A stretch of DNA of 64,000 nt from Sulfuricurvum sp. (lineage in GTDB: Bacteria; Campylobacterota; Campylobacteria; Campylobacterales; Sulfurimonadaceae). The stretch lies in assembly GCF_028713855.1 (NCBI RefSeq), contig NZ_JAQTNN010000003.1, positions 62,001 through 126,000 on the forward strand, read 5' to 3'. Below are positions 1-64,000 of this stretch, in pieces (the first letter of the stretch is position 1; each line of letters starts with the position of its first letter). The notes below the pieces were generated by a model. It was not told the origin of the DNA, did not search any database, and worked only from the letters and a program-made list of their open reading frames with translations. Position numbers and translations under genes: made by a program.

Positions 1-78
1 TTTTCCGGCGTAGAGTCCGATCCCCTCATCCATAAAAAATGCATTTCCTGACCCGATCAGTGCAACGTTAGCGTTCAT
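1..78 (-). CDS. hydD: [NiFe]-hydrogenase maturation protease, N-terminal fragment
   Basis: Only the first 26 codons lie in the window; the gene runs off the left edge. The visible peptide begins MNANVALIGSGNAFF and continues MDEGIGLYAG, the nucleotide-fold-like N-terminus of HyaD/HupD/HydD endopeptidases (G-x-G-N, then MDEGIG, whose Glu is a Ni-ligand position in the family). These enzymes remove the C-terminal tail of the large subunit after Ni insertion. HydB and the second group-1-like large subunit in this window both keep such a tail, so they are likely substrates. The start overlaps the hypF stop by 11 bases, so it is the last visible gene of the hypF operon. Confidence 0.82.
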   Translation of the reverse strand, partial: MNANVALIGSGNAFFMDEGIGLYAGK

Positions 79-2335
79 TCTTTTCCTTTGTGTTGTGTAT
101 AACGTAATAAAGTTGGCCTAAAGCAATGGATCCGTCATTAATCGGGGTTTGCTGTTGGGCATAAAATCGGTTCGAGTCAAACCCTCGATAAAGGCGGGAC
201 ATTAGCGCATGGTTTTGAAATACTCCTCCGCCGATGACAATCGGTAATTCAGGATGTAGATTAGCGAATCTACACATTATTGCTTCAACCGTAGCGATAA
301 AGCGGCTTGCGATAATCCGTTTCACATCCGCTTTAGCCGTTAAAACAATAATTTGTTTCACCATTTCAGAGAGATCAATCACTCCGTTCAAAAGAGTAAA
401 TTCAAACGGCTCCGTAATCGATGGATCGACAAAAGATTCCATGATCATCCCCCCCTGGCCTTCATAATCAAGCGTTTGGATAAATCCGCCCAAGGATGCT
501 ACGGCATCAAACAGCCGACCCATCGAACTGCTCAGAGGAGCATTGATTTTTTTCAACCACATATGATGAAGTGTTCTTATCTCATGGGGTAAAAAAGCTT
601 CTGTTGTAGGAGAATTCAACTCCAGTACCTCTTCCAGACTATAAGACTCAAACAACAGTGACAATGCGATTCGGCGTGGCTCTTTAATCGCTTTATCGCC
701 TCCAAGCAAGGTAAACGGTTTTAAAAATCCGATCCGTGTATATCCCTGTGTATCGGCAATCATAACTTCCCCGCCCCAAAGTGTCCCGTCATCACCGTAT
801 CCTGTCCCGTCAAATGCAAAACCAAGCACTTTTTCATTCAGAGTGTACTCTGCCATGCACGCCAGAATATGGGCATAATGATGCTGCAAAGTGACATGCT
901 CTCTCTTTGTGGCAACAGCATACTGTGTCGAACTATAGTTCGGATGCAAATCGCTGGCAATCACTGTCGGTTCACATTCATAAAACCGTTTAAAGGTTTG
1001 TATCGTCCTATCAAAATAATCCTCAGCTTCCACACTTCCCAGATCACCGATATGACCGCTAAGCACCATATTTTGCTTTACACCGAGTGCAATAGCACTT
1101 TTTTGGTGCGCCCCGACTGCCAAAACGCTTTCATTAAGCATCTTCATCAAAGGAAAAGTACGAGGTGCAAACCCGCGACCCATTCGGAGCATCACCACCC
1201 TAGCCTGTGCAATTTGCACTACGGAGTCATCGAGAGCATTCACGATGGTACGATCATGAGTTAAAACAGCGTCAACCACATTACCCAATCGACTCACAAT
1301 CTCATCGGTGCGGACAATAATCGGTTCATCACTTACATTGGCACTGGTCGCAACCAAAGGAAAATCGATATGCTCAAACAAAAGACGGTGTAGGGGCGTG
1401 TAAGGGAGGAAAACACCCAGTCTGTCAATAGTGGGAGCTATATATTTAGAAATGTTCGTACCTTGCTTAGCACGCACGATTACGATCGGTTTAATTGCTC
1501 CGGCAATGTGATTTCTCTCGTCCTCACTGATGAGTGTATACGTTTCCAAATCTTCCAAGGAACGAAACATCACGGCTAACGGTTTTGCGTTGCGATGTTT
1601 GCGACGACGTAATTCACTAACGGCGGCATCAGAAGTGGCATCACACATAAGATGAAATCCGCCCAGCCCTTTAAGGGCTATAATTTTCCCCTCTTTGAGC
1701 ATTTTCACGGCAAGATCGAGGGGATCGCCCTCTATCACATTGGCCTTATTATCGATCATTTTCAGCTTAGGTCCGCATTGCGGACAACTTATCGGTTCGG
1801 CATGGTAACGACGAGAATTTGGATCGCTATATTCTGCTTCGCATTCCGGACACATTGTAAAATGTTTCATTGATGTTCTGACACGATCATACGGAGGAAT
1901 TTGTATAATCGTATAGCGAGGCCCGCAATCAGTACAGTTGATAAACGGATAACGATATCGGCGGTTAAGGGGATCATCCATTTCTGCTTCACATGCCGGG
2001 CATAAGGCACAATCCAGAGGAATAGCGACACTCCCTTCCCCTATAAAGCTCTCTAATATTTCAAAATTATCGTATTGGATACTGTCAGGTACATCACTAA
2101 TACTCATTGAATCAATACGCGCTCGCGGCGGAAGATTGGTACGAAGAGCGTTTATAAATGACGCACAACGGATGCCCTGAGCCTCAATCACAACACCCGC
2201 AGGAGTATTACATACTGTCCCTTTTATATGATGCTGTTTTGCCATACGATAAACAAATGGCCGAAATCCGACCCCTTGAACTATCCCTTGAACAAGAATA
2301 CGGACACTTTGATTATAAGAAGACCCCACCGACAA
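68..2335 (-). CDS. hypF: Carbamoyltransferase HypF, hydrogenase maturation
   Basis: HypF makes the thiocarboxamide on HypE that becomes the CN ligands of the [NiFe] site. At 755 aa it has the usual length and domain order: an acylphosphatase-like N-terminus (VQGVGFRPFVYRMA, residues about 16-33), two C-x2-C-x18-C-x2-C zinc fingers (about 108-190), a YrdC-like domain (KGLGGFHLMCDA) and a Kae1-like C-terminal domain with the metal-binding HHYAH and a VIGGGVFQN motif. I accept a TTG start because an AAGGA box sits about 9 bases upstream. It overlaps the upstream HypF-like gene by 23 bases and the downstream protease by 11, so the three are translationally linked. It presumably serves all four hydrogenases here; no hypABCDE is visible. 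Confidence 0.96.
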   Translation of the reverse strand: MSVGSSYNQSVRILVQGIVQGVGFRPFVYRMAKQHHIKGTVCNTPAGVVIEAQGIRCASFINALRTNLPPRARIDSMSISDVPDSIQYDNFEILESFIGEGSVAIPLDCALCPACEAEMDDPLNRRYRYPFINCTDCGPRYTIIQIPPYDRVRTSMKHFTMCPECEAEYSDPNSRRYHAEPISCPQCGPKLKMIDNKANVIEGDPLDLAVKMLKEGKIIALKGLGGFHLMCDATSDAAVSELRRRKHRNAKPLAVMFRSLEDLETYTLISEDERNHIAGAIKPIVIVRAKQGTNISKYIAPTIDRLGVFLPYTPLHRLLFEHIDFPLVATSANVSDEPIIVRTDEIVSRLGNVVDAVLTHDRTIVNALDDSVVQIAQARVVMLRMGRGFAPRTFPLMKMLNESVLAVGAHQKSAIALGVKQNMVLSGHIGDLGSVEAEDYFDRTIQTFKRFYECEPTVIASDLHPNYSSTQYAVATKREHVTLQHHYAHILACMAEYTLNEKVLGFAFDGTGYGDDGTLWGGEVMIADTQGYTRIGFLKPFTLLGGDKAIKEPRRIALSLLFESYSLEEVLELNSPTTEAFLPHEIRTLHHMWLKKINAPLSSSMGRLFDAVASLGGFIQTLDYEGQGGMIMESFVDPSITEPFEFTLLNGVIDLSEMVKQIIVLTAKADVKRIIASRFIATVEAIMCRFANLHPELPIVIGGGVFQNHALMSRLYRGFDSNRFYAQQQTPINDGSIALGQLYYVIHNTKEKNER

Positions 2336-4235
2336 CGCAATTTTCCTTCCCGATCGGATAATTCACATTCAATAGCGGAGGCGTTGCTTTCAAATTTCTC
2401 TGCAACCGGCTAAAGAGCGATTGCCCTCCGAAATAACTGCCGCACAGCACAATATCCGTCGCTTTGGTTTTCTCTTTGATTTCATTCAAAAGTTCACTGA
2501 AATAGTCTCCGAACGATTCGAAGATAGAATAGCTTAGATATACTGAATCTACCCCCGCAATTTGATAGCTGATAATACTGGATAAAAAGGCGACATGATT
2601 AAATCGATTGTCGTGCACTTTGGTATCGATTTGAAGTCCCCCTTTACCAATAAATTTTAGAGCTTCTCGCATGACTCCTTCATAACTCTTATCTTCCAGC
2701 CCCAAAATCATTGCCGTCGCTTCGAAAAGAGTGACATCGCTGTGTTCGAGGTCTAAGAGTAGCTCATATACATGCGGTAATTTATTTTTGATGTTATCCA
2801 TCAATCGATCCGAGCCCTCACGCAAAGTGCCCATTTTATCGATCAATCCTGCCGCGCTAAACGTATGCGGAGGAACAAGACGAATCACTTTTTTACCGTC
2901 ATAATAGAGAAATGACGGTTCATCCTGGAAATAAGCCCCCACAACTTTACTTCCGAATTTACCGTGCTCCGCAATAACCGACATAAAAGAGGCTTCATCT
3001 TCAGCCATAGTGTGAAAATTATTTGACTCAACGGCAGGTGTCTCTGTTTCAAGCTGATTGACTTTAAACGTTGATGCAGACGTGAAACGCCCCATTTGAT
3101 CAAACAACATCCCTTTATCATCTCTAATCCCGACAAGCCCGTGCGCGATACTTACAGTATCAGTTCCGATCGCTAAACGTGAAGGGAACGAAACCCGTTC
3201 ACCTGAAGTAATAAATTTGATATCTTTGTTTATAAAAAGGCGGATATCACTTTGATACTGGATATTCAAGTCAAATTCCATCACGAAATCAGCTTCACAC
3301 GGGCTTTCCAATGCTTCATAAACAATGTAGTCCAGTCCCAGCAGCGTCAACTCTTTTCCTAGTAAAATGGAAAAGCCCTCATCAGGATATTTAACATCTA
3401 TAGAGGTGCCAAAGGTATTTCTGAGGTTTTCATCTTTGAGCGCCACATGCAATATAGGGCGTTCAATGCTAAGCAATGCATTAAACTCATCATTAATCAA
3501 AGAGCAATACTCTGTGATTTTTGTTGCATTAACCAACATTAATACGCAGCCGTACTCCAGTTTCTCTGCACGGTAAAAACGACGGTATCCCATCGTTGTT
3601 TTCATCAACAATGTTTTACCGTCGCGCAATGCTTTTGCGGCGACTTCAAACATTGTTCTAAAGCTTCCCGGATCGTTGGCATAACGCTCTTTGTCTTTAT
3701 GCAATAATTTGACGGGGATACCGCACTCATGACATGAGTTCAATACCTGTTTTTCACGACGACCGAGACTTTTGGACTCCTGTTCGCATGTCGAACACGG
3801 TTGCACATAACTAAGGGAGGTATTGCTCCGTTCATACGGATAGTGTTCAAAAAAAGCGTATTGCCCACCACAATGGGTACATTGAGTAAAGGGATAATAA
3901 TAACGTTTTGACGAAGGATCAAACATCTCTTTCTGACAACTCGGACAAAGTCCAAGACCAAGAGGATATTCAATGTCGAAACTAGGAAGCTCTTCAGGCT
4001 CCCCCTCCATATCATAATGTTGTGAACTTGTCATAAAACACGAAGCCGGAAGGGTAAGTCCAATCTCTTCAATACACTCTTGAAGTTTTTCGTGATTGCT
4101 CTCAAAAGCACAAATAATTTTTGATTTTTGCTGATGAACAACTGCTTTAATGTTAAAAGAGCGGATCGTAGAAATCAAATAATTTTTTATATAAGGTTGA
4201 GAAAAAGAGGTCATCACCTCTAACGTAAATGCCAT
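2313..4235 (-). CDS. Degenerate HypF-like paralogue, probable hydrogenase accessory protein (HydE-like)
   Basis: This 640-aa protein is a divergent copy of HypF. It keeps a zinc-finger block (CPSCQKEMFDPS, CTHCGGQYAF, CSTCEQ, CHECG, about residues 97-170) and a Kae1/HypF-like C-terminal half, ending with VLCGSYFGGQSLFSRL where HypF has its GGGVFQN motif. The acylphosphatase VQGVGFRP motif and the HHYAH metal motif are missing, so the carbamoyltransferase chemistry is probably lost. Epsilonproteobacteria carry an accessory gene called hydE beside hydABC (Wolinella, Helicobacter); equating this gene with it rests on position and HypF likeness only. The start has a good AAGGA box. It lies just after the hydC terminator and overlaps hypF. 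Confidence 0.72.
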   Translation of the reverse strand: MAFTLEVMTSFSQPYIKNYLISTIRSFNIKAVVHQQKSKIICAFESNHEKLQECIEEIGLTLPASCFMTSSQHYDMEGEPEELPSFDIEYPLGLGLCPSCQKEMFDPSSKRYYYPFTQCTHCGGQYAFFEHYPYERSNTSLSYVQPCSTCEQESKSLGRREKQVLNSCHECGIPVKLLHKDKERYANDPGSFRTMFEVAAKALRDGKTLLMKTTMGYRRFYRAEKLEYGCVLMLVNATKITEYCSLINDEFNALLSIERPILHVALKDENLRNTFGTSIDVKYPDEGFSILLGKELTLLGLDYIVYEALESPCEADFVMEFDLNIQYQSDIRLFINKDIKFITSGERVSFPSRLAIGTDTVSIAHGLVGIRDDKGMLFDQMGRFTSASTFKVNQLETETPAVESNNFHTMAEDEASFMSVIAEHGKFGSKVVGAYFQDEPSFLYYDGKKVIRLVPPHTFSAAGLIDKMGTLREGSDRLMDNIKNKLPHVYELLLDLEHSDVTLFEATAMILGLEDKSYEGVMREALKFIGKGGLQIDTKVHDNRFNHVAFLSSIISYQIAGVDSVYLSYSIFESFGDYFSELLNEIKEKTKATDIVLCGSYFGGQSLFSRLQRNLKATPPLLNVNYPIGKENCVVGGVFL

Positions 4236-4307
4236 AATAATCCTTCATGATACTAAATCGATAGTTCTTTCATCCATCCCCCGCAGGGAATATATGAAAA
4301 CTCTATG

Positions 4308-4340
4308 AAAAAAGCCGAAGAGCTTTCGCTTCTTCGGCTT
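4308..4340 (-). terminator. Rho-independent terminator after hydC
   Basis: A perfect 10-bp stem (AAGCCGAAGA at 4312-4321 against TCTTCGGCTT at 4331-4340) with a 9-base loop. On the minus strand it runs straight into a T tract (A run 4308-4313 on the plus strand). It sits about 40 bases beyond the hydC stop and before the HypF-like gene, so it should set structural-gene messages apart from maturation-gene messages. Confidence 0.9.
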
Positions 4341-4381
4341 GCTTGGAAAGAATGATTTCTTCCTCTCTAAAAGTGCAGAAT

Positions 4382-5098
4382 CTATTTTTTGCCGGCTTTA
4401 TCATCTTTGACGAATTTTGAACCGCCGACCACGATAGCGATATCCGCCTCTTTCCAGAAAATTGTTCTCCATACCTGATAATAGATATGAAACACAATCC
4501 AGGAAATGATAAACCACATTGTATAGTGATGTGACAACCGTACATCCATTTTACTTCCGCCGGTCACATACAATGTCCAGTCAGTGGCAACATGTAACAT
4601 CCACGGCCACCACGATCCGATTGAACTTAGTCCTGATCCCAATCCCCACACGTACATTTGGAGACCGGTAAACAGCATCCAAAGAAGGAGCAAATGGAAA
4701 ATCGTGAAATAGACCGTATTAAAACTGTCCGAATGTGTTGAGTCGAACTCATTTTTACGGTTCAACGTCATCAAATTGACGACGACATCTTTAAACTCCG
4801 TAAGGTTTTTCGCATTTGGAATCACCTTTTTATACGGCTTTTCAAAACGGCTGAAAAAATACAGATAGACGATCGCAACCGATGTCACATCAAAGATGAT
4901 CGCAATAATAAAGTGCCCGTAACGATTCCATGCCATAACATATTTATCGACTGCACCGTCAGCAATGAATGTCTGATAATACGGATGCCCGATATAAAGA
5001 CCTGTCGCAATCGCTCCGATCATACTAAACGCATTAATCCAATGGATAATGCGCATGGCCGGCGTCATACGTTTAACTTGTTTGTACCCCTGATTCAT
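4382..5098 (-). CDS. hydC: [NiFe]-hydrogenase cytochrome b subunit HydC
   Basis: HydC is the di-haem cytochrome b that anchors the periplasmic HydAB dimer and passes electrons to menaquinone. The 238-aa protein has several hydrophobic spans and the family's His residues: MRIIHWINAF near residue 16, FHLLLLWMLF in the middle, and HHYTMWF plus VFHIYYQVW near the C-terminus. It starts 9 bases after hydB ends, with AAGGAG just upstream, and is followed by a strong terminator, so it is the last gene of hydABC. The protein is typical of the family. Confidence 0.95.
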   Translation of the reverse strand: MNQGYKQVKRMTPAMRIIHWINAFSMIGAIATGLYIGHPYYQTFIADGAVDKYVMAWNRYGHFIIAIIFDVTSVAIVYLYFFSRFEKPYKKVIPNAKNLTEFKDVVVNLMTLNRKNEFDSTHSDSFNTVYFTIFHLLLLWMLFTGLQMYVWGLGSGLSSIGSWWPWMLHVATDWTLYVTGGSKMDVRLSHHYTMWFIISWIVFHIYYQVWRTIFWKEADIAIVVGGSKFVKDDKAGKK

Positions 5099-5107
5099 GT
5101 TAACTCC

Positions 5108-6883
5108 TTAGATACTGCAAGAGGTATCTACTTTGTAAACAGCAAGCTCTTTACCTTTGGTATCGACAACGTGTACGGCACAAGCGATACATGGGTCAAA
5201 ACTGTGAATAGTTCGGATGATCTCCAACGGTTGTTCAGGATTGGCTACTTTGGTCCCGATCAAACTCGCTTCATACGCACCCATACGTCCTTTATAGTCA
5301 CGTGGAGCTGCATTCCAGGTTGAAGGAACGACCGCTTGGTAATTAATTACCTTTCCATCTGCGATACTGACCCAGTGTCCCAAAGAACCGCGCGGTGCTT
5401 CTGCAAGTCCCATACCTTTGGTACTCATACTGACTTCGTCGAAATTAAAATCAGTCCATGTTTTAAGGTCGCCAGCCGCAGCATTCGCCGCTAGTTCATC
5501 TACCCATTCTAGCATCACATCAGTCATTAGTGAGGTCTCAATAGCACGCGCTGCCGTACGCCCGATAGTACTGAACAATACTGTGATCGGAAGATTGCCG
5601 CGTTGTAAAAACTCGGTAACGTATTTTGTAATACGTTTGTCTTTTCGTGCGACACCGATAACCATACGAGCCAACGGCCCCACTTCCACACGGGTATCAT
5701 TGTAAATCGGAGATTTAATCCAACTGTATTTCTCTTTTGTTTTGAGATAAGCGATACCGTCTTCGCGTTTATCAAGACCGGTATATTCCGGAATCGTTTG
5801 ACCGTCATACGGATGAAGAGGTTTATCCCCTTTGTACCATGAGTGAGTCACATCTTCCGCAATTTTTGCTTGATCTACATCGGCTACTTTACTGATATCA
5901 CCACCGTAAACGACACCGCTTGGGAAGAGAAGTGCTGATTTATAAAAACCGGTATCATCCAAACGGAAATCACCGTAACTCATATAGTTCAGCAATCCAC
6001 CGCCGGTTCCACCGACCCCTTTTCCAGCCATAAGCTCTGTAAATGTCGCTTTTGAATCGGTTGCTTCGCCGGCATACATTGTTCCTGCCATATAGACATC
6101 CGGCAAATACGCTTCTTTTATAAATTTACGCCCTTCAAGTAGAAGTGATTTAAATAGTGCGATACGTGCCGGGTTTTGAATATCCTGAACACACGTTACC
6201 CCACCGACAACGATAGATTGTGGATGCGGATTTTTCCCACCGAAAATTGCCTGCATTTTTGCCAAATCACGTTGGATATCCAATGCTTGCAAGTAGTGGG
6301 CAACACCGATAAGGTTTTGTTCCGGAGTCAATTTATAATGAGCATTTCCCCAATATCCATTACCGAAAATACCCAAACGCCCTTGTTTTACAAATTTAGC
6401 CACACGATCTTGAATCGCTTTAAATTCACTCTCTCCGTCAATATACGGAGATTCTCCTGCAACAGTTGCCCATTTACGTGCTTCTGCCGCCGTTTTAGCC
6501 GGATCCGCCGAAAGAGCTGAAACAACATCGACAAAATCCAGTGCATGAAGATGATAGAAGTGAACCAAGTGATCGTGCACATACAATGCACCCTGGATCA
6601 AGTTTCTTACAATACGTGCATTTTTAGGAATAGTAATCTTAAACGCATCTTCAACCGCTTCGATAGAACGTTGATAGTGTGTACCGGTACAAACACCGCA
6701 AATACGCATTGCCAACAATCCGCAGTCACGTGGGTCACGCCCTTGTAGAATCGTCTCAATACCACGAAACATTGTTGAAGCACTGTATGCATCGACAATG
6801 GTATTATTCTCATCAATTACTGCTTCAATACGCAAATGCCCTTCAATACGTGTGATAGGGTCAACTACAATATGTTTACTCAT
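5108..6883 (-). CDS. hydB: [NiFe]-hydrogenase large subunit HydB (periplasmic uptake enzyme)
   Basis: This is the catalytic subunit of the membrane-bound H2 uptake hydrogenase; it is carried through the Tat system by HydA. At 591 aa it has both Ni-Fe ligand motifs: RICGVCTGTHYQ near residue 61 and DPCIACAVH near the C-terminus. About 20 residues (VVDTKGKELAV onward) follow the terminal His and should be cut off by the maturation protease. Its start overlaps the hydA end by 8 bases. It is clearly related to the second large subunit at 13011-14705 but is 27 residues longer. Confidence 0.97.
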   Translation of the reverse strand: MSKHIVVDPITRIEGHLRIEAVIDENNTIVDAYSASTMFRGIETILQGRDPRDCGLLAMRICGVCTGTHYQRSIEAVEDAFKITIPKNARIVRNLIQGALYVHDHLVHFYHLHALDFVDVVSALSADPAKTAAEARKWATVAGESPYIDGESEFKAIQDRVAKFVKQGRLGIFGNGYWGNAHYKLTPEQNLIGVAHYLQALDIQRDLAKMQAIFGGKNPHPQSIVVGGVTCVQDIQNPARIALFKSLLLEGRKFIKEAYLPDVYMAGTMYAGEATDSKATFTELMAGKGVGGTGGGLLNYMSYGDFRLDDTGFYKSALLFPSGVVYGGDISKVADVDQAKIAEDVTHSWYKGDKPLHPYDGQTIPEYTGLDKREDGIAYLKTKEKYSWIKSPIYNDTRVEVGPLARMVIGVARKDKRITKYVTEFLQRGNLPITVLFSTIGRTAARAIETSLMTDVMLEWVDELAANAAAGDLKTWTDFNFDEVSMSTKGMGLAEAPRGSLGHWVSIADGKVINYQAVVPSTWNAAPRDYKGRMGAYEASLIGTKVANPEQPLEIIRTIHSFDPCIACAVHVVDTKGKELAVYKVDTSCSI

Positions 6884-8114
6884 GGCTCTCTCCTGATTTT
6901 TCTCGTTTACCTGCTATGGCACTGGCTGCTGCGTGGATACCGATACCGATACCGACTGCCGTCAACATGCCCAAACCGAATTCATCAACGGTTTTTTCTA
7001 CTCCACCTGTCGGTGCTTTGATTTTTGCATCCGCCATTGGACGCTCATACGCGTATTTATCCCAGAAATCGGGTTCTGAACATCCGATACATCCGCGTCC
7101 GACACCGATCGGCCAGTTAACCGCATCGTTGTAACGGACAATGGAACAGTTGTTAAAGGTCATAGGCCCTTTACAACCCATTTTATAGAGACAGAAATTG
7201 TTTTGAGCCCCTTTGTCACCCCATTCTTCAACGTATTCACCCGCATCAAAGTGTGCACGACGTTCGCAGTTATCATGAATACGATAACCGAATGCAAATT
7301 TAGGACGTAATAGTGAATCAAGTTCAGGGATTTGTCCTGTCAATAAATAATGTAAAATTACCCCGACCATATTTGCCGGATTAGCCGGACACGCAGGGAT
7401 ATTAATAATCGGTTTGTTTTTAACCACACTCATAACCCCAACTGCACCGGTTGGGTTTGGAGAAGCCGCCGGAATACCGCCGAATGTAGCACATGCACCT
7501 ACAGCTACAACTGCCGCCGCGTTTTCAGAACAGCGCATAAGATGATCATGGAACGTTTCACCGGCTGCACCGATAGTTCCGTATTTACCGTCCATTCCCA
7601 TAGGGATAGAACCTTCAACAAACAAAAGATATTTTCCTTTGAAAAGTTCCATAGCCTCATCAAGCTGTTTTTCAGCCTGATGACCGGAGGCAGCTTGCAA
7701 CGTCTCATGATATTCGAGAGAAATGATATCAAGTACGATCTCATCGATTTTAGGTCCGTCTGCACGCAAAAGCGCTTCGGAGTTACCCGCACAGTCTTGA
7801 AGCTCCAGCCAAATAACGGGAGCGCGGTTCATCATAACTGCCGCATCGGCAACCAATGGTGTAAACATAGGAGGAAGCATCAACATAGCTGTCGTCGCAC
7901 TCGCCCATTTCATAAACTCTCGTCTGTCAATGCCATTCTCTTCTAAAAGCTCTGAAAAATCGAGTCTATTCGCAGGCGTTTGTGCACGCATTTCATTTAA
8001 TCGCGCTTCACATTTTACGAACAACTCTTGGTAATACGTATCACCCTTGTTCGTTTCAACGCGCGAACTTTTCGAAGTAAACAGTTTTTTAACTGCTTCT
8101 ATTTTATCGGACAT
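6876..8114 (-). CDS. hydA: [NiFe]-hydrogenase small subunit HydA with Tat signal
   Basis: Electron-transfer subunit with three Fe-S clusters. The 412-aa precursor has a long Tat leader with DRREFMKWASATTAML at residues 63-78 (twin Arg 64-65), the mature domain from about residue 95, and a C-terminal membrane helix (LTAVGIGIGIHAAASAI). Cluster ligand regions seen are GACATFGG, IPACPANP, IHDNCERR, MGCKGP, NNCSIV and GRGCIGC. In the proximal-cluster motif the expected C-x-x-C reads DCAGNSE: the second Cys is Asn111. A strong GAGGAGG ribosome site precedes the ATG. It is the first gene of hydABC; the 219 bases upstream hold no other gene and no promoter I can define. Confidence 0.97.
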   Translation of the reverse strand: MSDKIEAVKKLFTSKSSRVETNKGDTYYQELFVKCEARLNEMRAQTPANRLDFSELLEENGIDRREFMKWASATTAMLMLPPMFTPLVADAAVMMNRAPVIWLELQDCAGNSEALLRADGPKIDEIVLDIISLEYHETLQAASGHQAEKQLDEAMELFKGKYLLFVEGSIPMGMDGKYGTIGAAGETFHDHLMRCSENAAAVVAVGACATFGGIPAASPNPTGAVGVMSVVKNKPIINIPACPANPANMVGVILHYLLTGQIPELDSLLRPKFAFGYRIHDNCERRAHFDAGEYVEEWGDKGAQNNFCLYKMGCKGPMTFNNCSIVRYNDAVNWPIGVGRGCIGCSEPDFWDKYAYERPMADAKIKAPTGGVEKTVDEFGLGMLTAVGIGIGIHAAASAIAGKREKSGESHE

Positions 8115-8333
8115 GGTCCCCTCCTCAAATTTTTATGAACAATCATTCAGTATTGTACGTCTGGATAACTTAAACGAATATTTAAAAGGTAAAATTTAAT
8201 TTAAAAAGGGAGTTTGTTATTCAAATTTAGGACTTATACTGGTATTTTTAACATTTTAGACCGATAAATAAATATTATTTTATAAGTAAGTGATAGATTT
8301 TGAAAAAGTTATTTTACAGCGGAAGTAGAAACC

Positions 8334-8930
8334 TCAATCAACCAACACGATTCCCATCGTTTCGAGCAGAAAAAGTGCCTCATATCGGTTGAAAATAGCC
8401 CCCTTGAGATGGTTGGAGCGTATATCGATAGAGGTGTTGGAAGCGTCGGTAAAGTTGGCTTCCTCCAAATGAGTATTGCCGAACAGCGCCCCTTTGAAAT
8501 CGCTCAGGGTGAAATCGGCTTTTTGAAACGTTCCGTTGCGAAAATCGACCTCTTTAGCTCGGCACTCCCGCATTATCAATCCCTCTATGTTCAGACCGAA
8601 AAAATTGCTGTCGTTTAGAATGCACTCGCGAAAGCGGATCGGGTCGGCATTGAGAAGGCTCTTCCAATCCGCCATCGTCCAGTCGATCCCGATCATCTTG
8701 CACGAAACAAACTCGACGTCGCTCATTTTGGTGTTGGTGAGCTTCATGAGGCTCAGGTTGCAGTTTTCGAAACGGCATTCGGTAAATTTGCAGGAGGAAA
8801 AAAAGGTTTCGCTGAAATCGCAGGAGACGAAGGTGCAGTCATCGAATTCGGCTTTGGTGATCTTTTTGCCGTGCAGATCAACGCCCTCGAATTTTTCGGC
8901 GAATACGTCCATGGTATCTATAATAGTCAT
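8334..8930 (-). CDS. Pentapeptide-repeat protein (Qnr/McbG-like fold)
   Basis: The 198-aa protein has repeats of the A(D/N)LXX type along most of its length: FDDCTFVSCDFSETFFSS, CKFTECRFENCNLS, MRECRAKEVDFRN and KADFTLSDFKGALF. This predicts a right-handed beta-helix. A break around VSCKMIGIDWTMADW separates two repeat blocks, as in Qnr-type proteins that mimic DNA and bind gyrase, though function cannot be assigned from repeats alone. I chose the ATG at 8930 because a longer frame to 8996 would run into the upstream hydrogenase gene. It starts 34 bases after the group-2-like large subunit and is probably co-transcribed with it. Confidence 0.8.
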   Translation of the reverse strand: MTIIDTMDVFAEKFEGVDLHGKKITKAEFDDCTFVSCDFSETFFSSCKFTECRFENCNLSLMKLTNTKMSDVEFVSCKMIGIDWTMADWKSLLNADPIRFRECILNDSNFFGLNIEGLIMRECRAKEVDFRNGTFQKADFTLSDFKGALFGNTHLEEANFTDASNTSIDIRSNHLKGAIFNRYEALFLLETMGIVLVD

Positions 8931-8964
8931 ATAAGCCCTTTTTGAAATACTGATCGGTTTTATT

Positions 8965-10260
8965 TTAATGCGTCGTACACACCGAACAGACATCAAAGGT
9001 GCGGAATAGGAGCGACGCTTTCGCGATCGATTCTGCTCCGATCATCGCCTTCTGCGCCACACCGAGATTCGTTTGCGTTCCGTTCCCCAGATTCCACTGC
9101 GTCGGGGTGATAATCGAATACGATACTATTTTCCCCTTTTCTATCGTAGCACGGTGGATCAGTGATCCGCGCGGCGCTTCGATAATCCCGAGCCCTTCCC
9201 CGCTGATGCTCTCAATAGAGGGAGGGGTAATGAATGAAGGCTGAGAAAGATCAAGTGATGTCAAAAGCTGCCGCACGTGTGCACACAAAGATACCATCTC
9301 CTCGACCCGAGCCGTAATCCGTGTCACCGCACTGTCTCCGTATAAACGATGCAGAGCACTCACGCCTGTATGTTCCTGAACCAAAGCACGCGCCAACGGT
9401 CCCGTCTCAAAAAATTCTCCGTTGTAGAGGGCATTTTTGGCATAGGTATTTCCCCCTTCCGCAAAGGTATTGGAAATATCTTCACTCACATTATCCGAAC
9501 TCGCACTGCTGCGTTCTAAATGAACGATAATCTCTTGGGTCTCACCCAGAACCAAGAATCGACCGTGACTTTTGCCCTGTTCCAAAAGTCCAAGCCGCTC
9601 AAAATTGCGTAATACGGTTCCGAAATCCCCTTTGAGACTCAACAATGTGTTTTGGCTCATCGCTTGGTTAAACGCCTCAGGAGTGCATCCCAATACCTCA
9701 TCAGCAATAAACCGCTCCACTTCGGAGAGAATTTTCAGCGCCTGCATCACCTCGATATAGGTCGGATCGCACGTCACCCCTCCCGGGATAGCATACGAGC
9801 TATGGGGCCACTGACCGCTGAAAAGGGCACACAACTGATTTACTTGAGACGATACATACAAAGCTTTAAGCGCTACCTTCGGCTCTTTTTCTAAAAGCTT
9901 GCCACTCTCATGGAGCATTATCAAATAGAGCCATTTGATATGGTTTTGGATCAATTCGCACGAGAGCGTGATTTGACGAATAGCCTTTGCCTTATCGCTG
10001 ATACGTATCTTGACCCCTGCATTCTGGTAGATATTTTCGATCATTTTCACCGTGGCAATCAGATGCGAATGACCGCAGATACCGCAGACACGGGGAGTGA
10101 TCACCAACGCATCGAGGGCATTACGCCCTTCCAAAATCGCTTCCATTCCCCGAAAATGTAAAAAACGGATATTGGCATCTCGGACGATTCCGCTTTTATC
10201 GGTTTTAAAATCGAGTACCGCTTCCCCCTCGATCCGCTCGATCAGTTCATGCGTTATCAT
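8965..10260 (-). CDS. Cytosolic group-2-like [NiFe]-hydrogenase large subunit
   Basis: The 431-aa large subunit has intact ligand motifs, RVCGICGHSH near residue 57 and DVCSVCTTH at the very C-terminus. The protein stops exactly at the His that normally marks the protease cut, so no tail needs removal. H2-sensing HupV/HoxC-type subunits are known to be like this, but so are some catalytic enzymes. It is much shorter than HydB and only distantly similar. It overlaps its small subunit by 14 bases. Neither subunit has an export signal, so it is cytosolic. Role: H2 sensor or H2 uptake; the TetR gene in front favours neither strongly. Confidence 0.9.
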   Translation of the reverse strand: MITHELIERIEGEAVLDFKTDKSGIVRDANIRFLHFRGMEAILEGRNALDALVITPRVCGICGHSHLIATVKMIENIYQNAGVKIRISDKAKAIRQITLSCELIQNHIKWLYLIMLHESGKLLEKEPKVALKALYVSSQVNQLCALFSGQWPHSSYAIPGGVTCDPTYIEVMQALKILSEVERFIADEVLGCTPEAFNQAMSQNTLLSLKGDFGTVLRNFERLGLLEQGKSHGRFLVLGETQEIIVHLERSSASSDNVSEDISNTFAEGGNTYAKNALYNGEFFETGPLARALVQEHTGVSALHRLYGDSAVTRITARVEEMVSLCAHVRQLLTSLDLSQPSFITPPSIESISGEGLGIIEAPRGSLIHRATIEKGKIVSYSIITPTQWNLGNGTQTNLGVAQKAMIGAESIAKASLLFRTFDVCSVCTTH

Positions 10261-11173
10261 CGATCAACCTCTCTTCGAGCCGTTTAATATGGAACGATTT
10301 TGCCGCTCCTGCCAGAGCCAGATAGCTCCGTTTCGGTATCCCCAACGGCATCTCTGAGGGAATTGACATGTACGTTTTCGTCGAGAAAAGATTGCTTTTG
10401 GGGAAAGTAGGTTCGGTGCATCCGACACACGGTGTGCCTGCTCTGGTTTTGGAACTCACCTCATTCCAGAGAATTTTATTGCAGCTGCCATGCGTCATCG
10501 GGCCCTGACACCCTTGAGCATAAAAGAGACACCCCTCTTTGGTTCCGAAATGATCGCTGTCCACTTTCCACTCAAAATACTCATTGCGTAAACATCCGTT
10601 ATGGACAAGATAAGAATAAAGCGCTTTCGGACGGCGATACTCATCCACCGCAATCGTTTTGCCCGAAACGATCATATCGATGACAAAACTGAGCCACTTC
10701 GGATGGGCGGGACAGCCGCTGAGGGTAATCACTTTCTCTCGCATAGAACGTAAGGGACCACTCTCCTGCTCTTTATCAAATAATATTCCGCTGATATGCT
10801 CCGGTGCCCCCTCTTTAAAAATCCCTCCGAAGCTTGCGCAGCTTCCCATCGCAATAATATGTTTGGTTTTGGAAGCAAGCGCAAGTAAAAGGGTCTCCAT
10901 TGGCACCCCCGCACGCTCAAAAGAAGCACTGTATGCCCCCTCGAAAATGAGGATATCCGATTTAGGAATTTTTTTTACCACCTCTTTGAGTGTTTTTTGA
11001 GCGGGGAGGATCGGATGATGGATAAATTCTACTTCATCCAAAAGCGTTCCCAACAAGGGATCATTTAAAAAAGAGTGGGTATTGCCGTTGCAGGTGATTC
11101 CCTGCAGCCAAATGATTTTGAGTTTAGTTGGATTTGAGGGCATTGTAGATGTTATCGCTGATGGAGGATTCAT
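10247..11173 (-). CDS. Cytosolic group-2-like [NiFe]-hydrogenase small subunit
   Basis: The 308-aa small subunit (from 11173) lacks a Tat leader and a C-terminal anchor. Motifs: WLQGITCNGNTHSFLN at residues 22-37, MGSCASFGG, LSGCPAHPKW, HNGCLRNEYF, AQGCQGPMTHGSC and TPCVGCTEP. The proximal C-x-x-C is C-N-G-N, the pattern I recall from cyanobacterial HupS of group 2a. I set the start at 11173 because GGAGAG lies 4-5 bases upstream; an ATG at 11206 has no better site and overlaps TetR more. It overlaps the TetR gene end by 50 bases, so TetR, small and large subunit form one operon. Confidence 0.9.
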   Translation of the reverse strand: MNPPSAITSTMPSNPTKLKIIWLQGITCNGNTHSFLNDPLLGTLLDEVEFIHHPILPAQKTLKEVVKKIPKSDILIFEGAYSASFERAGVPMETLLLALASKTKHIIAMGSCASFGGIFKEGAPEHISGILFDKEQESGPLRSMREKVITLSGCPAHPKWLSFVIDMIVSGKTIAVDEYRRPKALYSYLVHNGCLRNEYFEWKVDSDHFGTKEGCLFYAQGCQGPMTHGSCNKILWNEVSSKTRAGTPCVGCTEPTFPKSNLFSTKTYMSIPSEMPLGIPKRSYLALAGAAKSFHIKRLEERLIDDNA

Positions 11174-11717
11174 AACTCTCCAACGGTTTGGGAAGAATTT
11201 TTTCACCGTTTATAAATACCATCCCGCCCAAGTACCCCATAAAAAGACCGAATGCGCTAAAAAATTCCTGATCTTTGAGTTCGCCTGATCGAACCCCTTC
11301 TTCGAAAAAAATCATCAGTTCCGTCACAAAGGCGGATACACAGATCATCCCTTCACAACAGTTTTGAAATACTTCACGATTCGACAGATAAACTCTCAAA
11401 AAATATTCAATCGTCTCAGGGCGTTCTTGTGCAATTTTAAAATACATATGAACAATTGCTTCTATTTTCTCTTTGGTGTTGAGAGGGCTCTCATTGATTT
11501 TCCGAATCTCTTCCCCCAGTATATTGGCGATATAGAGTATTAAATCCTTCGCCAACATCTCTTTCGAGGTAAAATAATTATAAAGATTTCCGACACTCAT
11601 TCCGATTTTTTCAGCTATAGAGGGCATTGTCGTTTGGTAAAACCCCTCTTTGGAAAATAATTCCAATGCTTTTGTCATGATGGAAACTTTACGTTCTTCT
11701 TTTGTTAATCGTGCCAA
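11124..11717 (-). CDS. TetR/AcrR-family transcriptional regulator
   Basis: The 197-aa protein has a TetR DNA-binding domain in residues 1-55 (helix-turn-helix around MPSIAEKIGMSVGNLYNYF) and a helical ligand-binding C-terminal domain. The start is TTG with AGGA 8 bases upstream. It leads the operon of the cytosolic group-2-like hydrogenase, with a 50-base overlap into the small subunit, so control of that operon or of itself is likely. The C-terminal domain gives no hint of ligand. Confidence 0.92.
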   Translation of the reverse strand: MARLTKEERKVSIMTKALELFSKEGFYQTTMPSIAEKIGMSVGNLYNYFTSKEMLAKDLILYIANILGEEIRKINESPLNTKEKIEAIVHMYFKIAQERPETIEYFLRVYLSNREVFQNCCEGMICVSAFVTELMIFFEEGVRSGELKDQEFFSAFGLFMGYLGGMVFINGEKILPKPLESYESSISDNIYNALKSN

Positions 11718-11748
11718 ATTCTATTCCTGTCTAAGATTCATTAACGTA

Positions 11749-11754
11749 ATTATA
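11749..11754 (-). promoter_or_regulatory. Candidate -10 box and operator for the TetR-hydrogenase operon
   Basis: TATAAT on the minus strand (11754 to 11749), about 30 bases before the TTG start. No -35 is recognisable, which is common in this phylum. The overlapping ATTAACGTAAT (11740-11750 on the plus strand) is a short imperfect palindrome at the likely start point and could be the TetR operator. Confidence 0.4.
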
Positions 11755-11772
11755 GCGAATACACATTCATAA

Positions 11773-12927
11773 CTATATTTCGATATTGAGCTGATTACGC
11801 CCACGCTCTTTAGAAACATATAATGCTTTATCCGCTCGGGATAAAATATTTTCCATCACGCTATCATCAGAATTGGATTGGGTAACTCCGATACTGATGG
11901 TTATCTTAATATCCTCGGTATCAAAACGCAAATCAGCCACTTTTTGACGGATTCGCTCACCTAATTCAACGGCTTGTTTTAAGGCTGTATGGGGGAGAAT
12001 AAGTAAAAATTCTTCTCCCCCGAACCGAGCGACATAATCATTTCGCCGAACGGTATCTCGCATGCACTTGCAAACACTCTGTAATACCTCATCACCCTTT
12101 GCATGTCCGTATCGGTCATTGACACTCTTAAAAAAATCAATATCAATCATTAAGACCGTAAAAGGGATTCCGTCTCGAACCATCTCTCTTATCTCATGGC
12201 AGAGAACTTCTTCAGCTGCACGTCGATTCATTATATTTGTCAATACATCCGTTTTTGACATTTTATTCAGATTTTGAATAAGCCGTTTCAATAGCATAAC
12301 AACATAATTGACATGCATCAATCCTGTCAGGGCAAGTAACAATGCAAGATACCATGTACTTTCCAAACGCCCTGTATCAGGATCATGGATAATCGTCTGA
12401 TGGTTGATAATGGCAAATGCCTGAGCCCCTTTGACAAGTAAAAAAAACAGTATCGGTAAATTGACCAACAGCGTAATCGTCAAACCGAATTCTTTGACAA
12501 TAGAACGATACGAGATAATGACCGTTCGAATCCCCATCCAAAGTACGATAAAAGAGACCGTCATAACGATGATGGATGTTCGCATTGAGAAACTCAAAGT
12601 CCACACAGAAATGATCCCAAAAAATATGATAAGACCCGCATCTTCTTTCCATCGATAGGGTTCAAAGAACAGCGCTTCATTGGCTCGTCGAACCATAATC
12701 ATGACCACAACAATAAGAAACTGTGCAATCCAAATATGCGAGAAGCCTACTCCTACCGCATTCAAAGGCGAGGCCATGAAATATAACCCGCTAAAAAAAG
12801 CAAATCCGCTCAGCCAAATTCCCACGCTGCGTATTTCTGGAATAAGCTTTATCCCGACTAACCATCCTATCCCATAAACGAACTGTTGCAATGCAAGAAA
12901 AAAAACTATCTTATCCATGTCACTCAT
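11773..12927 (-). CDS. Membrane-bound diguanylate cyclase (GGDEF)
   Basis: The 384-aa protein has about seven hydrophobic segments in residues 1-220 (a 7TM-type sensor) and a C-terminal GGDEF domain that makes cyclic di-GMP. The active site is intact as GGEEF within ARFGGEEFLLILP, and the inhibitory I-site RxxD is present as RRND five residues before it. No EAL domain follows. It is between the two hydrogenase operons on the same strand. Its 5' end is 83 bases from the end of the Ech/fusion operon, so it may be read from that operon or from its own promoter. Confidence 0.92.
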   Translation of the reverse strand: MSDMDKIVFFLALQQFVYGIGWLVGIKLIPEIRSVGIWLSGFAFFSGLYFMASPLNAVGVGFSHIWIAQFLIVVVMIMVRRANEALFFEPYRWKEDAGLIIFFGIISVWTLSFSMRTSIIVMTVSFIVLWMGIRTVIISYRSIVKEFGLTITLLVNLPILFFLLVKGAQAFAIINHQTIIHDPDTGRLESTWYLALLLALTGLMHVNYVVMLLKRLIQNLNKMSKTDVLTNIMNRRAAEEVLCHEIREMVRDGIPFTVLMIDIDFFKSVNDRYGHAKGDEVLQSVCKCMRDTVRRNDYVARFGGEEFLLILPHTALKQAVELGERIRQKVADLRFDTEDIKITISIGVTQSNSDDSVMENILSRADKALYVSKERGRNQLNIEI

Positions 12928-13010
12928 TTCCTCGATCTCCCAGAGATCATAAAATGCCGATATCTCTTACTATGACAGATAGTTCTTTAAAACTGAATTA
13001 TAATTCACTT

Positions 13011-14705
13011 TTAAAAGGTGTTCGAACTTATAAGTTTATATTCAGACAACTCTCTTCCCGTTGCATCGATCACGTGTACCGCACAAGCCAGACAAGGATC
13101 AAACGAATGAACCGTCCGTAATACCTCCAACGGTTGTTCCGGATTCGATAAAGTAATGCCGATCAACGACTCTTCATAGGCTCCGCGATGATTAGCGGAA
13201 TCTTTAGGCGAAGCGTTCCATGTCGTCGGAACCACTGCCTGATAATTAGCAATTTTTGCATCTTCTATCCGAATAAAATGCCCAAGAACACCGCGCGGTA
13301 CTTCGAAAATTCCCGCCCCTTTCGCTTCATGAGGCATCTCTTCGAAACTGTATTTCGTCCATGTCGTCTCATCAAAATATTTGACGTTTTCGATCAAATC
13401 ACTCATCATATCAAAAAGATAATCGCAGCAGATCTGCGCCTCTACCGCACGCGCTGCATTGCGCCCGATTGTCGTGGAAAAATCAATCAGTTCCAGAGAG
13501 GAACGTTCCATAAACCGTTCCATATAGGGACGGATCACCGGAGAGTTTTTACTATATCCGATGATCATACGAGCCAATGGCCCTACTTCCATCACTTCGC
13601 CATCGTATCGAGGTGCTTTGACCCAGCTGTATTTCCCTTCACTTTTGAGGGTTCCATCCTCGTTAAGATCGGTATAGAACGGTGTAGTTTCTCCCTCATA
13701 GGGAGAGAGCGGTTCATTATTTTCATACCATGAACGTGACGCCTCTTCGGTAATCTTAGCCGCATCAAACGGTGCAATATTCCCAAAATCATGCCCTTTA
13801 ATCACTCCGGATTCAAATAGAACCGACTGTTTGCCAAAACGGTATCCGCCGCATCCCATGAAATTTCCGCTCGCTCTCCCCTCACCTGATGTGATTGTCT
13901 CACGATAAGCATCCACAATCATCATCATATCAGGGACGTAGGCACGCTCAATAAACCCTCTCACATCTTTGATAATAAAGAGGAAATCATTTAATCTCTG
14001 AGGGTTGAGGATTTCGGCAACACTCGTTACTCCACCCACGACAAGATTTTGGGGATGAGGAGTTTTACCCGCGAAAATCGCGATCGCTTTGGAGATATCT
14101 CTCTGAATATTGAGTGCTTCGAGGTAATGATTCATATGGATAAGATTTTGTTCCGGAGAGAGTTTATACATCTCATGTCCCCAATAGCCGTTTGCAAAAA
14201 GCCCCAAACGCCCGGCTTTGACATAGCTGCTCAGTTTTTCTTTCACACTCTCCAAATGGGCAACGGAATTTCGATAGGGGTTTGCACTCCACTTTTGTGC
14301 TTCAAGCGACGCTTTGAGACAATCCGCGTTTAAAGCTCCCGTGATATCGACATAATCAAGTGAGTGGAGATGGTAATAATGGACGATATGATCTTGGACG
14401 AACAGCGATAGCGTAACGAGATTGCGAATAATCTCAGCATTATGGGGAATCGTGATGCCGTACGCTTCTTCAACCGCACTGATGGAAGCACGGTAATGGA
14501 CATTCGTACATACTCCGCAGATTCGCTGTGCAATCAGACCGGCATCTCTGGGGTCACGCCCCTGCAAAATCGTCTCAATCCCCCGAAACAGCTGTCCGGA
14601 TGCCCACGCTTCACGTATGACGTTATTTTCATCAATCTCAACTTCGATCCGCAGATGCCCTTCGATCCGCGTAATGGGATCGATAACGATTTTTCGGTTA
14701 CTCAT
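13011..14705 (-). CDS. Group-1-like [NiFe]-hydrogenase large subunit, cytosolic partner of the fusion protein
   Basis: The 564-aa large subunit resembles HydB (it opens IVIDPITRIEGHLRIE) and keeps both ligand motifs, RICGVCTNVHY near residue 61 and DPCLACAVH near the end, with a removable tail after the His. It therefore needs a maturation protease, unlike the group-2-like and group 4 large subunits. Its start overlaps the fusion-protein stop by 8 bases, which pairs the two. With no Tat signal on the partner it should stay in the cytosol. Likely reaction: H2 oxidation or evolution coupled through the partner's Fe-S and FAD to NAD(P). Confidence 0.95.
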   Translation of the reverse strand: MSNRKIVIDPITRIEGHLRIEVEIDENNVIREAWASGQLFRGIETILQGRDPRDAGLIAQRICGVCTNVHYRASISAVEEAYGITIPHNAEIIRNLVTLSLFVQDHIVHYYHLHSLDYVDITGALNADCLKASLEAQKWSANPYRNSVAHLESVKEKLSSYVKAGRLGLFANGYWGHEMYKLSPEQNLIHMNHYLEALNIQRDISKAIAIFAGKTPHPQNLVVGGVTSVAEILNPQRLNDFLFIIKDVRGFIERAYVPDMMMIVDAYRETITSGEGRASGNFMGCGGYRFGKQSVLFESGVIKGHDFGNIAPFDAAKITEEASRSWYENNEPLSPYEGETTPFYTDLNEDGTLKSEGKYSWVKAPRYDGEVMEVGPLARMIIGYSKNSPVIRPYMERFMERSSLELIDFSTTIGRNAARAVEAQICCDYLFDMMSDLIENVKYFDETTWTKYSFEEMPHEAKGAGIFEVPRGVLGHFIRIEDAKIANYQAVVPTTWNASPKDSANHRGAYEESLIGITLSNPEQPLEVLRTVHSFDPCLACAVHVIDATGRELSEYKLISSNTF

Positions 14706-17127
14706 GCGGTTTCTCCTCTAATTTACGGTTATTGGCGTATTGGTCAAACGCGATTTTCCCCTGACCGCAGGCGAAACATCCATGCCCTACCTGCACCGGC
14801 CAGCTCGTCCCTTCGTTAAATTTCACGAGAGAGCAGTTGAGATCGGCATAGGGGCCTTTGCATCCCATCTGGAATAGACACCACCCCTTTTTAGCCCCTT
14901 CGTCGCCCCATTCGAGGACAAACTCATCCAGATCGTAATGACCTCTGCGTTCGCAGTTGTCATGCACCCTAAATCCGTACGCCCATTCGGGACGATTTTT
15001 AGCGTCCAGTTTGGGAAATTCATCGAACATGATGTAATGCAACAGCGTTCCGACAATGTTAATCGGATTGACCGGACATCCGGGAAGGTTGATGATATCA
15101 GAGCGTCCAAGCGCTTCGCTCACCCCGACCGCACCCGTTGGATTGGGTGCTGCCGCAACCACTCCGCCATCAAAAGCGCATGATCCTACCGCCATGACCG
15201 CCGCCGCATTGGCGGCAACCCGTTTAAGCAGATCAACTCCCGTTTCCCCTTTTGGGCCGATGCGCAAGAACTTTCCATCCAGCCCCATCGGTACTGCCCC
15301 CTCAACGATGAGTACGTATTTCCCCGCATCATTTTGGACGATGTCCCTCAGAACTTGTTCGGATTGCTCACCCGATGCCGCCATCAGCAGTTCATGGTAA
15401 TCGAGGGATATGTATTTGAGGATAAGATCATCGATTTTAGGATGGGCTGTTTTGATAAACCCTTCCGAATTTCCGCTGCAATCGGCGAGTTCCAGCCAAA
15501 TGATCGGGATTTTATTCAGCTGTGTTACCCCCTCTTTGACCACCTCTTCGTAACTGGGATGCAAATGCATTGAGGCAGTGATCATCGAAACCCAGCGGTT
15601 GTATTCGTGACTCATTTCAAACGATGCAATCGCCTCTTCGAGATTGTCACTGCTGAGCTGATTTTTCGGGTGGATACGATTGTATTTTTCAATCCGTTCT
15701 CGAACAACCGCGAGTTCAGCCTCTTTAGCCGCTGCTTCGCGCTCTTGTTTTAACCGTGCCGCCTCTTCGGGATCGATAGGGGTCGCCTCCAAAATCGCAC
15801 ATACATCCTGTTTGCACCGTCCGCAGGTACGTCCTGCTTTTGTGTATGCTTTGAGTTCAGCGAACGATGTCACGGCGTTTTCTCGGATCAGAGTAATCAG
15901 TTCCTGCTCATGTACCCCTTCACAGCTGCAAACCAGCCGCCCGTTTTCAGACATCAGACGGTTGGAATAAAAATAAGCCGCATCGATCGGCTCATCCAGT
16001 TCCATCAAACGCTTCAGTCTCAAAAGATCGATATTGGTATTGATTCCGATAAAGCGTTTAAGGCGGTCGTGATTAACGATGTATTGATCGATTCGATTTT
16101 CATGCGAGATAAGAATGGTTTCGTTATCCGGATCTTTCGGATTAAATGTGGGTGAAGTGACATCCGCAAATAAAAATGATCCCACTTTAAGCCCGTCGAT
16201 CGATACCGCTTCATGAAATTCCAAAGCTTCACGGCTCAGCAGATTGGCAATCGCGACATCGGCTTGCAACGTGCATTCTTTGACCCGTCCTGCGATAAAT
16301 CCACCCTCACGAAGCTGTGCCGCTTCGCCGACACAAAATATGTCGGGATCAGAGGTGCGCATCGTTTCATCGACCAAAATCCCTTTGTCACACGCCAACG
16401 ATTCACGTACAAAGGCGATATTCGGATCGATACCGACACCGAAGATGAGGAAAGGATCGTCTATTTCCGTCCCTTTACGGGTCAAAATGCGTGTTAGTTT
16501 CGATCCGACGATCTCGCGATCGACAATCGCATCGTTAAAATCAATCCGAATACGCGGATCGGCTTCAAAAATCCCCCGTATCAGTGCAACGGCCGCAGAA
16601 TTCAACTCACGAGAATAGAGATAATCGCTTCGCACGATCAGCGTAATGCTTTTCGCCTCCGTGTTATGCATCAATGTGTCGAGCAATTCCAAAGCGATCG
16701 GCCCCGCACCGATGATGACAACATTTTTTCCGACAATCCCGCGTGCGATCTCTTCGCAATCACGCACACTTCGAAAGGTTGCCGCATTATCAATCCCGGT
16801 AATATCAAAAAGAGATTTCGGGATAGAACCCGTTGCAATAATGAGCTTATCGTAGGAGAAAACGGCATGTTCACTAAACACACGTTTGCTCTTGGGATCG
16901 ATAGAAACAATTTTTTGATTCAGTTCCAACCGTACATTCGGATGAAGTTCCAGGGCAATACCCTCAGCACATTTGGAATGATCGACCAAAGAGCAAAGAT
17001 GAATCCGATCATACGGAGGATGCGCTTCATCAGAGACGATGAGGATATCCGATTCCGGCATTTGTTCCATAATGGAATTTGCGATATAAACGGCAGAAAT
17101 TCCGCCTCCTACAATGACGATTCTCAT
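14698..17127 (-). CDS. Fusion: NirB-like FAD/NAD(P) oxidoreductase + BFD [2Fe-2S] + [NiFe]-hydrogenase small subunit
   Basis: An 809-aa three-part protein. Residues 1-395 form a NirB-like pyridine-nucleotide-disulfide oxidoreductase head: FAD site IVIVGGGISAVYIA, NAD(P) site VVIIGAGPIALELL at 136-149, and SDPDIFCVGEAA at 259-270. Residues 396-450 are a BFD-type [2Fe-2S] domain (Cys400, 402, 435, 438). A charged, probably helical linker spans 452-482. Residues 540-809 are a full hydrogenase small subunit (DCSGNSE, VGSCAFDGG, LPGCPVNP, HDNCERR, MGCKGP, LNCSLV, GCFACG) with no C-terminal anchor. Residues 506-539 align without gaps to the HydA Tat leader but lack RR. It overlaps EchF by ATGA and the large subunit by 8 bases. 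The prediction is a cytosolic H2:NAD(P) enzyme; nucleotide choice is unclear. Confidence 0.93.
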   Translation of the reverse strand: MRIVIVGGGISAVYIANSIMEQMPESDILIVSDEAHPPYDRIHLCSLVDHSKCAEGIALELHPNVRLELNQKIVSIDPKSKRVFSEHAVFSYDKLIIATGSIPKSLFDITGIDNAATFRSVRDCEEIARGIVGKNVVIIGAGPIALELLDTLMHNTEAKSITLIVRSDYLYSRELNSAAVALIRGIFEADPRIRIDFNDAIVDREIVGSKLTRILTRKGTEIDDPFLIFGVGIDPNIAFVRESLACDKGILVDETMRTSDPDIFCVGEAAQLREGGFIAGRVKECTLQADVAIANLLSREALEFHEAVSIDGLKVGSFLFADVTSPTFNPKDPDNETILISHENRIDQYIVNHDRLKRFIGINTNIDLLRLKRLMELDEPIDAAYFYSNRLMSENGRLVCSCEGVHEQELITLIRENAVTSFAELKAYTKAGRTCGRCKQDVCAILEATPIDPEEAARLKQEREAAAKEAELAVVRERIEKYNRIHPKNQLSSDNLEEAIASFEMSHEYNRWVSMITASMHLHPSYEEVVKEGVTQLNKIPIIWLELADCSGNSEGFIKTAHPKIDDLILKYISLDYHELLMAASGEQSEQVLRDIVQNDAGKYVLIVEGAVPMGLDGKFLRIGPKGETGVDLLKRVAANAAAVMAVGSCAFDGGVVAAAPNPTGAVGVSEALGRSDIINLPGCPVNPINIVGTLLHYIMFDEFPKLDAKNRPEWAYGFRVHDNCERRGHYDLDEFVLEWGDEGAKKGWCLFQMGCKGPYADLNCSLVKFNEGTSWPVQVGHGCFACGQGKIAFDQYANNRKLEEKPHE

Positions 17128-17549
17128 ACCGATTCCTCACTCTTGTTTTTGATTTTTGCCGCTTTAAAATCTTCACGGCTTTGTTTGCATGCTGCTTCCC
17201 AGACAAACCATCCCTCGTTTGCCCCGTCTTCTTTCAGCGCTGATTGCTGTTTCGTTTCGCTTTGCCATAGCGCCTCTTGCGGTTTTGGGCAGGCACGTAC
17301 ACATTCGCCGCAGTAGATACAAAGCCACGGGTTGTAGCGGTACTCTTTCTCCCCCTCTAGCGGCTGATAGAACAAAATTGCCCCCGGAGGACACACTTTC
17401 TCGCATTTATCGCAGAAAATGCACGCTTCTTTGTCATATTCGATCAATCCCCTGTACCCTTTCGGAAGGACAAGTTCGGTTGCAGGATAGTTTACCGTAT
17501 GTACGGGTTTAAAAAGATTTTTAAAAGCCTCAAACATAGAACGAATCAT
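17124..17549 (-). CDS. Group 4 hydrogenase ferredoxin-like subunit (EchF/NuoI type)
   Basis: The 141-aa protein carries two [4Fe-4S] motifs, CIFCDKCEKVCPPG and CIYCGECVRACP, spaced as in NuoI/EchF/HycF. It is the electron wire between the EchC/EchE catalytic pair and a soluble donor or acceptor such as ferredoxin. The C-terminal third is charged and not family-specific. Its start has AGGA 8 bases upstream. It ends in an ATGA overlap with the fusion protein, so the electron-exit subunit of one hydrogenase is translationally coupled to the flavin head of another. Confidence 0.9.
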   Translation of the reverse strand: MIRSMFEAFKNLFKPVHTVNYPATELVLPKGYRGLIEYDKEACIFCDKCEKVCPPGAILFYQPLEGEKEYRYNPWLCIYCGECVRACPKPQEALWQSETKQQSALKEDGANEGWFVWEAACKQSREDFKAAKIKNKSEESV

Positions 17550-17558
17550 AATTTTATC

Positions 17559-18644
17559 CTATTTTGCCGTGCAGGACATGCACGGATCGAACGAGGCGAG
17601 GATGGCAGGGGCATCAGCGTACTCTGAGCCTTTAAATACTTCCATCATCGCCGGAATAGCCGAAAAGGTCGGCGTTTTGATCCGCACCCTCTCCAGCATA
17701 TTCTGACCGTTACCGCGCACCAGATAAAAAAGCTCCCCGCGCGGTGCCTCGACACGAACAACAGCCTCGCCGCTCGGTTTACCTTTGGTCTTCTCCTGAA
17801 TCTCACCGGAGGGAAGATTATCCACAATGTTTCGGCACATCGCAATCGAATTGAGAATCTCTCGAAGACGGACAAAGTTACGGGCATGAATATCCCCGGT
17901 CGATTCAAGAACCATCGTATACCCTAGTGCCTCATAGGGAAAATCGCTCGTCTCGACACGCACGTCGGTCGCTAACCCTGCCGCACGCGCCAAAGGCCCT
18001 AATGCGTTGTAGGTATAGGCCTGATCCAATGTTAATACACCGACCCCTTTGTATTTCAATGAAAGCGACCAGTTGTTATCAAAAAGCCCTAGCAGAGTAT
18101 CAATTTTATCCGACAACAATTCGAGGTTTTTATGGATCAGCGCGCTCAGTTCAGGGGTCAGATCACGATTCACTCCGCCGATAGCGATAAAATCAAACTG
18201 AACACGATTTCCGCTGATCGCTTCTTGCAGATCCATCACCAGTTCCCGATCGGCCATAATCTGCATAAAAAGAGCTTCAAATCCGGCATTCTCCGCCGTG
18301 TGGGCGAGACAGAGCATATGCGAATGGATACGATCCAGTTCCACCATCAGCATCCGCAGATATTTGATCCGGTCGTTGGCAACGTAACCGAGCAGTTTTT
18401 CGACTGCCAGTGTATACGAGAGCGAATGGGTGATTGCACACAGACCGCAAACGCGGGCGACAACATACCCCACTTGCTTGAACTCGAAACTGCGGGTACA
18501 CGCCAGTTCAACGCCGCGATGGACGAATCCGACGTCGGCATCCACCCCGATGATTTTCTCATTTTCACACTCGAATTTAAAACGGATCGGCTCCAGCAGT
18601 GAGATATGCTGCGATCCCAGAGGAATTTGGATCGTTTTTTTCAT
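17559..18644 (-). CDS. Group 4 hydrogenase catalytic large subunit (EchE/CooH type)
   Basis: The 361-aa NuoD-related subunit keeps the Ni-Fe ligands that complex I lost: RVCGLCAITHS near residue 64 and DPCMSCTAK at the extreme C-terminus. Because nothing follows the last motif, no protease step is needed. Its length matches the EchE/CooH branch rather than HycE, which carries a fused NuoC part; here that part is a separate gene. A GGGGGGAAT-like ribosome site precedes the start, which overlaps the NuoC-like gene by ATGA. Confidence 0.92.
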   Translation of the reverse strand: MKKTIQIPLGSQHISLLEPIRFKFECENEKIIGVDADVGFVHRGVELACTRSFEFKQVGYVVARVCGLCAITHSLSYTLAVEKLLGYVANDRIKYLRMLMVELDRIHSHMLCLAHTAENAGFEALFMQIMADRELVMDLQEAISGNRVQFDFIAIGGVNRDLTPELSALIHKNLELLSDKIDTLLGLFDNNWSLSLKYKGVGVLTLDQAYTYNALGPLARAAGLATDVRVETSDFPYEALGYTMVLESTGDIHARNFVRLREILNSIAMCRNIVDNLPSGEIQEKTKGKPSGEAVVRVEAPRGELFYLVRGNGQNMLERVRIKTPTFSAIPAMMEVFKGSEYADAPAILASFDPCMSCTAK

Positions 18645-18985
18645 GATTCCCCCCTTAACGGATGGGGTAAAGAATCTTCATCAAGATAAAGCCCTCGTAG
18701 CGCTCCCTCAACCGTGAGTCCGAACATATCGACGATCTCCCTCTCCCCCATAAACGCCGAGGGGATCAAGCTCACGACCGAGGGGACAGGAGTAGTGTAA
18801 TCACTGAGGGCATAATAGATCACGATCTCATCTTTTATCCCATAACGGGAAAAAATCCATTGAAGCTCTATTTTGCCTTCCCCCAGATCGATCCCGTTGA
18901 CACTCAAAAAATGCCATTTTCGAGCTTCGTAAAAAGTACCGATATCCGCCAAAAGCGTTGGAAGTGTGGTCTCAATTTTTCTCAT
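18641..18985 (-). CDS. Group 4 hydrogenase NuoC-like subunit (EchD type)
   Basis: The 114-aa protein resembles the 30-kDa subunit of complex I (NuoC), shortened as in EchD: a helical N-terminus, a beta core (IELQWIFSRYG) and the family stretch IPSAFMGEREIVDMFGLTV near residue 76, where NuoC reads W-x-ERE-x-x-D-x-x-G. It is structural, joining EchE to the rest of the soluble arm. It overlaps EchC by 14 bases and EchE by ATGA. The assignment rests on this motif and its place in the operon. Confidence 0.87.
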   Translation of the reverse strand: MRKIETTLPTLLADIGTFYEARKWHFLSVNGIDLGEGKIELQWIFSRYGIKDEIVIYYALSDYTTPVPSVVSLIPSAFMGEREIVDMFGLTVEGALRGLYLDEDSLPHPLRGES

Positions 18986-19502
18986 GCAGTTCCACCTTTT
19001 TTGCCATGTTGAGGCGACTGAGTTTATTGCCTATGGTCTCTATTGCACCGAAGAGTTTGAACGGCTTCTCGATCTCTTTGCTTTTCGCTTCCAAAATATC
19101 CAATGCTTTGACAATAGCATCAATGATGAGCTGAGGCGTTGAAGCGCAACCGGGAACATACACATCGACGGGGATGTAGCGATCGATCCCGTCTTCGACG
19201 TTATACATTCCTCGAAACACCCCTCCTGTCGTCGTACATGATCCTACCGCTATAACCACTTTGGGTTCAGGTATTTGAGAATAAAGCTCTACGAGCCGTT
19301 CACGGGAACGATACGTCACCGGCCCCGTCACCAAAAAGATATCGGACTGCTTCGGATTTCCCGTGTTGATCACCCCGAAACGCTCCAGATCAAACTTCGG
19401 TCCCAGTGCCGCGAGGATTTCGATGTCACACCCGTTGCAGCTTCCGGCATTGTAATGCAAAATCCAGGGTGATTTTTTACGAAAAGGGATAAAAAACTTC
19501 AT
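18972..19502 (-). CDS. Group 4 hydrogenase small subunit (EchC/NuoB type)
   Basis: A NuoB-like subunit of about 176 aa holding the single [4Fe-4S] cluster next to the Ni-Fe site. Ligand motifs: GSCNGCDIEI near residue 24, AVGSCTTTGG and VPGCASTP. In contrast to the three group 1/2-like small subunits in this window, its first motif keeps both cysteines. An in-frame ATG at 19514 would add four residues; I prefer 19502, which gives an ATGA overlap with EchB and has GGA upstream. Confidence 0.92.
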   Translation of the reverse strand: MKFFIPFRKKSPWILHYNAGSCNGCDIEILAALGPKFDLERFGVINTGNPKQSDIFLVTGPVTYRSRERLVELYSQIPEPKVVIAVGSCTTTGGVFRGMYNVEDGIDRYIPVDVYVPGCASTPQLIIDAIVKALDILEAKSKEIEKPFKLFGAIETIGNKLSRLNMAKKVELHEKN

Positions 19503-20317
19503 AGGAGTATCCATACAAGATTGAGAACTGCCAGAGGCATAGCCGCCATATAGATAATTTTGATCATTTGCGGCGTACGGACACGGGCAGTCGCGTTATC
19601 CACCAGATTGACGAGCAGAAATACCCCTGCGACTAAAACAGCCCCCAACCACACTGATTCCCCTCCGAAAATAAAAACAAAGCTATAAATAAAAAGATAT
19701 TCGAGAAATCGGGACATATACAAAAACTCGTAAAAAACGCCGCTATATTCAATCTCGACTCCCCCTACGATCTCCTGATGGGCTTCCCCGACATCAAAAG
19801 GGGATTTTTTTACTTTGATAGGGACAATCATCAGCAATGCGGCAAACAACAGCGGTAACTGAGCCAAATAATTTCCCTTTTGGATCATCCCAGTAATCTC
19901 GAAACTCCCGCTCACCAAATACAATCCGACGGCTACGAGGATCAATATCGGTTCATACGCGACGAGCATCAACAGCTCCCGATTAGCTCCCAGATGCGAA
20001 TAAGCCGATCGTACGCTGTAGCCTGCGAGAATCAGCAACATTTGTGCAATAAGATGCAAAAAAACAATATAGAGGAGATTCCATCCCAAAAAGATCGCCG
20101 CAACACTAAACCAAAGGGCAAAAAAATGGGCAACGGCCAACAGCGCATGAGGAGCATGAACAATGAGTGTCCGTTTATCGAGGAGTTTAAACATATCGTA
20201 AAACGGCTGTAAGAACGGAGGGCCAAGTCGTCGCTGCATCCGAGCTCGCAATACCCGCTCTCCCCCATAGACCAACCCGCCCAATATCGGAGCAAGGGCA
20301 ATCCATACCCAGATCAT
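19499..20317 (-). CDS. Group 4 hydrogenase membrane subunit (EchB/NuoH type)
   Basis: A NuoH-like membrane protein of 272 aa with about eight helices. It shows the NuoH signatures RRLGPPFLQPFYDMFKLL near residue 28 and FDVGEAHQEIVGGVEIEY near 195, with the conserved acidic residues that line the quinone/ion channel in complex I. It joins the catalytic arm to the antiporter-like subunit. The start at 20317 overlaps the EchA stop by ATGA and follows a GGGGTG box; a longer frame from 20368 would run deep into EchA. Confidence 0.92.
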   Translation of the reverse strand: MIWVWIALAPILGGLVYGGERVLRARMQRRLGPPFLQPFYDMFKLLDKRTLIVHAPHALLAVAHFFALWFSVAAIFLGWNLLYIVFLHLIAQMLLILAGYSVRSAYSHLGANRELLMLVAYEPILILVAVGLYLVSGSFEITGMIQKGNYLAQLPLLFAALLMIVPIKVKKSPFDVGEAHQEIVGGVEIEYSGVFYEFLYMSRFLEYLFIYSFVFIFGGESVWLGAVLVAGVFLLVNLVDNATARVRTPQMIKIIYMAAMPLAVLNLVWILL

Positions 20318-22071
20318 GAGAGCACCCCGACAAATGCTACGGCTACAAAAAGAATACCAAATCCCCAATAGATCATCCCTTTTATTCGGACGGAAGGCTC
20401 ATAATAGACCAATGCCGCATCAAACGACTCTTTCTCACCGCAATGGTAGATCGCAGTACGGTCATAGTGCTCCATACTCCGTATCATCGACGGTAAAGCG
20501 AAGACAAAGAGGAGCGGCAACGTAAATAAAGCGAGCAAAACATCATGCTGGATAACGATAAATCCGACCGCCGCAAACAGGATAAGGAGACTCAACAACA
20601 CCAACGGGATGCTAAACCCCTGCGGGATACGTTCCTTTTCCGTGCGAACGGTATCGGATGGATTGGAGAGGAGTGCGGAAGAGACTTTAAAATAAAGAAG
20701 TACCAGCAATGTACTCCCGATGATCATGGATACCAATACGATCAGCAATAAAGGGCGTTCCCGCAGAAGCGATGCGACAGAGGTAATAGCAAAAAGTTTC
20801 CCCATAAAAAGCCCAAACGGGGGCAAGGTCAGTGAAACGAACCCCAGTACTATGAAACCGACCGTTTTGGGAGCACGGTGCACCAAAGCACTCATCTCTT
20901 CGATACTTTTAAGATGATATTGCTTTTCCAAAACCCCAGCCGCCAAAAAGAGCAGTGCTTTGGAGAGGGCATGAAACAGCATAAGCACCATCGAGAGCAT
21001 CATACTCTCTTTCGTGCCGATCGCCGCCAAAGCCATCATCAGCCCTAAAAGCGCCACAGTGGAGTATCCCAAAATCTCTTTGAAAATCGAACGTGACAAT
21101 GCCAGATAGGCGGCAGCTACAAAAACAAGAGCTCCCGTTATTGATAAAACCCCTCCAAGTAACGTCGTTCCAAGTACCGGCGCCAGCTTCAAAATGAGAT
21201 ACGGTGCAATCTTGACCATTGTCGCCGAATGGAGCATCGCACTCACCGGTGTCGGCGCGACCATAGCACCGAGCAACCATCCGTCAAATGGAATCGAAGC
21301 CCCCTTGACCAATGCGGCCATACTCAGTAAGGCTACAGAAAACAGTAACATACCGCCGGAATGTTGCAACAGCGTATCTAACATCACCGTATCCAAAACG
21401 AGAGCTGCGACCAATGTTCCCGCTAAAATCACCACCCCTCCGATCTGGTTCATCCAAAGAGCCCTGAGGGCATTTGCTCGGCTGATTTCATCATTTCGAA
21501 AGGCAATAAGCTGATACGATGCCAATGTCGTCATTTCAAATAAAAAGAAGAAAAGCAAAAGTGAGTTCGCGCAGACTATGGCATTCATCACAGAGAGGAA
21601 AAGGAGCATTGCAGCAATAAAATGCCGTTTTTTATATGGTTCAACTGACTCATCTTCCATATATCGTACCGAATAAAGGACGATAATACCTCCGACAATA
21701 TTGATGATCAAAAACATAAATCGGGAAAGTTCATCCACCACAATCTCTGCCGATCTTCCGGATGGGGCGGCATACTCCGCATATATATACAACAACAATT
21801 GAGCTGCGGCAAGCACTATCACTTTAGGGCTATTAAACTTCTTCCCTTGAACCAAAAAATAGATCAGTAATACGAGATCGGCAGCAATAATCATAGCATT
21901 AAGGAGAAAAGGGAGATGAAATGACACCCTTTCTGTAGACATAAAAAGAGAAACTGAAAGGAAACTCCCCACTCCCAAAACGGCAGCACTCAAAAGATAC
22001 TGTATGCGTGTAGAGGAGTATAGTATTAAAAAAGCCGTTGCTATCGGTAATAATATAAGTGTTAACAGCAT
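20314..22071 (-). CDS. Group 4 hydrogenase antiporter-like subunit (EchA/NuoL type)
   Basis: The 585-aa NuoL/MrpA-like membrane subunit is the ion-pumping module. Expected features are present: a Glu in a middle helix (FFLFEMTTLASYQ), GASIPFDGWLLGAMVAPTPV with the following MVKIAPYL lysine, and FHALSKALLFLAAG. The C-terminus has a soluble stretch (AIYHCGEKESFDA) and a last helix, as in EchA/HyfB. It is the first gene of an eight-gene minus-strand operon reaching 13011; an AAGGG box precedes the start. A 62-base gap separates it from pgaD, too short to show a clear promoter. Confidence 0.92.
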   Translation of the reverse strand: MLLTLILLPIATAFLILYSSTRIQYLLSAAVLGVGSFLSVSLFMSTERVSFHLPFLLNAMIIAADLVLLIYFLVQGKKFNSPKVIVLAAAQLLLYIYAEYAAPSGRSAEIVVDELSRFMFLIINIVGGIIVLYSVRYMEDESVEPYKKRHFIAAMLLFLSVMNAIVCANSLLLFFFLFEMTTLASYQLIAFRNDEISRANALRALWMNQIGGVVILAGTLVAALVLDTVMLDTLLQHSGGMLLFSVALLSMAALVKGASIPFDGWLLGAMVAPTPVSAMLHSATMVKIAPYLILKLAPVLGTTLLGGVLSITGALVFVAAAYLALSRSIFKEILGYSTVALLGLMMALAAIGTKESMMLSMVLMLFHALSKALLFLAAGVLEKQYHLKSIEEMSALVHRAPKTVGFIVLGFVSLTLPPFGLFMGKLFAITSVASLLRERPLLLIVLVSMIIGSTLLVLLYFKVSSALLSNPSDTVRTEKERIPQGFSIPLVLLSLLILFAAVGFIVIQHDVLLALFTLPLLFVFALPSMIRSMEHYDRTAIYHCGEKESFDAALVYYEPSVRIKGMIYWGFGILFVAVAFVGVLS

Positions 22072-22133
22072 CGATACGCATCCCTTTTAGGAGCTATTTT
22101 CGAAGATTATAACACATGAATCACTTAAAAAAG

Positions 22134-22577
22134 TTACTGGTTTTTTATTTCAATTTGGTTATTCAGATGCGTTATATGTCCATGATCATCATGATAAACC
22201 GTAACCAGTTGAGTATTTACACACTCTTTTAACTCTGTATCACTTACCTTAAAATAATTGGAATAATCACTCGAATGATAAATTAAATGCTCACTGGGAG
22301 CTTGATGGCGATTTAGTCTTGAAAGTACAAACAATACAATAGGGGTTCCGATTAGCATATAGAGGGCATGTTCAAAAGTCACACTATGAATTTCACCAAA
22401 AATCCAATCAGATAACTCTTCTGAGGGTGCACCTAATGTAATGATCCGATAAAATACGTGAAATACCGGCTTCCACAAATAGATAAAGCCACCCCACAGC
22501 AAAATAGTTATTATGTCCCAAACTATCCGTTTGGTTCTAGGCAGTTCATGGCGTTTATTAATAATTAATGTTTCCAT
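22134..22577 (-). CDS. pgaD: PgaD-like poly-N-acetylglucosamine synthesis protein
   Basis: A small two-helix membrane protein (147 aa) following pgaC: helices around VWDIITILLWGGFIYLW and HALYMLIGTPIVLFVL, then a soluble tail. PgaD partners PgaC in making and secreting the polymer and helps sense cyclic di-GMP in E. coli. I set the start at 22577 (MET-LIINKRHELP), 4 bases after pgaC ends and behind an AGG box, rather than the longer frame at 22613. Similarity is mostly in layout, and the gene position supports it. Confidence 0.8.
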   Translation of the reverse strand: METLIINKRHELPRTKRIVWDIITILLWGGFIYLWKPVFHVFYRIITLGAPSEELSDWIFGEIHSVTFEHALYMLIGTPIVLFVLSRLNRHQAPSEHLIYHSSDYSNYFKVSDTELKECVNTQLVTVYHDDHGHITHLNNQIEIKNQ

Positions 22578-22581
22578 TTTT

Positions 22582-23874
22582 TTAACCTTTTTTGACCTGT
22601 TGATGCGCGCCACGATCCGGACTAACCCAACGAGCGCGACCTTTTTTAGCGAATAAAACCTTAGGAAGAGCCGTTACGGCAGTAAACAGATTCAGGAGCC
22701 AATAGGCAAACGGATACCAAATCATCCAAAAATAATTTTTCCCCAACCCTTGATCATAATGGCCGTCCAGCCATTTACTCACGGCAAACTGTACCAAACA
22801 TGCACCGATTAGAATCACACTGGTTTGATCCGGTAAAATAGGCGATTGCTGAGGCATTAGATACGCTACTGGAACAAATAAACTAATAAACCAGACTAAA
22901 AATACCAATGCCATACTATACGCCCACAAGGTACTTAACATGAGCTCAACCATAAGCCCCCAAAGATGGGTTTGGCGTGGCATAAATAAAACCTTAAAGT
23001 TTTTAAGCATAACTTGTACCCCGCCCATGGCCCAACGCAAACGTTGTTTCCATAATCCGCTCAACGTCTCCGGCATCAAGATCCACACCAAAGCACGAGG
23101 CTCAAAACGGACATCCCAACCGTTGCGTTGCAGTTTCCAGGTAACATCGATATCTTCCGTCAGCATATCGGGGCTCCAATAGCCTACCTCATGCACCGCC
23201 GCTTTTCTAAATCCGGTAATCACCCCTGATACGGTAAAAATCCGACCGAAACTGCGCTGTGCACGTTTGATCATACCGACGATAGAAGAAAATTCCCCGA
23301 CTTGAATTTTTCCCAGCAACGTTGTGCGATTTCGTATTCGAGGGTTTCCCGTTACGGCGGCAACTGCCGGATAACGGATAAAGTGTTTCACCATCCAATA
23401 CAGACAATACTCATCGATCAAAGCATCCCCGTCGATACCAACCAAATACTCATATTTAGCCACTAATGCACCGGCCTGAAGCCCTAACGCTTTACCCTGA
23501 TTTGCGGCTAAATTAACCACTTTTAATTTTGGATTGGTTTTTGCCAACTCTAGCAAAATTTCTAACGTATTATCTTTGCTGCCATCATTAATGGCGATAA
23601 CCTCAAATTCGGGATATTTCACATTCAGGGCATACGTAATGGTTTCGACCGCATTTTGCCCCTCATTATAACAAGGAATCAAAATACTGACCCCTTGCCA
23701 GCTTTCACCCTTTCTAAGGGGTGGAATTGTATATTTGAGATAAGGTTTTTCGTTTTTAAAATAAAAAAAGATGGCACCTATGATCCACAAACTTGACATA
23801 AAGAGCGGGTAATAAAACACAAACCCTAAGACGGTATGCCATAGTAGATGCAAAATTACAGTAAAAGTCATCAA
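22582..23874 (-). CDS. pgaC: Poly-beta-1,6-N-acetylglucosamine synthase PgaC (GT2)
   Basis: A processive inner-membrane glycosyltransferase that polymerises UDP-GlcNAc. The 430-aa protein has N-terminal helices, then a GT2 catalytic domain with ILIPCYNEGQN, AINDGSKDNTLE, GIDGDALID, TEDIDVTW and the processivity motif RQRLRWAMGG (written QRLRW in most of the family), then further helices. It lies 17 bases after pgaB. A nearby diguanylate cyclase (11773-12927) could supply the cyclic di-GMP that controls such synthases, though that link is only positional. Confidence 0.94.
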   Translation of the reverse strand: MMTFTVILHLLWHTVLGFVFYYPLFMSSLWIIGAIFFYFKNEKPYLKYTIPPLRKGESWQGVSILIPCYNEGQNAVETITYALNVKYPEFEVIAINDGSKDNTLEILLELAKTNPKLKVVNLAANQGKALGLQAGALVAKYEYLVGIDGDALIDEYCLYWMVKHFIRYPAVAAVTGNPRIRNRTTLLGKIQVGEFSSIVGMIKRAQRSFGRIFTVSGVITGFRKAAVHEVGYWSPDMLTEDIDVTWKLQRNGWDVRFEPRALVWILMPETLSGLWKQRLRWAMGGVQVMLKNFKVLFMPRQTHLWGLMVELMLSTLWAYSMALVFLVWFISLFVPVAYLMPQQSPILPDQTSVILIGACLVQFAVSKWLDGHYDQGLGKNYFWMIWYPFAYWLLNLFTAVTALPKVLFAKKGRARWVSPDRGAHQQVKKG

Positions 23875-23891
23875 AGAAAATCCTTCTTAGT

Positions 23892-25895
23892 TTATCGGGT
23901 ACGATAAGTGTGCATACGCAACGGTTTTTTGGAAAAACTTTGTTTCATTTGATCGGAATCTGGGGTGTTGGTAAACACATTGTCCGGATAATAGGCAATA
24001 TGATGAACCCCCAAATCATACAAATATTCCATAGTGTTGCTTACCTCGCCGGCAGGAATCGGCTCATTGTTTTTTCTCCAATTAACGGTTTGAAGCTCCA
24101 TCACGGTCCGCTCCAACCCGCATTGCTCCTGTTTTACATTTTGAACGATTTTGTCGTAAAACTGCTGATGATCATCCGCTTGTTCCATATACGGCATTGC
24201 CATAATCGCGGTATAGTCATAATTTTTGATCGATTCAGACAAACTTTGCGCATACCACTCCTGCGCATCTTTGTTAAGTGCCACTTGAGCGTACAGATTT
24301 CGCGCTGTTTTCAGCCCCGGCTGCTCATTTCTGAGTATTTTCGCCAGTTCCATGGCAAATTCATCTAAATAATGCGTTTTCAGCTGTGTCCATTTCTGAA
24401 ATTCTTTTTTATCGCTTCTGATAGCCGTGACGCTTTGCGGCAATCCCCATTTTTTATATTGTGCACGTGCCGAAGCACTGTCATCTTCAAAATCAGAAAG
24501 TGTCACATCGTCATGAAACAATATCCCGTCAATATAGACGGATTTGGCTAAATCTTCATAAATCTCTTTAATGACTTTCCGTGCTGTGGGAGAAAATGGA
24601 GACAATCTCGGATATCCCATATTCAGATGGGTCGAATCAACCTGCAACGTCACTACCGTATCTTTGGCCGCCGGATTTTTGGCAGGTAATTGCCAGGCGA
24701 TCATCGGCATCCACGCATAAACACGCTTTACCTGTGTACGGGTTGAAATTTGCCAAGCAACACGATTAAATAAATCGGCACGCATCGGTATATTCCGGTT
24801 CGGGAAATAAACATAGTCCGCCGCACCGTTAGCATCAGGATCGGCAAAAGCCTGGAGATAAACGGTGTTAACACCCAAGCTTTTTATCCGATCGAGTAAA
24901 ACACCCAAGTTTTTTTCCTGTTGAACCGGATCGGTATCATAGATATAATCCAAATCGATATGGGCGGCTTTTGTTGTTCTTGCATCGTCAGTAAAGTTAG
25001 CATTTCGTACCCACATATTGAGCTCTAAATCCGGTAGCGTCATTTTGTGTTCAACCAATATTCGTCGCAATCCCCACAACGGTGTAATACGGGTATTACT
25101 GCCATCATCCAGTGTTAATCCGATAGGCATACCTAACTTCTCTGCAATACGGCGTACTTCAATGTTGTAATGCCCGTATGGCCAAACCATTACACGAGGC
25201 TTTTGCCCGGTATAGCGTTCTAAAAAAGTATTATTTTCCAATAAATCATTATAGATACGCTTCTCATAACTTTTTTCATCTTCATAAGCGTGCTTATCGC
25301 ATATCCATTGGCGCGTTCTTATTGCGGGCTGCAAATTGCCTTGCGGATTACCCTGTATTCCTTTGTGTGAAGCATACGAATGACTGGCAACTTCTACAAG
25401 TCCACTACCTATCATCTCTTTAATCTCTTTTTGGCTTAAAAACTCACTGCGTGGGATCATATGCCCACTAAAATCTACTTTATCTTCTTTGAGTAGCCAA
25501 CTGCCGACCAATGCGATAACTGATGGGATTTTATATTTTTTGAGAATAGGATACGCATTCGCGTAAACAGACTGATAGCCATCATCAAAAGTAATCAAAA
25601 CAGCTTTTTCAGGCAACGGCTTACCACTTTTTCGATACTTTAAAATATCGTCTATACTGATAAAGTGATAACCGTTATCCTTCAACCAACGCATTTGTTG
25701 TTCAAAATTCGATGGAGTTACCGCATAGGTTGAATCGAGTGTTTGACTTTTATCGGCTATTTCATGATAGCTTAGGATGGTAAACTCGTTTGGATTTTGA
25801 TCTCGACTGCACCCATTAGGCACATCATTTGCCACAACATAACTGCTTGTAACAACAATTAATGCAAAAAGAAATTTTATCATTGGTTTAAGCAT
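23892..25895 (-). CDS. pgaB: Poly-beta-1,6-N-acetylglucosamine N-deacetylase PgaB
   Basis: A 667-aa exported enzyme in two parts. Residues 1-22 are a signal peptide. A CE4 polysaccharide deacetylase domain follows (ILSYHEIADKS; metal and catalytic Asp pair in LITFDDGYQSVY; SHSYASHKG; MVWPYGHYN). From about residue 310 there is a GHL13-type hydrolase domain (IHLDYIYD-like AAHIDLDYIYD, ILFHDDVTLSDFED). E. coli PgaB is a lipoprotein; here I see no lipobox, only a type I signal. pgaCD follow at once, but the outer-membrane porin gene pgaA is not upstream, where a tRNA and groESL lie. Confidence 0.94.
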   Translation of the reverse strand: MLKPMIKFLFALIVVTSSYVVANDVPNGCSRDQNPNEFTILSYHEIADKSQTLDSTYAVTPSNFEQQMRWLKDNGYHFISIDDILKYRKSGKPLPEKAVLITFDDGYQSVYANAYPILKKYKIPSVIALVGSWLLKEDKVDFSGHMIPRSEFLSQKEIKEMIGSGLVEVASHSYASHKGIQGNPQGNLQPAIRTRQWICDKHAYEDEKSYEKRIYNDLLENNTFLERYTGQKPRVMVWPYGHYNIEVRRIAEKLGMPIGLTLDDGSNTRITPLWGLRRILVEHKMTLPDLELNMWVRNANFTDDARTTKAAHIDLDYIYDTDPVQQEKNLGVLLDRIKSLGVNTVYLQAFADPDANGAADYVYFPNRNIPMRADLFNRVAWQISTRTQVKRVYAWMPMIAWQLPAKNPAAKDTVVTLQVDSTHLNMGYPRLSPFSPTARKVIKEIYEDLAKSVYIDGILFHDDVTLSDFEDDSASARAQYKKWGLPQSVTAIRSDKKEFQKWTQLKTHYLDEFAMELAKILRNEQPGLKTARNLYAQVALNKDAQEWYAQSLSESIKNYDYTAIMAMPYMEQADDHQQFYDKIVQNVKQEQCGLERTVMELQTVNWRKNNEPIPAGEVSNTMEYLYDLGVHHIAYYPDNVFTNTPDSDQMKQSFSKKPLRMHTYRTR

Positions 25896-26110
25896 AAATG
25901 AGACTACTTTCTTTAAAATTTAATCAAATATTATACATTAAGCACGCTTTGTATATCTCCAAATCATATATCTTTCGTTACAAAAATATGAAGCTGGTTT
26001 TATTTAAAAGATTCACTTAGCAATATGTGATTTTTTTAAGATTATTGTTGAATGGGTGTGGATGAAATAGAAAATTTGTGGAGTTTTAAATGGGCGGAAT
26101 GATTGTAAGA

Positions 26111-26187
26111 TGGTGGCGGGGGGGGGACTCGAACCCCCGACCTCCGGCTTATGAGACCAGCGCTCTAACCAGCTGAGCTACCCAGCC
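26111..26187 (-). tRNA. tRNA-Met (CAU), elongator type
   Basis: A full cloverleaf on the minus strand: D stem GCTC/GAGC, anticodon loop CTCATAA with CAT, T arm GGGGG-TTCGAGT-CCCCC, discriminator A and encoded CCA at 26111-26113. The acceptor stem GGCTGGG/CCCCGCC has one U-C mismatch at the fourth pair, next to a 9-base G run. The 215 bases between pgaB and this gene hold nothing I can name. Confidence 0.95.
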
Positions 26188-26306
26188 ATCTTTGTGTAGA
26201 TAATTGAATGAGGGTGGAATTATAGTGAACCATTACTTATTAAAACCTAAAAGTAAAAACAAACATAAACACTAAATCCAATATATATAATATAAGCTCA
26301 TCTTAA

Positions 26307-26325
26307 TTGAGTCATAGTGACTAAG
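26307..26325. promoter_or_regulatory. HAIR-like HspR operator upstream of groESL
   Basis: TTGAGT-N7-ACTAAG matches the HspR-binding HAIR consensus (CTTGAGT-N7-ACTCAAG) in all six bases of the left core and four of six on the right, with the exact spacer. It ends 3 bases before the groES -35 box. HspR controls groESL in Helicobacter and Campylobacter. No CIRCE (HrcA) element is seen. Confidence 0.5.
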
Positions 26326-26328
26326 ACA

Positions 26329-26357
26329 TTGACAATTAATCCAAACTCGTGTACAAT
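26329..26357 (+). promoter_or_regulatory. Sigma70 promoter of groESL
   Basis: TTGACA (26329-26334), a 17-base spacer, and TACAAT (26352-26357), one base off consensus. The predicted start point near 26364 leaves about a 30-base leader before groES. Confidence 0.9.
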
Positions 26358-26393
26358 CTCCCACATAAAAATTCATTTAAAGAAGGAAACGCT

Positions 26394-26654
26394 ATGACCT
26401 TTCAACCACTTGGAAAACGTGTCTTGGTACAACGTCTCGAAGAGGCAACCAAAACCGCATCGGGTATTATCATCCCCGATAATGCAAAAGAAAAACCTTC
26501 TCAAGGTACCGTTATTGCCGTAAGCAGTGAAGTAGAAAACGTCTCTTCCGGTGATACTGTCGTATTTGGTAAATATGCCGGAAACGAGTTAACACTGGAT
26601 GGAAAAGCGTATTTGGTCATTGAGACCGACGATTTATTCGGAATCATTAAATAA
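26394..26654 (+). CDS. groS: Co-chaperonin GroES
   Basis: An 86-aa GroES starting [15 protein letters not shown], with the mobile-loop region ([19 protein letters not shown]) that docks on GroEL and the closing [12 protein letters not shown]. The ATG at 26394 follows an AAGGAA box; the frame stays open upstream to 26349, but those extra codons lie in the promoter leader. It is followed after 31 bases by groEL. Confidence 0.98.
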
Positions 26655-26658
26655 CTAA

Positions 26659-28320
<1,662 letters not shown>

Positions 28321-28361
28321 GTTCAGCATTAAAATGACACGCAGGTGTCATTTTGCTGAAC
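28321..28361 (+). terminator. Long stem-loop just after groEL
   Basis: A nested inverted repeat: outer GTTCAGC/GCTGAAC and inner AAAATGACAC/GTGTCATTTT around a GCAG loop, with three bulged bases. It starts with the first base after the groEL stop. No T run follows, so it may protect the 3' end of the mRNA or end transcription weakly. Confidence 0.55.
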
Positions 28362-28426
28362 AAAACCCCCTCTTTTTAATCCTTCTTCGATACACTTCTT
28401 CACCAATCCTGATCTCGGAATATACT

Positions 28427-28693
28427 ATGAATCTCTCTCTAACCGACCTTACCGGAATACTTGGCGTAATCGTCATTATAATCGCTTATATGCTTTTACA
28501 ATTTGAAAAGATGGATGCAAAAGATTTAGCCTTCTCCGTACTAAACACGATCGGAGCATTGCTTATCATCGTATCACTGGTATACGACTGGAATCTCGCT
28601 TCATTCATAATGGAATCGACATGGATGATAATAAGTATGTATGGAATATTCAAATATTATAAGATGAAAAAGAAAAGAAAAGATGCCGTCTAA
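28427..28693 (+). CDS. Small membrane protein, CBU_0592-like
   Basis: An 88-aa protein with two or three hydrophobic helices (GILGVIVIIIAYMLLQ, NTIGALLIIVSLVYDW, WMIISMYGIF) and a Lys-rich end. It resembles the small CBU_0592-type membrane proteins, whose function is unknown. The ATG at 28427 follows a weak GGAA; an upstream extension to 28334 would cover the groEL stem-loop and is unlikely. It converges on the DUF475 gene across a shared hairpin. Confidence 0.7.
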   Translation: MNLSLTDLTGILGVIVIIIAYMLLQFEKMDAKDLAFSVLNTIGALLIIVSLVYDWNLASFIMESTWMIISMYGIFKYYKMKKKRKDAV

Positions 28694-28702
28694 AAAGACG
28701 GC
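28685..28702 (-). terminator. Terminator between the convergent genes
   Basis: GCCGTC (28685-28690), a 6-base loop, GACGGC (28697-28702). On the minus strand a T-rich tract follows, so it best serves the DUF475 operon; on the plus strand an A-rich tail follows. Its left arm overlaps the end of the 88-aa gene. Confidence 0.75.
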
Positions 28703-28711
28703 AAAGAAAAT

Positions 28712-29695
28712 TTACGACAGTTGATTCGCTTGTTTATTTTCCCAAATAGAATGCAAAAAGGCAATTGAAATCAGTCCGATACCGATTGTTCCTGTCACGG
28801 CTTCCCCGATAGGGGTTGTGATTTTCATCAACATGATAATCGCCAAAATCCCGATCGCATAGTGTGCACCATGCTCGAGATAACGAAATTCAGAGAGTGT
28901 TTTGTGCTCAACAAAATAAAGGGTAATGCTCCGTACAAACATCGCCCCTACTCCAAGTCCGATCATAATGATAAAGATATTGCTTGTTAAAGCAAACGCC
29001 CCGATAACCCCATCAAAACTGAAACTCGCATCCAACACTTCGAGATAGATAAAGCCGGCTATACCGCTTTTGACTGTATCTGAAGAGAGAAAGTGATCTA
29101 ACATATTGAGTAATGAGTGTAGCAGTACCCCGTACATAAAGGCCAATACAACCCCAAAATCCTGAGTGATATGCCCCAATCCAATTCCGACCATAATAGC
29201 AGTAATTAACTCAATATTGGCAACCCCAGAAAAATGTTCCATCATTTTGGAACCCTCTACAAATGTTACCCATTTCACATCGTGCTCTTGAAAAAAGAAG
29301 TCCAAAAAAACCATGAGCAAAAAAGCTCCACCGAAGGCAAAAATTGTCGTTTCAGTTGTTTTGAGGATCGCTTCATAGCGATGCGGCTCATCCATTGCGA
29401 CTTGAAGTGTCTCAAAAAGCCCCATCCCTGTTACAATCGATACAATCGCCAACGGGAACAATAGCCGCATACCAAAAACGGCTATTGGCATACCGAAAAG
29501 GATAAAACGCTGCTGCCAAATTGGTTCCATCGTATCCAGAATTTTGGCATTAACCACGGCGTTATCGAATGAGAGTGAAATTTCCAACACAACCAATAAA
29601 GTGGCAATATAAACCCCCTCAAATCCCCCCAAAAAATATCCGGCAATCAACCCGATAATAAGAATAAAAAAAGAAGTATAAAAATAGCGCATCAA
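28712..29695 (-). CDS. DUF475/TerC-like integral membrane protein
   Basis: A 327-aa protein with about eight to nine helices. It carries the DUF475 signature LEISLSFDNAVVNAKIL near residue 40 and a second acidic helix (EVLDASFSFDGVIGAF), the paired Asp motifs shared with TerC/Alx-type proteins, which are linked to metal (manganese) export or tellurite resistance. The substrate cannot be read from the sequence. It follows the 2OG oxygenase by 31 bases, and a terminator comes directly after it. Confidence 0.85.
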   Translation of the reverse strand: MMRYFYTSFFILIIGLIAGYFLGGFEGVYIATLLVVLEISLSFDNAVVNAKILDTMEPIWQQRFILFGMPIAVFGMRLLFPLAIVSIVTGMGLFETLQVAMDEPHRYEAILKTTETTIFAFGGAFLLMVFLDFFFQEHDVKWVTFVEGSKMMEHFSGVANIELITAIMVGIGLGHITQDFGVVLAFMYGVLLHSLLNMLDHFLSSDTVKSGIAGFIYLEVLDASFSFDGVIGAFALTSNIFIIMIGLGVGAMFVRSITLYFVEHKTLSEFRYLEHGAHYAIGILAIIMLMKITTPIGEAVTGTIGIGLISIAFLHSIWENKQANQLS

Positions 29696-29726
29696 TGCCC
29701 TTGAAAAAAAGATAGGAAATTATAGC

Positions 29727-30422
29727 TTAACTGTGAGCATTATGCCATTGAACTAGGCTTAAACGGTATCCTTCTTTAACGCTAAGGACTTCATGGGAGA
29801 AATAAGGGTTACTAAAAAATACGACCATATCACCCGCTTCGGGACGAAGGGTTATCGTATTGCCATGCTCATCGCACAGATAGTTAAAGAGTAATTCTCC
29901 GCCGCTGAAATGGTCGCGGTCTGTCGGATGGGGAGTGTACGAAGTAGTAAAAAGTACCGTAGTGAGTTTACGCTCGGGGGCAACCGTGCGATAGCCGATC
30001 ACATTCCCCTGTGGGTCACGAAGTTCACTCGCATCATCCGAGTGTTTGACATAAAAGGATCCGCTCTCATATCCGAGCACCTGCACATCGGTTGCCGTAC
30101 TCAACGAAAGTGCAAAAAAATCTTCGATCTCTTGGCGGATAGCTTCAAAACGGTGATCATAGATTTGTCGTAGTTCAGGGCTAAGTGTGTGGATATCGGT
30201 TTTACGGATAGCGGTATCGAGGGAACCTCCACGTAGTTCCGCCTGAACGGCCTCTTTGTCCGCTAATGCATGAGCAGTGATAGCACGACACTCGGCAGGA
30301 CTTAAAACCCCTTCCAGTACCATGTAGGGAAAATCGTGATACGGATTTGGAAGACGCGCAGTAGGAATATCCCACCCTAAGAGTTCATCGCGTGCATAAA
30401 CGTAATTACTGATTTGATGCAC
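29727..30422 (-). CDS. 2-oxoglutarate/Fe(II)-dependent oxygenase (prolyl-hydroxylase/PiuC type)
   Basis: The 231-aa protein holds a double-stranded beta-helix core with iron ligands HSDD (YVKHSDDASEL, near residue 128) and the distal His in YFSHEVLSVKEGYRLSLVQW, whose Arg binds 2-oxoglutarate. GGELLFNY and RPEAGDMVVFFSN fit the prolyl 4-hydroxylase family. It lies 2 bases after exbD. PiuC-type oxygenases often sit with TonB-dependent iron uptake genes, which suits the exbBD context, but no receptor gene is nearby. Confidence 0.88.
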   Translation of the reverse strand: MHQISNYVYARDELLGWDIPTARLPNPYHDFPYMVLEGVLSPAECRAITAHALADKEAVQAELRGGSLDTAIRKTDIHTLSPELRQIYDHRFEAIRQEIEDFFALSLSTATDVQVLGYESGSFYVKHSDDASELRDPQGNVIGYRTVAPERKLTTVLFTTSYTPHPTDRDHFSGGELLFNYLCDEHGNTITLRPEAGDMVVFFSNPYFSHEVLSVKEGYRLSLVQWHNAHS

Positions 30423-30424
30423 AA

Positions 30425-30814
30425 CTATTTCTGCTTATCGGTCACAATATAGAGTTGTTCATGTCCTAACCGTTTGAGGACATCCATAACACCGACGAAG
30501 TTTTGAAATGCTGCCTCTTTATCGCTGTATAGAACAACCGTCATCTCTTTACCGCCGGCAATGACACGCTGTTCAAATTCTGCCAAAGTAATCGGTGTTT
30601 TCTCTTCCCCGAGCATTAGAGTCCCGTCTTTTTGAATCGTAAGCTTGAGTTCACTGGGCTTATGCTCTGCCGCTGTCCCTTTGGCTTCGGGTAAATCAAC
30701 AGGAATAAGACCCGTTCGGATAAACGTAGCGGTTGTCAAAACCATCACCAAAAGAACCAGCATAATATCGATGAACGGAATAACGTTTATCGTATCGATA
30801 CGCTTCATTCTCAT
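30425..30814 (-). CDS. exbD: TonB-system energiser ExbD
   Basis: A 129-aa protein with one N-terminal helix carrying the proton-path Asp (VIPFIDIMLVLLVMVLTT), then a periplasmic domain. With ExbB it converts proton motive force into movement of TonB. Spacing is 4 bases from exbB and 2 bases to the oxygenase gene. tonB itself is not in the window. Confidence 0.95.
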   Translation of the reverse strand: MRMKRIDTINVIPFIDIMLVLLVMVLTTATFIRTGLIPVDLPEAKGTAAEHKPSELKLTIQKDGTLMLGEEKTPITLAEFEQRVIAGGKEMTVVLYSDKEAAFQNFVGVMDVLKRLGHEQLYIVTDKQK

Positions 30815-30818
30815 AGAT

Positions 30819-31271
30819 TTATCCTCGTTTTTGGTGAGCGTTAATATCCCACTGTGCTAAAAGCCGTTCCATTTTACGGAGTAATATATTGTAAAACACA
30901 ATAGCAGGAATAGCAACGACGAGACCCATCGCGGTTGCTTTAAGTGCCAAAGCCAAACCGGTCATAATTTTCTTCGGATCAACAGCACCGACATCACCTA
31001 ACGTATAAAATGTGATCATAATTCCCAAGACAGTTCCAAGCAATCCGACATACGGAGCATTTGATCCGATAGTGGCAATCGTACTGACATTATTTCCCAA
31101 ATCAAGTTCAAGTTCCTCTTTGGTCTCATAATCAGCGATACGTACTGATCCATACGCCATTATCCTCTCAATAAAAAGCCATAATGAGACGATACTCATC
31201 AGCACCAATATTCCAATAATCCCATAATCCACTGCCGAGTGTGCTAGCTCCAACCAGCTACTGTTTTCCAT
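30819..31271 (-). CDS. exbB: TonB-system energiser ExbB (short form)
   Basis: A 150-aa MotA/TolQ/ExbB-type protein with three helices (IIGILVLMSIVSLWLFI, SNAPYVGLLGTVLGIMITF, GLVVAIPAIVFYNILL). This compact length is what Helicobacter and relatives have; E. coli ExbB is about 240 aa. It starts directly against the stop of the histidine kinase gene, so it is read with the two-component genes. Confidence 0.94.
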   Translation of the reverse strand: MENSSWLELAHSAVDYGIIGILVLMSIVSLWLFIERIMAYGSVRIADYETKEELELDLGNNVSTIATIGSNAPYVGLLGTVLGIMITFYTLGDVGAVDPKKIMTGLALALKATAMGLVVAIPAIVFYNILLRKMERLLAQWDINAHQKRG

Positions 31272-32105
31272 TTATTTCCCCTTTTTAAATTCAAGTTTAA
31301 CGCACGTGCCTTCTCCCATTTTGGAAGAGACATGCAACATAATATGATGTCGATCACAATACCGTTTTACAAGACTTAGACCGATTCCATATCCCGGTAT
31401 TGTAGTATCATTTTGGAAATAACGATCATAGATGCGCATCAAAGTGATCTCATCCATACCGATTCCGCGATCACAGATAGTGAGGGTATAATTGTACTGT
31501 GAAATAGTAATGTGAGGGTTCACTGGAGAGTATTTCACCCCGTTTTCAACCAAATTATCGATCACCTTACCAAATCCGATCCGATCCAAACGCACTTCAC
31601 AAGATTCCATATTCACTTCCCAGTGCACAGCAGGGTAAAGAGAACGTAAAAAACCTAACCGTTCTTCTACAACTTCACGCAAATCAAAGGATTCGATTGA
31701 TTCGCGCTCTGTTTGCTTTTTAATCAAATAATCGAGTTCATTATACCGCTCTTTTAACATCTCTGCCGCCACCTCGATCCGCTCTAAGCGCTTGAGGGAC
31801 TTTTCATCATTATGCGTTTTACGCAGCATTTGCGTATTCGCTGTGATTGTATTGATCGGGAGATTGAGCTCATGAAGCGTCTCTTTCGAAAAACGTTCCA
31901 AATGGTAAAAATGTTCTCGCAACGGTGCAATTGCTATTTTAGCCAATACACCTCCGACCACAAGAGTAATAAGAAGCGAAACAAATGCGATAATCCCCCA
32001 TTCTTGAACACCCAATACTTGATGAACATAATAGATTCCAGCAATTAAAACACCGGTTGTCGTCACGTATAAGGATGCTAAAGCGATGGTAAAACTACGG
32101 AACAA
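31272..32105 (-). CDS. Sensor histidine kinase with almost no external domain
   Basis: A 277-aa kinase. Two N-terminal helices are separated by only about 12 residues, so it probably senses within the membrane or through a partner. The phospho-acceptor His is in LHELNLPINTITAN; the ATP-binding domain has NLVENGVKYSP, CDRGIGMDE and GYGIGLSLVKRYC. It overlaps its response regulator by 11 bases. Being directly upstream of exbBD hints at control of iron or TonB functions, which is inference only. Confidence 0.94.
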   Translation of the reverse strand: MFRSFTIALASLYVTTTGVLIAGIYYVHQVLGVQEWGIIAFVSLLITLVVGGVLAKIAIAPLREHFYHLERFSKETLHELNLPINTITANTQMLRKTHNDEKSLKRLERIEVAAEMLKERYNELDYLIKKQTERESIESFDLREVVEERLGFLRSLYPAVHWEVNMESCEVRLDRIGFGKVIDNLVENGVKYSPVNPHITISQYNYTLTICDRGIGMDEITLMRIYDRYFQNDTTIPGYGIGLSLVKRYCDRHHIMLHVSSKMGEGTCVKLEFKKGK

Positions 32106-32757
32106 GGCGATATCCTACCCCACGTATATTAACGATCAATTCGCTTCCGATCTCTTGTTTGAGACGGTTGATATAGACCCGTATCGCTCCGTCACTAATC
32201 ATCTCAGAGGGGTTCCAGAGGTTATCCATGATCATCTCTTTGGTCACAATTTCCCCCGCATTGCGAATAAAAAGAGCCATAAGTTGATATTCTTTGAGAG
32301 AGAAAGGAATCTCTTTTCCCCCTAACAAAATACATTTATGCAATTCATCAAGACACAAGTCTCCGATACAAAGACGGTTCGTCCCTTTACTACGACGTAG
32401 TAATGCCTGAATACGGACGAGAAGTTCATCGGTATTAAACGGCTTTTTAAGATAATCATCCGCTCCAATTTCAAACGCATGGGAGAGGGTTTCAATCTCC
32501 TGATGAGAGGTAAGATAAATCGTCGGTGTGGTATCGTTAGCACGTCGAAGCTCTTTTAAGAGGGATAAACCATTAATCAGAGGAACATTGATGTCGAGAA
32601 GATAGAGATCAAAATGGTTTTTGAAAGTTGCATCAAGCGCTACCTGACCGTTTCGACAATGAACAACTTCAAACCCCTCCTCTTCAAGAACATCCATGAT
32701 CGACTCACCAAACAGCAAATCGTCTTCGAGCAGCAAAATCTTAGTCGACACGTTCAA
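32095..32757 (-). CDS. OmpR/PhoB-family response regulator
   Basis: A 220-aa regulator with a receiver domain (acidic pair LLEDDLLFGES, phospho-Asp in LYLLDINVPLINGL, Thr in IYLTSH, Lys in DDYLKKPF) and a C-terminal winged helix (MIMDNLWNPSEMISDGAIRVYI, then IGSELIVNIRGVGYRL). It overlaps the end of pyrC by 17 bases and its kinase by 11, so it is part of the long manB-pyrC operon. Confidence 0.95.
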   Translation of the reverse strand: MNVSTKILLLEDDLLFGESIMDVLEEEGFEVVHCRNGQVALDATFKNHFDLYLLDINVPLINGLSLLKELRRANDTTPTIYLTSHQEIETLSHAFEIGADDYLKKPFNTDELLVRIQALLRRSKGTNRLCIGDLCLDELHKCILLGGKEIPFSLKEYQLMALFIRNAGEIVTKEMIMDNLWNPSEMISDGAIRVYINRLKQEIGSELIVNIRGVGYRLVP

Positions 32758-33748
32758 TCGACCATCGGAGAATTTCTCCCGCTTTCATGGGGACAACCGT
32801 TCCATAAATATCAGGAACCACAAAGTCATGTTTCACCAATACAACCTCTTTAAATTCGGCACAAATACCGTAAATTTGCTGTGCATTATCGCTGACGAAT
32901 GCCTGAAGATTATCCAGTTTCTCATGGGCATCAAATACTTCACATAAAAGTTGCAATGCGATAGGAGCGGTAAATACCCCTGCACCGCATCCGTACGACT
33001 CTTTGGTATGTTTCGGATGCGGTGCGGAGTCAGAACCGAACATCACTTTCGGATGCGCTTCGAGTGCAACACGCAACAATGCCGCACGATCTTCGGGACG
33101 TTTGGCAATCGGTTTACAGAACAAATGAGGACGCAACATTCCTCCTGCCACATCATCGAGGGTGATAATGAGATGATGAACCGTGATTGTCGCATACAGA
33201 TTCTCATGACGGTCCAACATCGCTACGGCATCCGCAGTGGTAATATGTTCCATAATGATTTTAAGTTTTGGAAAGTTAAGGGCTAACATCTCATACACCG
33301 ACATAAACTCGGCTTCTCGATCCATTACAAACCCGTTTGTTTCACCATGTACTGAAAGAATAATACCAAGATCACTCATTGCCTCAAGGGTTTCACGCAT
33401 TGCTTCAATATCAAAGCTCGATACACCACCCTCAGAATTAGTTGTTACTCCGCTGGGATAAAGTTTTATCGCAGTAATATGATCTTGTATATCTTCCAAA
33501 AATTCACGACTGTAATTTTGATAAAAAAGGGTCATATAAGGTTCGAAATCATCTCGCCCGATAGCATGTTTGATTCGTTTTTTGTACTCTTTCACCATCT
33601 CTTTCGTCGTAACCGGTGGAACAAGATTCGGCATGACTAGCGCACCGCTAAAACTGTAAGACGTGAGAGGTGCCACGGATTCGAGCATCTCACCGTCACG
33701 AAGATGCAGATGCATATCCAACGGCATACTTAATGTGATAGTTTTCAT
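32741..33748 (-). CDS. pyrC: Dihydroorotase PyrC
   Basis: The 335-aa class II dihydroorotase of pyrimidine synthesis (carbamoyl-aspartate to dihydroorotate). Metal ligands are visible in MPLDMHLHLRDGEML, the carbamylated Lys in AIKLYPSGVTTN, His in ILSVHGETN and IIMEHITTADAV, and the Asp in FGSDSAPHPKHTK. It starts one base after the phosphomannomutase gene ends. Its 3' end overlaps the response regulator start. Confidence 0.97.
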   Translation of the reverse strand: MKTITLSMPLDMHLHLRDGEMLESVAPLTSYSFSGALVMPNLVPPVTTKEMVKEYKKRIKHAIGRDDFEPYMTLFYQNYSREFLEDIQDHITAIKLYPSGVTTNSEGGVSSFDIEAMRETLEAMSDLGIILSVHGETNGFVMDREAEFMSVYEMLALNFPKLKIIMEHITTADAVAMLDRHENLYATITVHHLIITLDDVAGGMLRPHLFCKPIAKRPEDRAALLRVALEAHPKVMFGSDSAPHPKHTKESYGCGAGVFTAPIALQLLCEVFDAHEKLDNLQAFVSDNAQQIYGICAEFKEVVLVKHDFVVPDIYGTVVPMKAGEILRWSIERVD

Positions 33749-33749
33749 C

Positions 33750-35159
33750 TTAAACCTTTAACTGTTTTTGAGCTTCTTGAATCAAAGCGTTAAGTGCGTC
33801 CTCATAACGTACCGCTTCGGCTTGCTCTGTCGATTCAAAACGAGTCACAAGAACAGGAGTAGTGTTGCTCGCACGCACCAACCCCCATCCTTTATCGAAA
33901 ATCACCCGAACACCGTCCACATCGATGATATCACGCATAGGAGGAAAATCCGACGGCGGTGTTTGTAAAAGCTCTTTTAGTTTGGCGATAAGCGGGAATT
34001 TCTCCTGTTCCGTCGTTTTAACTTTGATCTCTTCGGTTGAAAATACCTGTGGAAGCTTTGCAATCTCCGCATCGAGATCAATACCTTCTTGCACCAGTTC
34101 AAGCATACGAAATGTTGCATAAATCGCATCGTCATAGCCGAAATAACGGTCGGCAAAGAATATGTGTCCGCTTACTTCGCACGCCAAGTCGGCATGAAGT
34201 TCTTTCATTTTGACTTTCAGATTCGAGTGCCCCGTTTTGTACATCACGGCAGTCGCACCCCGCTCACGTAATGTGTCGTACATCACTTGAGAACATTTTA
34301 CCTCACCGATGACGGTCGGATTTTTCATCTTGAGGGCAAATAGCAAAGCCATCATGTCCCCTTTGATATTGTTTTTAGGGGTCAATACGGCGATACGATC
34401 GGCATCACCGTCATACGCAAATGCAATATCACCCTCGGAAGCGAGAAGCTTTTTAATGTCTTCAAGATTATGCTCTTCACTCGGGTCCGGGTGATGATTC
34501 GGGAATGTGCCATCAGGATCGACATAAATTCCTTTAGTTTTGAGCCCCAATTCATTGAAAATATCTTCGATTGCGAGCCCGGCAACCCCATTTCCGCAGT
34601 CATATACGATCCGCTCGCTCATCCCTCGTAAATGGCCGAATGATTCGACCATAAAACGTTTATAACGGCTTAAAGCATCGATTTCACTGACTTGCCGCTC
34701 TACCTTTGGTGGAAACGCCAATGTGTCGATCTTGCGACCAAGTGCATAAATCGATTCACCGAAGAATGGGGCTTTATTGATCGTGATTTTAAATCCGTTG
34801 TATTCGCTCGGGTTATGTGAACCGGTAATCATAACCGATGCACAAGCCGTTACACCATTACCCCCCAGGGGGTCTTCTTTGCCTTCGGCATTCACCTTAA
34901 ATTCTTGATAATTACAAAAGTAGTTAACCGGAGTCGGAACCATCCCCATCCCCAGAACTTTCATCCCTCCCGCATTGAGTCCGGCAGTCAAATACTCAAA
35001 AAGAATCGGAGAATGGCTTCGTGCGTCATATCCCACTGCAACATACTCACCAAACCCTTTCATTTCATCCGCCAAAGCGTACCCCAAACGGGTAATAGTC
35101 TCTTCATTCAACTCTTTTTCAAAAATACCACGGATATCATACTCACGATAAATAGACAT
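33750..35159 (-). CDS. manB: Phosphomannomutase/phosphoglucomutase (ManB/AlgC family)
   Basis: A 469-aa alpha-D-phosphohexomutase. The phosphoserine loop is VMITGSHNPSEYNG near residue 108, the metal loop is FAYDGDADRIAVLTP, and the sugar loop is EVSGHIFFAD. The C-terminal phosphate-binding loop is VRASNTTPVLVTR. It supplies Man-1-P or Glc-1-P for surface glycans, including the dTDP-rhamnose route in this window. I chose ATG 35159 because AAGGGA stands before it; the frame is open five codons further. It heads the pyrC operon. Confidence 0.93.
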   Translation of the reverse strand: MSIYREYDIRGIFEKELNEETITRLGYALADEMKGFGEYVAVGYDARSHSPILFEYLTAGLNAGGMKVLGMGMVPTPVNYFCNYQEFKVNAEGKEDPLGGNGVTACASVMITGSHNPSEYNGFKITINKAPFFGESIYALGRKIDTLAFPPKVERQVSEIDALSRYKRFMVESFGHLRGMSERIVYDCGNGVAGLAIEDIFNELGLKTKGIYVDPDGTFPNHHPDPSEEHNLEDIKKLLASEGDIAFAYDGDADRIAVLTPKNNIKGDMMALLFALKMKNPTVIGEVKCSQVMYDTLRERGATAVMYKTGHSNLKVKMKELHADLACEVSGHIFFADRYFGYDDAIYATFRMLELVQEGIDLDAEIAKLPQVFSTEEIKVKTTEQEKFPLIAKLKELLQTPPSDFPPMRDIIDVDGVRVIFDKGWGLVRASNTTPVLVTRFESTEQAEAVRYEDALNALIQEAQKQLKV

Positions 35160-35284
35160 ATTTTCCCTTTTCAAGCAACATTAACAAATTATACAACGCG
35201 GTGGTTAAAAGAGTCTTTTGCAGGGCAACATGCCCCGTAGAAGAATAGTGTAGAAGTGTTACAAAAGTGTTAAGGAGGTTTGAA

Positions 35285-35365
35285 TTAAGCGCGGATGCTG
35301 CGCGCGGGCTTCTTGCCGAGGGAAACCTAGTGTTAACGTAGCCAATCGGGACGCGTTCCGATGGC
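35285..35365. other. GC-rich, structured island after amt; possible IS remnant
   Basis: A stretch clearly richer in GC than its surroundings. It has a hairpin around GCGCGGATGCTGCGCGC (about 35289-35305) and a near-palindrome CGGGACGCGTTCCG (about 35347-35360). The minus-strand reading gives residues such as RHRNASRLATLTLGF, faintly like the tail of TnpB-type transposase genes. It could be the decayed end of an IS200/IS605-type element, or an RNA structure that ends the amt message. No complete transposase is present. Confidence 0.3.
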
Positions 35366-35373
35366 GTGATAAA

Positions 35374-36552
35374 TCAGATTGCTCTTTTAAATTCAGGGTA
35401 TGCTTCGAGTCCGCATTCACTGACATCAAGTCCTTGCTGCTGCTCCTCATCGGTTGCTCGGAAAGGAAAGACTTTGTTGATAAGATAGATAATTACAAAA
35501 GAAACGGTGAATACAAATACTGCGATTTCAGCCACTCCTTTGAGCTGATTCATAAAGGTGATGTTTTTTGCCGCATCGCTCGCAAAAATTCCTACGGCAA
35601 GTGTTCCCCAAATACCATTGACCAAATGCACTGACAATGCCCCAACCGGATCATCAATACGTACTTTATCAAATAAAGGAATCGCAAGAACAACCAAAAG
35701 ACCCCCGATAAATCCGACTGCCAACGCATCATACAGGGTAAATAAATGAGCCCCGGCCGTAACTGCAACCAACCCGCCGAGTGCACCGTTGAGAATCATG
35801 GTAATATCAAAAAGTTTGTAACGAGCGTAGATCAAAATCCCTGCTGAAATTGCCCCGGCAAGACCTGCGACATTGGTATTGAAAATCGTTAAAGCGACAC
35901 TGTCTGCCGCCTCTTTCGTCGCAATCGATCCCACAGAACCGCCATTAAATCCGAACCATCCGATCCAAAGGAGCATCGCACCAAGTACTACTAAAGGAAT
36001 ATTAGAAGCAGGGATGACACGCATTTGATCACCTATATAGCGACCTTTACGTGATCCGATCACCAAAATAGCCGCAAGTAACGCCCATCCTCCGGTAGAG
36101 TGGATGACGGTAGACCCGGCTAAATCGACCATATTGATATCCAACAGCGTATCTTTAAGCCAATCGCTTCCCCAACTGATATTAACCGCCGTTGGATAAA
36201 TAAACGCTCCCATAATAATGGTAAACAAAGTCAACGGTAATAATTTAGCCCGTTCACCGACCCCACCGCTCATAATATTGATTGCCTTACCGACAAACGC
36301 CATTTGGAACATAAAAAATGCCCACTTACTCATAGTGGTAGTCTCAGCATCACCAAATGCCAAATGAAATCCGATTAAAATAAATGCCATAGAAGCCACC
36401 GCGTAAATCATGACATTGACGGTTAAAACGCTGGAGACGTTTTTAGTCCGAACCAAACCTGCTTCAAGCATGGCAAAACCGGGAACCATTAAGATAATTA
36501 GAGTGATTGAAAAGAGGGCAAAGAGGGTATCAATAACGTATGCAGTATCCAT
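35374..36552 (-). CDS. amt: Ammonium transporter Amt (without signal peptide)
   Basis: A 392-aa Amt channel with eleven predicted helices. Family signatures: AGSTVIHSTGGWALLAA (His-bearing pore region), GFNGGSVGSI and HLVNGIWGTLAVGIF with the second pore His. It is about 60 residues shorter than the other Amt here and starts directly with a membrane helix. It follows glnK by 82 bases, and that gap carries its own -10 box and the 19-bp palindrome. It probably scavenges ammonium under P-II control. Confidence 0.95.
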   Translation of the reverse strand: MDTAYVIDTLFALFSITLIILMVPGFAMLEAGLVRTKNVSSVLTVNVMIYAVASMAFILIGFHLAFGDAETTTMSKWAFFMFQMAFVGKAINIMSGGVGERAKLLPLTLFTIIMGAFIYPTAVNISWGSDWLKDTLLDINMVDLAGSTVIHSTGGWALLAAILVIGSRKGRYIGDQMRVIPASNIPLVVLGAMLLWIGWFGFNGGSVGSIATKEAADSVALTIFNTNVAGLAGAISAGILIYARYKLFDITMILNGALGGLVAVTAGAHLFTLYDALAVGFIGGLLVVLAIPLFDKVRIDDPVGALSVHLVNGIWGTLAVGIFASDAAKNITFMNQLKGVAEIAVFVFTVSFVIIYLINKVFPFRATDEEQQQGLDVSECGLEAYPEFKRAI

Positions 36553-36583
36553 GCAGCACCTTTAGTTTAAGATAAAGGTGTGC

Positions 36584-36976
<393 letters not shown>

Positions 36977-36983
36977 TTACTCC

Positions 36984-38339
36984 TTATAGGTTAAAGCCAC
37001 GTTCACCGTGCACAGACTCATCCAAACCTTGGCTCTCTTGTTCTTCGTTAACACGTGAACCGCCGGTCAATGCCATTGCGATGTAGTAAACCACGATCGT
37101 ACCGACCAAAGTAAATAATCCTACAAGTAATGCTGATTCAGCTTGAACCATAATTTGTCCCATACGATCGCCTGAATCTTTCAACGGCCCTGCCCAAAGA
37201 AGAGCGTTATCGGTATTTGGTGTGTACAAAGCAAAGATACCGGTTGAAATCGCACCCCAAAGACCTGCGAGGAAGTGAACTCCAAACGCATCCAAAGAAT
37301 CATCGTAACCCAATTTTTTCTTGAGAGCCGTTACACCAAAGAATGCTACTACCGCACCAACGGTACCGATGATTAATGCCCCGCCAACACTTACGAATCC
37401 TGCTGCCGGAGTGATCGCAACCAAACCTGCTACTGCACCGGATGCCGCTCCGAGAAGGGTCGGTTTTTTGAACACCATATATTCAACCACAATCCATGTC
37501 ACTGTTGCAACCGAAGCTGCGATGGTTGTTGTTAGGAAAGCAACACCGGCAATCGCGTTCGCACCGAAAGCTGAACCGGCATTAAATCCGTACCAACCGA
37601 ACCAGAGTAAACCGGCACCAACAGCCGTCAAGATAACACTTGTCGGTTTCATCGCAACTTTTGGATAACCCGCACGTTTGCCGATCAAAACAGCCAAAAC
37701 AAGTCCAGCCAAACCGCCGTTCATGTGAACAACCGTACCCCCTGCAAAGTCAAGCGCACCCTCGTTGAAAAGGTAACCGCCACCCCACACCATGTGAGCA
37801 ATCGGTGCATAAACCACGATTGTCCAAACAAATGCAAATACCATCCAGGTAGAGAACTTCATACGCTCAATGACTGAACCGGCAACGATAGCAACGGTAA
37901 TTGCAGCAAATGTCCCTTGGAACGCGACAAATACAAATTTAGGATACAGTTGTCCCAACTCAACACTTGCAAAATCAGTCCAGCTGATACCGCTAAGCAT
38001 TACATTTGCAAATCCACCGATTACTTGGTTCATCGGGCCTTCTGCCGTACCGAAAGCGATAGAGAATCCGGCGATTACCCATGCGATCATCGCTACTGCA
38101 AATGCACCGAAGATCATTGCAAACGTATTCAAAATATTTTTAGAACGGGTCATACCGCCGTAAAACAATGCCAAACCGATCGGTGTCATCAACATAACCA
38201 ATGCTGTTGACATCATCATCCATGCAGTATCACCTGAATTAAGTACAGGTGCCACTGCTTCAACAACAGCTGTTGCGTTAGCGTCATCAGCAAATGCCGA
38301 TACGCCCAGTAGCGATAAAGCTAAAAGCCACTTTTTCAT
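36984..38339 (-). CDS. amt: Ammonium transporter Amt (with signal peptide)
   Basis: A 451-aa Amt with a cleavable leader (MKKWLLALSLLGVSAFADDA) and eleven helices. Pore features: AGGTVVHMNGGLAGLVLA, GFNAGSAFGANAIAG and DAFGVHFLAGLWGAISTG with the second His. It is co-transcribed with glnK 10 bases later. An AAGGAG box precedes the ATG. It has its own promoter with the 19-bp palindrome, 70 bases upstream. Confidence 0.97.
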   Translation of the reverse strand: MKKWLLALSLLGVSAFADDANATAVVEAVAPVLNSGDTAWMMMSTALVMLMTPIGLALFYGGMTRSKNILNTFAMIFGAFAVAMIAWVIAGFSIAFGTAEGPMNQVIGGFANVMLSGISWTDFASVELGQLYPKFVFVAFQGTFAAITVAIVAGSVIERMKFSTWMVFAFVWTIVVYAPIAHMVWGGGYLFNEGALDFAGGTVVHMNGGLAGLVLAVLIGKRAGYPKVAMKPTSVILTAVGAGLLWFGWYGFNAGSAFGANAIAGVAFLTTTIAASVATVTWIVVEYMVFKKPTLLGAASGAVAGLVAITPAAGFVSVGGALIIGTVGAVVAFFGVTALKKKLGYDDSLDAFGVHFLAGLWGAISTGIFALYTPNTDNALLWAGPLKDSGDRMGQIMVQAESALLVGLFTLVGTIVVYYIAMALTGGSRVNEEQESQGLDESVHGERGFNL

Positions 38340-38371
38340 TTTTTCTCCTTATAACTTGAATGTCGAATACC

Positions 38372-38427
38372 ATTGTACAGAGTAATTGAAAGTGAATAGT
38401 GCAGATGGTTGATTAAATTTTAATCAA
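38372..38427 (-). promoter_or_regulatory. Promoter of amt-glnK with 19-bp palindrome
   Basis: TACAAT on the minus strand at 38377-38372, with TTGATTAAATTTTAATCAA at 38409-38427, 31 bases between them. Identical in sequence, and within one base in spacing, to the site before the second amt. The rest of the 207-base gap between the two genes is AT-rich and shows nothing else. Confidence 0.6.
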
Positions 38428-38546
38428 TTTGAAGGGTGAAATTAAAAACAAGCTTATTTTATAATTATAAGGAAAGAATATAACTGAAGAGTGAGGAAGT
38501 GTCTTAATTACTCGTTATGGCTCAAACGCCATTACGAGTACAAAGA

Positions 38547-38927
<381 letters not shown>

Positions 38928-38983
38928 TTATTTAACTAATTTAGCAAATCAAAGCATTTTTTAGATTTTAAGGCGCATTCGGT

Positions 38984-38989
38984 TATAAT
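38984..38989 (+). promoter_or_regulatory. Candidate -10 box of gyrA
   Basis: TATAAT 32 bases before the gyrA ATG, with TTAGAT 17 bases upstream as a weak -35 (38961-38966). Confidence 0.5.
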
Positions 38990-39020
38990 CAGCCATATTA
39001 TCTTCACTTTTGGGGACCGC

Positions 39021-41501
39021 ATGAACGATCTGCTAGACAACAGCGAAATAAATGACATTAATATAGAAGACACACTCAAGAGCAGTTATCTTGATTACTC
39101 GATGAGCGTTATCATCGGGCGTGCCCTTCCAGACGTCCGGGACGGTCTTAAACCGGTACATAGACGTATTCTTTATGCCATGGACAAACTTAGCCTTTCC
39201 GCAGGTGCTAAATACAAAAAATCAGCCCGTATCGTCGGTGACGTTATCGGGCAATACCATCCGCACGGTGATACTTCTGTTTACGATGCCTTGGTTCGTA
39301 TGGCACAGCCTTTCGCAATGCGCGCACCGCTAGTAGACGGTCAGGGAAACTTCGGTTCAGTTGATGGAGACAGCGCGGCAGCGATGCGTTATACCGAAGC
39401 GCGTATGACCCGTTATGCGGGAGAACTTCTTAAAGATCTTGAAAAAGACACTGTTGATATGATTGAGAACTACGACGGTACCACCTTTGAGCCCGAGGTT
39501 CTTCCGACACGAGTCCCGAATCTTATTATTAACGGTTCGAGTGGTATCGCTGTCGGTATGGCGACCAACATCCCTCCTCATAATCCGAATGAAGTTTTGA
39601 GCGCATTGGTACACTTGATGGATAATCCGAATGCTTCTCTGATCGAGATCATGCAGTTTATCAAAGCTCCCGATTTTCCGACGGGGGGGACCATCTACGG
39701 TAAAAAAGGGATTTTGGACGCTTATGAAACCGGCCGCGGACGTATCCGCATCCGTGCCAAAACTCATATCGAGAAAAAATCGAATAAAGATGTTATTGTC
39801 ATTGATGAGCTTCCGTATCAAGTGAACAAAGCCCGTTTGATCGAAACCATTGCCGATTTAGTAAAAGACAAATTCATCGAAGGTATTTCTGAAATCCGTG
39901 ACGAATCAGACCGTGAGGGTATCCGCGTCGTTATCGAGCTTAAACGCGATGCGATGAGTGAAATCGTCCTCAATAATCTCTATAAATCGACCAATATGGA
40001 GACTACGTTCGGGATCATCATGCTCTCCGTCTTTAATCAAGAACCTCGTGTTTTCACCCTCTTAGAGATGTTGGGTCACTTTATCAACCACCGTAAAACC
40101 GTTATTATCCGCCGTACTATTTTCGATCTCGAAAAAGCAAAAGCCCGTGCTCATATCTTGGAAGGTTTGAAAAAAGCACTCGATCATATCGAAGCAATTA
40201 TCAAGCTCATCCGTGCAAGCAATGACGGCGAAGCGGCTAAAAATGGTTTGATCTCCGAATTCGGATTTTCACCGATCCAAGCCCAAGCGATTTTGGATAT
40301 GCGTCTCCAACGACTCACCGGTCTTGAGCGTGACAAAATCGAAAATGAACTCAAAGAGATTTTGGCACACATCGACTATCTTGAGAGCATCCTCCGAAGC
40401 GAAGAGGTTCTTAAAGGGATTATCAAAGGTGAATTCGTTGAACTCGTTGAGCAATACAATATCCCTCGTGTCACCGATATTGAAGACAACTATGATGATA
40501 TCAATATCGAAGATTTGATCCCGAATGAGCCGATGGTTGTCACCATCAGCCACCGTGGATACATCAAACGCGTACCGTTGGTAGCGTATGAAAAACAGAT
40601 CCGAGGCGGTAAAGGCAAAATTGCCGTTACCACCTACGATGATGACTTTATCGAGAAATTCTATACCTGCAACACTCATGATACTTTGATGTTCGTCACC
40701 GATCGCGGACAGCTCCACTGGCTCAAAGTGTACAAAATTCCGGAAGGTTCCCGTACAGCCAAAGGTAAAGCAGTCGTTAATCTCATCAACCTCGAAGCGG
40801 ATGAAAAAATCCGCTCGATTATCCCGACTACCGATTTTGATGAGAGCAAATCACTCGTATTCTTTACCCAAAACGGTGTTGTCAAACGTACCGCCCTTAG
40901 CGAATTCTCGAACGTCCGAAGTAACGGTGTCCGCGCAATCGTTCTCGATGATGATGACGCATTAATCACTGCACACATCGCAAATGAAGAGACCAAATAT
41001 CTCTTTATCGTAACAAAATACGCGCAGTGTATCAAATTTGAAATCGAAAAAACCCGTGATCAGGGACGCAGCACCCGTGGGGTTCGCGGTATTAAATTCA
41101 AAATTGACGGAGACGTCGTTGTCGATGCCAACATTATCAAAAGCGATGAAGAAGAGATCTTGATGGTGAGTGAAAAAGGTATCGGAAAACGAACCACTGC
41201 TGAAGAATACCGCCTCACCAACCGTGCAGGAACCGGTGTTATCGCAATGAAACTCAATGCCAAAACCGGAACAACGGTTGTCGGTTGTCTTATGGTTGAT
41301 GAGACGATGGATATGATGGCGCTCACCAAAGCGGGCAAAATGATCCGTGTCGACATGCAAACGATTGCGAAATCGGGGCGTAACACCAGTGGTGTTTACA
41401 TCATTAAAGGCGATGACGTCGCGAGTATTTCTCGTTGTCCGAAGAAAGACGAAGAGGAAGAAGAGTCCGAAACCCCTGAGGGAACCTTGGAATTGGAATA
41501 G
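39021..41501 (+). CDS. gyrA: DNA gyrase subunit A
   Basis: The 826-aa breakage-reunion subunit of gyrase. It has [19 protein letters not shown], the catalytic Tyr in [12 protein letters not shown], and C-terminal beta-pinwheel repeats including the GyrA-box-like RGGKGK. The quinolone region reads [15 protein letters not shown]; Thr where E. coli has Ser83 is normal in this phylum, and Asp87 is kept. The C-terminus is acidic. Transcribed alone, opposite in direction to the P-II/amt cluster. Confidence 0.98.
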
Positions 41502-41549
41502 TATTTGCTATTCATTAGCAACTATTCCAAATATTTCCAAGGAAACAGA

Positions 41550-42008
41550 ATGAGACTATCTGCTGCTCTCGCCCTTTTGCTCAGTGTATCTGCACTGCAA
41601 GCGGGTATTTTTTCGACTGATGAATCCTCTGACCAAAAAGTCAAATGTGTCTACAGCGGCACAGACGGCAACTGTGTCGAACCTATTTTAAAAGCTGAGA
41701 ACGAACTGGTTATCACCGTAACTGGTCAAGGGGTAGCCCCTTCCGTCACCGCTTCTCCTGCCCAAGCGTACGCATTGGCTAAACGCGCCGCAATGGTGGA
41801 CGGATACCGTCTCATCGCAGAACGGGTCAAAGGGGTACAGGTCGAAGGGCAAGATACCATCAAAAATATGATGTTGCAACAATCAAGTACCAAAACATCG
41901 GTTGAGGCAATCGTTCGCGGTGCCAATATCATGAATACTACATTTAAAGAGGGTCTGTGCGAAGTCGAAATGGAAATCGCCCTTTCGTATTCTCGAGTCT
42001 TGCATTAA
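41550..42008 (+). CDS. Exported LPP20-like protein
   Basis: A 152-aa protein with a signal peptide (MRLSAALALLLSVSALQAG) and a C-terminal domain in the style of the LPP20 family (AYALAKRAAMVDGYRLIAERVKGV, then VEAIVRGANIM). Helicobacter LPP20 is a surface lipoprotein; here no lipobox Cys follows the leader, so it should be periplasmic or outer-membrane attached by other means. ATG 41550 follows AAGGAAAC. It is linked to the next gene by a 52-base overlap. Function unknown. Confidence 0.75.
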   Translation: MRLSAALALLLSVSALQAGIFSTDESSDQKVKCVYSGTDGNCVEPILKAENELVITVTGQGVAPSVTASPAQAYALAKRAAMVDGYRLIAERVKGVQVEGQDTIKNMMLQQSSTKTSVEAIVRGANIMNTTFKEGLCEVEMEIALSYSRVLH

Positions 42009-42361
42009 TCTCGACTCTTATCCACGCAGCCGATAACTACTATATAGGATATCGGCTCACCACTAAAAATGCTCAACCCATTGAAGAACAATTCACCGTA
42101 TCCAAAGCGATGCAGCCCTGCACCGAATACGGCAATTTCATCCTGACACTTCCACGACTTTCAGGTGCGACACTTGAAACTGTTTTAAATCTTGAACGAA
42201 GTACTTTTATTGAATATGCCGCCGAGCATGAGCTGCGGCTTAAAAGTAACGAAACAATAACTTCTTCCAATGTACAAAGTCTCCAAACCCTCACCCTTCC
42301 GACACGATGCTATGCAGTCGAGTTTAATGATCACTCTGTTACAATCTCCCTATCAAAATAA
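41957..42361 (+). CDS. Small exported protein of unknown function
   Basis: A 134-aa protein read from GTG at 41957, in another frame over the last 52 bases of the LPP20-like gene. A hydrophobic stretch (FVFSSLALISTLIHAA) ends near residue 25 and looks like a signal peptide with a basic front (RSRNGNR). The mature part has two Cys (QPCTEYG, PTRCYAVEF) that could form a disulfide. I recognise no family. It ends 9 bases before flgR. No later ATG, GTG or TTG in frame keeps the signal. Confidence 0.55.
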   Translation: MRSRNGNRPFVFSSLALISTLIHAADNYYIGYRLTTKNAQPIEEQFTVSKAMQPCTEYGNFILTLPRLSGATLETVLNLERSTFIEYAAEHELRLKSNETITSSNVQSLQTLTLPTRCYAVEFNDHSVTISLSK

Positions 42362-42370
42362 GGGTTCTAA

Positions 42371-43525
42371 ATGAAAATTGCGATTGTCGAAGATGATATT
42401 AATATGCGTAAATCGCTCGAAATTGCGATGAGTGACTATGATAAATACGATGTTCACACTTTTAAAAATGCACGTGATGCCCTTAAAAAACTCGATGATT
42501 CTTTCGATCTCGTTATTAGTGATATTAACATGCCCGGAATGGACGGTATCGAGTTCGTTAAAACCCTGGGTGGAAAGTATGAAGTAATTATCATCACCGG
42601 CAATGCCACCCTCACCCGCGCTATCGAATCGATACAACTCGGTGTAAAAGATTTTCTTCTCAAACCCTTCGAAATCGAAACACTGATTACCGCCATAGAG
42701 CGCAGCGCGAATGTGAGTAAAAAAACACCTAAAGATTCTTTTTCTCCTATCACCACGAATAATAGCTTTTTAGGAAGTTCACCTGCATTAGACAAACTCC
42801 TTGGTCGCATTGCCAAAGCCGCAACAACGGATGCAAGCATTATGCTTCTTGGAGAGAGCGGTGTCGGAAAAGAGCTTTTTGCACGTCACATCCATGAAAG
42901 TTCATCCCGCACCTCGAAACCTTTTGTCGCGATCAACATGGCAGCAATTCCTGATAATCTGATTGAGAGTGAACTTTTTGGTTTTGAGAAAGGCTCCTTT
43001 ACCGATGCAATCGAAGCGAAAATAGGGCAATTTGAGTTAGCCGAAGGGGGAACCCTGTTTTTGGATGAAATTGCCGAGATGCCCTATCCTCTTCAAGCCA
43101 AACTTTTGCGTGTCTTGCAAGAGCGCGAAATTCGCCGTTTGGGTGCTTCTAAAAATACCAAAATCGATGTCCGTATCATTTGCGCTACCAATGCGGATTT
43201 ACATCAAAAAATAACCGACGGAAAATTCCGCGAAGATTTATATTATCGTCTTAACACTATCCCTCTTCATATTCCACCGCTGCGCGAACGACGCGAAGAA
43301 ATTCTCTCCATTGCCGAGTCAATATTAGTCCAAAACTGCACACAGTACGGCTTTGAAAATAAATCATTTACACCAAGTGCCCGTAACGCTTTGGAACAAT
43401 ACAACTGGCCGGGAAATATTCGTGAACTTATCTCTGTCGTCGAACGTTCCGCTATTTTGAGTGATGGGGCCATAATCGATACGGAAGACCTCTTCTTAGA
43501 AGCACGAGGATTAGGTCGCATCTAA
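42371..43525 (+). CDS. flgR: Sigma54-dependent response regulator FlgR, lacking the DNA-binding domain
   Basis: A 384-aa NtrC-type regulator. Receiver residues 1-115 (phospho-Asp51 in VISDINMPGMDG, Lys98 in DFLLKPF) are followed by a sigma54 AAA+ domain with Walker A GESGVGKE (161-168) and Walker B GGTLFLDEIAE. The sigma54-contact loop reads GSFTDA (208-213) instead of GAFTGA. The protein stops soon after WPGNIRELISVVERSAI; the Fis-type helix-turn-helix is absent. Helicobacter pylori FlgR, the flagellar regulator, has the same cut and about the same length. No flagellar genes are adjacent. Confidence 0.85.
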   Translation: MKIAIVEDDINMRKSLEIAMSDYDKYDVHTFKNARDALKKLDDSFDLVISDINMPGMDGIEFVKTLGGKYEVIIITGNATLTRAIESIQLGVKDFLLKPFEIETLITAIERSANVSKKTPKDSFSPITTNNSFLGSSPALDKLLGRIAKAATTDASIMLLGESGVGKELFARHIHESSSRTSKPFVAINMAAIPDNLIESELFGFEKGSFTDAIEAKIGQFELAEGGTLFLDEIAEMPYPLQAKLLRVLQEREIRRLGASKNTKIDVRIICATNADLHQKITDGKFREDLYYRLNTIPLHIPPLRERREEILSIAESILVQNCTQYGFENKSFTPSARNALEQYNWPGNIRELISVVERSAILSDGAIIDTEDLFLEARGLGRI

Positions 43526-43537
43526 GTCCGTATTGGA

Positions 43538-43543
43538 TATAAT
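43538..43543 (+). promoter_or_regulatory. Candidate -10 box of asd
   Basis: TATAAT 52 bases before the asd ATG and 13 bases after the flgR stop. There is no recognisable -35. It suggests asd can be read apart from flgR. Confidence 0.4.
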
Positions 43544-43594
43544 CGCGAAAAATATTCACGGGTGACTACTGTTCATCCTCAAGGAAAGCTTCCT

Positions 43595-44623
43595 ATGAAA
43601 CGTTATAACGTTGCTATCGTTGGTGCCAGCGGTGCTGTTGGAGAAGAAATTTTACGTATTTTTGAAGAGATCGATTTCCCTCTCAATAAACTTGTTCCAC
43701 TTGCTAGTGCACGCAGTGCAGGAAATACTGTTACGTTCAAAGATCACGACCTCGTTATCAAAGAGCTAACTCCCACCGTCTTTACCGAAGAAGAGATCGA
43801 AATCGCTCTCTTCAGTGCCGGTGGAAGTGTGTCGGCTGAGTTTGCTCCCTATGCTGCAAAAGCAGGTGCGGTAGTTATCGATAATACGAGCCATTTTCGT
43901 ATGTTTGAGGACGTCCCTCTCGTCGTCCCTGAAGTCAATCCTGAAGATATTGCTCAATGGCGGAATCGCGGAATCATCGCTAATCCGAACTGCTCTACCA
44001 TTCAAATGGTTCAAGCACTCAAACCTCTTGATGATGCGTACGATTTGCAACGTATCGATGTTAGCACCTATCAAGCAACTTCCGGTGCCGGAAAATCGGC
44101 GATGGAAGAGCTTGTTGAACAGATGCAAGCATTTTTCTCATTTAAACTCGATGATGTGGAACCAAAAAAATTCCCGCACCGTATCGCACTGAATGCTATT
44201 CCGCAAATTGACTCTTTCACCGACAGCGGCTATACGAAAGAAGAGCTCAAAATGGTAAATGAGACCCAAAAGATTATGCACAAAGATATCGAGGTGAGTG
44301 CAACCTGCGTCCGTATTCCTACACTTCGCGGTCATGCGGAAACCCTTACCCTCACATTTGACGGTGCTGTCAATGCAGATGAAGCACGAGAACTTTTGCG
44401 TAAAGCTCCGAACATTATCGTTATGGACGTACCGGAAGAGAGTATTTATCCAATGCCGTCACTGTGTATGGATCAAAATGAAACCTTTGTAGGACGTATC
44501 CGTAATGACCTTTATCGTGAAAATGTACTTCACTTATGGGTTGTTGCTGATAATCTTCGTGTAGGTGCTGCAACCAATGCTGTACGAATTGCCCAAAAAT
44601 GGGTAGAGATGCAAGGAAACTAA
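43595..44623 (+). CDS. asd: Aspartate-semialdehyde dehydrogenase
   Basis: A 342-aa enzyme that reduces aspartyl phosphate to aspartate semialdehyde, for lysine/diaminopimelate, threonine and methionine. NADP site VAIVGASGAVGEEILR, catalytic Cys in NPNCSTIQMV, active-site His in TLRGHAETL, and TYQATSGAGKSAM. Start at 43595 with AAGGAA upstream; an open frame to 43562 has no support. Two bases separate it from the next gene. Confidence 0.96.
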   Translation: MKRYNVAIVGASGAVGEEILRIFEEIDFPLNKLVPLASARSAGNTVTFKDHDLVIKELTPTVFTEEEIEIALFSAGGSVSAEFAPYAAKAGAVVIDNTSHFRMFEDVPLVVPEVNPEDIAQWRNRGIIANPNCSTIQMVQALKPLDDAYDLQRIDVSTYQATSGAGKSAMEELVEQMQAFFSFKLDDVEPKKFPHRIALNAIPQIDSFTDSGYTKEELKMVNETQKIMHKDIEVSATCVRIPTLRGHAETLTLTFDGAVNADEARELLRKAPNIIVMDVPEESIYPMPSLCMDQNETFVGRIRNDLYRENVLHLWVVADNLRVGAATNAVRIAQKWVEMQGN

Positions 44624-44625
44624 AG

Positions 44626-45150
44626 ATGAACTTCATCGAAAATCTCTTTGAACACGGACTTTGGAGTTCACGCTTTATTATTATCTTGGCTGTTATTTTT
44701 GGTCTTGTAGGGGCTGTGCTCCTTTTTGCGGTTGCAAGTTTTGATATCTTTAATACCGCTGTATATGTCATCCAATCGTACGCCACCCATGCACACCCGG
44801 AAAATTTTCACGAACAAGTCGTCGGAGGTATCATCGGCGCGGTCGATTTATACCTTATCGGTGTCATTATGATTATTTTCTCATTTGGTTTGTATGAGCT
44901 CTTTATCTCCGATATTGATCCTGCAAAAGATGAAGGTGGGAAAGAGAACCAACTTTTGGCGGTTCATTCACTCGATCAGCTCAAAGATAAAATTTCCAAA
45001 GTCGTTGTTATGGTACTCGTCGTTAGCTTTTTCCAAAAAGCTGGACATACACCTTATAATAGTGCTTTAGAGCTTTTTTATCTCGCACTTTCCATCACAG
45101 CGTTGGCTGTTGGTCTTTATTTCTTGAGCAAAGTAGGTCACCATGAGTAA
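44626..45150 (+). CDS. YqhA-like (UPF0114) membrane protein
   Basis: A 174-aa protein with about four helices ([64 protein letters not shown]). The stretch [14 protein letters not shown] matches the UPF0114/YqhA family, of unknown function. ATG at 44626, two bases after the asd stop. It overlaps hemE by 8 bases, so it is read in the asd-hemE operon. Confidence 0.85.
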
Positions 45151-46186
45151 GATTTTCGTTGATGCGTGTTTTGGAAAAGAGACTCCTTATACCCCTGTAT
45201 GGATGATGCGTCAAGCGGGACGTTATCTCCCTGAATACATGGAAGTGCGTAAACGTGCCGGAAACTTTTTGAACCTTTGCCATGCTCCTGATATGGCGGC
45301 GGAAGTCACCATCCAGCCGGTTGATATCGTGGGTGTAGATGCTGCAATTTTGTTCAGCGATATTTTGGTCGTTCCGAATGAAATGGGTATGAAACTTGAT
45401 TTCATCAAAGGGGAAGGTCCGGTATTCGAAAACCCGATCGCGTCTGAAGAGGATCTAAATGAACTGATCGGCGGAGATGAAGCGGCTTCTAAACTTACCT
45501 ATGTTTACGATACCATCAAGATTTTAAGAGCGCAACTTGATGCGCGTGATGATAATAAAGCTTTGATCGGCTTTACCGGTGCACCGTGGACACTCGCCAC
45601 CTATATGATCGAGGGACAAGGGACCAAAACCTACAATATATGCAAAAAAATGATGTATTCAAACCCTGAACTGCTTCATAAAATACTCAAAAAAGTGACC
45701 GAAGTCGTCAAACTTTACATGGAAAAACAGATCCAAGCGGGAATCGATGTTGTTCAAATCTTCGACAGCTGGGCGGCAGCGATTGAGCCTAGTAAATACG
45801 ATGAGTTTTCATGGAGCTACATGGTCGAAATCGCCGAATATTTAAAAGAAAAATACCCTCATGTTCCTGTTATTATGTTTCCAAAAGGGGTTCCTGCCTT
45901 TTTGGATCAGGTGTATGGAAATTTCGATGTTTTCGGAGTCGACTGGAGTACCCCTATGGCTCTGGCAAAAGAAAAGCTCGGTGATCGATACGTATTGCAA
46001 GGGAATATGGAGCCGTGCCGTTTGTACTCAAAAGAGCAAACTACCGCGTGTGTAGAAGCGATCCAAGAGATCATGGAAGGACGTCGCCATATCTTCAACC
46101 TCGGACACGGGATTCTCCCGGATGTTCCGGTTGAAAATGCACAACACTTCGTTCGTGAATGCCAACGTGTGAGTAAAAAAGCCTAA
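45143..46186 (+). CDS. hemE: Uroporphyrinogen decarboxylase HemE
   Basis: A 347-aa cytosolic haem-synthesis enzyme that removes four carboxyls from uroporphyrinogen III. Signatures: [16 protein letters not shown] near the N-terminus, [13 protein letters not shown] with the catalytic Asp, [16 protein letters not shown], and [13 protein letters not shown]. Its start overlaps the YqhA-like gene by 8 bases, and it runs straight into the radical SAM gene 2 bases later. Confidence 0.98.
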
Positions 46187-46188
46187 TC

Positions 46189-47127
46189 ATGTCCACCATT
46201 TTCGGTCCCGTACATTCACGCCGTTTCGGTGTATCACTTGGGATCGACCTCTCTGCATCGCATAAACAATGTAATTTTGACTGTCTCTACTGTGAACTTG
46301 CCCCTGCACCGGCGATGCCACACCAGCACACTGTAACTCCGGTAGATACTATTCTAAACGACCTCACCGAAGCGCTTAAACAACATTCTAATATCGATGT
46401 CATTACCCTAACCGCTAACGGCGAGCCGACCATGTATCCTCATTTACACGAGCTTATCGATCAGATAAATATACTCAAAGGCTCTGTTGAAACCCTTATT
46501 CTCTCCAACAGTGCCTGCCTTAGCGATGAGAATGTTTTTAATGCTCTTCTAAAGCTCGACCAAGTCAAGCTTTCTCTCGATGCCGCAACAGCCGAAGTAT
46601 TCAAAAAAATAGATCGCCCTGCCGAGGGGATAGAAATCGCTACAATTATCGAAAGTATCATCCGATTTTCACATCTATTTAAAGGGAAATTATTTTTAGA
46701 GATTTTATTTGTCAAAGGTATCAATGACACACTCAGCGAAATAGAAGCACTCAACCGTATCTTACTGGATATCCGATGTGAACGTATTGATATCGGTACG
46801 GTTGATCGTCCTCCGGCTTATGCGGTACAAGGGCTTGGTTTTGAGGAGCTTTATACACTGTCACAGTATTTTGACCCATCGCTTCCGATTCACATCGTTT
46901 CACGTACTCATGCGCAGGCAATGCCGAGCACTTACAGTGCTGAAGAGATACTGACAACCCTTGACAAACGTCCTTTGACCGCCGAAGACATCGATGCCCT
47001 CTTTGATACCGAGTCCAAAGAACGCTTTCAAATCCTGCTAAATCAAGGGAAAATTGCTCAAATCGAACGTTCTAATGTGATTTTTTTTACTCCGACGGAA
47101 AATATTCATCGAAAACGCTCTAAATAA
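46189..47127 (+). CDS. Radical SAM protein (COG0731-like)
   Basis: A 312-aa radical SAM protein. The cluster motif is CNFDCLYCE near residue 25, followed by the glycine-rich LTANGEPTMYP. The opening GPVHSRRFGVSLGIDL is typical of a widespread small family near COG0731. A C-terminal helical part (LTAEDIDALFDTESKERF) may bind substrate. The substrate is unknown. It is the last gene of the asd-hemE run before the tRNA pair. Confidence 0.88.
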   Translation: MSTIFGPVHSRRFGVSLGIDLSASHKQCNFDCLYCELAPAPAMPHQHTVTPVDTILNDLTEALKQHSNIDVITLTANGEPTMYPHLHELIDQINILKGSVETLILSNSACLSDENVFNALLKLDQVKLSLDAATAEVFKKIDRPAEGIEIATIIESIIRFSHLFKGKLFLEILFVKGINDTLSEIEALNRILLDIRCERIDIGTVDRPPAYAVQGLGFEELYTLSQYFDPSLPIHIVSRTHAQAMPSTYSAEEILTTLDKRPLTAEDIDALFDTESKERFQILLNQGKIAQIERSNVIFFTPTENIHRKRSK

Positions 47128-47138
47128 CCCCATTTTTA

Positions 47139-47167
47139 TTGACAATTGAGCCTTCATAACGTATAAT
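47139..47167 (+). promoter_or_regulatory. Consensus sigma70 promoter of the tRNA-Asn pair
   Basis: TTGACA (47139-47144), 17 bases, TATAAT (47162-47167): a perfect match. The start point near 47174 is about 11 bases before the first tRNA. Confidence 0.92.
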
Positions 47168-47184
47168 TACGCCCTCATAAACAT

Positions 47185-47259
<75 letters not shown>

Positions 47260-47286
47260 CGTTTAGAGATTTCTTCATTGTTTTAT

Positions 47287-47361
47287 TCCGAATTAGCTCA
47301 GCGGTAGAGTAGGTGACTGTTAATCACTTGGTCACTGGTTCGAATCCAGTATTCGGAGCCA
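47287..47361 (+). tRNA. tRNA-Asn (GUU), copy 2
   Basis: Nearly identical to copy 1. It differs in the acceptor (TCCGAAT, which makes a full Watson-Crick stem) and in the T arm (ACTGG/CCAGT), where both sides changed together. CCA is encoded. It probably shares the promoter of copy 1. Confidence 0.97.
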
Positions 47362-47439
47362 CCCTCCACAAATCCATTAAACAACACTTTTAAAATCAAT
47401 TTTTTCGGCTCTATCCAAATTGTATCTGCATACATGAAA

Positions 47440-47844
47440 CTACCCTCTTATATGATTTGTCTCCGCATCATAATGGTCACATTCATATCTACGGAATCCT
47501 TCTACCATTCGGACAATATTTTTAATCGGTGTCGGATTAAATAAACGGCGTATATAATGGTTGTTAACACAATCTTCACATCTCGGTATAACACAGTGTA
47601 TTGCATCGCTAACGACCAAAATCGATTGATCCGGGCTTATTTGGAGAATATGGTCGATACACCCTTGACCGTTTTCAATCCCATGATCGACTATAACCAC
47701 ATCGTATTTATCCTTTTGAAATGCAATAAATACTTCTCCCAATGTCGATGCCGTATCAACAATACTATTTTTAAGAGCTTCTTCAAGTAACATTTTTCGT
47801 GTTTGCAGCTGAAAACCGCTTCGATCTATCATTAATAACTTCAT
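47440..47844 (-). CDS. Degenerate receiver-like protein
   Basis: A 134-aa single-domain protein with the shape of a response-regulator receiver: LLMIDRSGFQ at the acidic end (only one Asp), a candidate phospho-Asp in VVIVDHG near residue 53, and ILVVSDA in the switch position. Where the conserved Lys-Pro is expected, it has RRLFNP. Three Cys lie close together in CVIPRCEDCV, which could bind a metal or form a disulfide. No output domain. It stands alone on the minus strand between the tRNAs and rfbA. Confidence 0.7.
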   Translation of the reverse strand: MKLLMIDRSGFQLQTRKMLLEEALKNSIVDTASTLGEVFIAFQKDKYDVVIVDHGIENGQGCIDHILQISPDQSILVVSDAIHCVIPRCEDCVNNHYIRRLFNPTPIKNIVRMVEGFRRYECDHYDAETNHIRG

Positions 47845-47937
47845 ATTGTTATTATTGCGAAAGAACTGTTAAAGTTGATTAAACCGATCTAAAATCTGTT
47901 TTGACTATAATTGTATAAATAATCTTATGGGAGCAAT

Positions 47938-48828
47938 ATGAAAGGGATTATCTTAGCTGGTGGAAGCGGAACACGACTCTATCCCATCACCAAAGGAGTG
48001 AGTAAACAACTCGTTCCGATCTATGACAAACCAATGATTTATTATCCTCTTTCCGTATTAATGCTCGCAGGTATTCGAGAAGTTCTTATCATCTCCACGC
48101 CAACGGATCTCCCCCGTTTTGAAGATCTTTTAGGTGACGGCAGCGATATCGGTATGAAATTTGAATACTGTGTTCAACCTTCGCCGGATGGTTTGGCACA
48201 AGCCTTTATTTTGGGAGCCGATTTTATCGGTAATGACGATGTCTGTCTGGTATTAGGTGACAACATCTTTCATGGACATGGTCTCACAAAAATGCTAGCT
48301 CAATCCGTGAGTAACGTAACCGAGGAGAATAAGGCTACTGTCTTTGGATACTGGGTTAAAGATCCTGAACGCTATGGTGTAGCAGAGTTTGATAAAGAAG
48401 GAAATGTCCTCTCCATCGAAGAAAAACCTCTTGCACCAAAAAGTTCGTATGCGGTTGTAGGTTTATATTTTTACCCTAATAGCGTTGTTGAGATTGCTAA
48501 AAAAATCACGCCAAGTGAGCGGGGCGAGTTGGAGATTACCACCGTTAATCAAGCCTATTTAGCTCAAAATGCTCTTAAAGTAGAGCTGATGGGGCGAGGT
48601 TATGCATGGCTCGATACGGGAACCCATGAAAGTCTTTTGGAAGCAAGTATGTTCATTCAAACTATCGAGAACCGTCAGGGGCTCAAAGTTGCCTGTATCG
48701 AAGAGATCGCCTATGAAATGGGATACATTACCAAAGAAAAGCTCCTCGATCTAGCCCTTCCGCTTTCAAAAAATCAATACGGACAATATTTGATCCGCAG
48801 AGCCAATGAAGGGAAAATCGGCGAATGA
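47938..48828 (+). CDS. rfbA: Glucose-1-phosphate thymidylyltransferase RfbA
   Basis: A 296-aa enzyme making dTDP-glucose from Glc-1-P and dTTP, first step to dTDP-L-rhamnose. Signatures: [40 protein letters not shown], and [16 protein letters not shown]-like [14 protein letters not shown]. It overlaps rfbC by ATGA and opens the polysaccharide locus. TATAAT/TATAAA-like boxes lie 20-30 bases upstream, but I cannot fix one promoter. Confidence 0.98.
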
Positions 48829-49397
48829 CGTTTACCCGTACTGCAATACCGGATGTTATTATCATTGATCCTAAAGTCCACGGAGATGAACGCGGCTATT
48901 TCGTAGAAACATTTCGTGCTGACAAGCTCTCTGAGTTTTTAGGATTTAGAATATCTTTTTGTCAAGATAACGAGAGCAAATCATCCTATGGTATTCTACG
49001 AGGATTACATTATCAGCTTCCGCCGTTTGCTCAAACCAAACTGGTACGAGTAATCGAGGGGAGTGTTTTGGATGTAGCTGTCGATATTCGTCGAGGTTCA
49101 CCAACATTTGGTCAACATGTTGCGATTGAACTGAGCGGAGAGAACAAACGCCAGTTGTTAATACCGAGAGGTTTTGCACATGGGTTTGTGGTACTCAGTG
49201 AAACGTGTACTTTTGCGTATAAAGTCGATAATTATTACAGCCCTGAGTGTGATCGTGGAATTGCCTTTGATGATCCTTCACTAGGTATCAACTGGAATGT
49301 TACAACGGATAAACTTCAACTCTCACTCAAAGATACCAAGCAACCGCTGTTATCGAATGCTGATTTGTTTGAATACGGAGTCAATCTCTATGTCTAA
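48825..49397 (+). CDS. rfbC: dTDP-4-dehydrorhamnose 3,5-epimerase RfbC
   Basis: A 190-aa cupin-fold epimerase. It has [14 protein letters not shown], the catalytic His in [11 protein letters not shown], and [12 protein letters not shown]. It is the third step of dTDP-L-rhamnose synthesis. It overlaps rfbA by 4 bases and rfbD by 8. Confidence 0.97.
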
Positions 49398-50259
49398 AGT
49401 ACTGGTTACCGGGGCTAACGGGCAATTGGGTTCTGAAATGAGAGAACTGAGTTCTCACTATCCTCAATACACGTTTACCTTTGCCGATCGCAGCACCCTC
49501 GATCTAAGCAATCTCTATCAATTTGAAGATTACTTTGATAACAATCGTTTCGATGCGATCATCAATTGTGCCGCATACACAGCTGTTGACAAAGCTGAAA
49601 GTGAAAGCGATCTGACGGATAGTATCAATCACCGATTTGTTTCGATGCTCGCTAAAATTGCCAAACGTGATGACAGTACCCTGATCCATATCTCTACTGA
49701 TTATGTGTATGATGGGAAAAATCATCGCCCGTACATTGAAAGCGATCCGACCGATCCGCAGGGGGTCTATGGACGGACTAAACGCGATGGGGAAAATGCA
49801 ATCCTAGAGGCAGCTCCAAGCAATTCGATTATCATCCGTACCTCTTGGGTCTATTCCTCATTCGGCAATAACTTCGTAAAGACCATGCTGAGACTGGGCC
49901 GTGAGCGAGATAGCCTTGGGGTAATTTTTGATCAGATAGGAACTCCTACTTACGCACACGATTTAGCAGAAACAATTTTAGAAATCCTTCCAAAAATTCA
50001 TAATAAAATACCTGAGATCTATCATTACAGCAACGAGGGTGCTGCAAGCTGGTATGATTTTGCAAAAGCTATTTTTGAACTGTCCGATATATCCTCTCAG
50101 GTAAATCCGATCACTACGGATCAATATCCTACGCCGGCTACACGTCCGCATTACAGTTTACTTAATAAAGCAAAAATCAAAAATGATTTTGGAATTACCA
50201 TACCCTATTGGAGAGATTCCCTCAAGGCGTGTTTGATAACATTAGGAGAAATCAAATGA
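49390..50259 (+). CDS. rfbD: dTDP-4-dehydrorhamnose reductase RfbD
   Basis: A 289-aa short-chain dehydrogenase giving dTDP-L-rhamnose. NAD(P) site VLVTGANGQLGSEM, catalytic STDYVYDG (Ser-x-Tyr) with Lys in YGRTKRDGE, and RTSWVYSSFGNNFV. Start at 49390 inside the end of rfbC; a longer frame from 49297 would lie wholly within rfbC. It ends in an ATGA overlap with rfbB. Confidence 0.96.
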   Translation: MSKVLVTGANGQLGSEMRELSSHYPQYTFTFADRSTLDLSNLYQFEDYFDNNRFDAIINCAAYTAVDKAESESDLTDSINHRFVSMLAKIAKRDDSTLIHISTDYVYDGKNHRPYIESDPTDPQGVYGRTKRDGENAILEAAPSNSIIIRTSWVYSSFGNNFVKTMLRLGRERDSLGVIFDQIGTPTYAHDLAETILEILPKIHNKIPEIYHYSNEGAASWYDFAKAIFELSDISSQVNPITTDQYPTPATRPHYSLLNKAKIKNDFGITIPYWRDSLKACLITLGEIK

Positions 50260-51269
50260 AAACTGTTTTAGTCACCGGATGCGCCGGATTTATCGGAAGT
50301 AATTTCGTCCCGTATTTTTTGAATAAATATCCCGATATTCGTTTGATCAATCTTGATCTTCTCACCTATGCCGGAGATATGGCAAACCTTTCCGATGCAC
50401 CGCAAAATGAACGTCATATCTTTGTCCAAGGGGACATCTGTGATCGAACGTTGGTTGAATCGCTCTTCACACAATACGATATTCAAGGTGTGATCCATTT
50501 TGCCGCAGAAAGCCATGTCGATAACTCAATTAAAAACCCCGGTGTATTTGTCCAAACCAATGTGAACGGTACGTTTACCCTTATCGATGTTGCCTACAAA
50601 GCATGGATGGAAAAACCGTTTCTCTATAAATCGGGATTTGAGGGGTGCCGTTTCCACCATATCAGTACGGATGAAGTGTACGGAACATTGGGTGAAACGG
50701 GTCTGTTTACAGAAGAAACTTCTTATGCACCTAACAGCCCTTACAGTGCTTCTAAAGCCGGATCAGACATGATCGTCCGCTCATACCATCATACGTATGG
50801 GATGAATACCGTCATTACCAACTGCTCCAACAATTACGGTCCCAAACAGCATAATGAAAAACTGATCCCTACCGTTATCCGCAAAGCACTCTCTGGTGAA
50901 CATATTCCGGTATACGGGGATGGTAAAAATATCCGTGATTGGCTCTATGTGTTGGATCACTGCAAAGGGATCGATCTGGTCTATCATACCGGACGTAGTG
51001 GAGAAGTCTATAACATCGGTGGACGTAATGAGCGTAACAACAATCAAATCGTGGATCGTATCTGTTCCCTTCTCGATAGCATGAAACCCCGAAAGGATGC
51101 TAAAAGCTACAAAGAGCTTATCACCTATGTCGAAGACCGTGCAGGACATGACCGTCGTTATGCTATCGATGCCACTAAACTCGAAACTGAGCTTGGATGG
51201 AAGGCAGAAGAGACCTTCGACACAGGAATTGTAAAAACAATTGAGTGGTATTTGGGAAAATATTTATGA
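50256..51269 (+). CDS. rfbB: dTDP-glucose 4,6-dehydratase RfbB
   Basis: A 337-aa extended short-chain dehydrogenase, second step of the rhamnose route. NAD site VLVTGCAGFIGSNF, FAAESHVDNSI, catalytic ISTDEVYGTL with Tyr-Lys in YSASKAGSDM, and NNYGPKQHNEKLIP. Start at 50256 behind AGGAG, ATGA-coupled to rfbD and to the next glycosyltransferase. Order A-C-D-B is less common than B-D-A-C but complete. Confidence 0.97.
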   Translation: MKTVLVTGCAGFIGSNFVPYFLNKYPDIRLINLDLLTYAGDMANLSDAPQNERHIFVQGDICDRTLVESLFTQYDIQGVIHFAAESHVDNSIKNPGVFVQTNVNGTFTLIDVAYKAWMEKPFLYKSGFEGCRFHHISTDEVYGTLGETGLFTEETSYAPNSPYSASKAGSDMIVRSYHHTYGMNTVITNCSNNYGPKQHNEKLIPTVIRKALSGEHIPVYGDGKNIRDWLYVLDHCKGIDLVYHTGRSGEVYNIGGRNERNNNQIVDRICSLLDSMKPRKDAKSYKELITYVEDRAGHDRRYAIDATKLETELGWKAEETFDTGIVKTIEWYLGKYL

Positions 51270-52201
51270 GCCTTGTAAATCCCCCCTTTATATCACTCAT
51301 CTGTCCCTGCTACAATGAACAAGAAGTGATCGGTTATTTTTTATCTTCTGTTACCCCTATTCTCGAATCGTTCAAAAAACCCTATGAAATCATTTTTATC
51401 AATGACGGCAGTCGGGACAAGACCCTCGATGTATTGCTGGATTCTAAAGCACGCTATCCCCATATCCGTATCATCAATCTCTCCCGAAATTTTGGGAAAG
51501 AAGCCGCAATGACTGCCGGACTCGACGTATGCCAAGGTGAAGTCGTCATCCCGATCGATGTCGATCTGCAAGACCCGCCAGAACTCATCAAAGATTTTAT
51601 CCGCGAATATGAAAGCGGCTACGATGTCGTGGTTGCCAAAAGAGTCGATCGCACCTCCGACTCTTTTGCCAAAAAACTGAGTGCGGAATATTTTTATAAA
51701 CTGCACAATAAAATTTCGCAGGTTACTATCCCCGATAATGTCGGCGATTATCGGCTGATGAGTCGAAAAGTCATCACAGAAATTCAAAAACTCCCCGAAA
51801 ATCAACGTTTTATGAAGGGGATATTTGCATGGGTCGGATTTAAAACCGCGGTTGTCGAATACGTACGCCAGCCGCGCAAAGCCGGTACAACCAGTTTTAA
51901 CGGATGGAAGCTATGGAATTTTGCGTTGGACGGCATCACCAGCTTTAGTACCGTACCTTTGCGCATTTGGCTCTATATGGGGATGATTATTGCTTTTTTG
52001 GCATTTGTCTACGGCAGTGTCATCATCGTAAAAACCTTGATTTACGGTATCGACAGTCCGGGTTATGCCTCTCTCATTACCATTATCTTATTTATCGGCG
52101 GTATTCAGCTCATGGGAATCGGGATTTTGGGAGAATACATCGGGCGGATCTATATGGAATCCAAACGCAGACCGGCATACATCATCGAAAATGAATATTA
52201 A
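51266..52201 (+). CDS. gtrB: GtrB/DPM1-like polyprenyl-phosphate glycosyltransferase
   Basis: A 311-aa GT2 enzyme with PCYNEQEVIGYF, FINDGSRDKTLD, NLSRNFGKEAAMTAG and DVDLQDPPE, then two C-terminal helices (LYMGMIIAFLAFVYG, IILFIGGIQLMGIGILG). This is the GtrB layout: it loads a sugar from a nucleotide donor on undecaprenyl phosphate. The GtrA flippase-like gene follows and overlaps by 11 bases. Confidence 0.92.
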   Translation: MSLVNPPFISLICPCYNEQEVIGYFLSSVTPILESFKKPYEIIFINDGSRDKTLDVLLDSKARYPHIRIINLSRNFGKEAAMTAGLDVCQGEVVIPIDVDLQDPPELIKDFIREYESGYDVVVAKRVDRTSDSFAKKLSAEYFYKLHNKISQVTIPDNVGDYRLMSRKVITEIQKLPENQRFMKGIFAWVGFKTAVVEYVRQPRKAGTTSFNGWKLWNFALDGITSFSTVPLRIWLYMGMIIAFLAFVYGSVIIVKTLIYGIDSPGYASLITIILFIGGIQLMGIGILGEYIGRIYMESKRRPAYIIENEY

Positions 52202-52583
52202 CACTATTATTGTCAACCTCTATCAGAACAAACTGATCCGTTATGCACTAATCGGTGGTTCTTCAACGCTTATCCATCTGGGAATTGCTTTTCTATGGCT
52301 TTATACTGTTAATTCATCACTCTTTTTTGCTAATACGGCCGGTTTTTCCGTCGCGTTTATTTTTTCCTATACCGTGCAGTCGCGGTATGTTTTTCTTCAT
52401 CCCCTCTCACCGCTCAAAGCATTTCGCTACTTTCTAGTTCAATTCGGAGCACTTTTAGCCGCACTTATCCTCTCTGCTATGTTAGTTGGATACAATAGTT
52501 ATATAAAAACGCTCATCGTTGTTATACTATTACCGTTGATTACATTCGTTATTCATAAACTTTGGACGTTTCGTCACCATTAA
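52191..52583 (+). CDS. gtrA: GtrA-like flippase for polyprenyl-linked sugar
   Basis: A 130-aa protein with four helices; the opening IRYALIGGSSTLIHLGIAF and YTVQSRYVF plus FVIHKLWTFR are GtrA-family marks. It is thought to flip the undecaprenyl-phosphate-sugar made by GtrB. Start at 52191, the ATG that overlaps gtrB; the frame is open further upstream, inside gtrB. Confidence 0.92.
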   Translation: MNINTIIVNLYQNKLIRYALIGGSSTLIHLGIAFLWLYTVNSSLFFANTAGFSVAFIFSYTVQSRYVFLHPLSPLKAFRYFLVQFGALLAALILSAMLVGYNSYIKTLIVVILLPLITFVIHKLWTFRHH

Positions 52584-52592
52584 AGGACACAA

Positions 52593-53903
52593 TTGCAATC
52601 TAAAATCCTAGAAAACAATTTTACTTTACTCTTTTCACTTGGATTACTGATCGGTTTATTTTTCTCCTTCCTCTATGCAAATCATCAAATTCTTACCGGC
52701 GATCAGTTTCAAATGCTAGAAAAAGGATATCTTGGAGCACATAAGGGGGTATGGCAATCCTATGGAAATGCTGCCAGTGCGGTCGGAAATGTCCCCGGAT
52801 CGCTCTCAGCGCTGGTAGTTGGTGTTCCGCTCATGCTATGGGACTCGCCATGGGCACCAATGACTTTTTTGATTGCTCTGCATTTAGCCTCTTTCTTGCT
52901 TTTTAATGCAGTCATTAAACAAATTTTTAACCCTACGATTCAACTTGTTTTTTTACTCCTGTATTGGCTCAATCCATGGTTTTTATTTGAAAACGTCATC
53001 TATAATCCTTCCTATCTCTTCTTTTTCGGTGCGTTGCATTTTTGGTCGGCATATCACATGCGAGAGAGCAAATCGTTTGGGCACACACTCCTGCATCTTC
53101 TCTCGATTGCAATGGCGATGCAACTCCATTATTCATGGATCATCCTAGCAATGATTTCTCTCTATCTCTACGTACGAGGCATCATTAAAATCAATTGGTA
53201 TGCCGTGATAACAGCCTTTGTCATTACGTGTCTCTCCTTAATTCCTTATTTTCAAGCGTATCTCTCCCATCCTGAAATAAGACAAAATCCGGGGAATAAA
53301 GACAACGCCCGCTATATCGGATGGGGGTTTGTCCACGTTTACCCTATTTTCAAAGGGATCATTTATTGGTTCCGATATCCTTCGCTCTTGTTTAGCAATA
53401 CTCTGGCTATGTATACTAATTTTGAATGGGTTACTGCCCATCCGATGATACAAAAGATAGTGCAGTACGCCTATAAAGGGATAATCGAAATTATCGGTAT
53501 TGCGAGTTTGTGGGTTGTTTGGAAAGCCAACTATGAGAGTTGGAAATTAATCAAACCAATCGCTTTTACCCGATCCGTTTCTGACTTTTCTCAACAGCAA
53601 TGGCTATCGATGTATGCTCTTGGAGCCTTTATCGCTATTTTAATCAGTGGTGCTCTATCACCCATTGTTTTTAATTATTGGCATCTTATTATCGCTTTTG
53701 GATTTTCCCTATTTCCGATTTTAATTTATATTGACTCGTATATTCGCAATGATTCAAAATACGTGATGAAATATATTTTGATCATTATTTTATATTTCGG
53801 ATTGATCAATCTAATCGCCGCCAATGACAGCAAAAAGTTCTCTTACACCATGGACTACCAGAAACAGACACTTGAATATGTTCAAATGCAAATGGTGAAC
53901 TAA
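52593..53903 (+). CDS. Polytopic membrane glycosyltransferase (GT-C/GT39-like)
   Basis: A 436-aa protein with about ten to eleven helices. An acidic residue in the first periplasmic loop (HQILTGDQFQML) is where GT-C enzymes keep their catalytic Asp. In gtr cassettes the third gene transfers the flipped sugar to the O-antigen, and its position here fits that job, though I cannot name the sugar. The start is TTG with AAGGA upstream (none of the nearby ATGs would keep the first helix). Confidence 0.75.
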   Translation: MQSKILENNFTLLFSLGLLIGLFFSFLYANHQILTGDQFQMLEKGYLGAHKGVWQSYGNAASAVGNVPGSLSALVVGVPLMLWDSPWAPMTFLIALHLASFLLFNAVIKQIFNPTIQLVFLLLYWLNPWFLFENVIYNPSYLFFFGALHFWSAYHMRESKSFGHTLLHLLSIAMAMQLHYSWIILAMISLYLYVRGIIKINWYAVITAFVITCLSLIPYFQAYLSHPEIRQNPGNKDNARYIGWGFVHVYPIFKGIIYWFRYPSLLFSNTLAMYTNFEWVTAHPMIQKIVQYAYKGIIEIIGIASLWVVWKANYESWKLIKPIAFTRSVSDFSQQQWLSMYALGAFIAILISGALSPIVFNYWHLIIAFGFSLFPILIYIDSYIRNDSKYVMKYILIIILYFGLINLIAANDSKKFSYTMDYQKQTLEYVQMQMVN

Positions 53904-53904
53904 A

Positions 53905-54663
53905 ATGCAAAAAGAATTTTTACTCCTCGAAGAAGTGATAATAGAAAAATCTAAAAAATGTCCCGTTTATTATATAGCCAATCCCGGAAATTATGGTGAT
54001 GCGTTGATACGCTATGCCACACTAAAATTTTTTCGAGATATCGGTTTAAATTTCACTGAGTTAACGTCATTTAAAACGAATAAACGTGAATGGTGGCCTA
54101 CGCGATTCCAACCTAATGCTATATTAATCTTTGGCGGGGGCGGGGCATGGTGCGATTTATGGAATCATGAAAGTTTAGTGAAAAAGGCAAGCAAACATTT
54201 TAAACATATCATTGTTTTGCCCTCAACATATGAAATCACCCCTTCCATTTCTAATGCAACATATTTTTGTCGGGATCAGTACGAAAGTAAAGAACAAATA
54301 CCGGATGCCCTATTTTGTCATGATATGGCATTTTATCTTGGAAGCATCTCAACACCTGAGGGGAAGGGAACCGGCTATTTTTTTAGAACAGACAAAGAAA
54401 GTGCCGGTATGATAGAAATACCGATGTCAAACAATGACATCAGTAGCAAAGGAAATCACAATACACCCATTTACTCTTTTTTTGATGAGACATCCCAATT
54501 TTCCATCATTATGACAGATCGTTTGCATGTTGCCATAGCGGCTAGCCTGATGGGTAAAGAAGTACATTTATATGCTGGATCATATTTTAAAAATAGAGCG
54601 GTATATTTATCCACGTTAAAAAAGTATTTTCCAAACGTCCATTTTCACGAAAAAACAGATTAA
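53905..54663 (+). CDS. Polysaccharide pyruvyl transferase-family protein
   Basis: A 252-aa soluble protein. NPGNYGDALIRYATLKFF near residue 26, FGGGGAWCDLWN near 75, and the later DRLHVAIAASLMGKEVHLY are marks of the pyruvyl transferase (CsaB/WcaK) family, which adds pyruvate ketals from PEP to sugars. Composition is AT-rich. It starts two bases after the GT-C-like gene. Confidence 0.87.
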   Translation: MQKEFLLLEEVIIEKSKKCPVYYIANPGNYGDALIRYATLKFFRDIGLNFTELTSFKTNKREWWPTRFQPNAILIFGGGGAWCDLWNHESLVKKASKHFKHIIVLPSTYEITPSISNATYFCRDQYESKEQIPDALFCHDMAFYLGSISTPEGKGTGYFFRTDKESAGMIEIPMSNNDISSKGNHNTPIYSFFDETSQFSIIMTDRLHVAIAASLMGKEVHLYAGSYFKNRAVYLSTLKKYFPNVHFHEKTD

Positions 54664-54672
54664 AGGCTCTTA

Positions 54673-55656
54673 GTGCCCCTAAAAGTTAGTGTTATCACCC
54701 CTGTTTATAATGTTGAAACATATCTGGAAGAGTGTCTGGACTCGATACTCACTCAGGATCTATCTGATATCGAAATCATCTGTGTGAATGACGGAAGTAC
54801 CGATCATTCATTGGAAATACTCAAACGATATGCGGAGAATGATAAGAGAATTATTATCATCACTCAGGAAAATAGCGGTCCCGGCAGAGCAAGGAATATC
54901 GGACTGAAAAAAGCACGAGGGGAATACATATTTTTCCAAGACAGTGATGACTACCTCCTCACTTCAAATGCGTTCTCTGTATTATACACTGCCGCAAGCG
55001 GGCAAGATCTTGATATTGTGAGTTCAAATTTTGCTACACTCAAGGAGGAAAATCAAGAATCTCACGCGAAACGAACAGCGGGTATTATCAGCGACGGAAA
55101 ACGTTTTTTGCAAAGCGGTGAGACCAATACATCAGCTTGGGCTAAACTCTATAAACATGCCTATCTTGATACAATCCACTTTATGTTTGATGAAACAATC
55201 TTTTATGAAGACAGCGAAGCTTTCCCGAGATTTTACATCAATGCCTCTCGGGTATCCCATATCGATGCAGTTTTCTATGCCTACCGCCAACGGCCAAATT
55301 CGATCATAACGCAAAATGTTACCCTCAAACATTTTGCAGGCTTAAAAGCTATCATTACTACCTATACTGCACTGCTGGAAAACGAGACGGACAACAGCTT
55401 CCAAAAATACCTCAAAAAGCAAATGTACAACAATGTGCTCTATTTTAATCAACTAATGTTACGTAGCGACATACCTTCCTCTATAATAGATGAAATCTAT
55501 AAGCAAATCAAAAACAAACTCCCCTTCTCAAAGTTAGAGCTGTTTTTAGTACAAAATGATGAAAAATTTATCCAATATGTACGACGAGACAGCAAACATA
55601 AATTTTCTCATCCCATAATCTATATGCTTAGAAAACTACGAAAAATTTTGATTTAA
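54673..55656 (+). CDS. GT2 glycosyltransferase, tandem copy 1
   Basis: A 327-aa GT2 enzyme with a GTG start. SVITPVYNVETYLEECLDSIL, CVNDGSTDHSLEIL, GPGRARNIGLKKARGEY and the metal-binding FQDSDDYL are intact. The C-terminal half (KLYKHAYLD, EDSEAFPRFY) is shared with the next gene, so the two arose by tandem duplication. Donor and acceptor are unknown. Confidence 0.92.
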   Translation: MPLKVSVITPVYNVETYLEECLDSILTQDLSDIEIICVNDGSTDHSLEILKRYAENDKRIIIITQENSGPGRARNIGLKKARGEYIFFQDSDDYLLTSNAFSVLYTAASGQDLDIVSSNFATLKEENQESHAKRTAGIISDGKRFLQSGETNTSAWAKLYKHAYLDTIHFMFDETIFYEDSEAFPRFYINASRVSHIDAVFYAYRQRPNSIITQNVTLKHFAGLKAIITTYTALLENETDNSFQKYLKKQMYNNVLYFNQLMLRSDIPSSIIDEIYKQIKNKLPFSKLELFLVQNDEKFIQYVRRDSKHKFSHPIIYMLRKLRKILI

Positions 55657-55674
55657 ACCAACACGGCAAGAACC

Positions 55675-56652
55675 ATGCAAAAAAAAATAAGCGTCATCAT
55701 CCCCGTCTATAATGTCGAAGCCTATTTGAAAGAGTGCCTCGATTCCATCGTTTCTCAAGAACTTCATGATATTGAAATCATCTGTGTAAATGATGGAAGT
55801 ACCGATGGTTCCCTCTCTATACTTGAAAAATATGCAGCAGATGACAAGCGGATTATCATCATAGATCAGAAAAATCAAGGATTAAGTGGTGCACGCAATA
55901 ATGGTCTTAAAAAAGCGCAGGGCGAATACATACTTTTCTCCGACAGCGATGATTATCTCCTCACCTCAAACACGCTCTCTCTTTTGTACACTACCGCTTC
56001 CATGCAAGATTTAGATATCTTGAGCTTTGATTTTACTATAGTTGGCGAGCAAGAAAAAGCACATCATGTAAAACGAAAAATAGGTATTCTCAGCAACGGA
56101 AAACATTTTTTACAAAACGGGGACAGTGTTGTAATGGCTTGGTGTAAATTATACAAACGTGCCTATCTCGAATCAATCTACTTTTTTTACAATGAAACCA
56201 TTATACATGAGGATGATGAAGCCCATCCGAGACTGTATGTCAACGCCTCGCGGGTATCGCATATCGACATGCTTCTCTACGCTTACCGCCAACGGGCAAA
56301 CTCGATAATGACACAAAAAATATCCCTTAAACATTTTTCAAGTTTGGCAACTATCATAGCAACCTATGAGACATTACTGCAAAAAGAACCTGATAGCGGT
56401 TTCCGAAAGTACCTCAAAAAGCAAATTGCCTTCTATGTAATACGATACCATTTTCTATTACAGAACACTACTAATCTTACAGAAGCAGCTGATACCTACA
56501 AAAGCATTATAAAAAACCTTTCTCTTTCAAAACTTGAGTTACTGTTGATCAACAATGAGATAGCCTTTATGGAATCACAAGCAAATTTAGAACATAAATT
56601 ATCTCATCCTCTGGTTTATCTGCTAAGAAAATTCAGAAAAATAGTTTTTTAA
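55675..56652 (+). CDS. GT2 glycosyltransferase, tandem copy 2
   Basis: A 325-aa paralogue of the preceding gene, alignable over its full length: SVIIPVYNVEAYLKECLDSI, CVNDGSTDGSLSIL, GLSGARNNGLKKAQGEY, FSDSDDYL, then KLYKRAYLE and EDDEAHPRLY. The motif set is intact, so both copies should be active, perhaps with different donors. A 121-base gap follows, AT-rich and with no clear promoter. Confidence 0.92.
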   Translation: MQKKISVIIPVYNVEAYLKECLDSIVSQELHDIEIICVNDGSTDGSLSILEKYAADDKRIIIIDQKNQGLSGARNNGLKKAQGEYILFSDSDDYLLTSNTLSLLYTTASMQDLDILSFDFTIVGEQEKAHHVKRKIGILSNGKHFLQNGDSVVMAWCKLYKRAYLESIYFFYNETIIHEDDEAHPRLYVNASRVSHIDMLLYAYRQRANSIMTQKISLKHFSSLATIIATYETLLQKEPDSGFRKYLKKQIAFYVIRYHFLLQNTTNLTEAADTYKSIIKNLSLSKLELLLINNEIAFMESQANLEHKLSHPLVYLLRKFRKIVF

Positions 56653-56773
56653 TTCGAGATACACATCAAACCGTACAAAAAAATAATATATAGCACTTAA
56701 TAAAATGATTGTTAATGTAGATTTCACAAATACCCGATAAAATGGCATTCATATATTTCAGGAGCTTTCTCAT

Positions 56774-57604
56774 ATGCCTTATCCGAAATCGACCTTTATT
56801 ATCTCTGTCTACAAAGACACTGAGGCATTAAGTATTATATTAGACAGTCTTGCAAATCAAACCGCCCTTCCTGATGAGATCATTGTCTCTGAAGATGGTG
56901 AATCAACAGAAATGCGAGATTTTCTCGCAACCCAAAAAGATCGCTTTCCCAATCTCGTCCATCTCACCCAAGAAGATGACGGATGGCGTAAAAATATTGC
57001 ACTGAACAATTCGATCAAAGCAGCAAGCAATGAATACCTTATCTTTATCGACGGAGATTGTGTCCCTTACAGCAACTTTGTCCAAGCGCATCTCGAAAAT
57101 TCCCAAAAAGGGATCGTCCTATGCGGAAAACGGTTTGAATTGGGAGCTAAATTTAGCGAACGGATCAAACGGCATGAGCTCACAACTCTAGATATCGAAA
57201 AAAAATTCCTTTGGTATCTACCGGCAATGATCGCCGATGATGCAGGACATCCCGAAGACGGACTTCTATTTAAATCCCACTCATTTATCAGCCGACAAAT
57301 CCATAAACGGCATGTAAGACACATTGTCGGATGCAATTGGTCATGTTATAAAGATGATTTTTTAAAAATAAACGGTTTTGACGAAGTATATCGACTACCG
57401 TCTGAAGGCGAAGATGTCGATCCGAGCTGGCGATTTCGAGGAATGGGAATCGAGCTCAAATCGTGTCGAAATAATGCCAATGTTCTCCACCTTTATCATC
57501 CAAAACGATTTAGTTCCGTCGAAGCGGATATCAACAGAGAGATTATGGAAAACAATCGCGCACAAAAAATATATTTTTGCAAAGATGGCATAATAAAAGA
57601 ATGA
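56774..57604 (+). CDS. GT2 glycosyltransferase with galactosyltransferase-like C-terminus
   Basis: A 276-aa enzyme: FIISVYKDTEALSIILDS, VSEDGESTEM, IFIDGDCVPYSNFV (metal Asp pair) and a C-terminal GCNWSCYKDDFLKINGFDE with GEDVDPSWRF, the pattern of GT2 chondroitin- and galactosyltransferase-like enzymes. An AGGAG box precedes the ATG. It overlaps the aminotransferase gene by ATGA. Confidence 0.92.
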   Translation: MPYPKSTFIISVYKDTEALSIILDSLANQTALPDEIIVSEDGESTEMRDFLATQKDRFPNLVHLTQEDDGWRKNIALNNSIKAASNEYLIFIDGDCVPYSNFVQAHLENSQKGIVLCGKRFELGAKFSERIKRHELTTLDIEKKFLWYLPAMIADDAGHPEDGLLFKSHSFISRQIHKRHVRHIVGCNWSCYKDDFLKINGFDEVYRLPSEGEDVDPSWRFRGMGIELKSCRNNANVLHLYHPKRFSSVEADINREIMENNRAQKIYFCKDGIIKE

Positions 57605-58689
57605 TTAATGTCACCAAAACCTATCTTCCTAATATTGAAAAATACAAGCAGTATATCGATGAAATTTATGCAAATGGTTGGATAACCAATAATGGACCCC
57701 TAGTTCAACGACTTGAACAAAGACTAGCTGAATATCTTGGTGTCAAAAATATCGTTCTAGTAGCCAATGGTACAGTAGCTCTAGAACTTGCCTATCGGGC
57801 TCTTGGGCTAAAAGGCTTTGTTATTACCAGCCCATTTAGCTTTGTTGCAACAACCAGTTCACTTGTCACGAATGGGCTCTTACCAATATTTGCTGATATT
57901 GACCCCAATACGCTTAACATCAATCCTGAGAACATCGAAGCATCAATCACGCCCAATACATCTGCTATTTTAGGTGTCCATGTTTTTGGAAATGCGTGTA
58001 AAGTCGAAAAAATAGCACAAATCGCACAGCAACATAATCTGAAAGTTATCTACGATGCTGCTCATGCTTTTGATGTACGATATAAAGACCAAAGTATTCT
58101 AAATTATGGAGACATCTCTACACTTAGTTTTCATGCGACAAAGCTTTTTCATACGATTGAAGGTGGTGCACTTATCATCAATGATGATGAATTGGTTCAA
58201 AAAACACGCTATCTTATCAACTTTGGCATTGAAAACGCTGAATCAATCCCGGAATTGGGAACCAATGCAAAAATGAATGAATTTGAAGCTGCAATGGGGC
58301 TCTGTGTTCTTGACGATATTGAAGAGATCAAACAAAAAAGAAAAGTTGTATTTGATACTTATATAAAAGATTTACAAGGTTTAATACAGTTTCAGGAGTT
58401 AAATGAGCAAGCAACACAAAACTACAGTTATTTTCCTGTAGTTTTAAAGAGCGAAGAACAGCTTAAACGGGTTGAAAATGCACTCCATAAGGAACAGATA
58501 TTTCCTAGGCGCTACTTTTACCCATCTCTCGATACGTTAAACTATATCGAACCAAAACAAGAAATGCCGATATCGAGAAATATCGCAAAACGAATACTAT
58601 GTTTACCTCTTTATCCTGAACTGACATCAGAAGAGCAAAATACGATTATCAAAATAATAAAAAATACATTAACAGAGTTTAAACAATGA
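57601..58689 (+). CDS. DegT/DnrJ/EryC1/StrS-family aminotransferase
   Basis: A 362-aa PLP-dependent sugar aminotransferase. ANGWITNNGPLVQRLEQRLA, NGTVALELAYRALGL, TSPFSFVATTSSLV, YDAAHAFDVRY, and the PLP Lys in SFHATKLFHTIEGG. It would convert a keto-sugar nucleotide to an amino sugar. It is coupled by ATGA overlaps to the gene on each side. The reading opens an AT-rich block unlike the rfb genes. Confidence 0.93.
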   Translation: MINVTKTYLPNIEKYKQYIDEIYANGWITNNGPLVQRLEQRLAEYLGVKNIVLVANGTVALELAYRALGLKGFVITSPFSFVATTSSLVTNGLLPIFADIDPNTLNINPENIEASITPNTSAILGVHVFGNACKVEKIAQIAQQHNLKVIYDAAHAFDVRYKDQSILNYGDISTLSFHATKLFHTIEGGALIINDDELVQKTRYLINFGIENAESIPELGTNAKMNEFEAAMGLCVLDDIEEIKQKRKVVFDTYIKDLQGLIQFQELNEQATQNYSYFPVVLKSEEQLKRVENALHKEQIFPRRYFYPSLDTLNYIEPKQEMPISRNIAKRILCLPLYPELTSEEQNTIIKIIKNTLTEFKQ

Positions 58690-59873
58690 AAAATTATTCC
58701 AAGAATATACTTTTGTGCGATGCAAATTTTTGTGTTTTGCCAATCCTTCAATCCATTAAATCCAAAGGTTATACCTTAAGTGTTGTAGGCTCCAAGCTCA
58801 ATGACCCCGCCCATTTTTTAGCAGATAAATCAATAAATCTTAATTATGCGGATGTAGAGTTACTATATAAGCATATATCTGAAAATAAATATGATGGCGT
58901 AGTCCCAGGCTGTAATGACAGATCTTATATGTCGTTAGCATATGTGGCTGAAAAATTAAAGTTTAAAGGGTTTGATGATTATGAAACGGTCTTGACAATT
59001 CATCATAAAGATAGATTTAGAGCATTCGCTGAACAGAAAAGTTATCCTATACCACGAGCAATCAGCAATCCTGATCAGGTTGATCTTCTTAATTTTCCGG
59101 TATTAGTAAAACCAGTAGACTCTTTTAGTGGTAAGGGAATAAACAAAGCCTATAGCGTTGATGAGTTCAAAGCACACTGGAAAGAAGCGAAGAAATTCTC
59201 ACAATCTGGCTTAGTTGTTGCCGAAGAATTTGTAGAAGGTAAACTCTACAGCCACTCAGCATTCATCAAAAACAAAAAAATTGTGGTTGATTTTTTTGTT
59301 AATGAGTACTGTACCGTTTATCCTTATCAGGTTAATAGCTCAAACGTATCCTCACGTCTTAGTCAACAAGTTCAACAAGCCTTGCGAAAATGGACAGAAC
59401 AATTTGCGTCTGATTTAGATTTATGTGATGGCTTAATCCATACACAATTCATCTCAAACAATGAAACGTTTTATTTAATTGAAATCGCTAGAAGATGCCC
59501 AGGTGATTTATACAGTCAACTTATTCAAAAAGCTACCGGTATAAACTATTCAGAATTGTATTCACTTCCTTTTTTGGGTTTAGATCTACCTGAGAGGATA
59601 GAAGCAATTGAACCAAAATTTATCTCAAGACATACAGTAAGTGTCGATAAAGATTGTGTATTTATTAGTTCAAGTCTTAATATCAATAGTCCTCACATTC
59701 AGAATGTTCAGCTTAAATACAGTGGTGAGCCAATGAAAGCGGCTCCTTTTGACAAATCTGGAATCTATTTTATTGAGCATCATAATGTTGAAGAGATGGA
59801 AACATTAACTGAAAAATTGAAAGATTATGTCGCCTTGGAAACGCTTGAATTGATTCAAAGTCATGAAGGATAA
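58686..59873 (+). CDS. ATP-grasp ligase-like protein
   Basis: A 395-aa protein with a pre-ATP-grasp Rossmann part (NILLCDANFCVLPILQSI, PGCNDRSYMSLAYVAE) and an ATP-grasp core: FPVLVKPVDSFSGKGINKA (phosphate-binding lysine loop), GLVVAEEFVEGKLYS, and the metal-binding YLIEIARRCPGD. Such enzymes join a carboxylate to an amine or amino acid. Set between an aminotransferase and a dehydrogenase, it could acylate the new amino sugar, perhaps with an amino acid. The substrate is unknown. Confidence 0.85.
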   Translation: MKNYSKNILLCDANFCVLPILQSIKSKGYTLSVVGSKLNDPAHFLADKSINLNYADVELLYKHISENKYDGVVPGCNDRSYMSLAYVAEKLKFKGFDDYETVLTIHHKDRFRAFAEQKSYPIPRAISNPDQVDLLNFPVLVKPVDSFSGKGINKAYSVDEFKAHWKEAKKFSQSGLVVAEEFVEGKLYSHSAFIKNKKIVVDFFVNEYCTVYPYQVNSSNVSSRLSQQVQQALRKWTEQFASDLDLCDGLIHTQFISNNETFYLIEIARRCPGDLYSQLIQKATGINYSELYSLPFLGLDLPERIEAIEPKFISRHTVSVDKDCVFISSSLNINSPHIQNVQLKYSGEPMKAAPFDKSGIYFIEHHNVEEMETLTEKLKDYVALETLELIQSHEG

Positions 59874-59880
59874 ATTTAAA

Positions 59881-61020
59881 ATGATACATTATAAAGAGCC
59901 TTTGAAATTAGCATTTCTGGGTGGAGGAATTGACTCTGCAATCGGCTATACTCATTACATAGCTTCTCAAATGGATCACCTTTTTGTTTTATCTGCCGGA
60001 TGTTTTAGCCGAAGAGAGAATATTAATAAAAGAACAGCACAAACGTGGGGTGTTGAAGAAACGCATTTATATTCGGATTGGGAAACACTTTTAGACAATG
60101 AAATACAAAATATCGATGCAGTCGTTATTCTTACCCCAACGCCAGATCATTACAAGATGATAAATAAAGCCTTAGATTTAGGATATTCGGTAATTTCAGA
60201 AAAAGCACTTGCAACAACGTATGAAGAAGGTCTTAAAATTACAGAAAAGGTAAATGAACAAAAAGCTTTTTTTGCTGTTACACACAACTATACCGGATAT
60301 CCAATGCTTAGAGAGTTACAACATATGATCAAAGATAATAAGCTCGGTCAAATTACAAATATCAATATCGAGATGCCTCAAGAGAGTTTTGCAAGACTTA
60401 TTAATGGAACTAAACCTACTCCTCAAACTTGGAGATTAACCGATGGGAAAATTCCGGGTGTATCACTTGATTTAGGAACACATCTTCAACATATGGTCTA
60501 CTTTTTAACCAATGAAAACCCCATCGAACTTGTAGCTGATCAATCAAGCTTTGGTTGGTTTCCAGAAGTAATCGATAATGTTTCTTGTATGGCACGATAC
60601 GCAAATGGGATGAGAAGCCAAATATGGTATGGAAAATCTGCTATTGGTCATAGAAATGGACTGAGAGTAAGAATTTATGGGAGAAAAGGGAGCGCGGAAT
60701 GGTTTCAGATGCAACCGGAAGAATTAATGTTTCAAACTCTCAACGGTGATAGAATGATCATTGATAGAGCTTCAAATGTGGCCGTATCAAATCAATTGAG
60801 ATACAATAGATTCAAATCAGGTCATCCGGCTGGATTTATAGAAGCTTTTGGAAATCTGTATGTTGATATAGCCGAGAAACTTACTCAATACAAAATCGAC
60901 AAAAATCATACTATTGATTGGTCATATGATGCACTGCAAGCGACAAAGGGCTTGGAAGTATTTGAAGCTGTAAAAAAATCAACTGATGAAAATAGATGGA
61001 TAAAGTTGGAAGACAAATGA
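59881..61020 (+). CDS. Gfo/Idh/MocA-family oxidoreductase
   Basis: A 379-aa NAD(P)-dependent dehydrogenase. LAFLGGGIDSAIGYTHY near the N-terminus, VILTPTPDHYKMI, SEKALATTYEEG (E-K as in the family's E-K-P), and GVSLDLGTHLQHMVYFL, which carries the usual catalytic-region Asp and His. It probably oxidises a sugar nucleotide for the aminotransferase. I chose 59881, ten bases after AAGGA, over an ATG at 59863. It overlaps the FkbM gene. Confidence 0.9.
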   Translation: MIHYKEPLKLAFLGGGIDSAIGYTHYIASQMDHLFVLSAGCFSRRENINKRTAQTWGVEETHLYSDWETLLDNEIQNIDAVVILTPTPDHYKMINKALDLGYSVISEKALATTYEEGLKITEKVNEQKAFFAVTHNYTGYPMLRELQHMIKDNKLGQITNINIEMPQESFARLINGTKPTPQTWRLTDGKIPGVSLDLGTHLQHMVYFLTNENPIELVADQSSFGWFPEVIDNVSCMARYANGMRSQIWYGKSAIGHRNGLRVRIYGRKGSAEWFQMQPEELMFQTLNGDRMIIDRASNVAVSNQLRYNRFKSGHPAGFIEAFGNLYVDIAEKLTQYKIDKNHTIDWSYDALQATKGLEVFEAVKKSTDENRWIKLEDK

Positions 61021-62111
61021 TGCTTGTAGTTGGAAAAGAGACAATTGATTTAAAAAAAGAAAAATTGGCAACAAGATTTTTTAGCGATGAAAAAGTTAAG
61101 CGATATGTTTTAGGAAGAAACAAAAATACTCAAAATCTTCTATCAGCCATAGCAATTGATGGATTTATTGATGACTTCACAGATATGACAGAATGGTTGG
61201 GAAAACCCGTCTTTAAAAGTTCTGATATCTTAAATAAAAACGATGTGATTGTGGTATCATGTTCCCTAGCCATATACCCACATACAGCAATAAAAAATTT
61301 ACAGCATGCAGGTTTTAAATATATTTTAGATTACCTAGAGCTTGTAAAATACTCAAATATAAACTTGTCAATAGAGTTTATTGATGAAGCAAAACAAGAT
61401 ATTGAACTCAATTGGAATAAGTATAATTATATTTTCTCCAAAATAAAAGAAACTAAATCACGAAAAATTTATTCTGATTTAATTAACTTCAGACAAAATA
61501 GGAATTTATCGTATCTTGTAGATTATAAAGTCGATCAGATTGGACAATATTTTGAAGATTTTTTAAATTTTACGGATAATGAAGTTTTTGTAGATGCAGG
61601 CGGATATGATGGTCAAACCAGCATAGAGTTCATCAAGCGTTGCCCAACATATAAATCAATTTATATCTTCGAACCATCGAAAGAAAATTTAACCCTTGCA
61701 AAGAAGAATTTAAAAGATTTCAAAAATGTAAACTTTATTTCAAAGGGGTTGTCAAATCAGAAAGAAACTTTGCGATTTGATACAGGGTCAGGCTCAGCAA
61801 GCAGTATTTCTGAAAACGGAACTATTGAAATCGAGGTAGATACATTAGATACATTAGTCACTGAAAACGTTACTTTTATTAAAATGGATATTGAAGGTGC
61901 AGAATCATTAGCTATTGATGGTATGAAAAATCATATCTTAAATGACTATCCAAAAATGGCAATCAGTGTTTATCACAAAGTTGATGATTTATGGAAAATA
62001 CCAGAGCAGATTTTGGCGATTAGAAATGACTATGATCTATTTATAAGACATTACACTGAAGGTACAGATGAAACTGTTATGTTTTTTATTCCAAAACAAA
62101 TGCATGGATAA
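61017..62111 (+). CDS. FkbM-family methyltransferase with an extra N-terminal domain
   Basis: A 364-aa protein. The C-terminal half is an FkbM methyltransferase: EVFVDAGGYDGQTSIEF (SAM site), YIFEPSKENLTLA, and FIKMDIEGAESLAIDGM. The N-terminal 180 residues look Rossmann-like (YVLGRNKNTQNLLSAIAIDG, VIVVSCSLAIYPHTAIKNL), an arrangement seen in other glycan loci; function there is unclear. It likely O-methylates a sugar. Start ATG 61017 with GGAAG upstream, overlapping the stop of the dehydrogenase. Confidence 0.88.
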   Translation: MMLVVGKETIDLKKEKLATRFFSDEKVKRYVLGRNKNTQNLLSAIAIDGFIDDFTDMTEWLGKPVFKSSDILNKNDVIVVSCSLAIYPHTAIKNLQHAGFKYILDYLELVKYSNINLSIEFIDEAKQDIELNWNKYNYIFSKIKETKSRKIYSDLINFRQNRNLSYLVDYKVDQIGQYFEDFLNFTDNEVFVDAGGYDGQTSIEFIKRCPTYKSIYIFEPSKENLTLAKKNLKDFKNVNFISKGLSNQKETLRFDTGSGSASSISENGTIEIEVDTLDTLVTENVTFIKMDIEGAESLAIDGMKNHILNDYPKMAISVYHKVDDLWKIPEQILAIRNDYDLFIRHYTEGTDETVMFFIPKQMHG

Positions 62112-62114
62112 ATC

Positions 62115-63011
62115 ATGAATCAAAAATATATTATTTATACTGGTTCTTTTAATATAAAAATCGGTGGGATCATTGCTCTACATAGACTATGTGATTTATT
62201 AAATCAAAATAATGAAAAAGCTTTTTTATGGAATTGGGATAAACCTATTTTTAGTCGAAAGAGACCTATTGAGTTTATAATCAAATATCTAAAATACTTT
62301 CGTCGTAATTTACGTCATCCATTTCAATTTATGCCTAATTTCAACACACCAATGGCAAGATTTAACGATATCAAAAACTCTATCGTCATATACCCTGAAA
62401 CGATAGATGGGAATCCTTTGAATGCAGATTATGTCGTTCGATGGTTTCTGCATAAACCTGGATATCATACAGGAAAAATATTATACGGGCACAATGAATT
62501 GTATTTTTTCTATCAAACAGTCTTTAATAATACTGAAATAAACCCACATAAAGATCATTTACTGCAAACAATTTTTATTTTAGATGATATATATAAGCAA
62601 ACAAATTTTGGTTCCAGAAAAGGGACATGCTATATTTTACGTAAAGGCAAAGGACGTACAATAGTCCATGACTTAAATGATTCTATACTTGTGGATGAAT
62701 TATCCCATGAAGAAATGGCAAAAATATTCAATCAAGTTGAAATGTGTATATCATATGATACCTATACTATGTACTCACAATTTGCGGCCTTATGCGGTGC
62801 AATTTCAGTTATCATACCAGAAGAAAATGTTTCAAAAACAGAATGGTACCCTGATGAAAAAATATATTACGGCCTTGCTTATGGCTTCGACAATATCCCC
62901 TACGCATTGGCAACAAGATCACTATTACTACCAACTCTAAAAGAACAAGAAAAAAAAGCTAATCAAACTGTTCACAATTTTATTCAAAAATGTAATGAAT
63001 ATTTTATATAA
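62115..63011 (+). CDS. Probable GT-B-type glycosyltransferase, family unclear
   Basis: A 298-aa AT-rich gene. SFNIKIGGIIALHRLCDLL near the N-terminus resembles the G-G-x-x-x-L-x-x-L loop of GT-B enzymes, and the part around FNQVEMCISYDTYTMYSQFAALCGAISVII matches the place where GT-B enzymes bind donor nucleotide. No other motif is firm. Its place in the locus supports a glycan role. Confidence 0.55.
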   Translation: MNQKYIIYTGSFNIKIGGIIALHRLCDLLNQNNEKAFLWNWDKPIFSRKRPIEFIIKYLKYFRRNLRHPFQFMPNFNTPMARFNDIKNSIVIYPETIDGNPLNADYVVRWFLHKPGYHTGKILYGHNELYFFYQTVFNNTEINPHKDHLLQTIFILDDIYKQTNFGSRKGTCYILRKGKGRTIVHDLNDSILVDELSHEEMAKIFNQVEMCISYDTYTMYSQFAALCGAISVIIPEENVSKTEWYPDEKIYYGLAYGFDNIPYALATRSLLLPTLKEQEKKANQTVHNFIQKCNEYFI

Positions 63012-63013
63012 GA

Positions 63014-63811
63014 ATGAGAGAAAACTTGAAAAATATCAATAACTACAAGCCGGTAAAAAACTTTTCAGTCTGCACTCTCGTCACTAATTTTGACGAGTTT
63101 CAAGAAATGATTACATCGTTCCAAAGAGCCGGGTTTAATGATGAAAATACTGAATTTATCTACGTCGACAACTCAAACAGCAACACCGATGATGGGTTCA
63201 GCGGACTCAATAAATTTCTTAATCTTGCCAGCGGAAAATACATCATTATATGTCATCAGGATATCCTTCTCAAATACGACAATATCGATGTTCTTAACCA
63301 CTGTATCGCAGAACTTGATATACTCGATCCACATTGGGCAATTTTGGGAAATGCAGGTTTTAACGGATTAACTGAAAAATACTGCCGTATCAGTGATCCT
63401 TGGGGGGAGAATACAAAAATCGGGCAATTTCCCGCAAAAGTCAAAAGTCTGGATGAGAATTTTTTACTCATTAAAAATGAAGCCAATCTGGCTCTTTCGC
63501 ACGATCTAAACGGATTTCATATGTACGGCACAGACTTATGTACTATCGCCTCTTTCTTAGGGTGGAATGCCTATGTTATCGATTTCCATCTCCATCATAA
63601 AAGCGGTGGAAATTGCAATGAGAGTTTTACGCTGGCTAAAAAATCTTTTATTGATAAATATTCAAAATTGCTTTCTATATTATACATCCGTACCACATGT
63701 ACACCGATGATAATTACTTCAAGCCCTTTTTTAAATCGGCTTTTAAACCGAAAAATTATTTACAGTATCCGAAAACGTATTGAGACATTATTCTCAATTA
63801 ACCTGAGCTAA
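63014..63811 (+). CDS. GT2-like glycosyltransferase
   Basis: A 265-aa protein: FSVCTLVTNFDEFQEMI, FIYVDNSNSNTDDGF, ASGKYIIICHQDILL (metal-binding region as H-Q-D in place of D-x-D), and YGTDLCTIASFLGWNAYVIDFHLHHKSGG in the C-terminal part. This is a divergent GT2 fold. The base composition is closer to the rfb genes than to the AT-rich genes before it. Confidence 0.75.
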   Translation: MRENLKNINNYKPVKNFSVCTLVTNFDEFQEMITSFQRAGFNDENTEFIYVDNSNSNTDDGFSGLNKFLNLASGKYIIICHQDILLKYDNIDVLNHCIAELDILDPHWAILGNAGFNGLTEKYCRISDPWGENTKIGQFPAKVKSLDENFLLIKNEANLALSHDLNGFHMYGTDLCTIASFLGWNAYVIDFHLHHKSGGNCNESFTLAKKSFIDKYSKLLSILYIRTTCTPMIITSSPFLNRLLNRKIIYSIRKRIETLFSINLS

Positions 63812-63813
63812 AA

Positions 63814-64000
63814 ATGCTATTTAACAGTTATGAGTTTATCTTTCTCTTTTTGCCGGTAACCTTTTTTTTCTATTTTTGGCTCAATAAAAAACGTCTTACA
63901 CAAGCTTCCAAGGGATGGATGGTATTTGCCTCGCTCTTTTTCTACTCATGGTGGAATATCATCTATTTACCTCTTATTTTAGGATCTATCCTCTTTAATT
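63814..64000 (+). CDS. MBOAT-family O-acyltransferase (AlgI-like), N-terminal fragment
   Basis: The first 62 codons only; the gene runs off the right edge. MLFNSYEFIFLFLPVTFFFY and ASLFFYSWWNIIYLPLI are the typical opening of AlgI/PatA-like membrane-bound O-acyltransferases, which acetylate polysaccharides. It starts two bases after the GT2-like gene, at the end of the surface-glycan operon as seen here. Confidence 0.88.
   Translation, partial: MLFNSYEFIFLFLPVTFFFYFWLNKKRLTQASKGWMVFASLFFYSWWNIIYLPLILGSILFN

Follow-up and report, generated by a model that had tools for sequence, protein, structure and literature searches.

A TetR-family protein conserved with group 2d [NiFe] hydrogenases in Campylobacterota and Aquificota, and a probable role for the pair in H2 sensing

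Two described kinds of hydrogenase come closest to the enzyme considered here, which is encoded in a 64-kb stretch of DNA (hereafter the window) from a Sulfuricurvum-like genome. HupUV/HoxBC of group 2b (compared through C. necator pHG1, L038) resembles it as a cytosolic two-subunit group 2 enzyme whose large subunit (LSU) ends at a C-terminal His and whose gene neighbors include a regulator and, at several loci, an uptake hydrogenase; H2 sensing, the function of HupUV/HoxBC, is also probable for the enzyme of the window. The group 2d, or "Aquificae-type", hydrogenases (Aquifex Hase III, Hydrogenobacter Hup2, Sulfurospirillum HupSL and Aliarcobacter HuaSL) share its clade and architecture and do not differ from it in kind; what we add for this group is an operator, a regulon, a cysteine pair and a link to a TetR-family protein in two phyla.

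Published excerpts bear on the function of group 2d from several sides. HydDB lists it as "Unresolved role. May generate reductant for carbon fixation or have a regulatory role" (PMC5037454), a supply of cytosolic reductant has been proposed in print (PMC5401914; PMC5357620; HydDB table), and Aquifex Hase III, which is hard to detect in extracts, "could have a regulatory function" (PMC10052474). For S. multivorans, hupL transcripts are described as absent or very low, transcription of the group 1b enzyme (MBH) as constitutive and not raised by H2, and a TetR gene upstream of HupSL was noted by Kruse et al. and named a possible hupSL repressor (PMC5357620). RNA-seq of A. butzleri hDNRA1 found that H2 raised both 1b sets 2.3-6.2-fold and lowered 2d, and in Sulfurospirillum hDNRA2 1b was equal under H2 and formate (PMC12286921). 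Neither the operator nor a TetR-2d sensing model was found in the literature listings and passages covered.

Table 1. Genes and predicted operator sites of the hydrogenase cluster in the window.
Feature	Position	Strand	Basis or remark
Cytochrome b subunit of uptake hydrogenase	4382..5098	-	position and annotated relative in L037
Group 1b uptake hydrogenase LSU	5108..6883	-	
Group 1b uptake hydrogenase small subunit (SSU), proposed main target	6876..8114	-	export signal
Predicted TetR operator before uptake hydrogenase (hydA)	8133..8150	-	CTGAATGATTGTTCATAA, 18.5 bits, strongest in window
Pentapeptide-repeat gene, between 2d cluster and 1b uptake operon	8334-8930		
LSU of group 2d [NiFe] hydrogenase	8965..10260	-	ORF 431 aa, PF00374
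SSU of group 2d hydrogenase	10247..11143	-	ORF open to 11206, Fe-S ligand cysteines present
TetR-family repressor (putative), invariant C121 and C126	11124..11717	-	PF00440
Weak predicted TetR operator before tetR	11753..11770	-	ATGAATGTGTATTCGCTA, 10.6 bits; TATAAT 11749-11754
Diguanylate cyclase (GGDEF) gene preceding tetR on same strand	11773..12927	-	
Predicted operator upstream of GGDEF gene	12993..13010	+	TGAATTATAATTCA palindrome, 14.7 bits

The initial annotation described a TetR-led cytosolic hydrogenase of group 2 type without a C-terminal extension, and the observation is real (Table 1). The genes for TetR, 2d SSU and 2d LSU lie on the minus strand with overlaps between neighbors, the first of them carrying the PF00440 domain. 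The 2d SSU, as read from its sequence, has no twin-arginine-like signal, and such a signal, RREFMKWASATTAMLMLP, is present in the 1b SSU of the same window. In translation the 2d LSU terminates as ...FDVCSVCTTH-stop, and the 1b LSU of the window keeps an extension after the His. An ending at His was thus correctly read for this gene; as a strict rule it fails, since the last residue varies (H 83, Q 26, K 5) among 114 related loci, all of which have the bare C-terminus. The overlap of tetR with the SSU gene had been put at 50 bases, which is possible with an ATG at 11173 because GGAG precedes it, but relatives with a single possible start each (L008, L014) point to the ATG equivalent to 11143 and an overlap of 20 bases. 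For the surroundings of the cluster, the absence of a HupT/HoxJ partner kinase was borne out, with no HoxJ-like match between positions 2000 and 21000 of the window and matches in 3 of the 114 related loci. LSU matches in the genome are confined to this region and consist of two of group 1, one of 2d and one weak group 4-like match.

Placement of the enzyme in a phylogeny, which had been suggested to separate groups 2a, 2b and 2d, assigns it to 2d. In a tree of 45 LSU rows, Campylobacterota and Aquificota fall into one clade (100/100), 2b is separate (100/100), and the five 2b, five 2a-like and four group 1 references, whose labels we take from annotation and recall, all lie outside the 2d clade. 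On this tree, which holds no 2c or 2e reference and is distinct from the HydDB classifier, the window enzyme groups with Aquificota group 2d and not with 2b. It also has the features that define group 2d: a cytosolic location, no export signal and no C-terminal extension. The extension is missing from all five 2b references as well as from the 2d rows and present in all five 2a references; a bare C-terminus therefore separates 2b and 2d from 2a and is no proof of sensing, and we dropped a sensor call made from it alone. Loss of Fe-S ligands was likewise dropped as a mark of a sensor, since all ligands of a catalytic enzyme are conserved in 2d. The bulky gas-channel residues that gate access in HoxC are Ile62 and Phe110. 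Ile is found at the former position in every group 2 row, which makes it uninformative; at the latter, F or Y occurs in 12 of 12 Aquificota, whereas the window has Ile and the Campylobacterota usually have V, I or T, with a residue that is not bulky in 18 of 19 and F in the remaining one. Gas-gate residues were accordingly abandoned as proof of sensing, and the Phe110 position marks a difference between HupUV/HoxBC and the Campylobacterota 2d enzymes.

TetR is the conserved genetic partner of these enzymes. In 112 of 114 Campylobacterota loci it lies upstream of the 2d subunits in the same orientation; the remaining two are at contig ends. A 1b SSU follows the TetR-2d pair in 102. These loci represent 113 genomes and one Sulfurovum plasmid (L037 was left out as the same plasmid as L084). 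Of 397 genomes from this phylum, 113 encode a 2d LSU, 112 of them with a TetR ortholog, two have TetR without 2d, and 282 have neither. The one genome with 2d and no TetR ortholog (G295) has its 2d at a contig end. Both genomes with TetR and no 2d (G143 and G348) have an operator at hydA and keep the TetR cysteines (checked in L053 and L054; in the latter, tetR and hydA are 1.6 kb apart). Among 81 Aquificota genomes, all 37 with a full 2d LSU (>400 bits) have TetR, counting one in two pieces (G428) and one partial (G439); TetR alone occurs in two (G407, with a broken frame, and G423), and 42 have neither. The Aquificota gene may have hypB on one side and either 2d or an uptake hydrogenase on the other, or it may lie apart, so TetR is present in 2d genomes even where it is not beside 2d. 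A scan of named genomes turned up an Aquificaceae contig on which the end of a TetR gene stands before 2d. The regulator is the better conserved of the two, with identities between Nautiliaceae and the window of 61-63% for TetR and 40-44% for the LSU. In S. paralvinellae, the entire module sits on a 50-kb plasmid.

The regulator carries a TetR_N domain (PF00440, E 7e-14), and its AlphaFold model (pLDDT 87) is all-helical and matches TetR folds in the PDB, with FadR-type and unnamed regulators closest. It thus shares fold and DNA-binding domain with ligand-controlled repressors such as FadR, RutR and HapR, from which it differs by an invariant C-x4-C in the second domain and by having a hydrogenase as a lasting genetic partner. 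Both cysteines of the motif CEGMxC (C121 and C126) are found in 105 of 105 orthologs scoring at least 200 bits and, in the stretches compared, in 30 of 30 Aquificota TetRs; both are missing from all six paralogs above 120 bits, none of which is adjacent to 2d. In the model, C121 lies in a low-confidence loop (pLDDT 65-71) and C126 at the start of a helix.

A predicted operator, TGAATGAnTATTCATT, stands upstream of the group 1b uptake hydrogenase in all 102 tandem loci at 10 bits or more. In 83 regions between the 2d LSU and the 1b SSU, the palindromes TGAAT-N4-ATTCA and AATGA-N4-TCATT occur in 53 and 56 respectively, and on average in 0 across eight two-mer shuffles. With a matrix trained on Campylobacterota only (consensus ATGAATGAATATTCATTT, 18.8 bits), all 94 of 94 score at least 10 bits, against a maximum of 7.5 after shuffling; with the scored family left out, 92 of 94 regions pass versus 3 of 94 shuffled. 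The 102 tandem loci comprise 91 distinct ones used for the matrix (94 trained promoters minus L037, L053 and L054) and 11 not used, and those 11 all score at least 19; a divergent arrangement (G125) scores 15.0. Many of the listed regions have a -10-like element directly before the site, and in the window TACAAT (8152-8157) touches the hydA operator. A position adjoining the -10 element is as expected of a repressor.

The dependence of this site on TetR can be followed where the two are far apart. In 11 genomes the TetR-2d cassette lies away from the uptake operon, for example 750 kb away (G343) or on another contig (G131, G329 and G356), and 12 of 13 SSU (hydA) promoters still score at least 12.8 bits, the exception being a promoter in G225, which has three copies. 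Among controls that lack TetR-2d, 3 of 27 promoters have sites, made up of 0 of 13 close ones (SSU 70-84% identical) and 3 of 14 distant ones (Fisher 1e-6 for trans versus controls, with promoters of related genomes treated as independent). The three control sites score 21.1 (G165), 15.0 (G123) and 11.2 bits (G210); the first two may be relics, since TetR-2d is present in the rest of the family (f10) to which both genomes are assigned. Applied to Aquificota, the same matrix finds sites of at least 12 bits in 12 of 18 loci that have TetR near hyp or hydrogenase genes but in 1 of 12 that have it unlinked, and 247 kb of these loci hold 66 such positions versus 4 in a shuffle (strands counted separately). 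In this phylum's 12 tandem loci, a site separates the 2d LSU (LSU2) from the uptake SSU in every case (12 of 12) and precedes hypB in 8 of 12. Two of the four hypB misses are at or near contig ends or in short records.

The same pattern also identifies further targets. In the genome of the window, the exact pattern TGAATGANYRTTCAY matches twice, at hydA and 11 bp before the gene for a small membrane protein that is followed by HypB, HypC and HypD, and a reversed control pattern has no match there. The small protein contains the motif HAFGPDH, has no Pfam or NCBIfam match and is presumably nickel-transporter-like. Similar sites precede this transporter-like gene or hypB in five other genomes (G308, G060, G316, G264 and G031), second uptake hydrogenase copies in two (G333 and G374; L203 and L216) and cysK in three (G338, G362 and G133). 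One genome without a TetR ortholog (G073) was among the 24 searched for the exact pattern, and no site was found in it. The pairing of TetR with this operator is thus well supported, and TetR itself very probably binds it.

Because the TetR-2d pair travels together in two phyla and a likely operator lies at uptake hydrogenase promoters, the pair probably senses H2. Our preferred reading, to which we assign a probability of roughly two in three, is that the 2d enzyme serves as a cytosolic H2 sensor with its output through the co-encoded TetR in place of a HupT/HoxJ kinase. In the absence of H2, TetR would occupy TGAATGAnTATTCATT operators that adjoin or immediately follow the -10 elements of two operons, those for the uptake hydrogenase and for transporter-hypBCD, and would repress both. 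Oxidation of H2 by 2d would then signal to TetR, most simply through Cys121 and Cys126 or through contact with the SSU, and release of TetR would allow the uptake hydrogenase and its maturation genes to be made. Computation shows the conserved gene pair, the operator and how it tracks TetR in trans, the regulon and the cysteine pair; that TetR is what binds there, that H2 is the signal, that the effect is repression and not activation, and that 2d is coupled to TetR are inferences. By analogy to HupUV/HoxBC, from which 2d is separated by its clade, a single TetR protein would replace the histidine kinase and the sigma-54-dependent response regulator (HupR/HoxA). It is possible, though we consider it doubtful, that the Fe-S chain of 2d passes electrons from H2 directly to Cys121/Cys126, as a disulfide or a metal or Fe-S site, and so releases the repressor from DNA; such a path would give a one-protein output in place of a two-component relay across Campylobacterota and Aquificota. 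The initial annotation had left the choice between an uptake enzyme and an unusual H2 sensor, and it is the sensor that is favored by TetR as the conserved partner and by probable operators at uptake hydrogenase and hyp promoters, also in trans. Speaking for sensing are further the response of 1b and 2d to H2 in A. butzleri, the poor detection of Aquifex Hase III and the genomes with 2d and no ATP-citrate lyase. Against it stand the constitutive 1b of S. multivorans and the equal 1b levels of hDNRA2, as far as the published excerpts report them, together with the four genomes that keep TetR without 2d, the Phe110 position, the non-2b clade, the full set of Fe-S ligands, the association with ATP-citrate lyase and the three control sites. 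The reported lowering of 2d transcripts by H2 also does not fit simple TetR autoregulation.

Alternatively, TetR may control an H2 regulon in which 2d is a merely co-regulated catalytic uptake enzyme that provides ferredoxin for the reverse TCA cycle. The complete Fe-S ligands and the published reductant proposals fit such an enzyme, as does the presence of ATP-citrate lyase in 76 of 113 2d genomes versus 43 of 284 others (odds ratio 11.5, related genomes taken as independent). A supplier of this cycle should, however, always occur with the lyase, which is missing in 37 of 113 2d genomes, including Arcobacteraceae and Sulfurospirillum-like families (32 of 113 if six weak hits of 23-27 bits, dropped from this count, are included). 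Furthermore, H2 is reported to lower 2d in A. butzleri, and 2d to be barely detectable in Aquifex or S. multivorans, and a catalytic role leaves the strict TetR-2d linkage in two phyla unexplained; we regard it as unlikely. Somewhat less likely still is a TetR that responds to its own ligand (nickel, a metabolite, or a thiol or redox cue) and represses H2 metabolism independently of 2d, which would be one member of the regulon. The four genomes with TetR and no 2d (G143, G348, G407 and G423) suggest that TetR may work without the enzyme, two of them having been checked to keep the hydA operator; the regulon includes the transporter-hyp operon, and the cysteine pair could sense redox alone. Yet the near-perfect co-occurrence and adjacency of TetR is with 2d, not with hydABC or hyp alone.

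We consider it highly improbable that TetR represses its own 2d operon only, with the hydA/hyp operator belonging to another regulator, for example of Crp/Fnr type. Sites of that type have the architecture of a 5-N4-5 palindrome. The hydA site follows the presence of TetR in trans and is common to Aquificota with the same TetR, both of which argue against another regulator. Repression of hupSL was what Kruse et al. proposed (PMC5357620), and a site of at least 10 bits precedes tetR in 28 of 108 upstream regions at most. Seven of these hits, all in Nautiliaceae (L043, L044, L046, L047, L050, L051 and L056), coincide by chance with the start of hypA (MHEYSIV, translated by eye), which leaves 21, and autoregulation was dropped as a general rule. 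In the window, a promoter for TetR binding had been guessed at about 11740-11754; this adjoins the predicted operator before tetR and includes its TATAAT, but the strongest site of the window is the one at hydA.

If the sensor reading is right, these organisms, which dominate many vents and sulfidic waters, would possess a kinase-free circuit for sensing H2 and would offer a ready H2-responsive promoter. With a regulon at hand and an operator that depends on TetR in trans, the role of 2d becomes a question for the bench with defined DNA, protein and mutants. The sites at hydA and hyp, the cysteine pair and the conservation in two phyla all lie beyond the initial annotation.

The GGDEF gene upstream of tetR recalls the diguanylate cyclase-linked hydrogenases of group 2c, a comparison made without a 2c reference in the tree. 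It differs from that system in that GGDEF is no constant partner here: a minority of related loci have one beside tetR, and we dropped it as part of the conserved module. In the window the gene has its own predicted operator, one of three places in the 64 kb that score at least 9 bits; this number is not above chance, and all three, before hydA, GGDEF and tetR, lie in the hydrogenase cluster.

The 809-aa fusion protein and its adjoining large subunit (both tabulated below) appear to form an NAD(P)H-linked hydrogenase of the cytosol. Comparable long frames of ~800-925 aa that resemble the fusion occur in many relatives.

Features beside the group-2d cassette and the group-1b uptake operon
Feature	Coordinates	Strand	Description
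Fusion protein, 809 aa	14698-17127	-	Pyridine-nucleotide oxidoreductase, BFD [2Fe-2S] domain and hydrogenase small subunit in a single polypeptide
Group-1-like large subunit	13011-14705	-	Fusion protein's own partner; adjoins fusion gene
640-aa protein	2313-4235	-	Weak, partial HypF match
Pentapeptide-repeat gene	8334-8930	-	Between 2d cassette and uptake operon

The gene for the 640-aa protein lies 3' of the uptake hydrogenase in the majority of fetched loci, and its S. paralvinellae counterpart is annotated as hypothetical. The pentapeptide-repeat gene occupies the same gap in two further genomes (G308 and G338). In S. paralvinellae, a 50-kb plasmid (NZ_CP041407.1; locus L037) carries TetR-2d, the uptake hydrogenase, hypF, proteases and hypBCD together, and this module adjoins a site-specific integrase and a transposase.

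In another relative, the intact 2d large-subunit gene is followed downstream by a fragment of a further copy (L062; G390:C121:18710-18946), a decayed duplicate. An exact match to the predicted TetR operator (L213; G217:C7:343561-343575) stands 19 bp upstream of a short gene that, judged by eye, is NikR-like, and on that visual reading looks like a link to nickel control. At three Aquificota loci (L316, L317 and L322), a diguanylate cyclase gene separates TetR from the small subunit of an uptake hydrogenase, an arrangement reminiscent of the window, where a GGDEF gene lies next to tetR.
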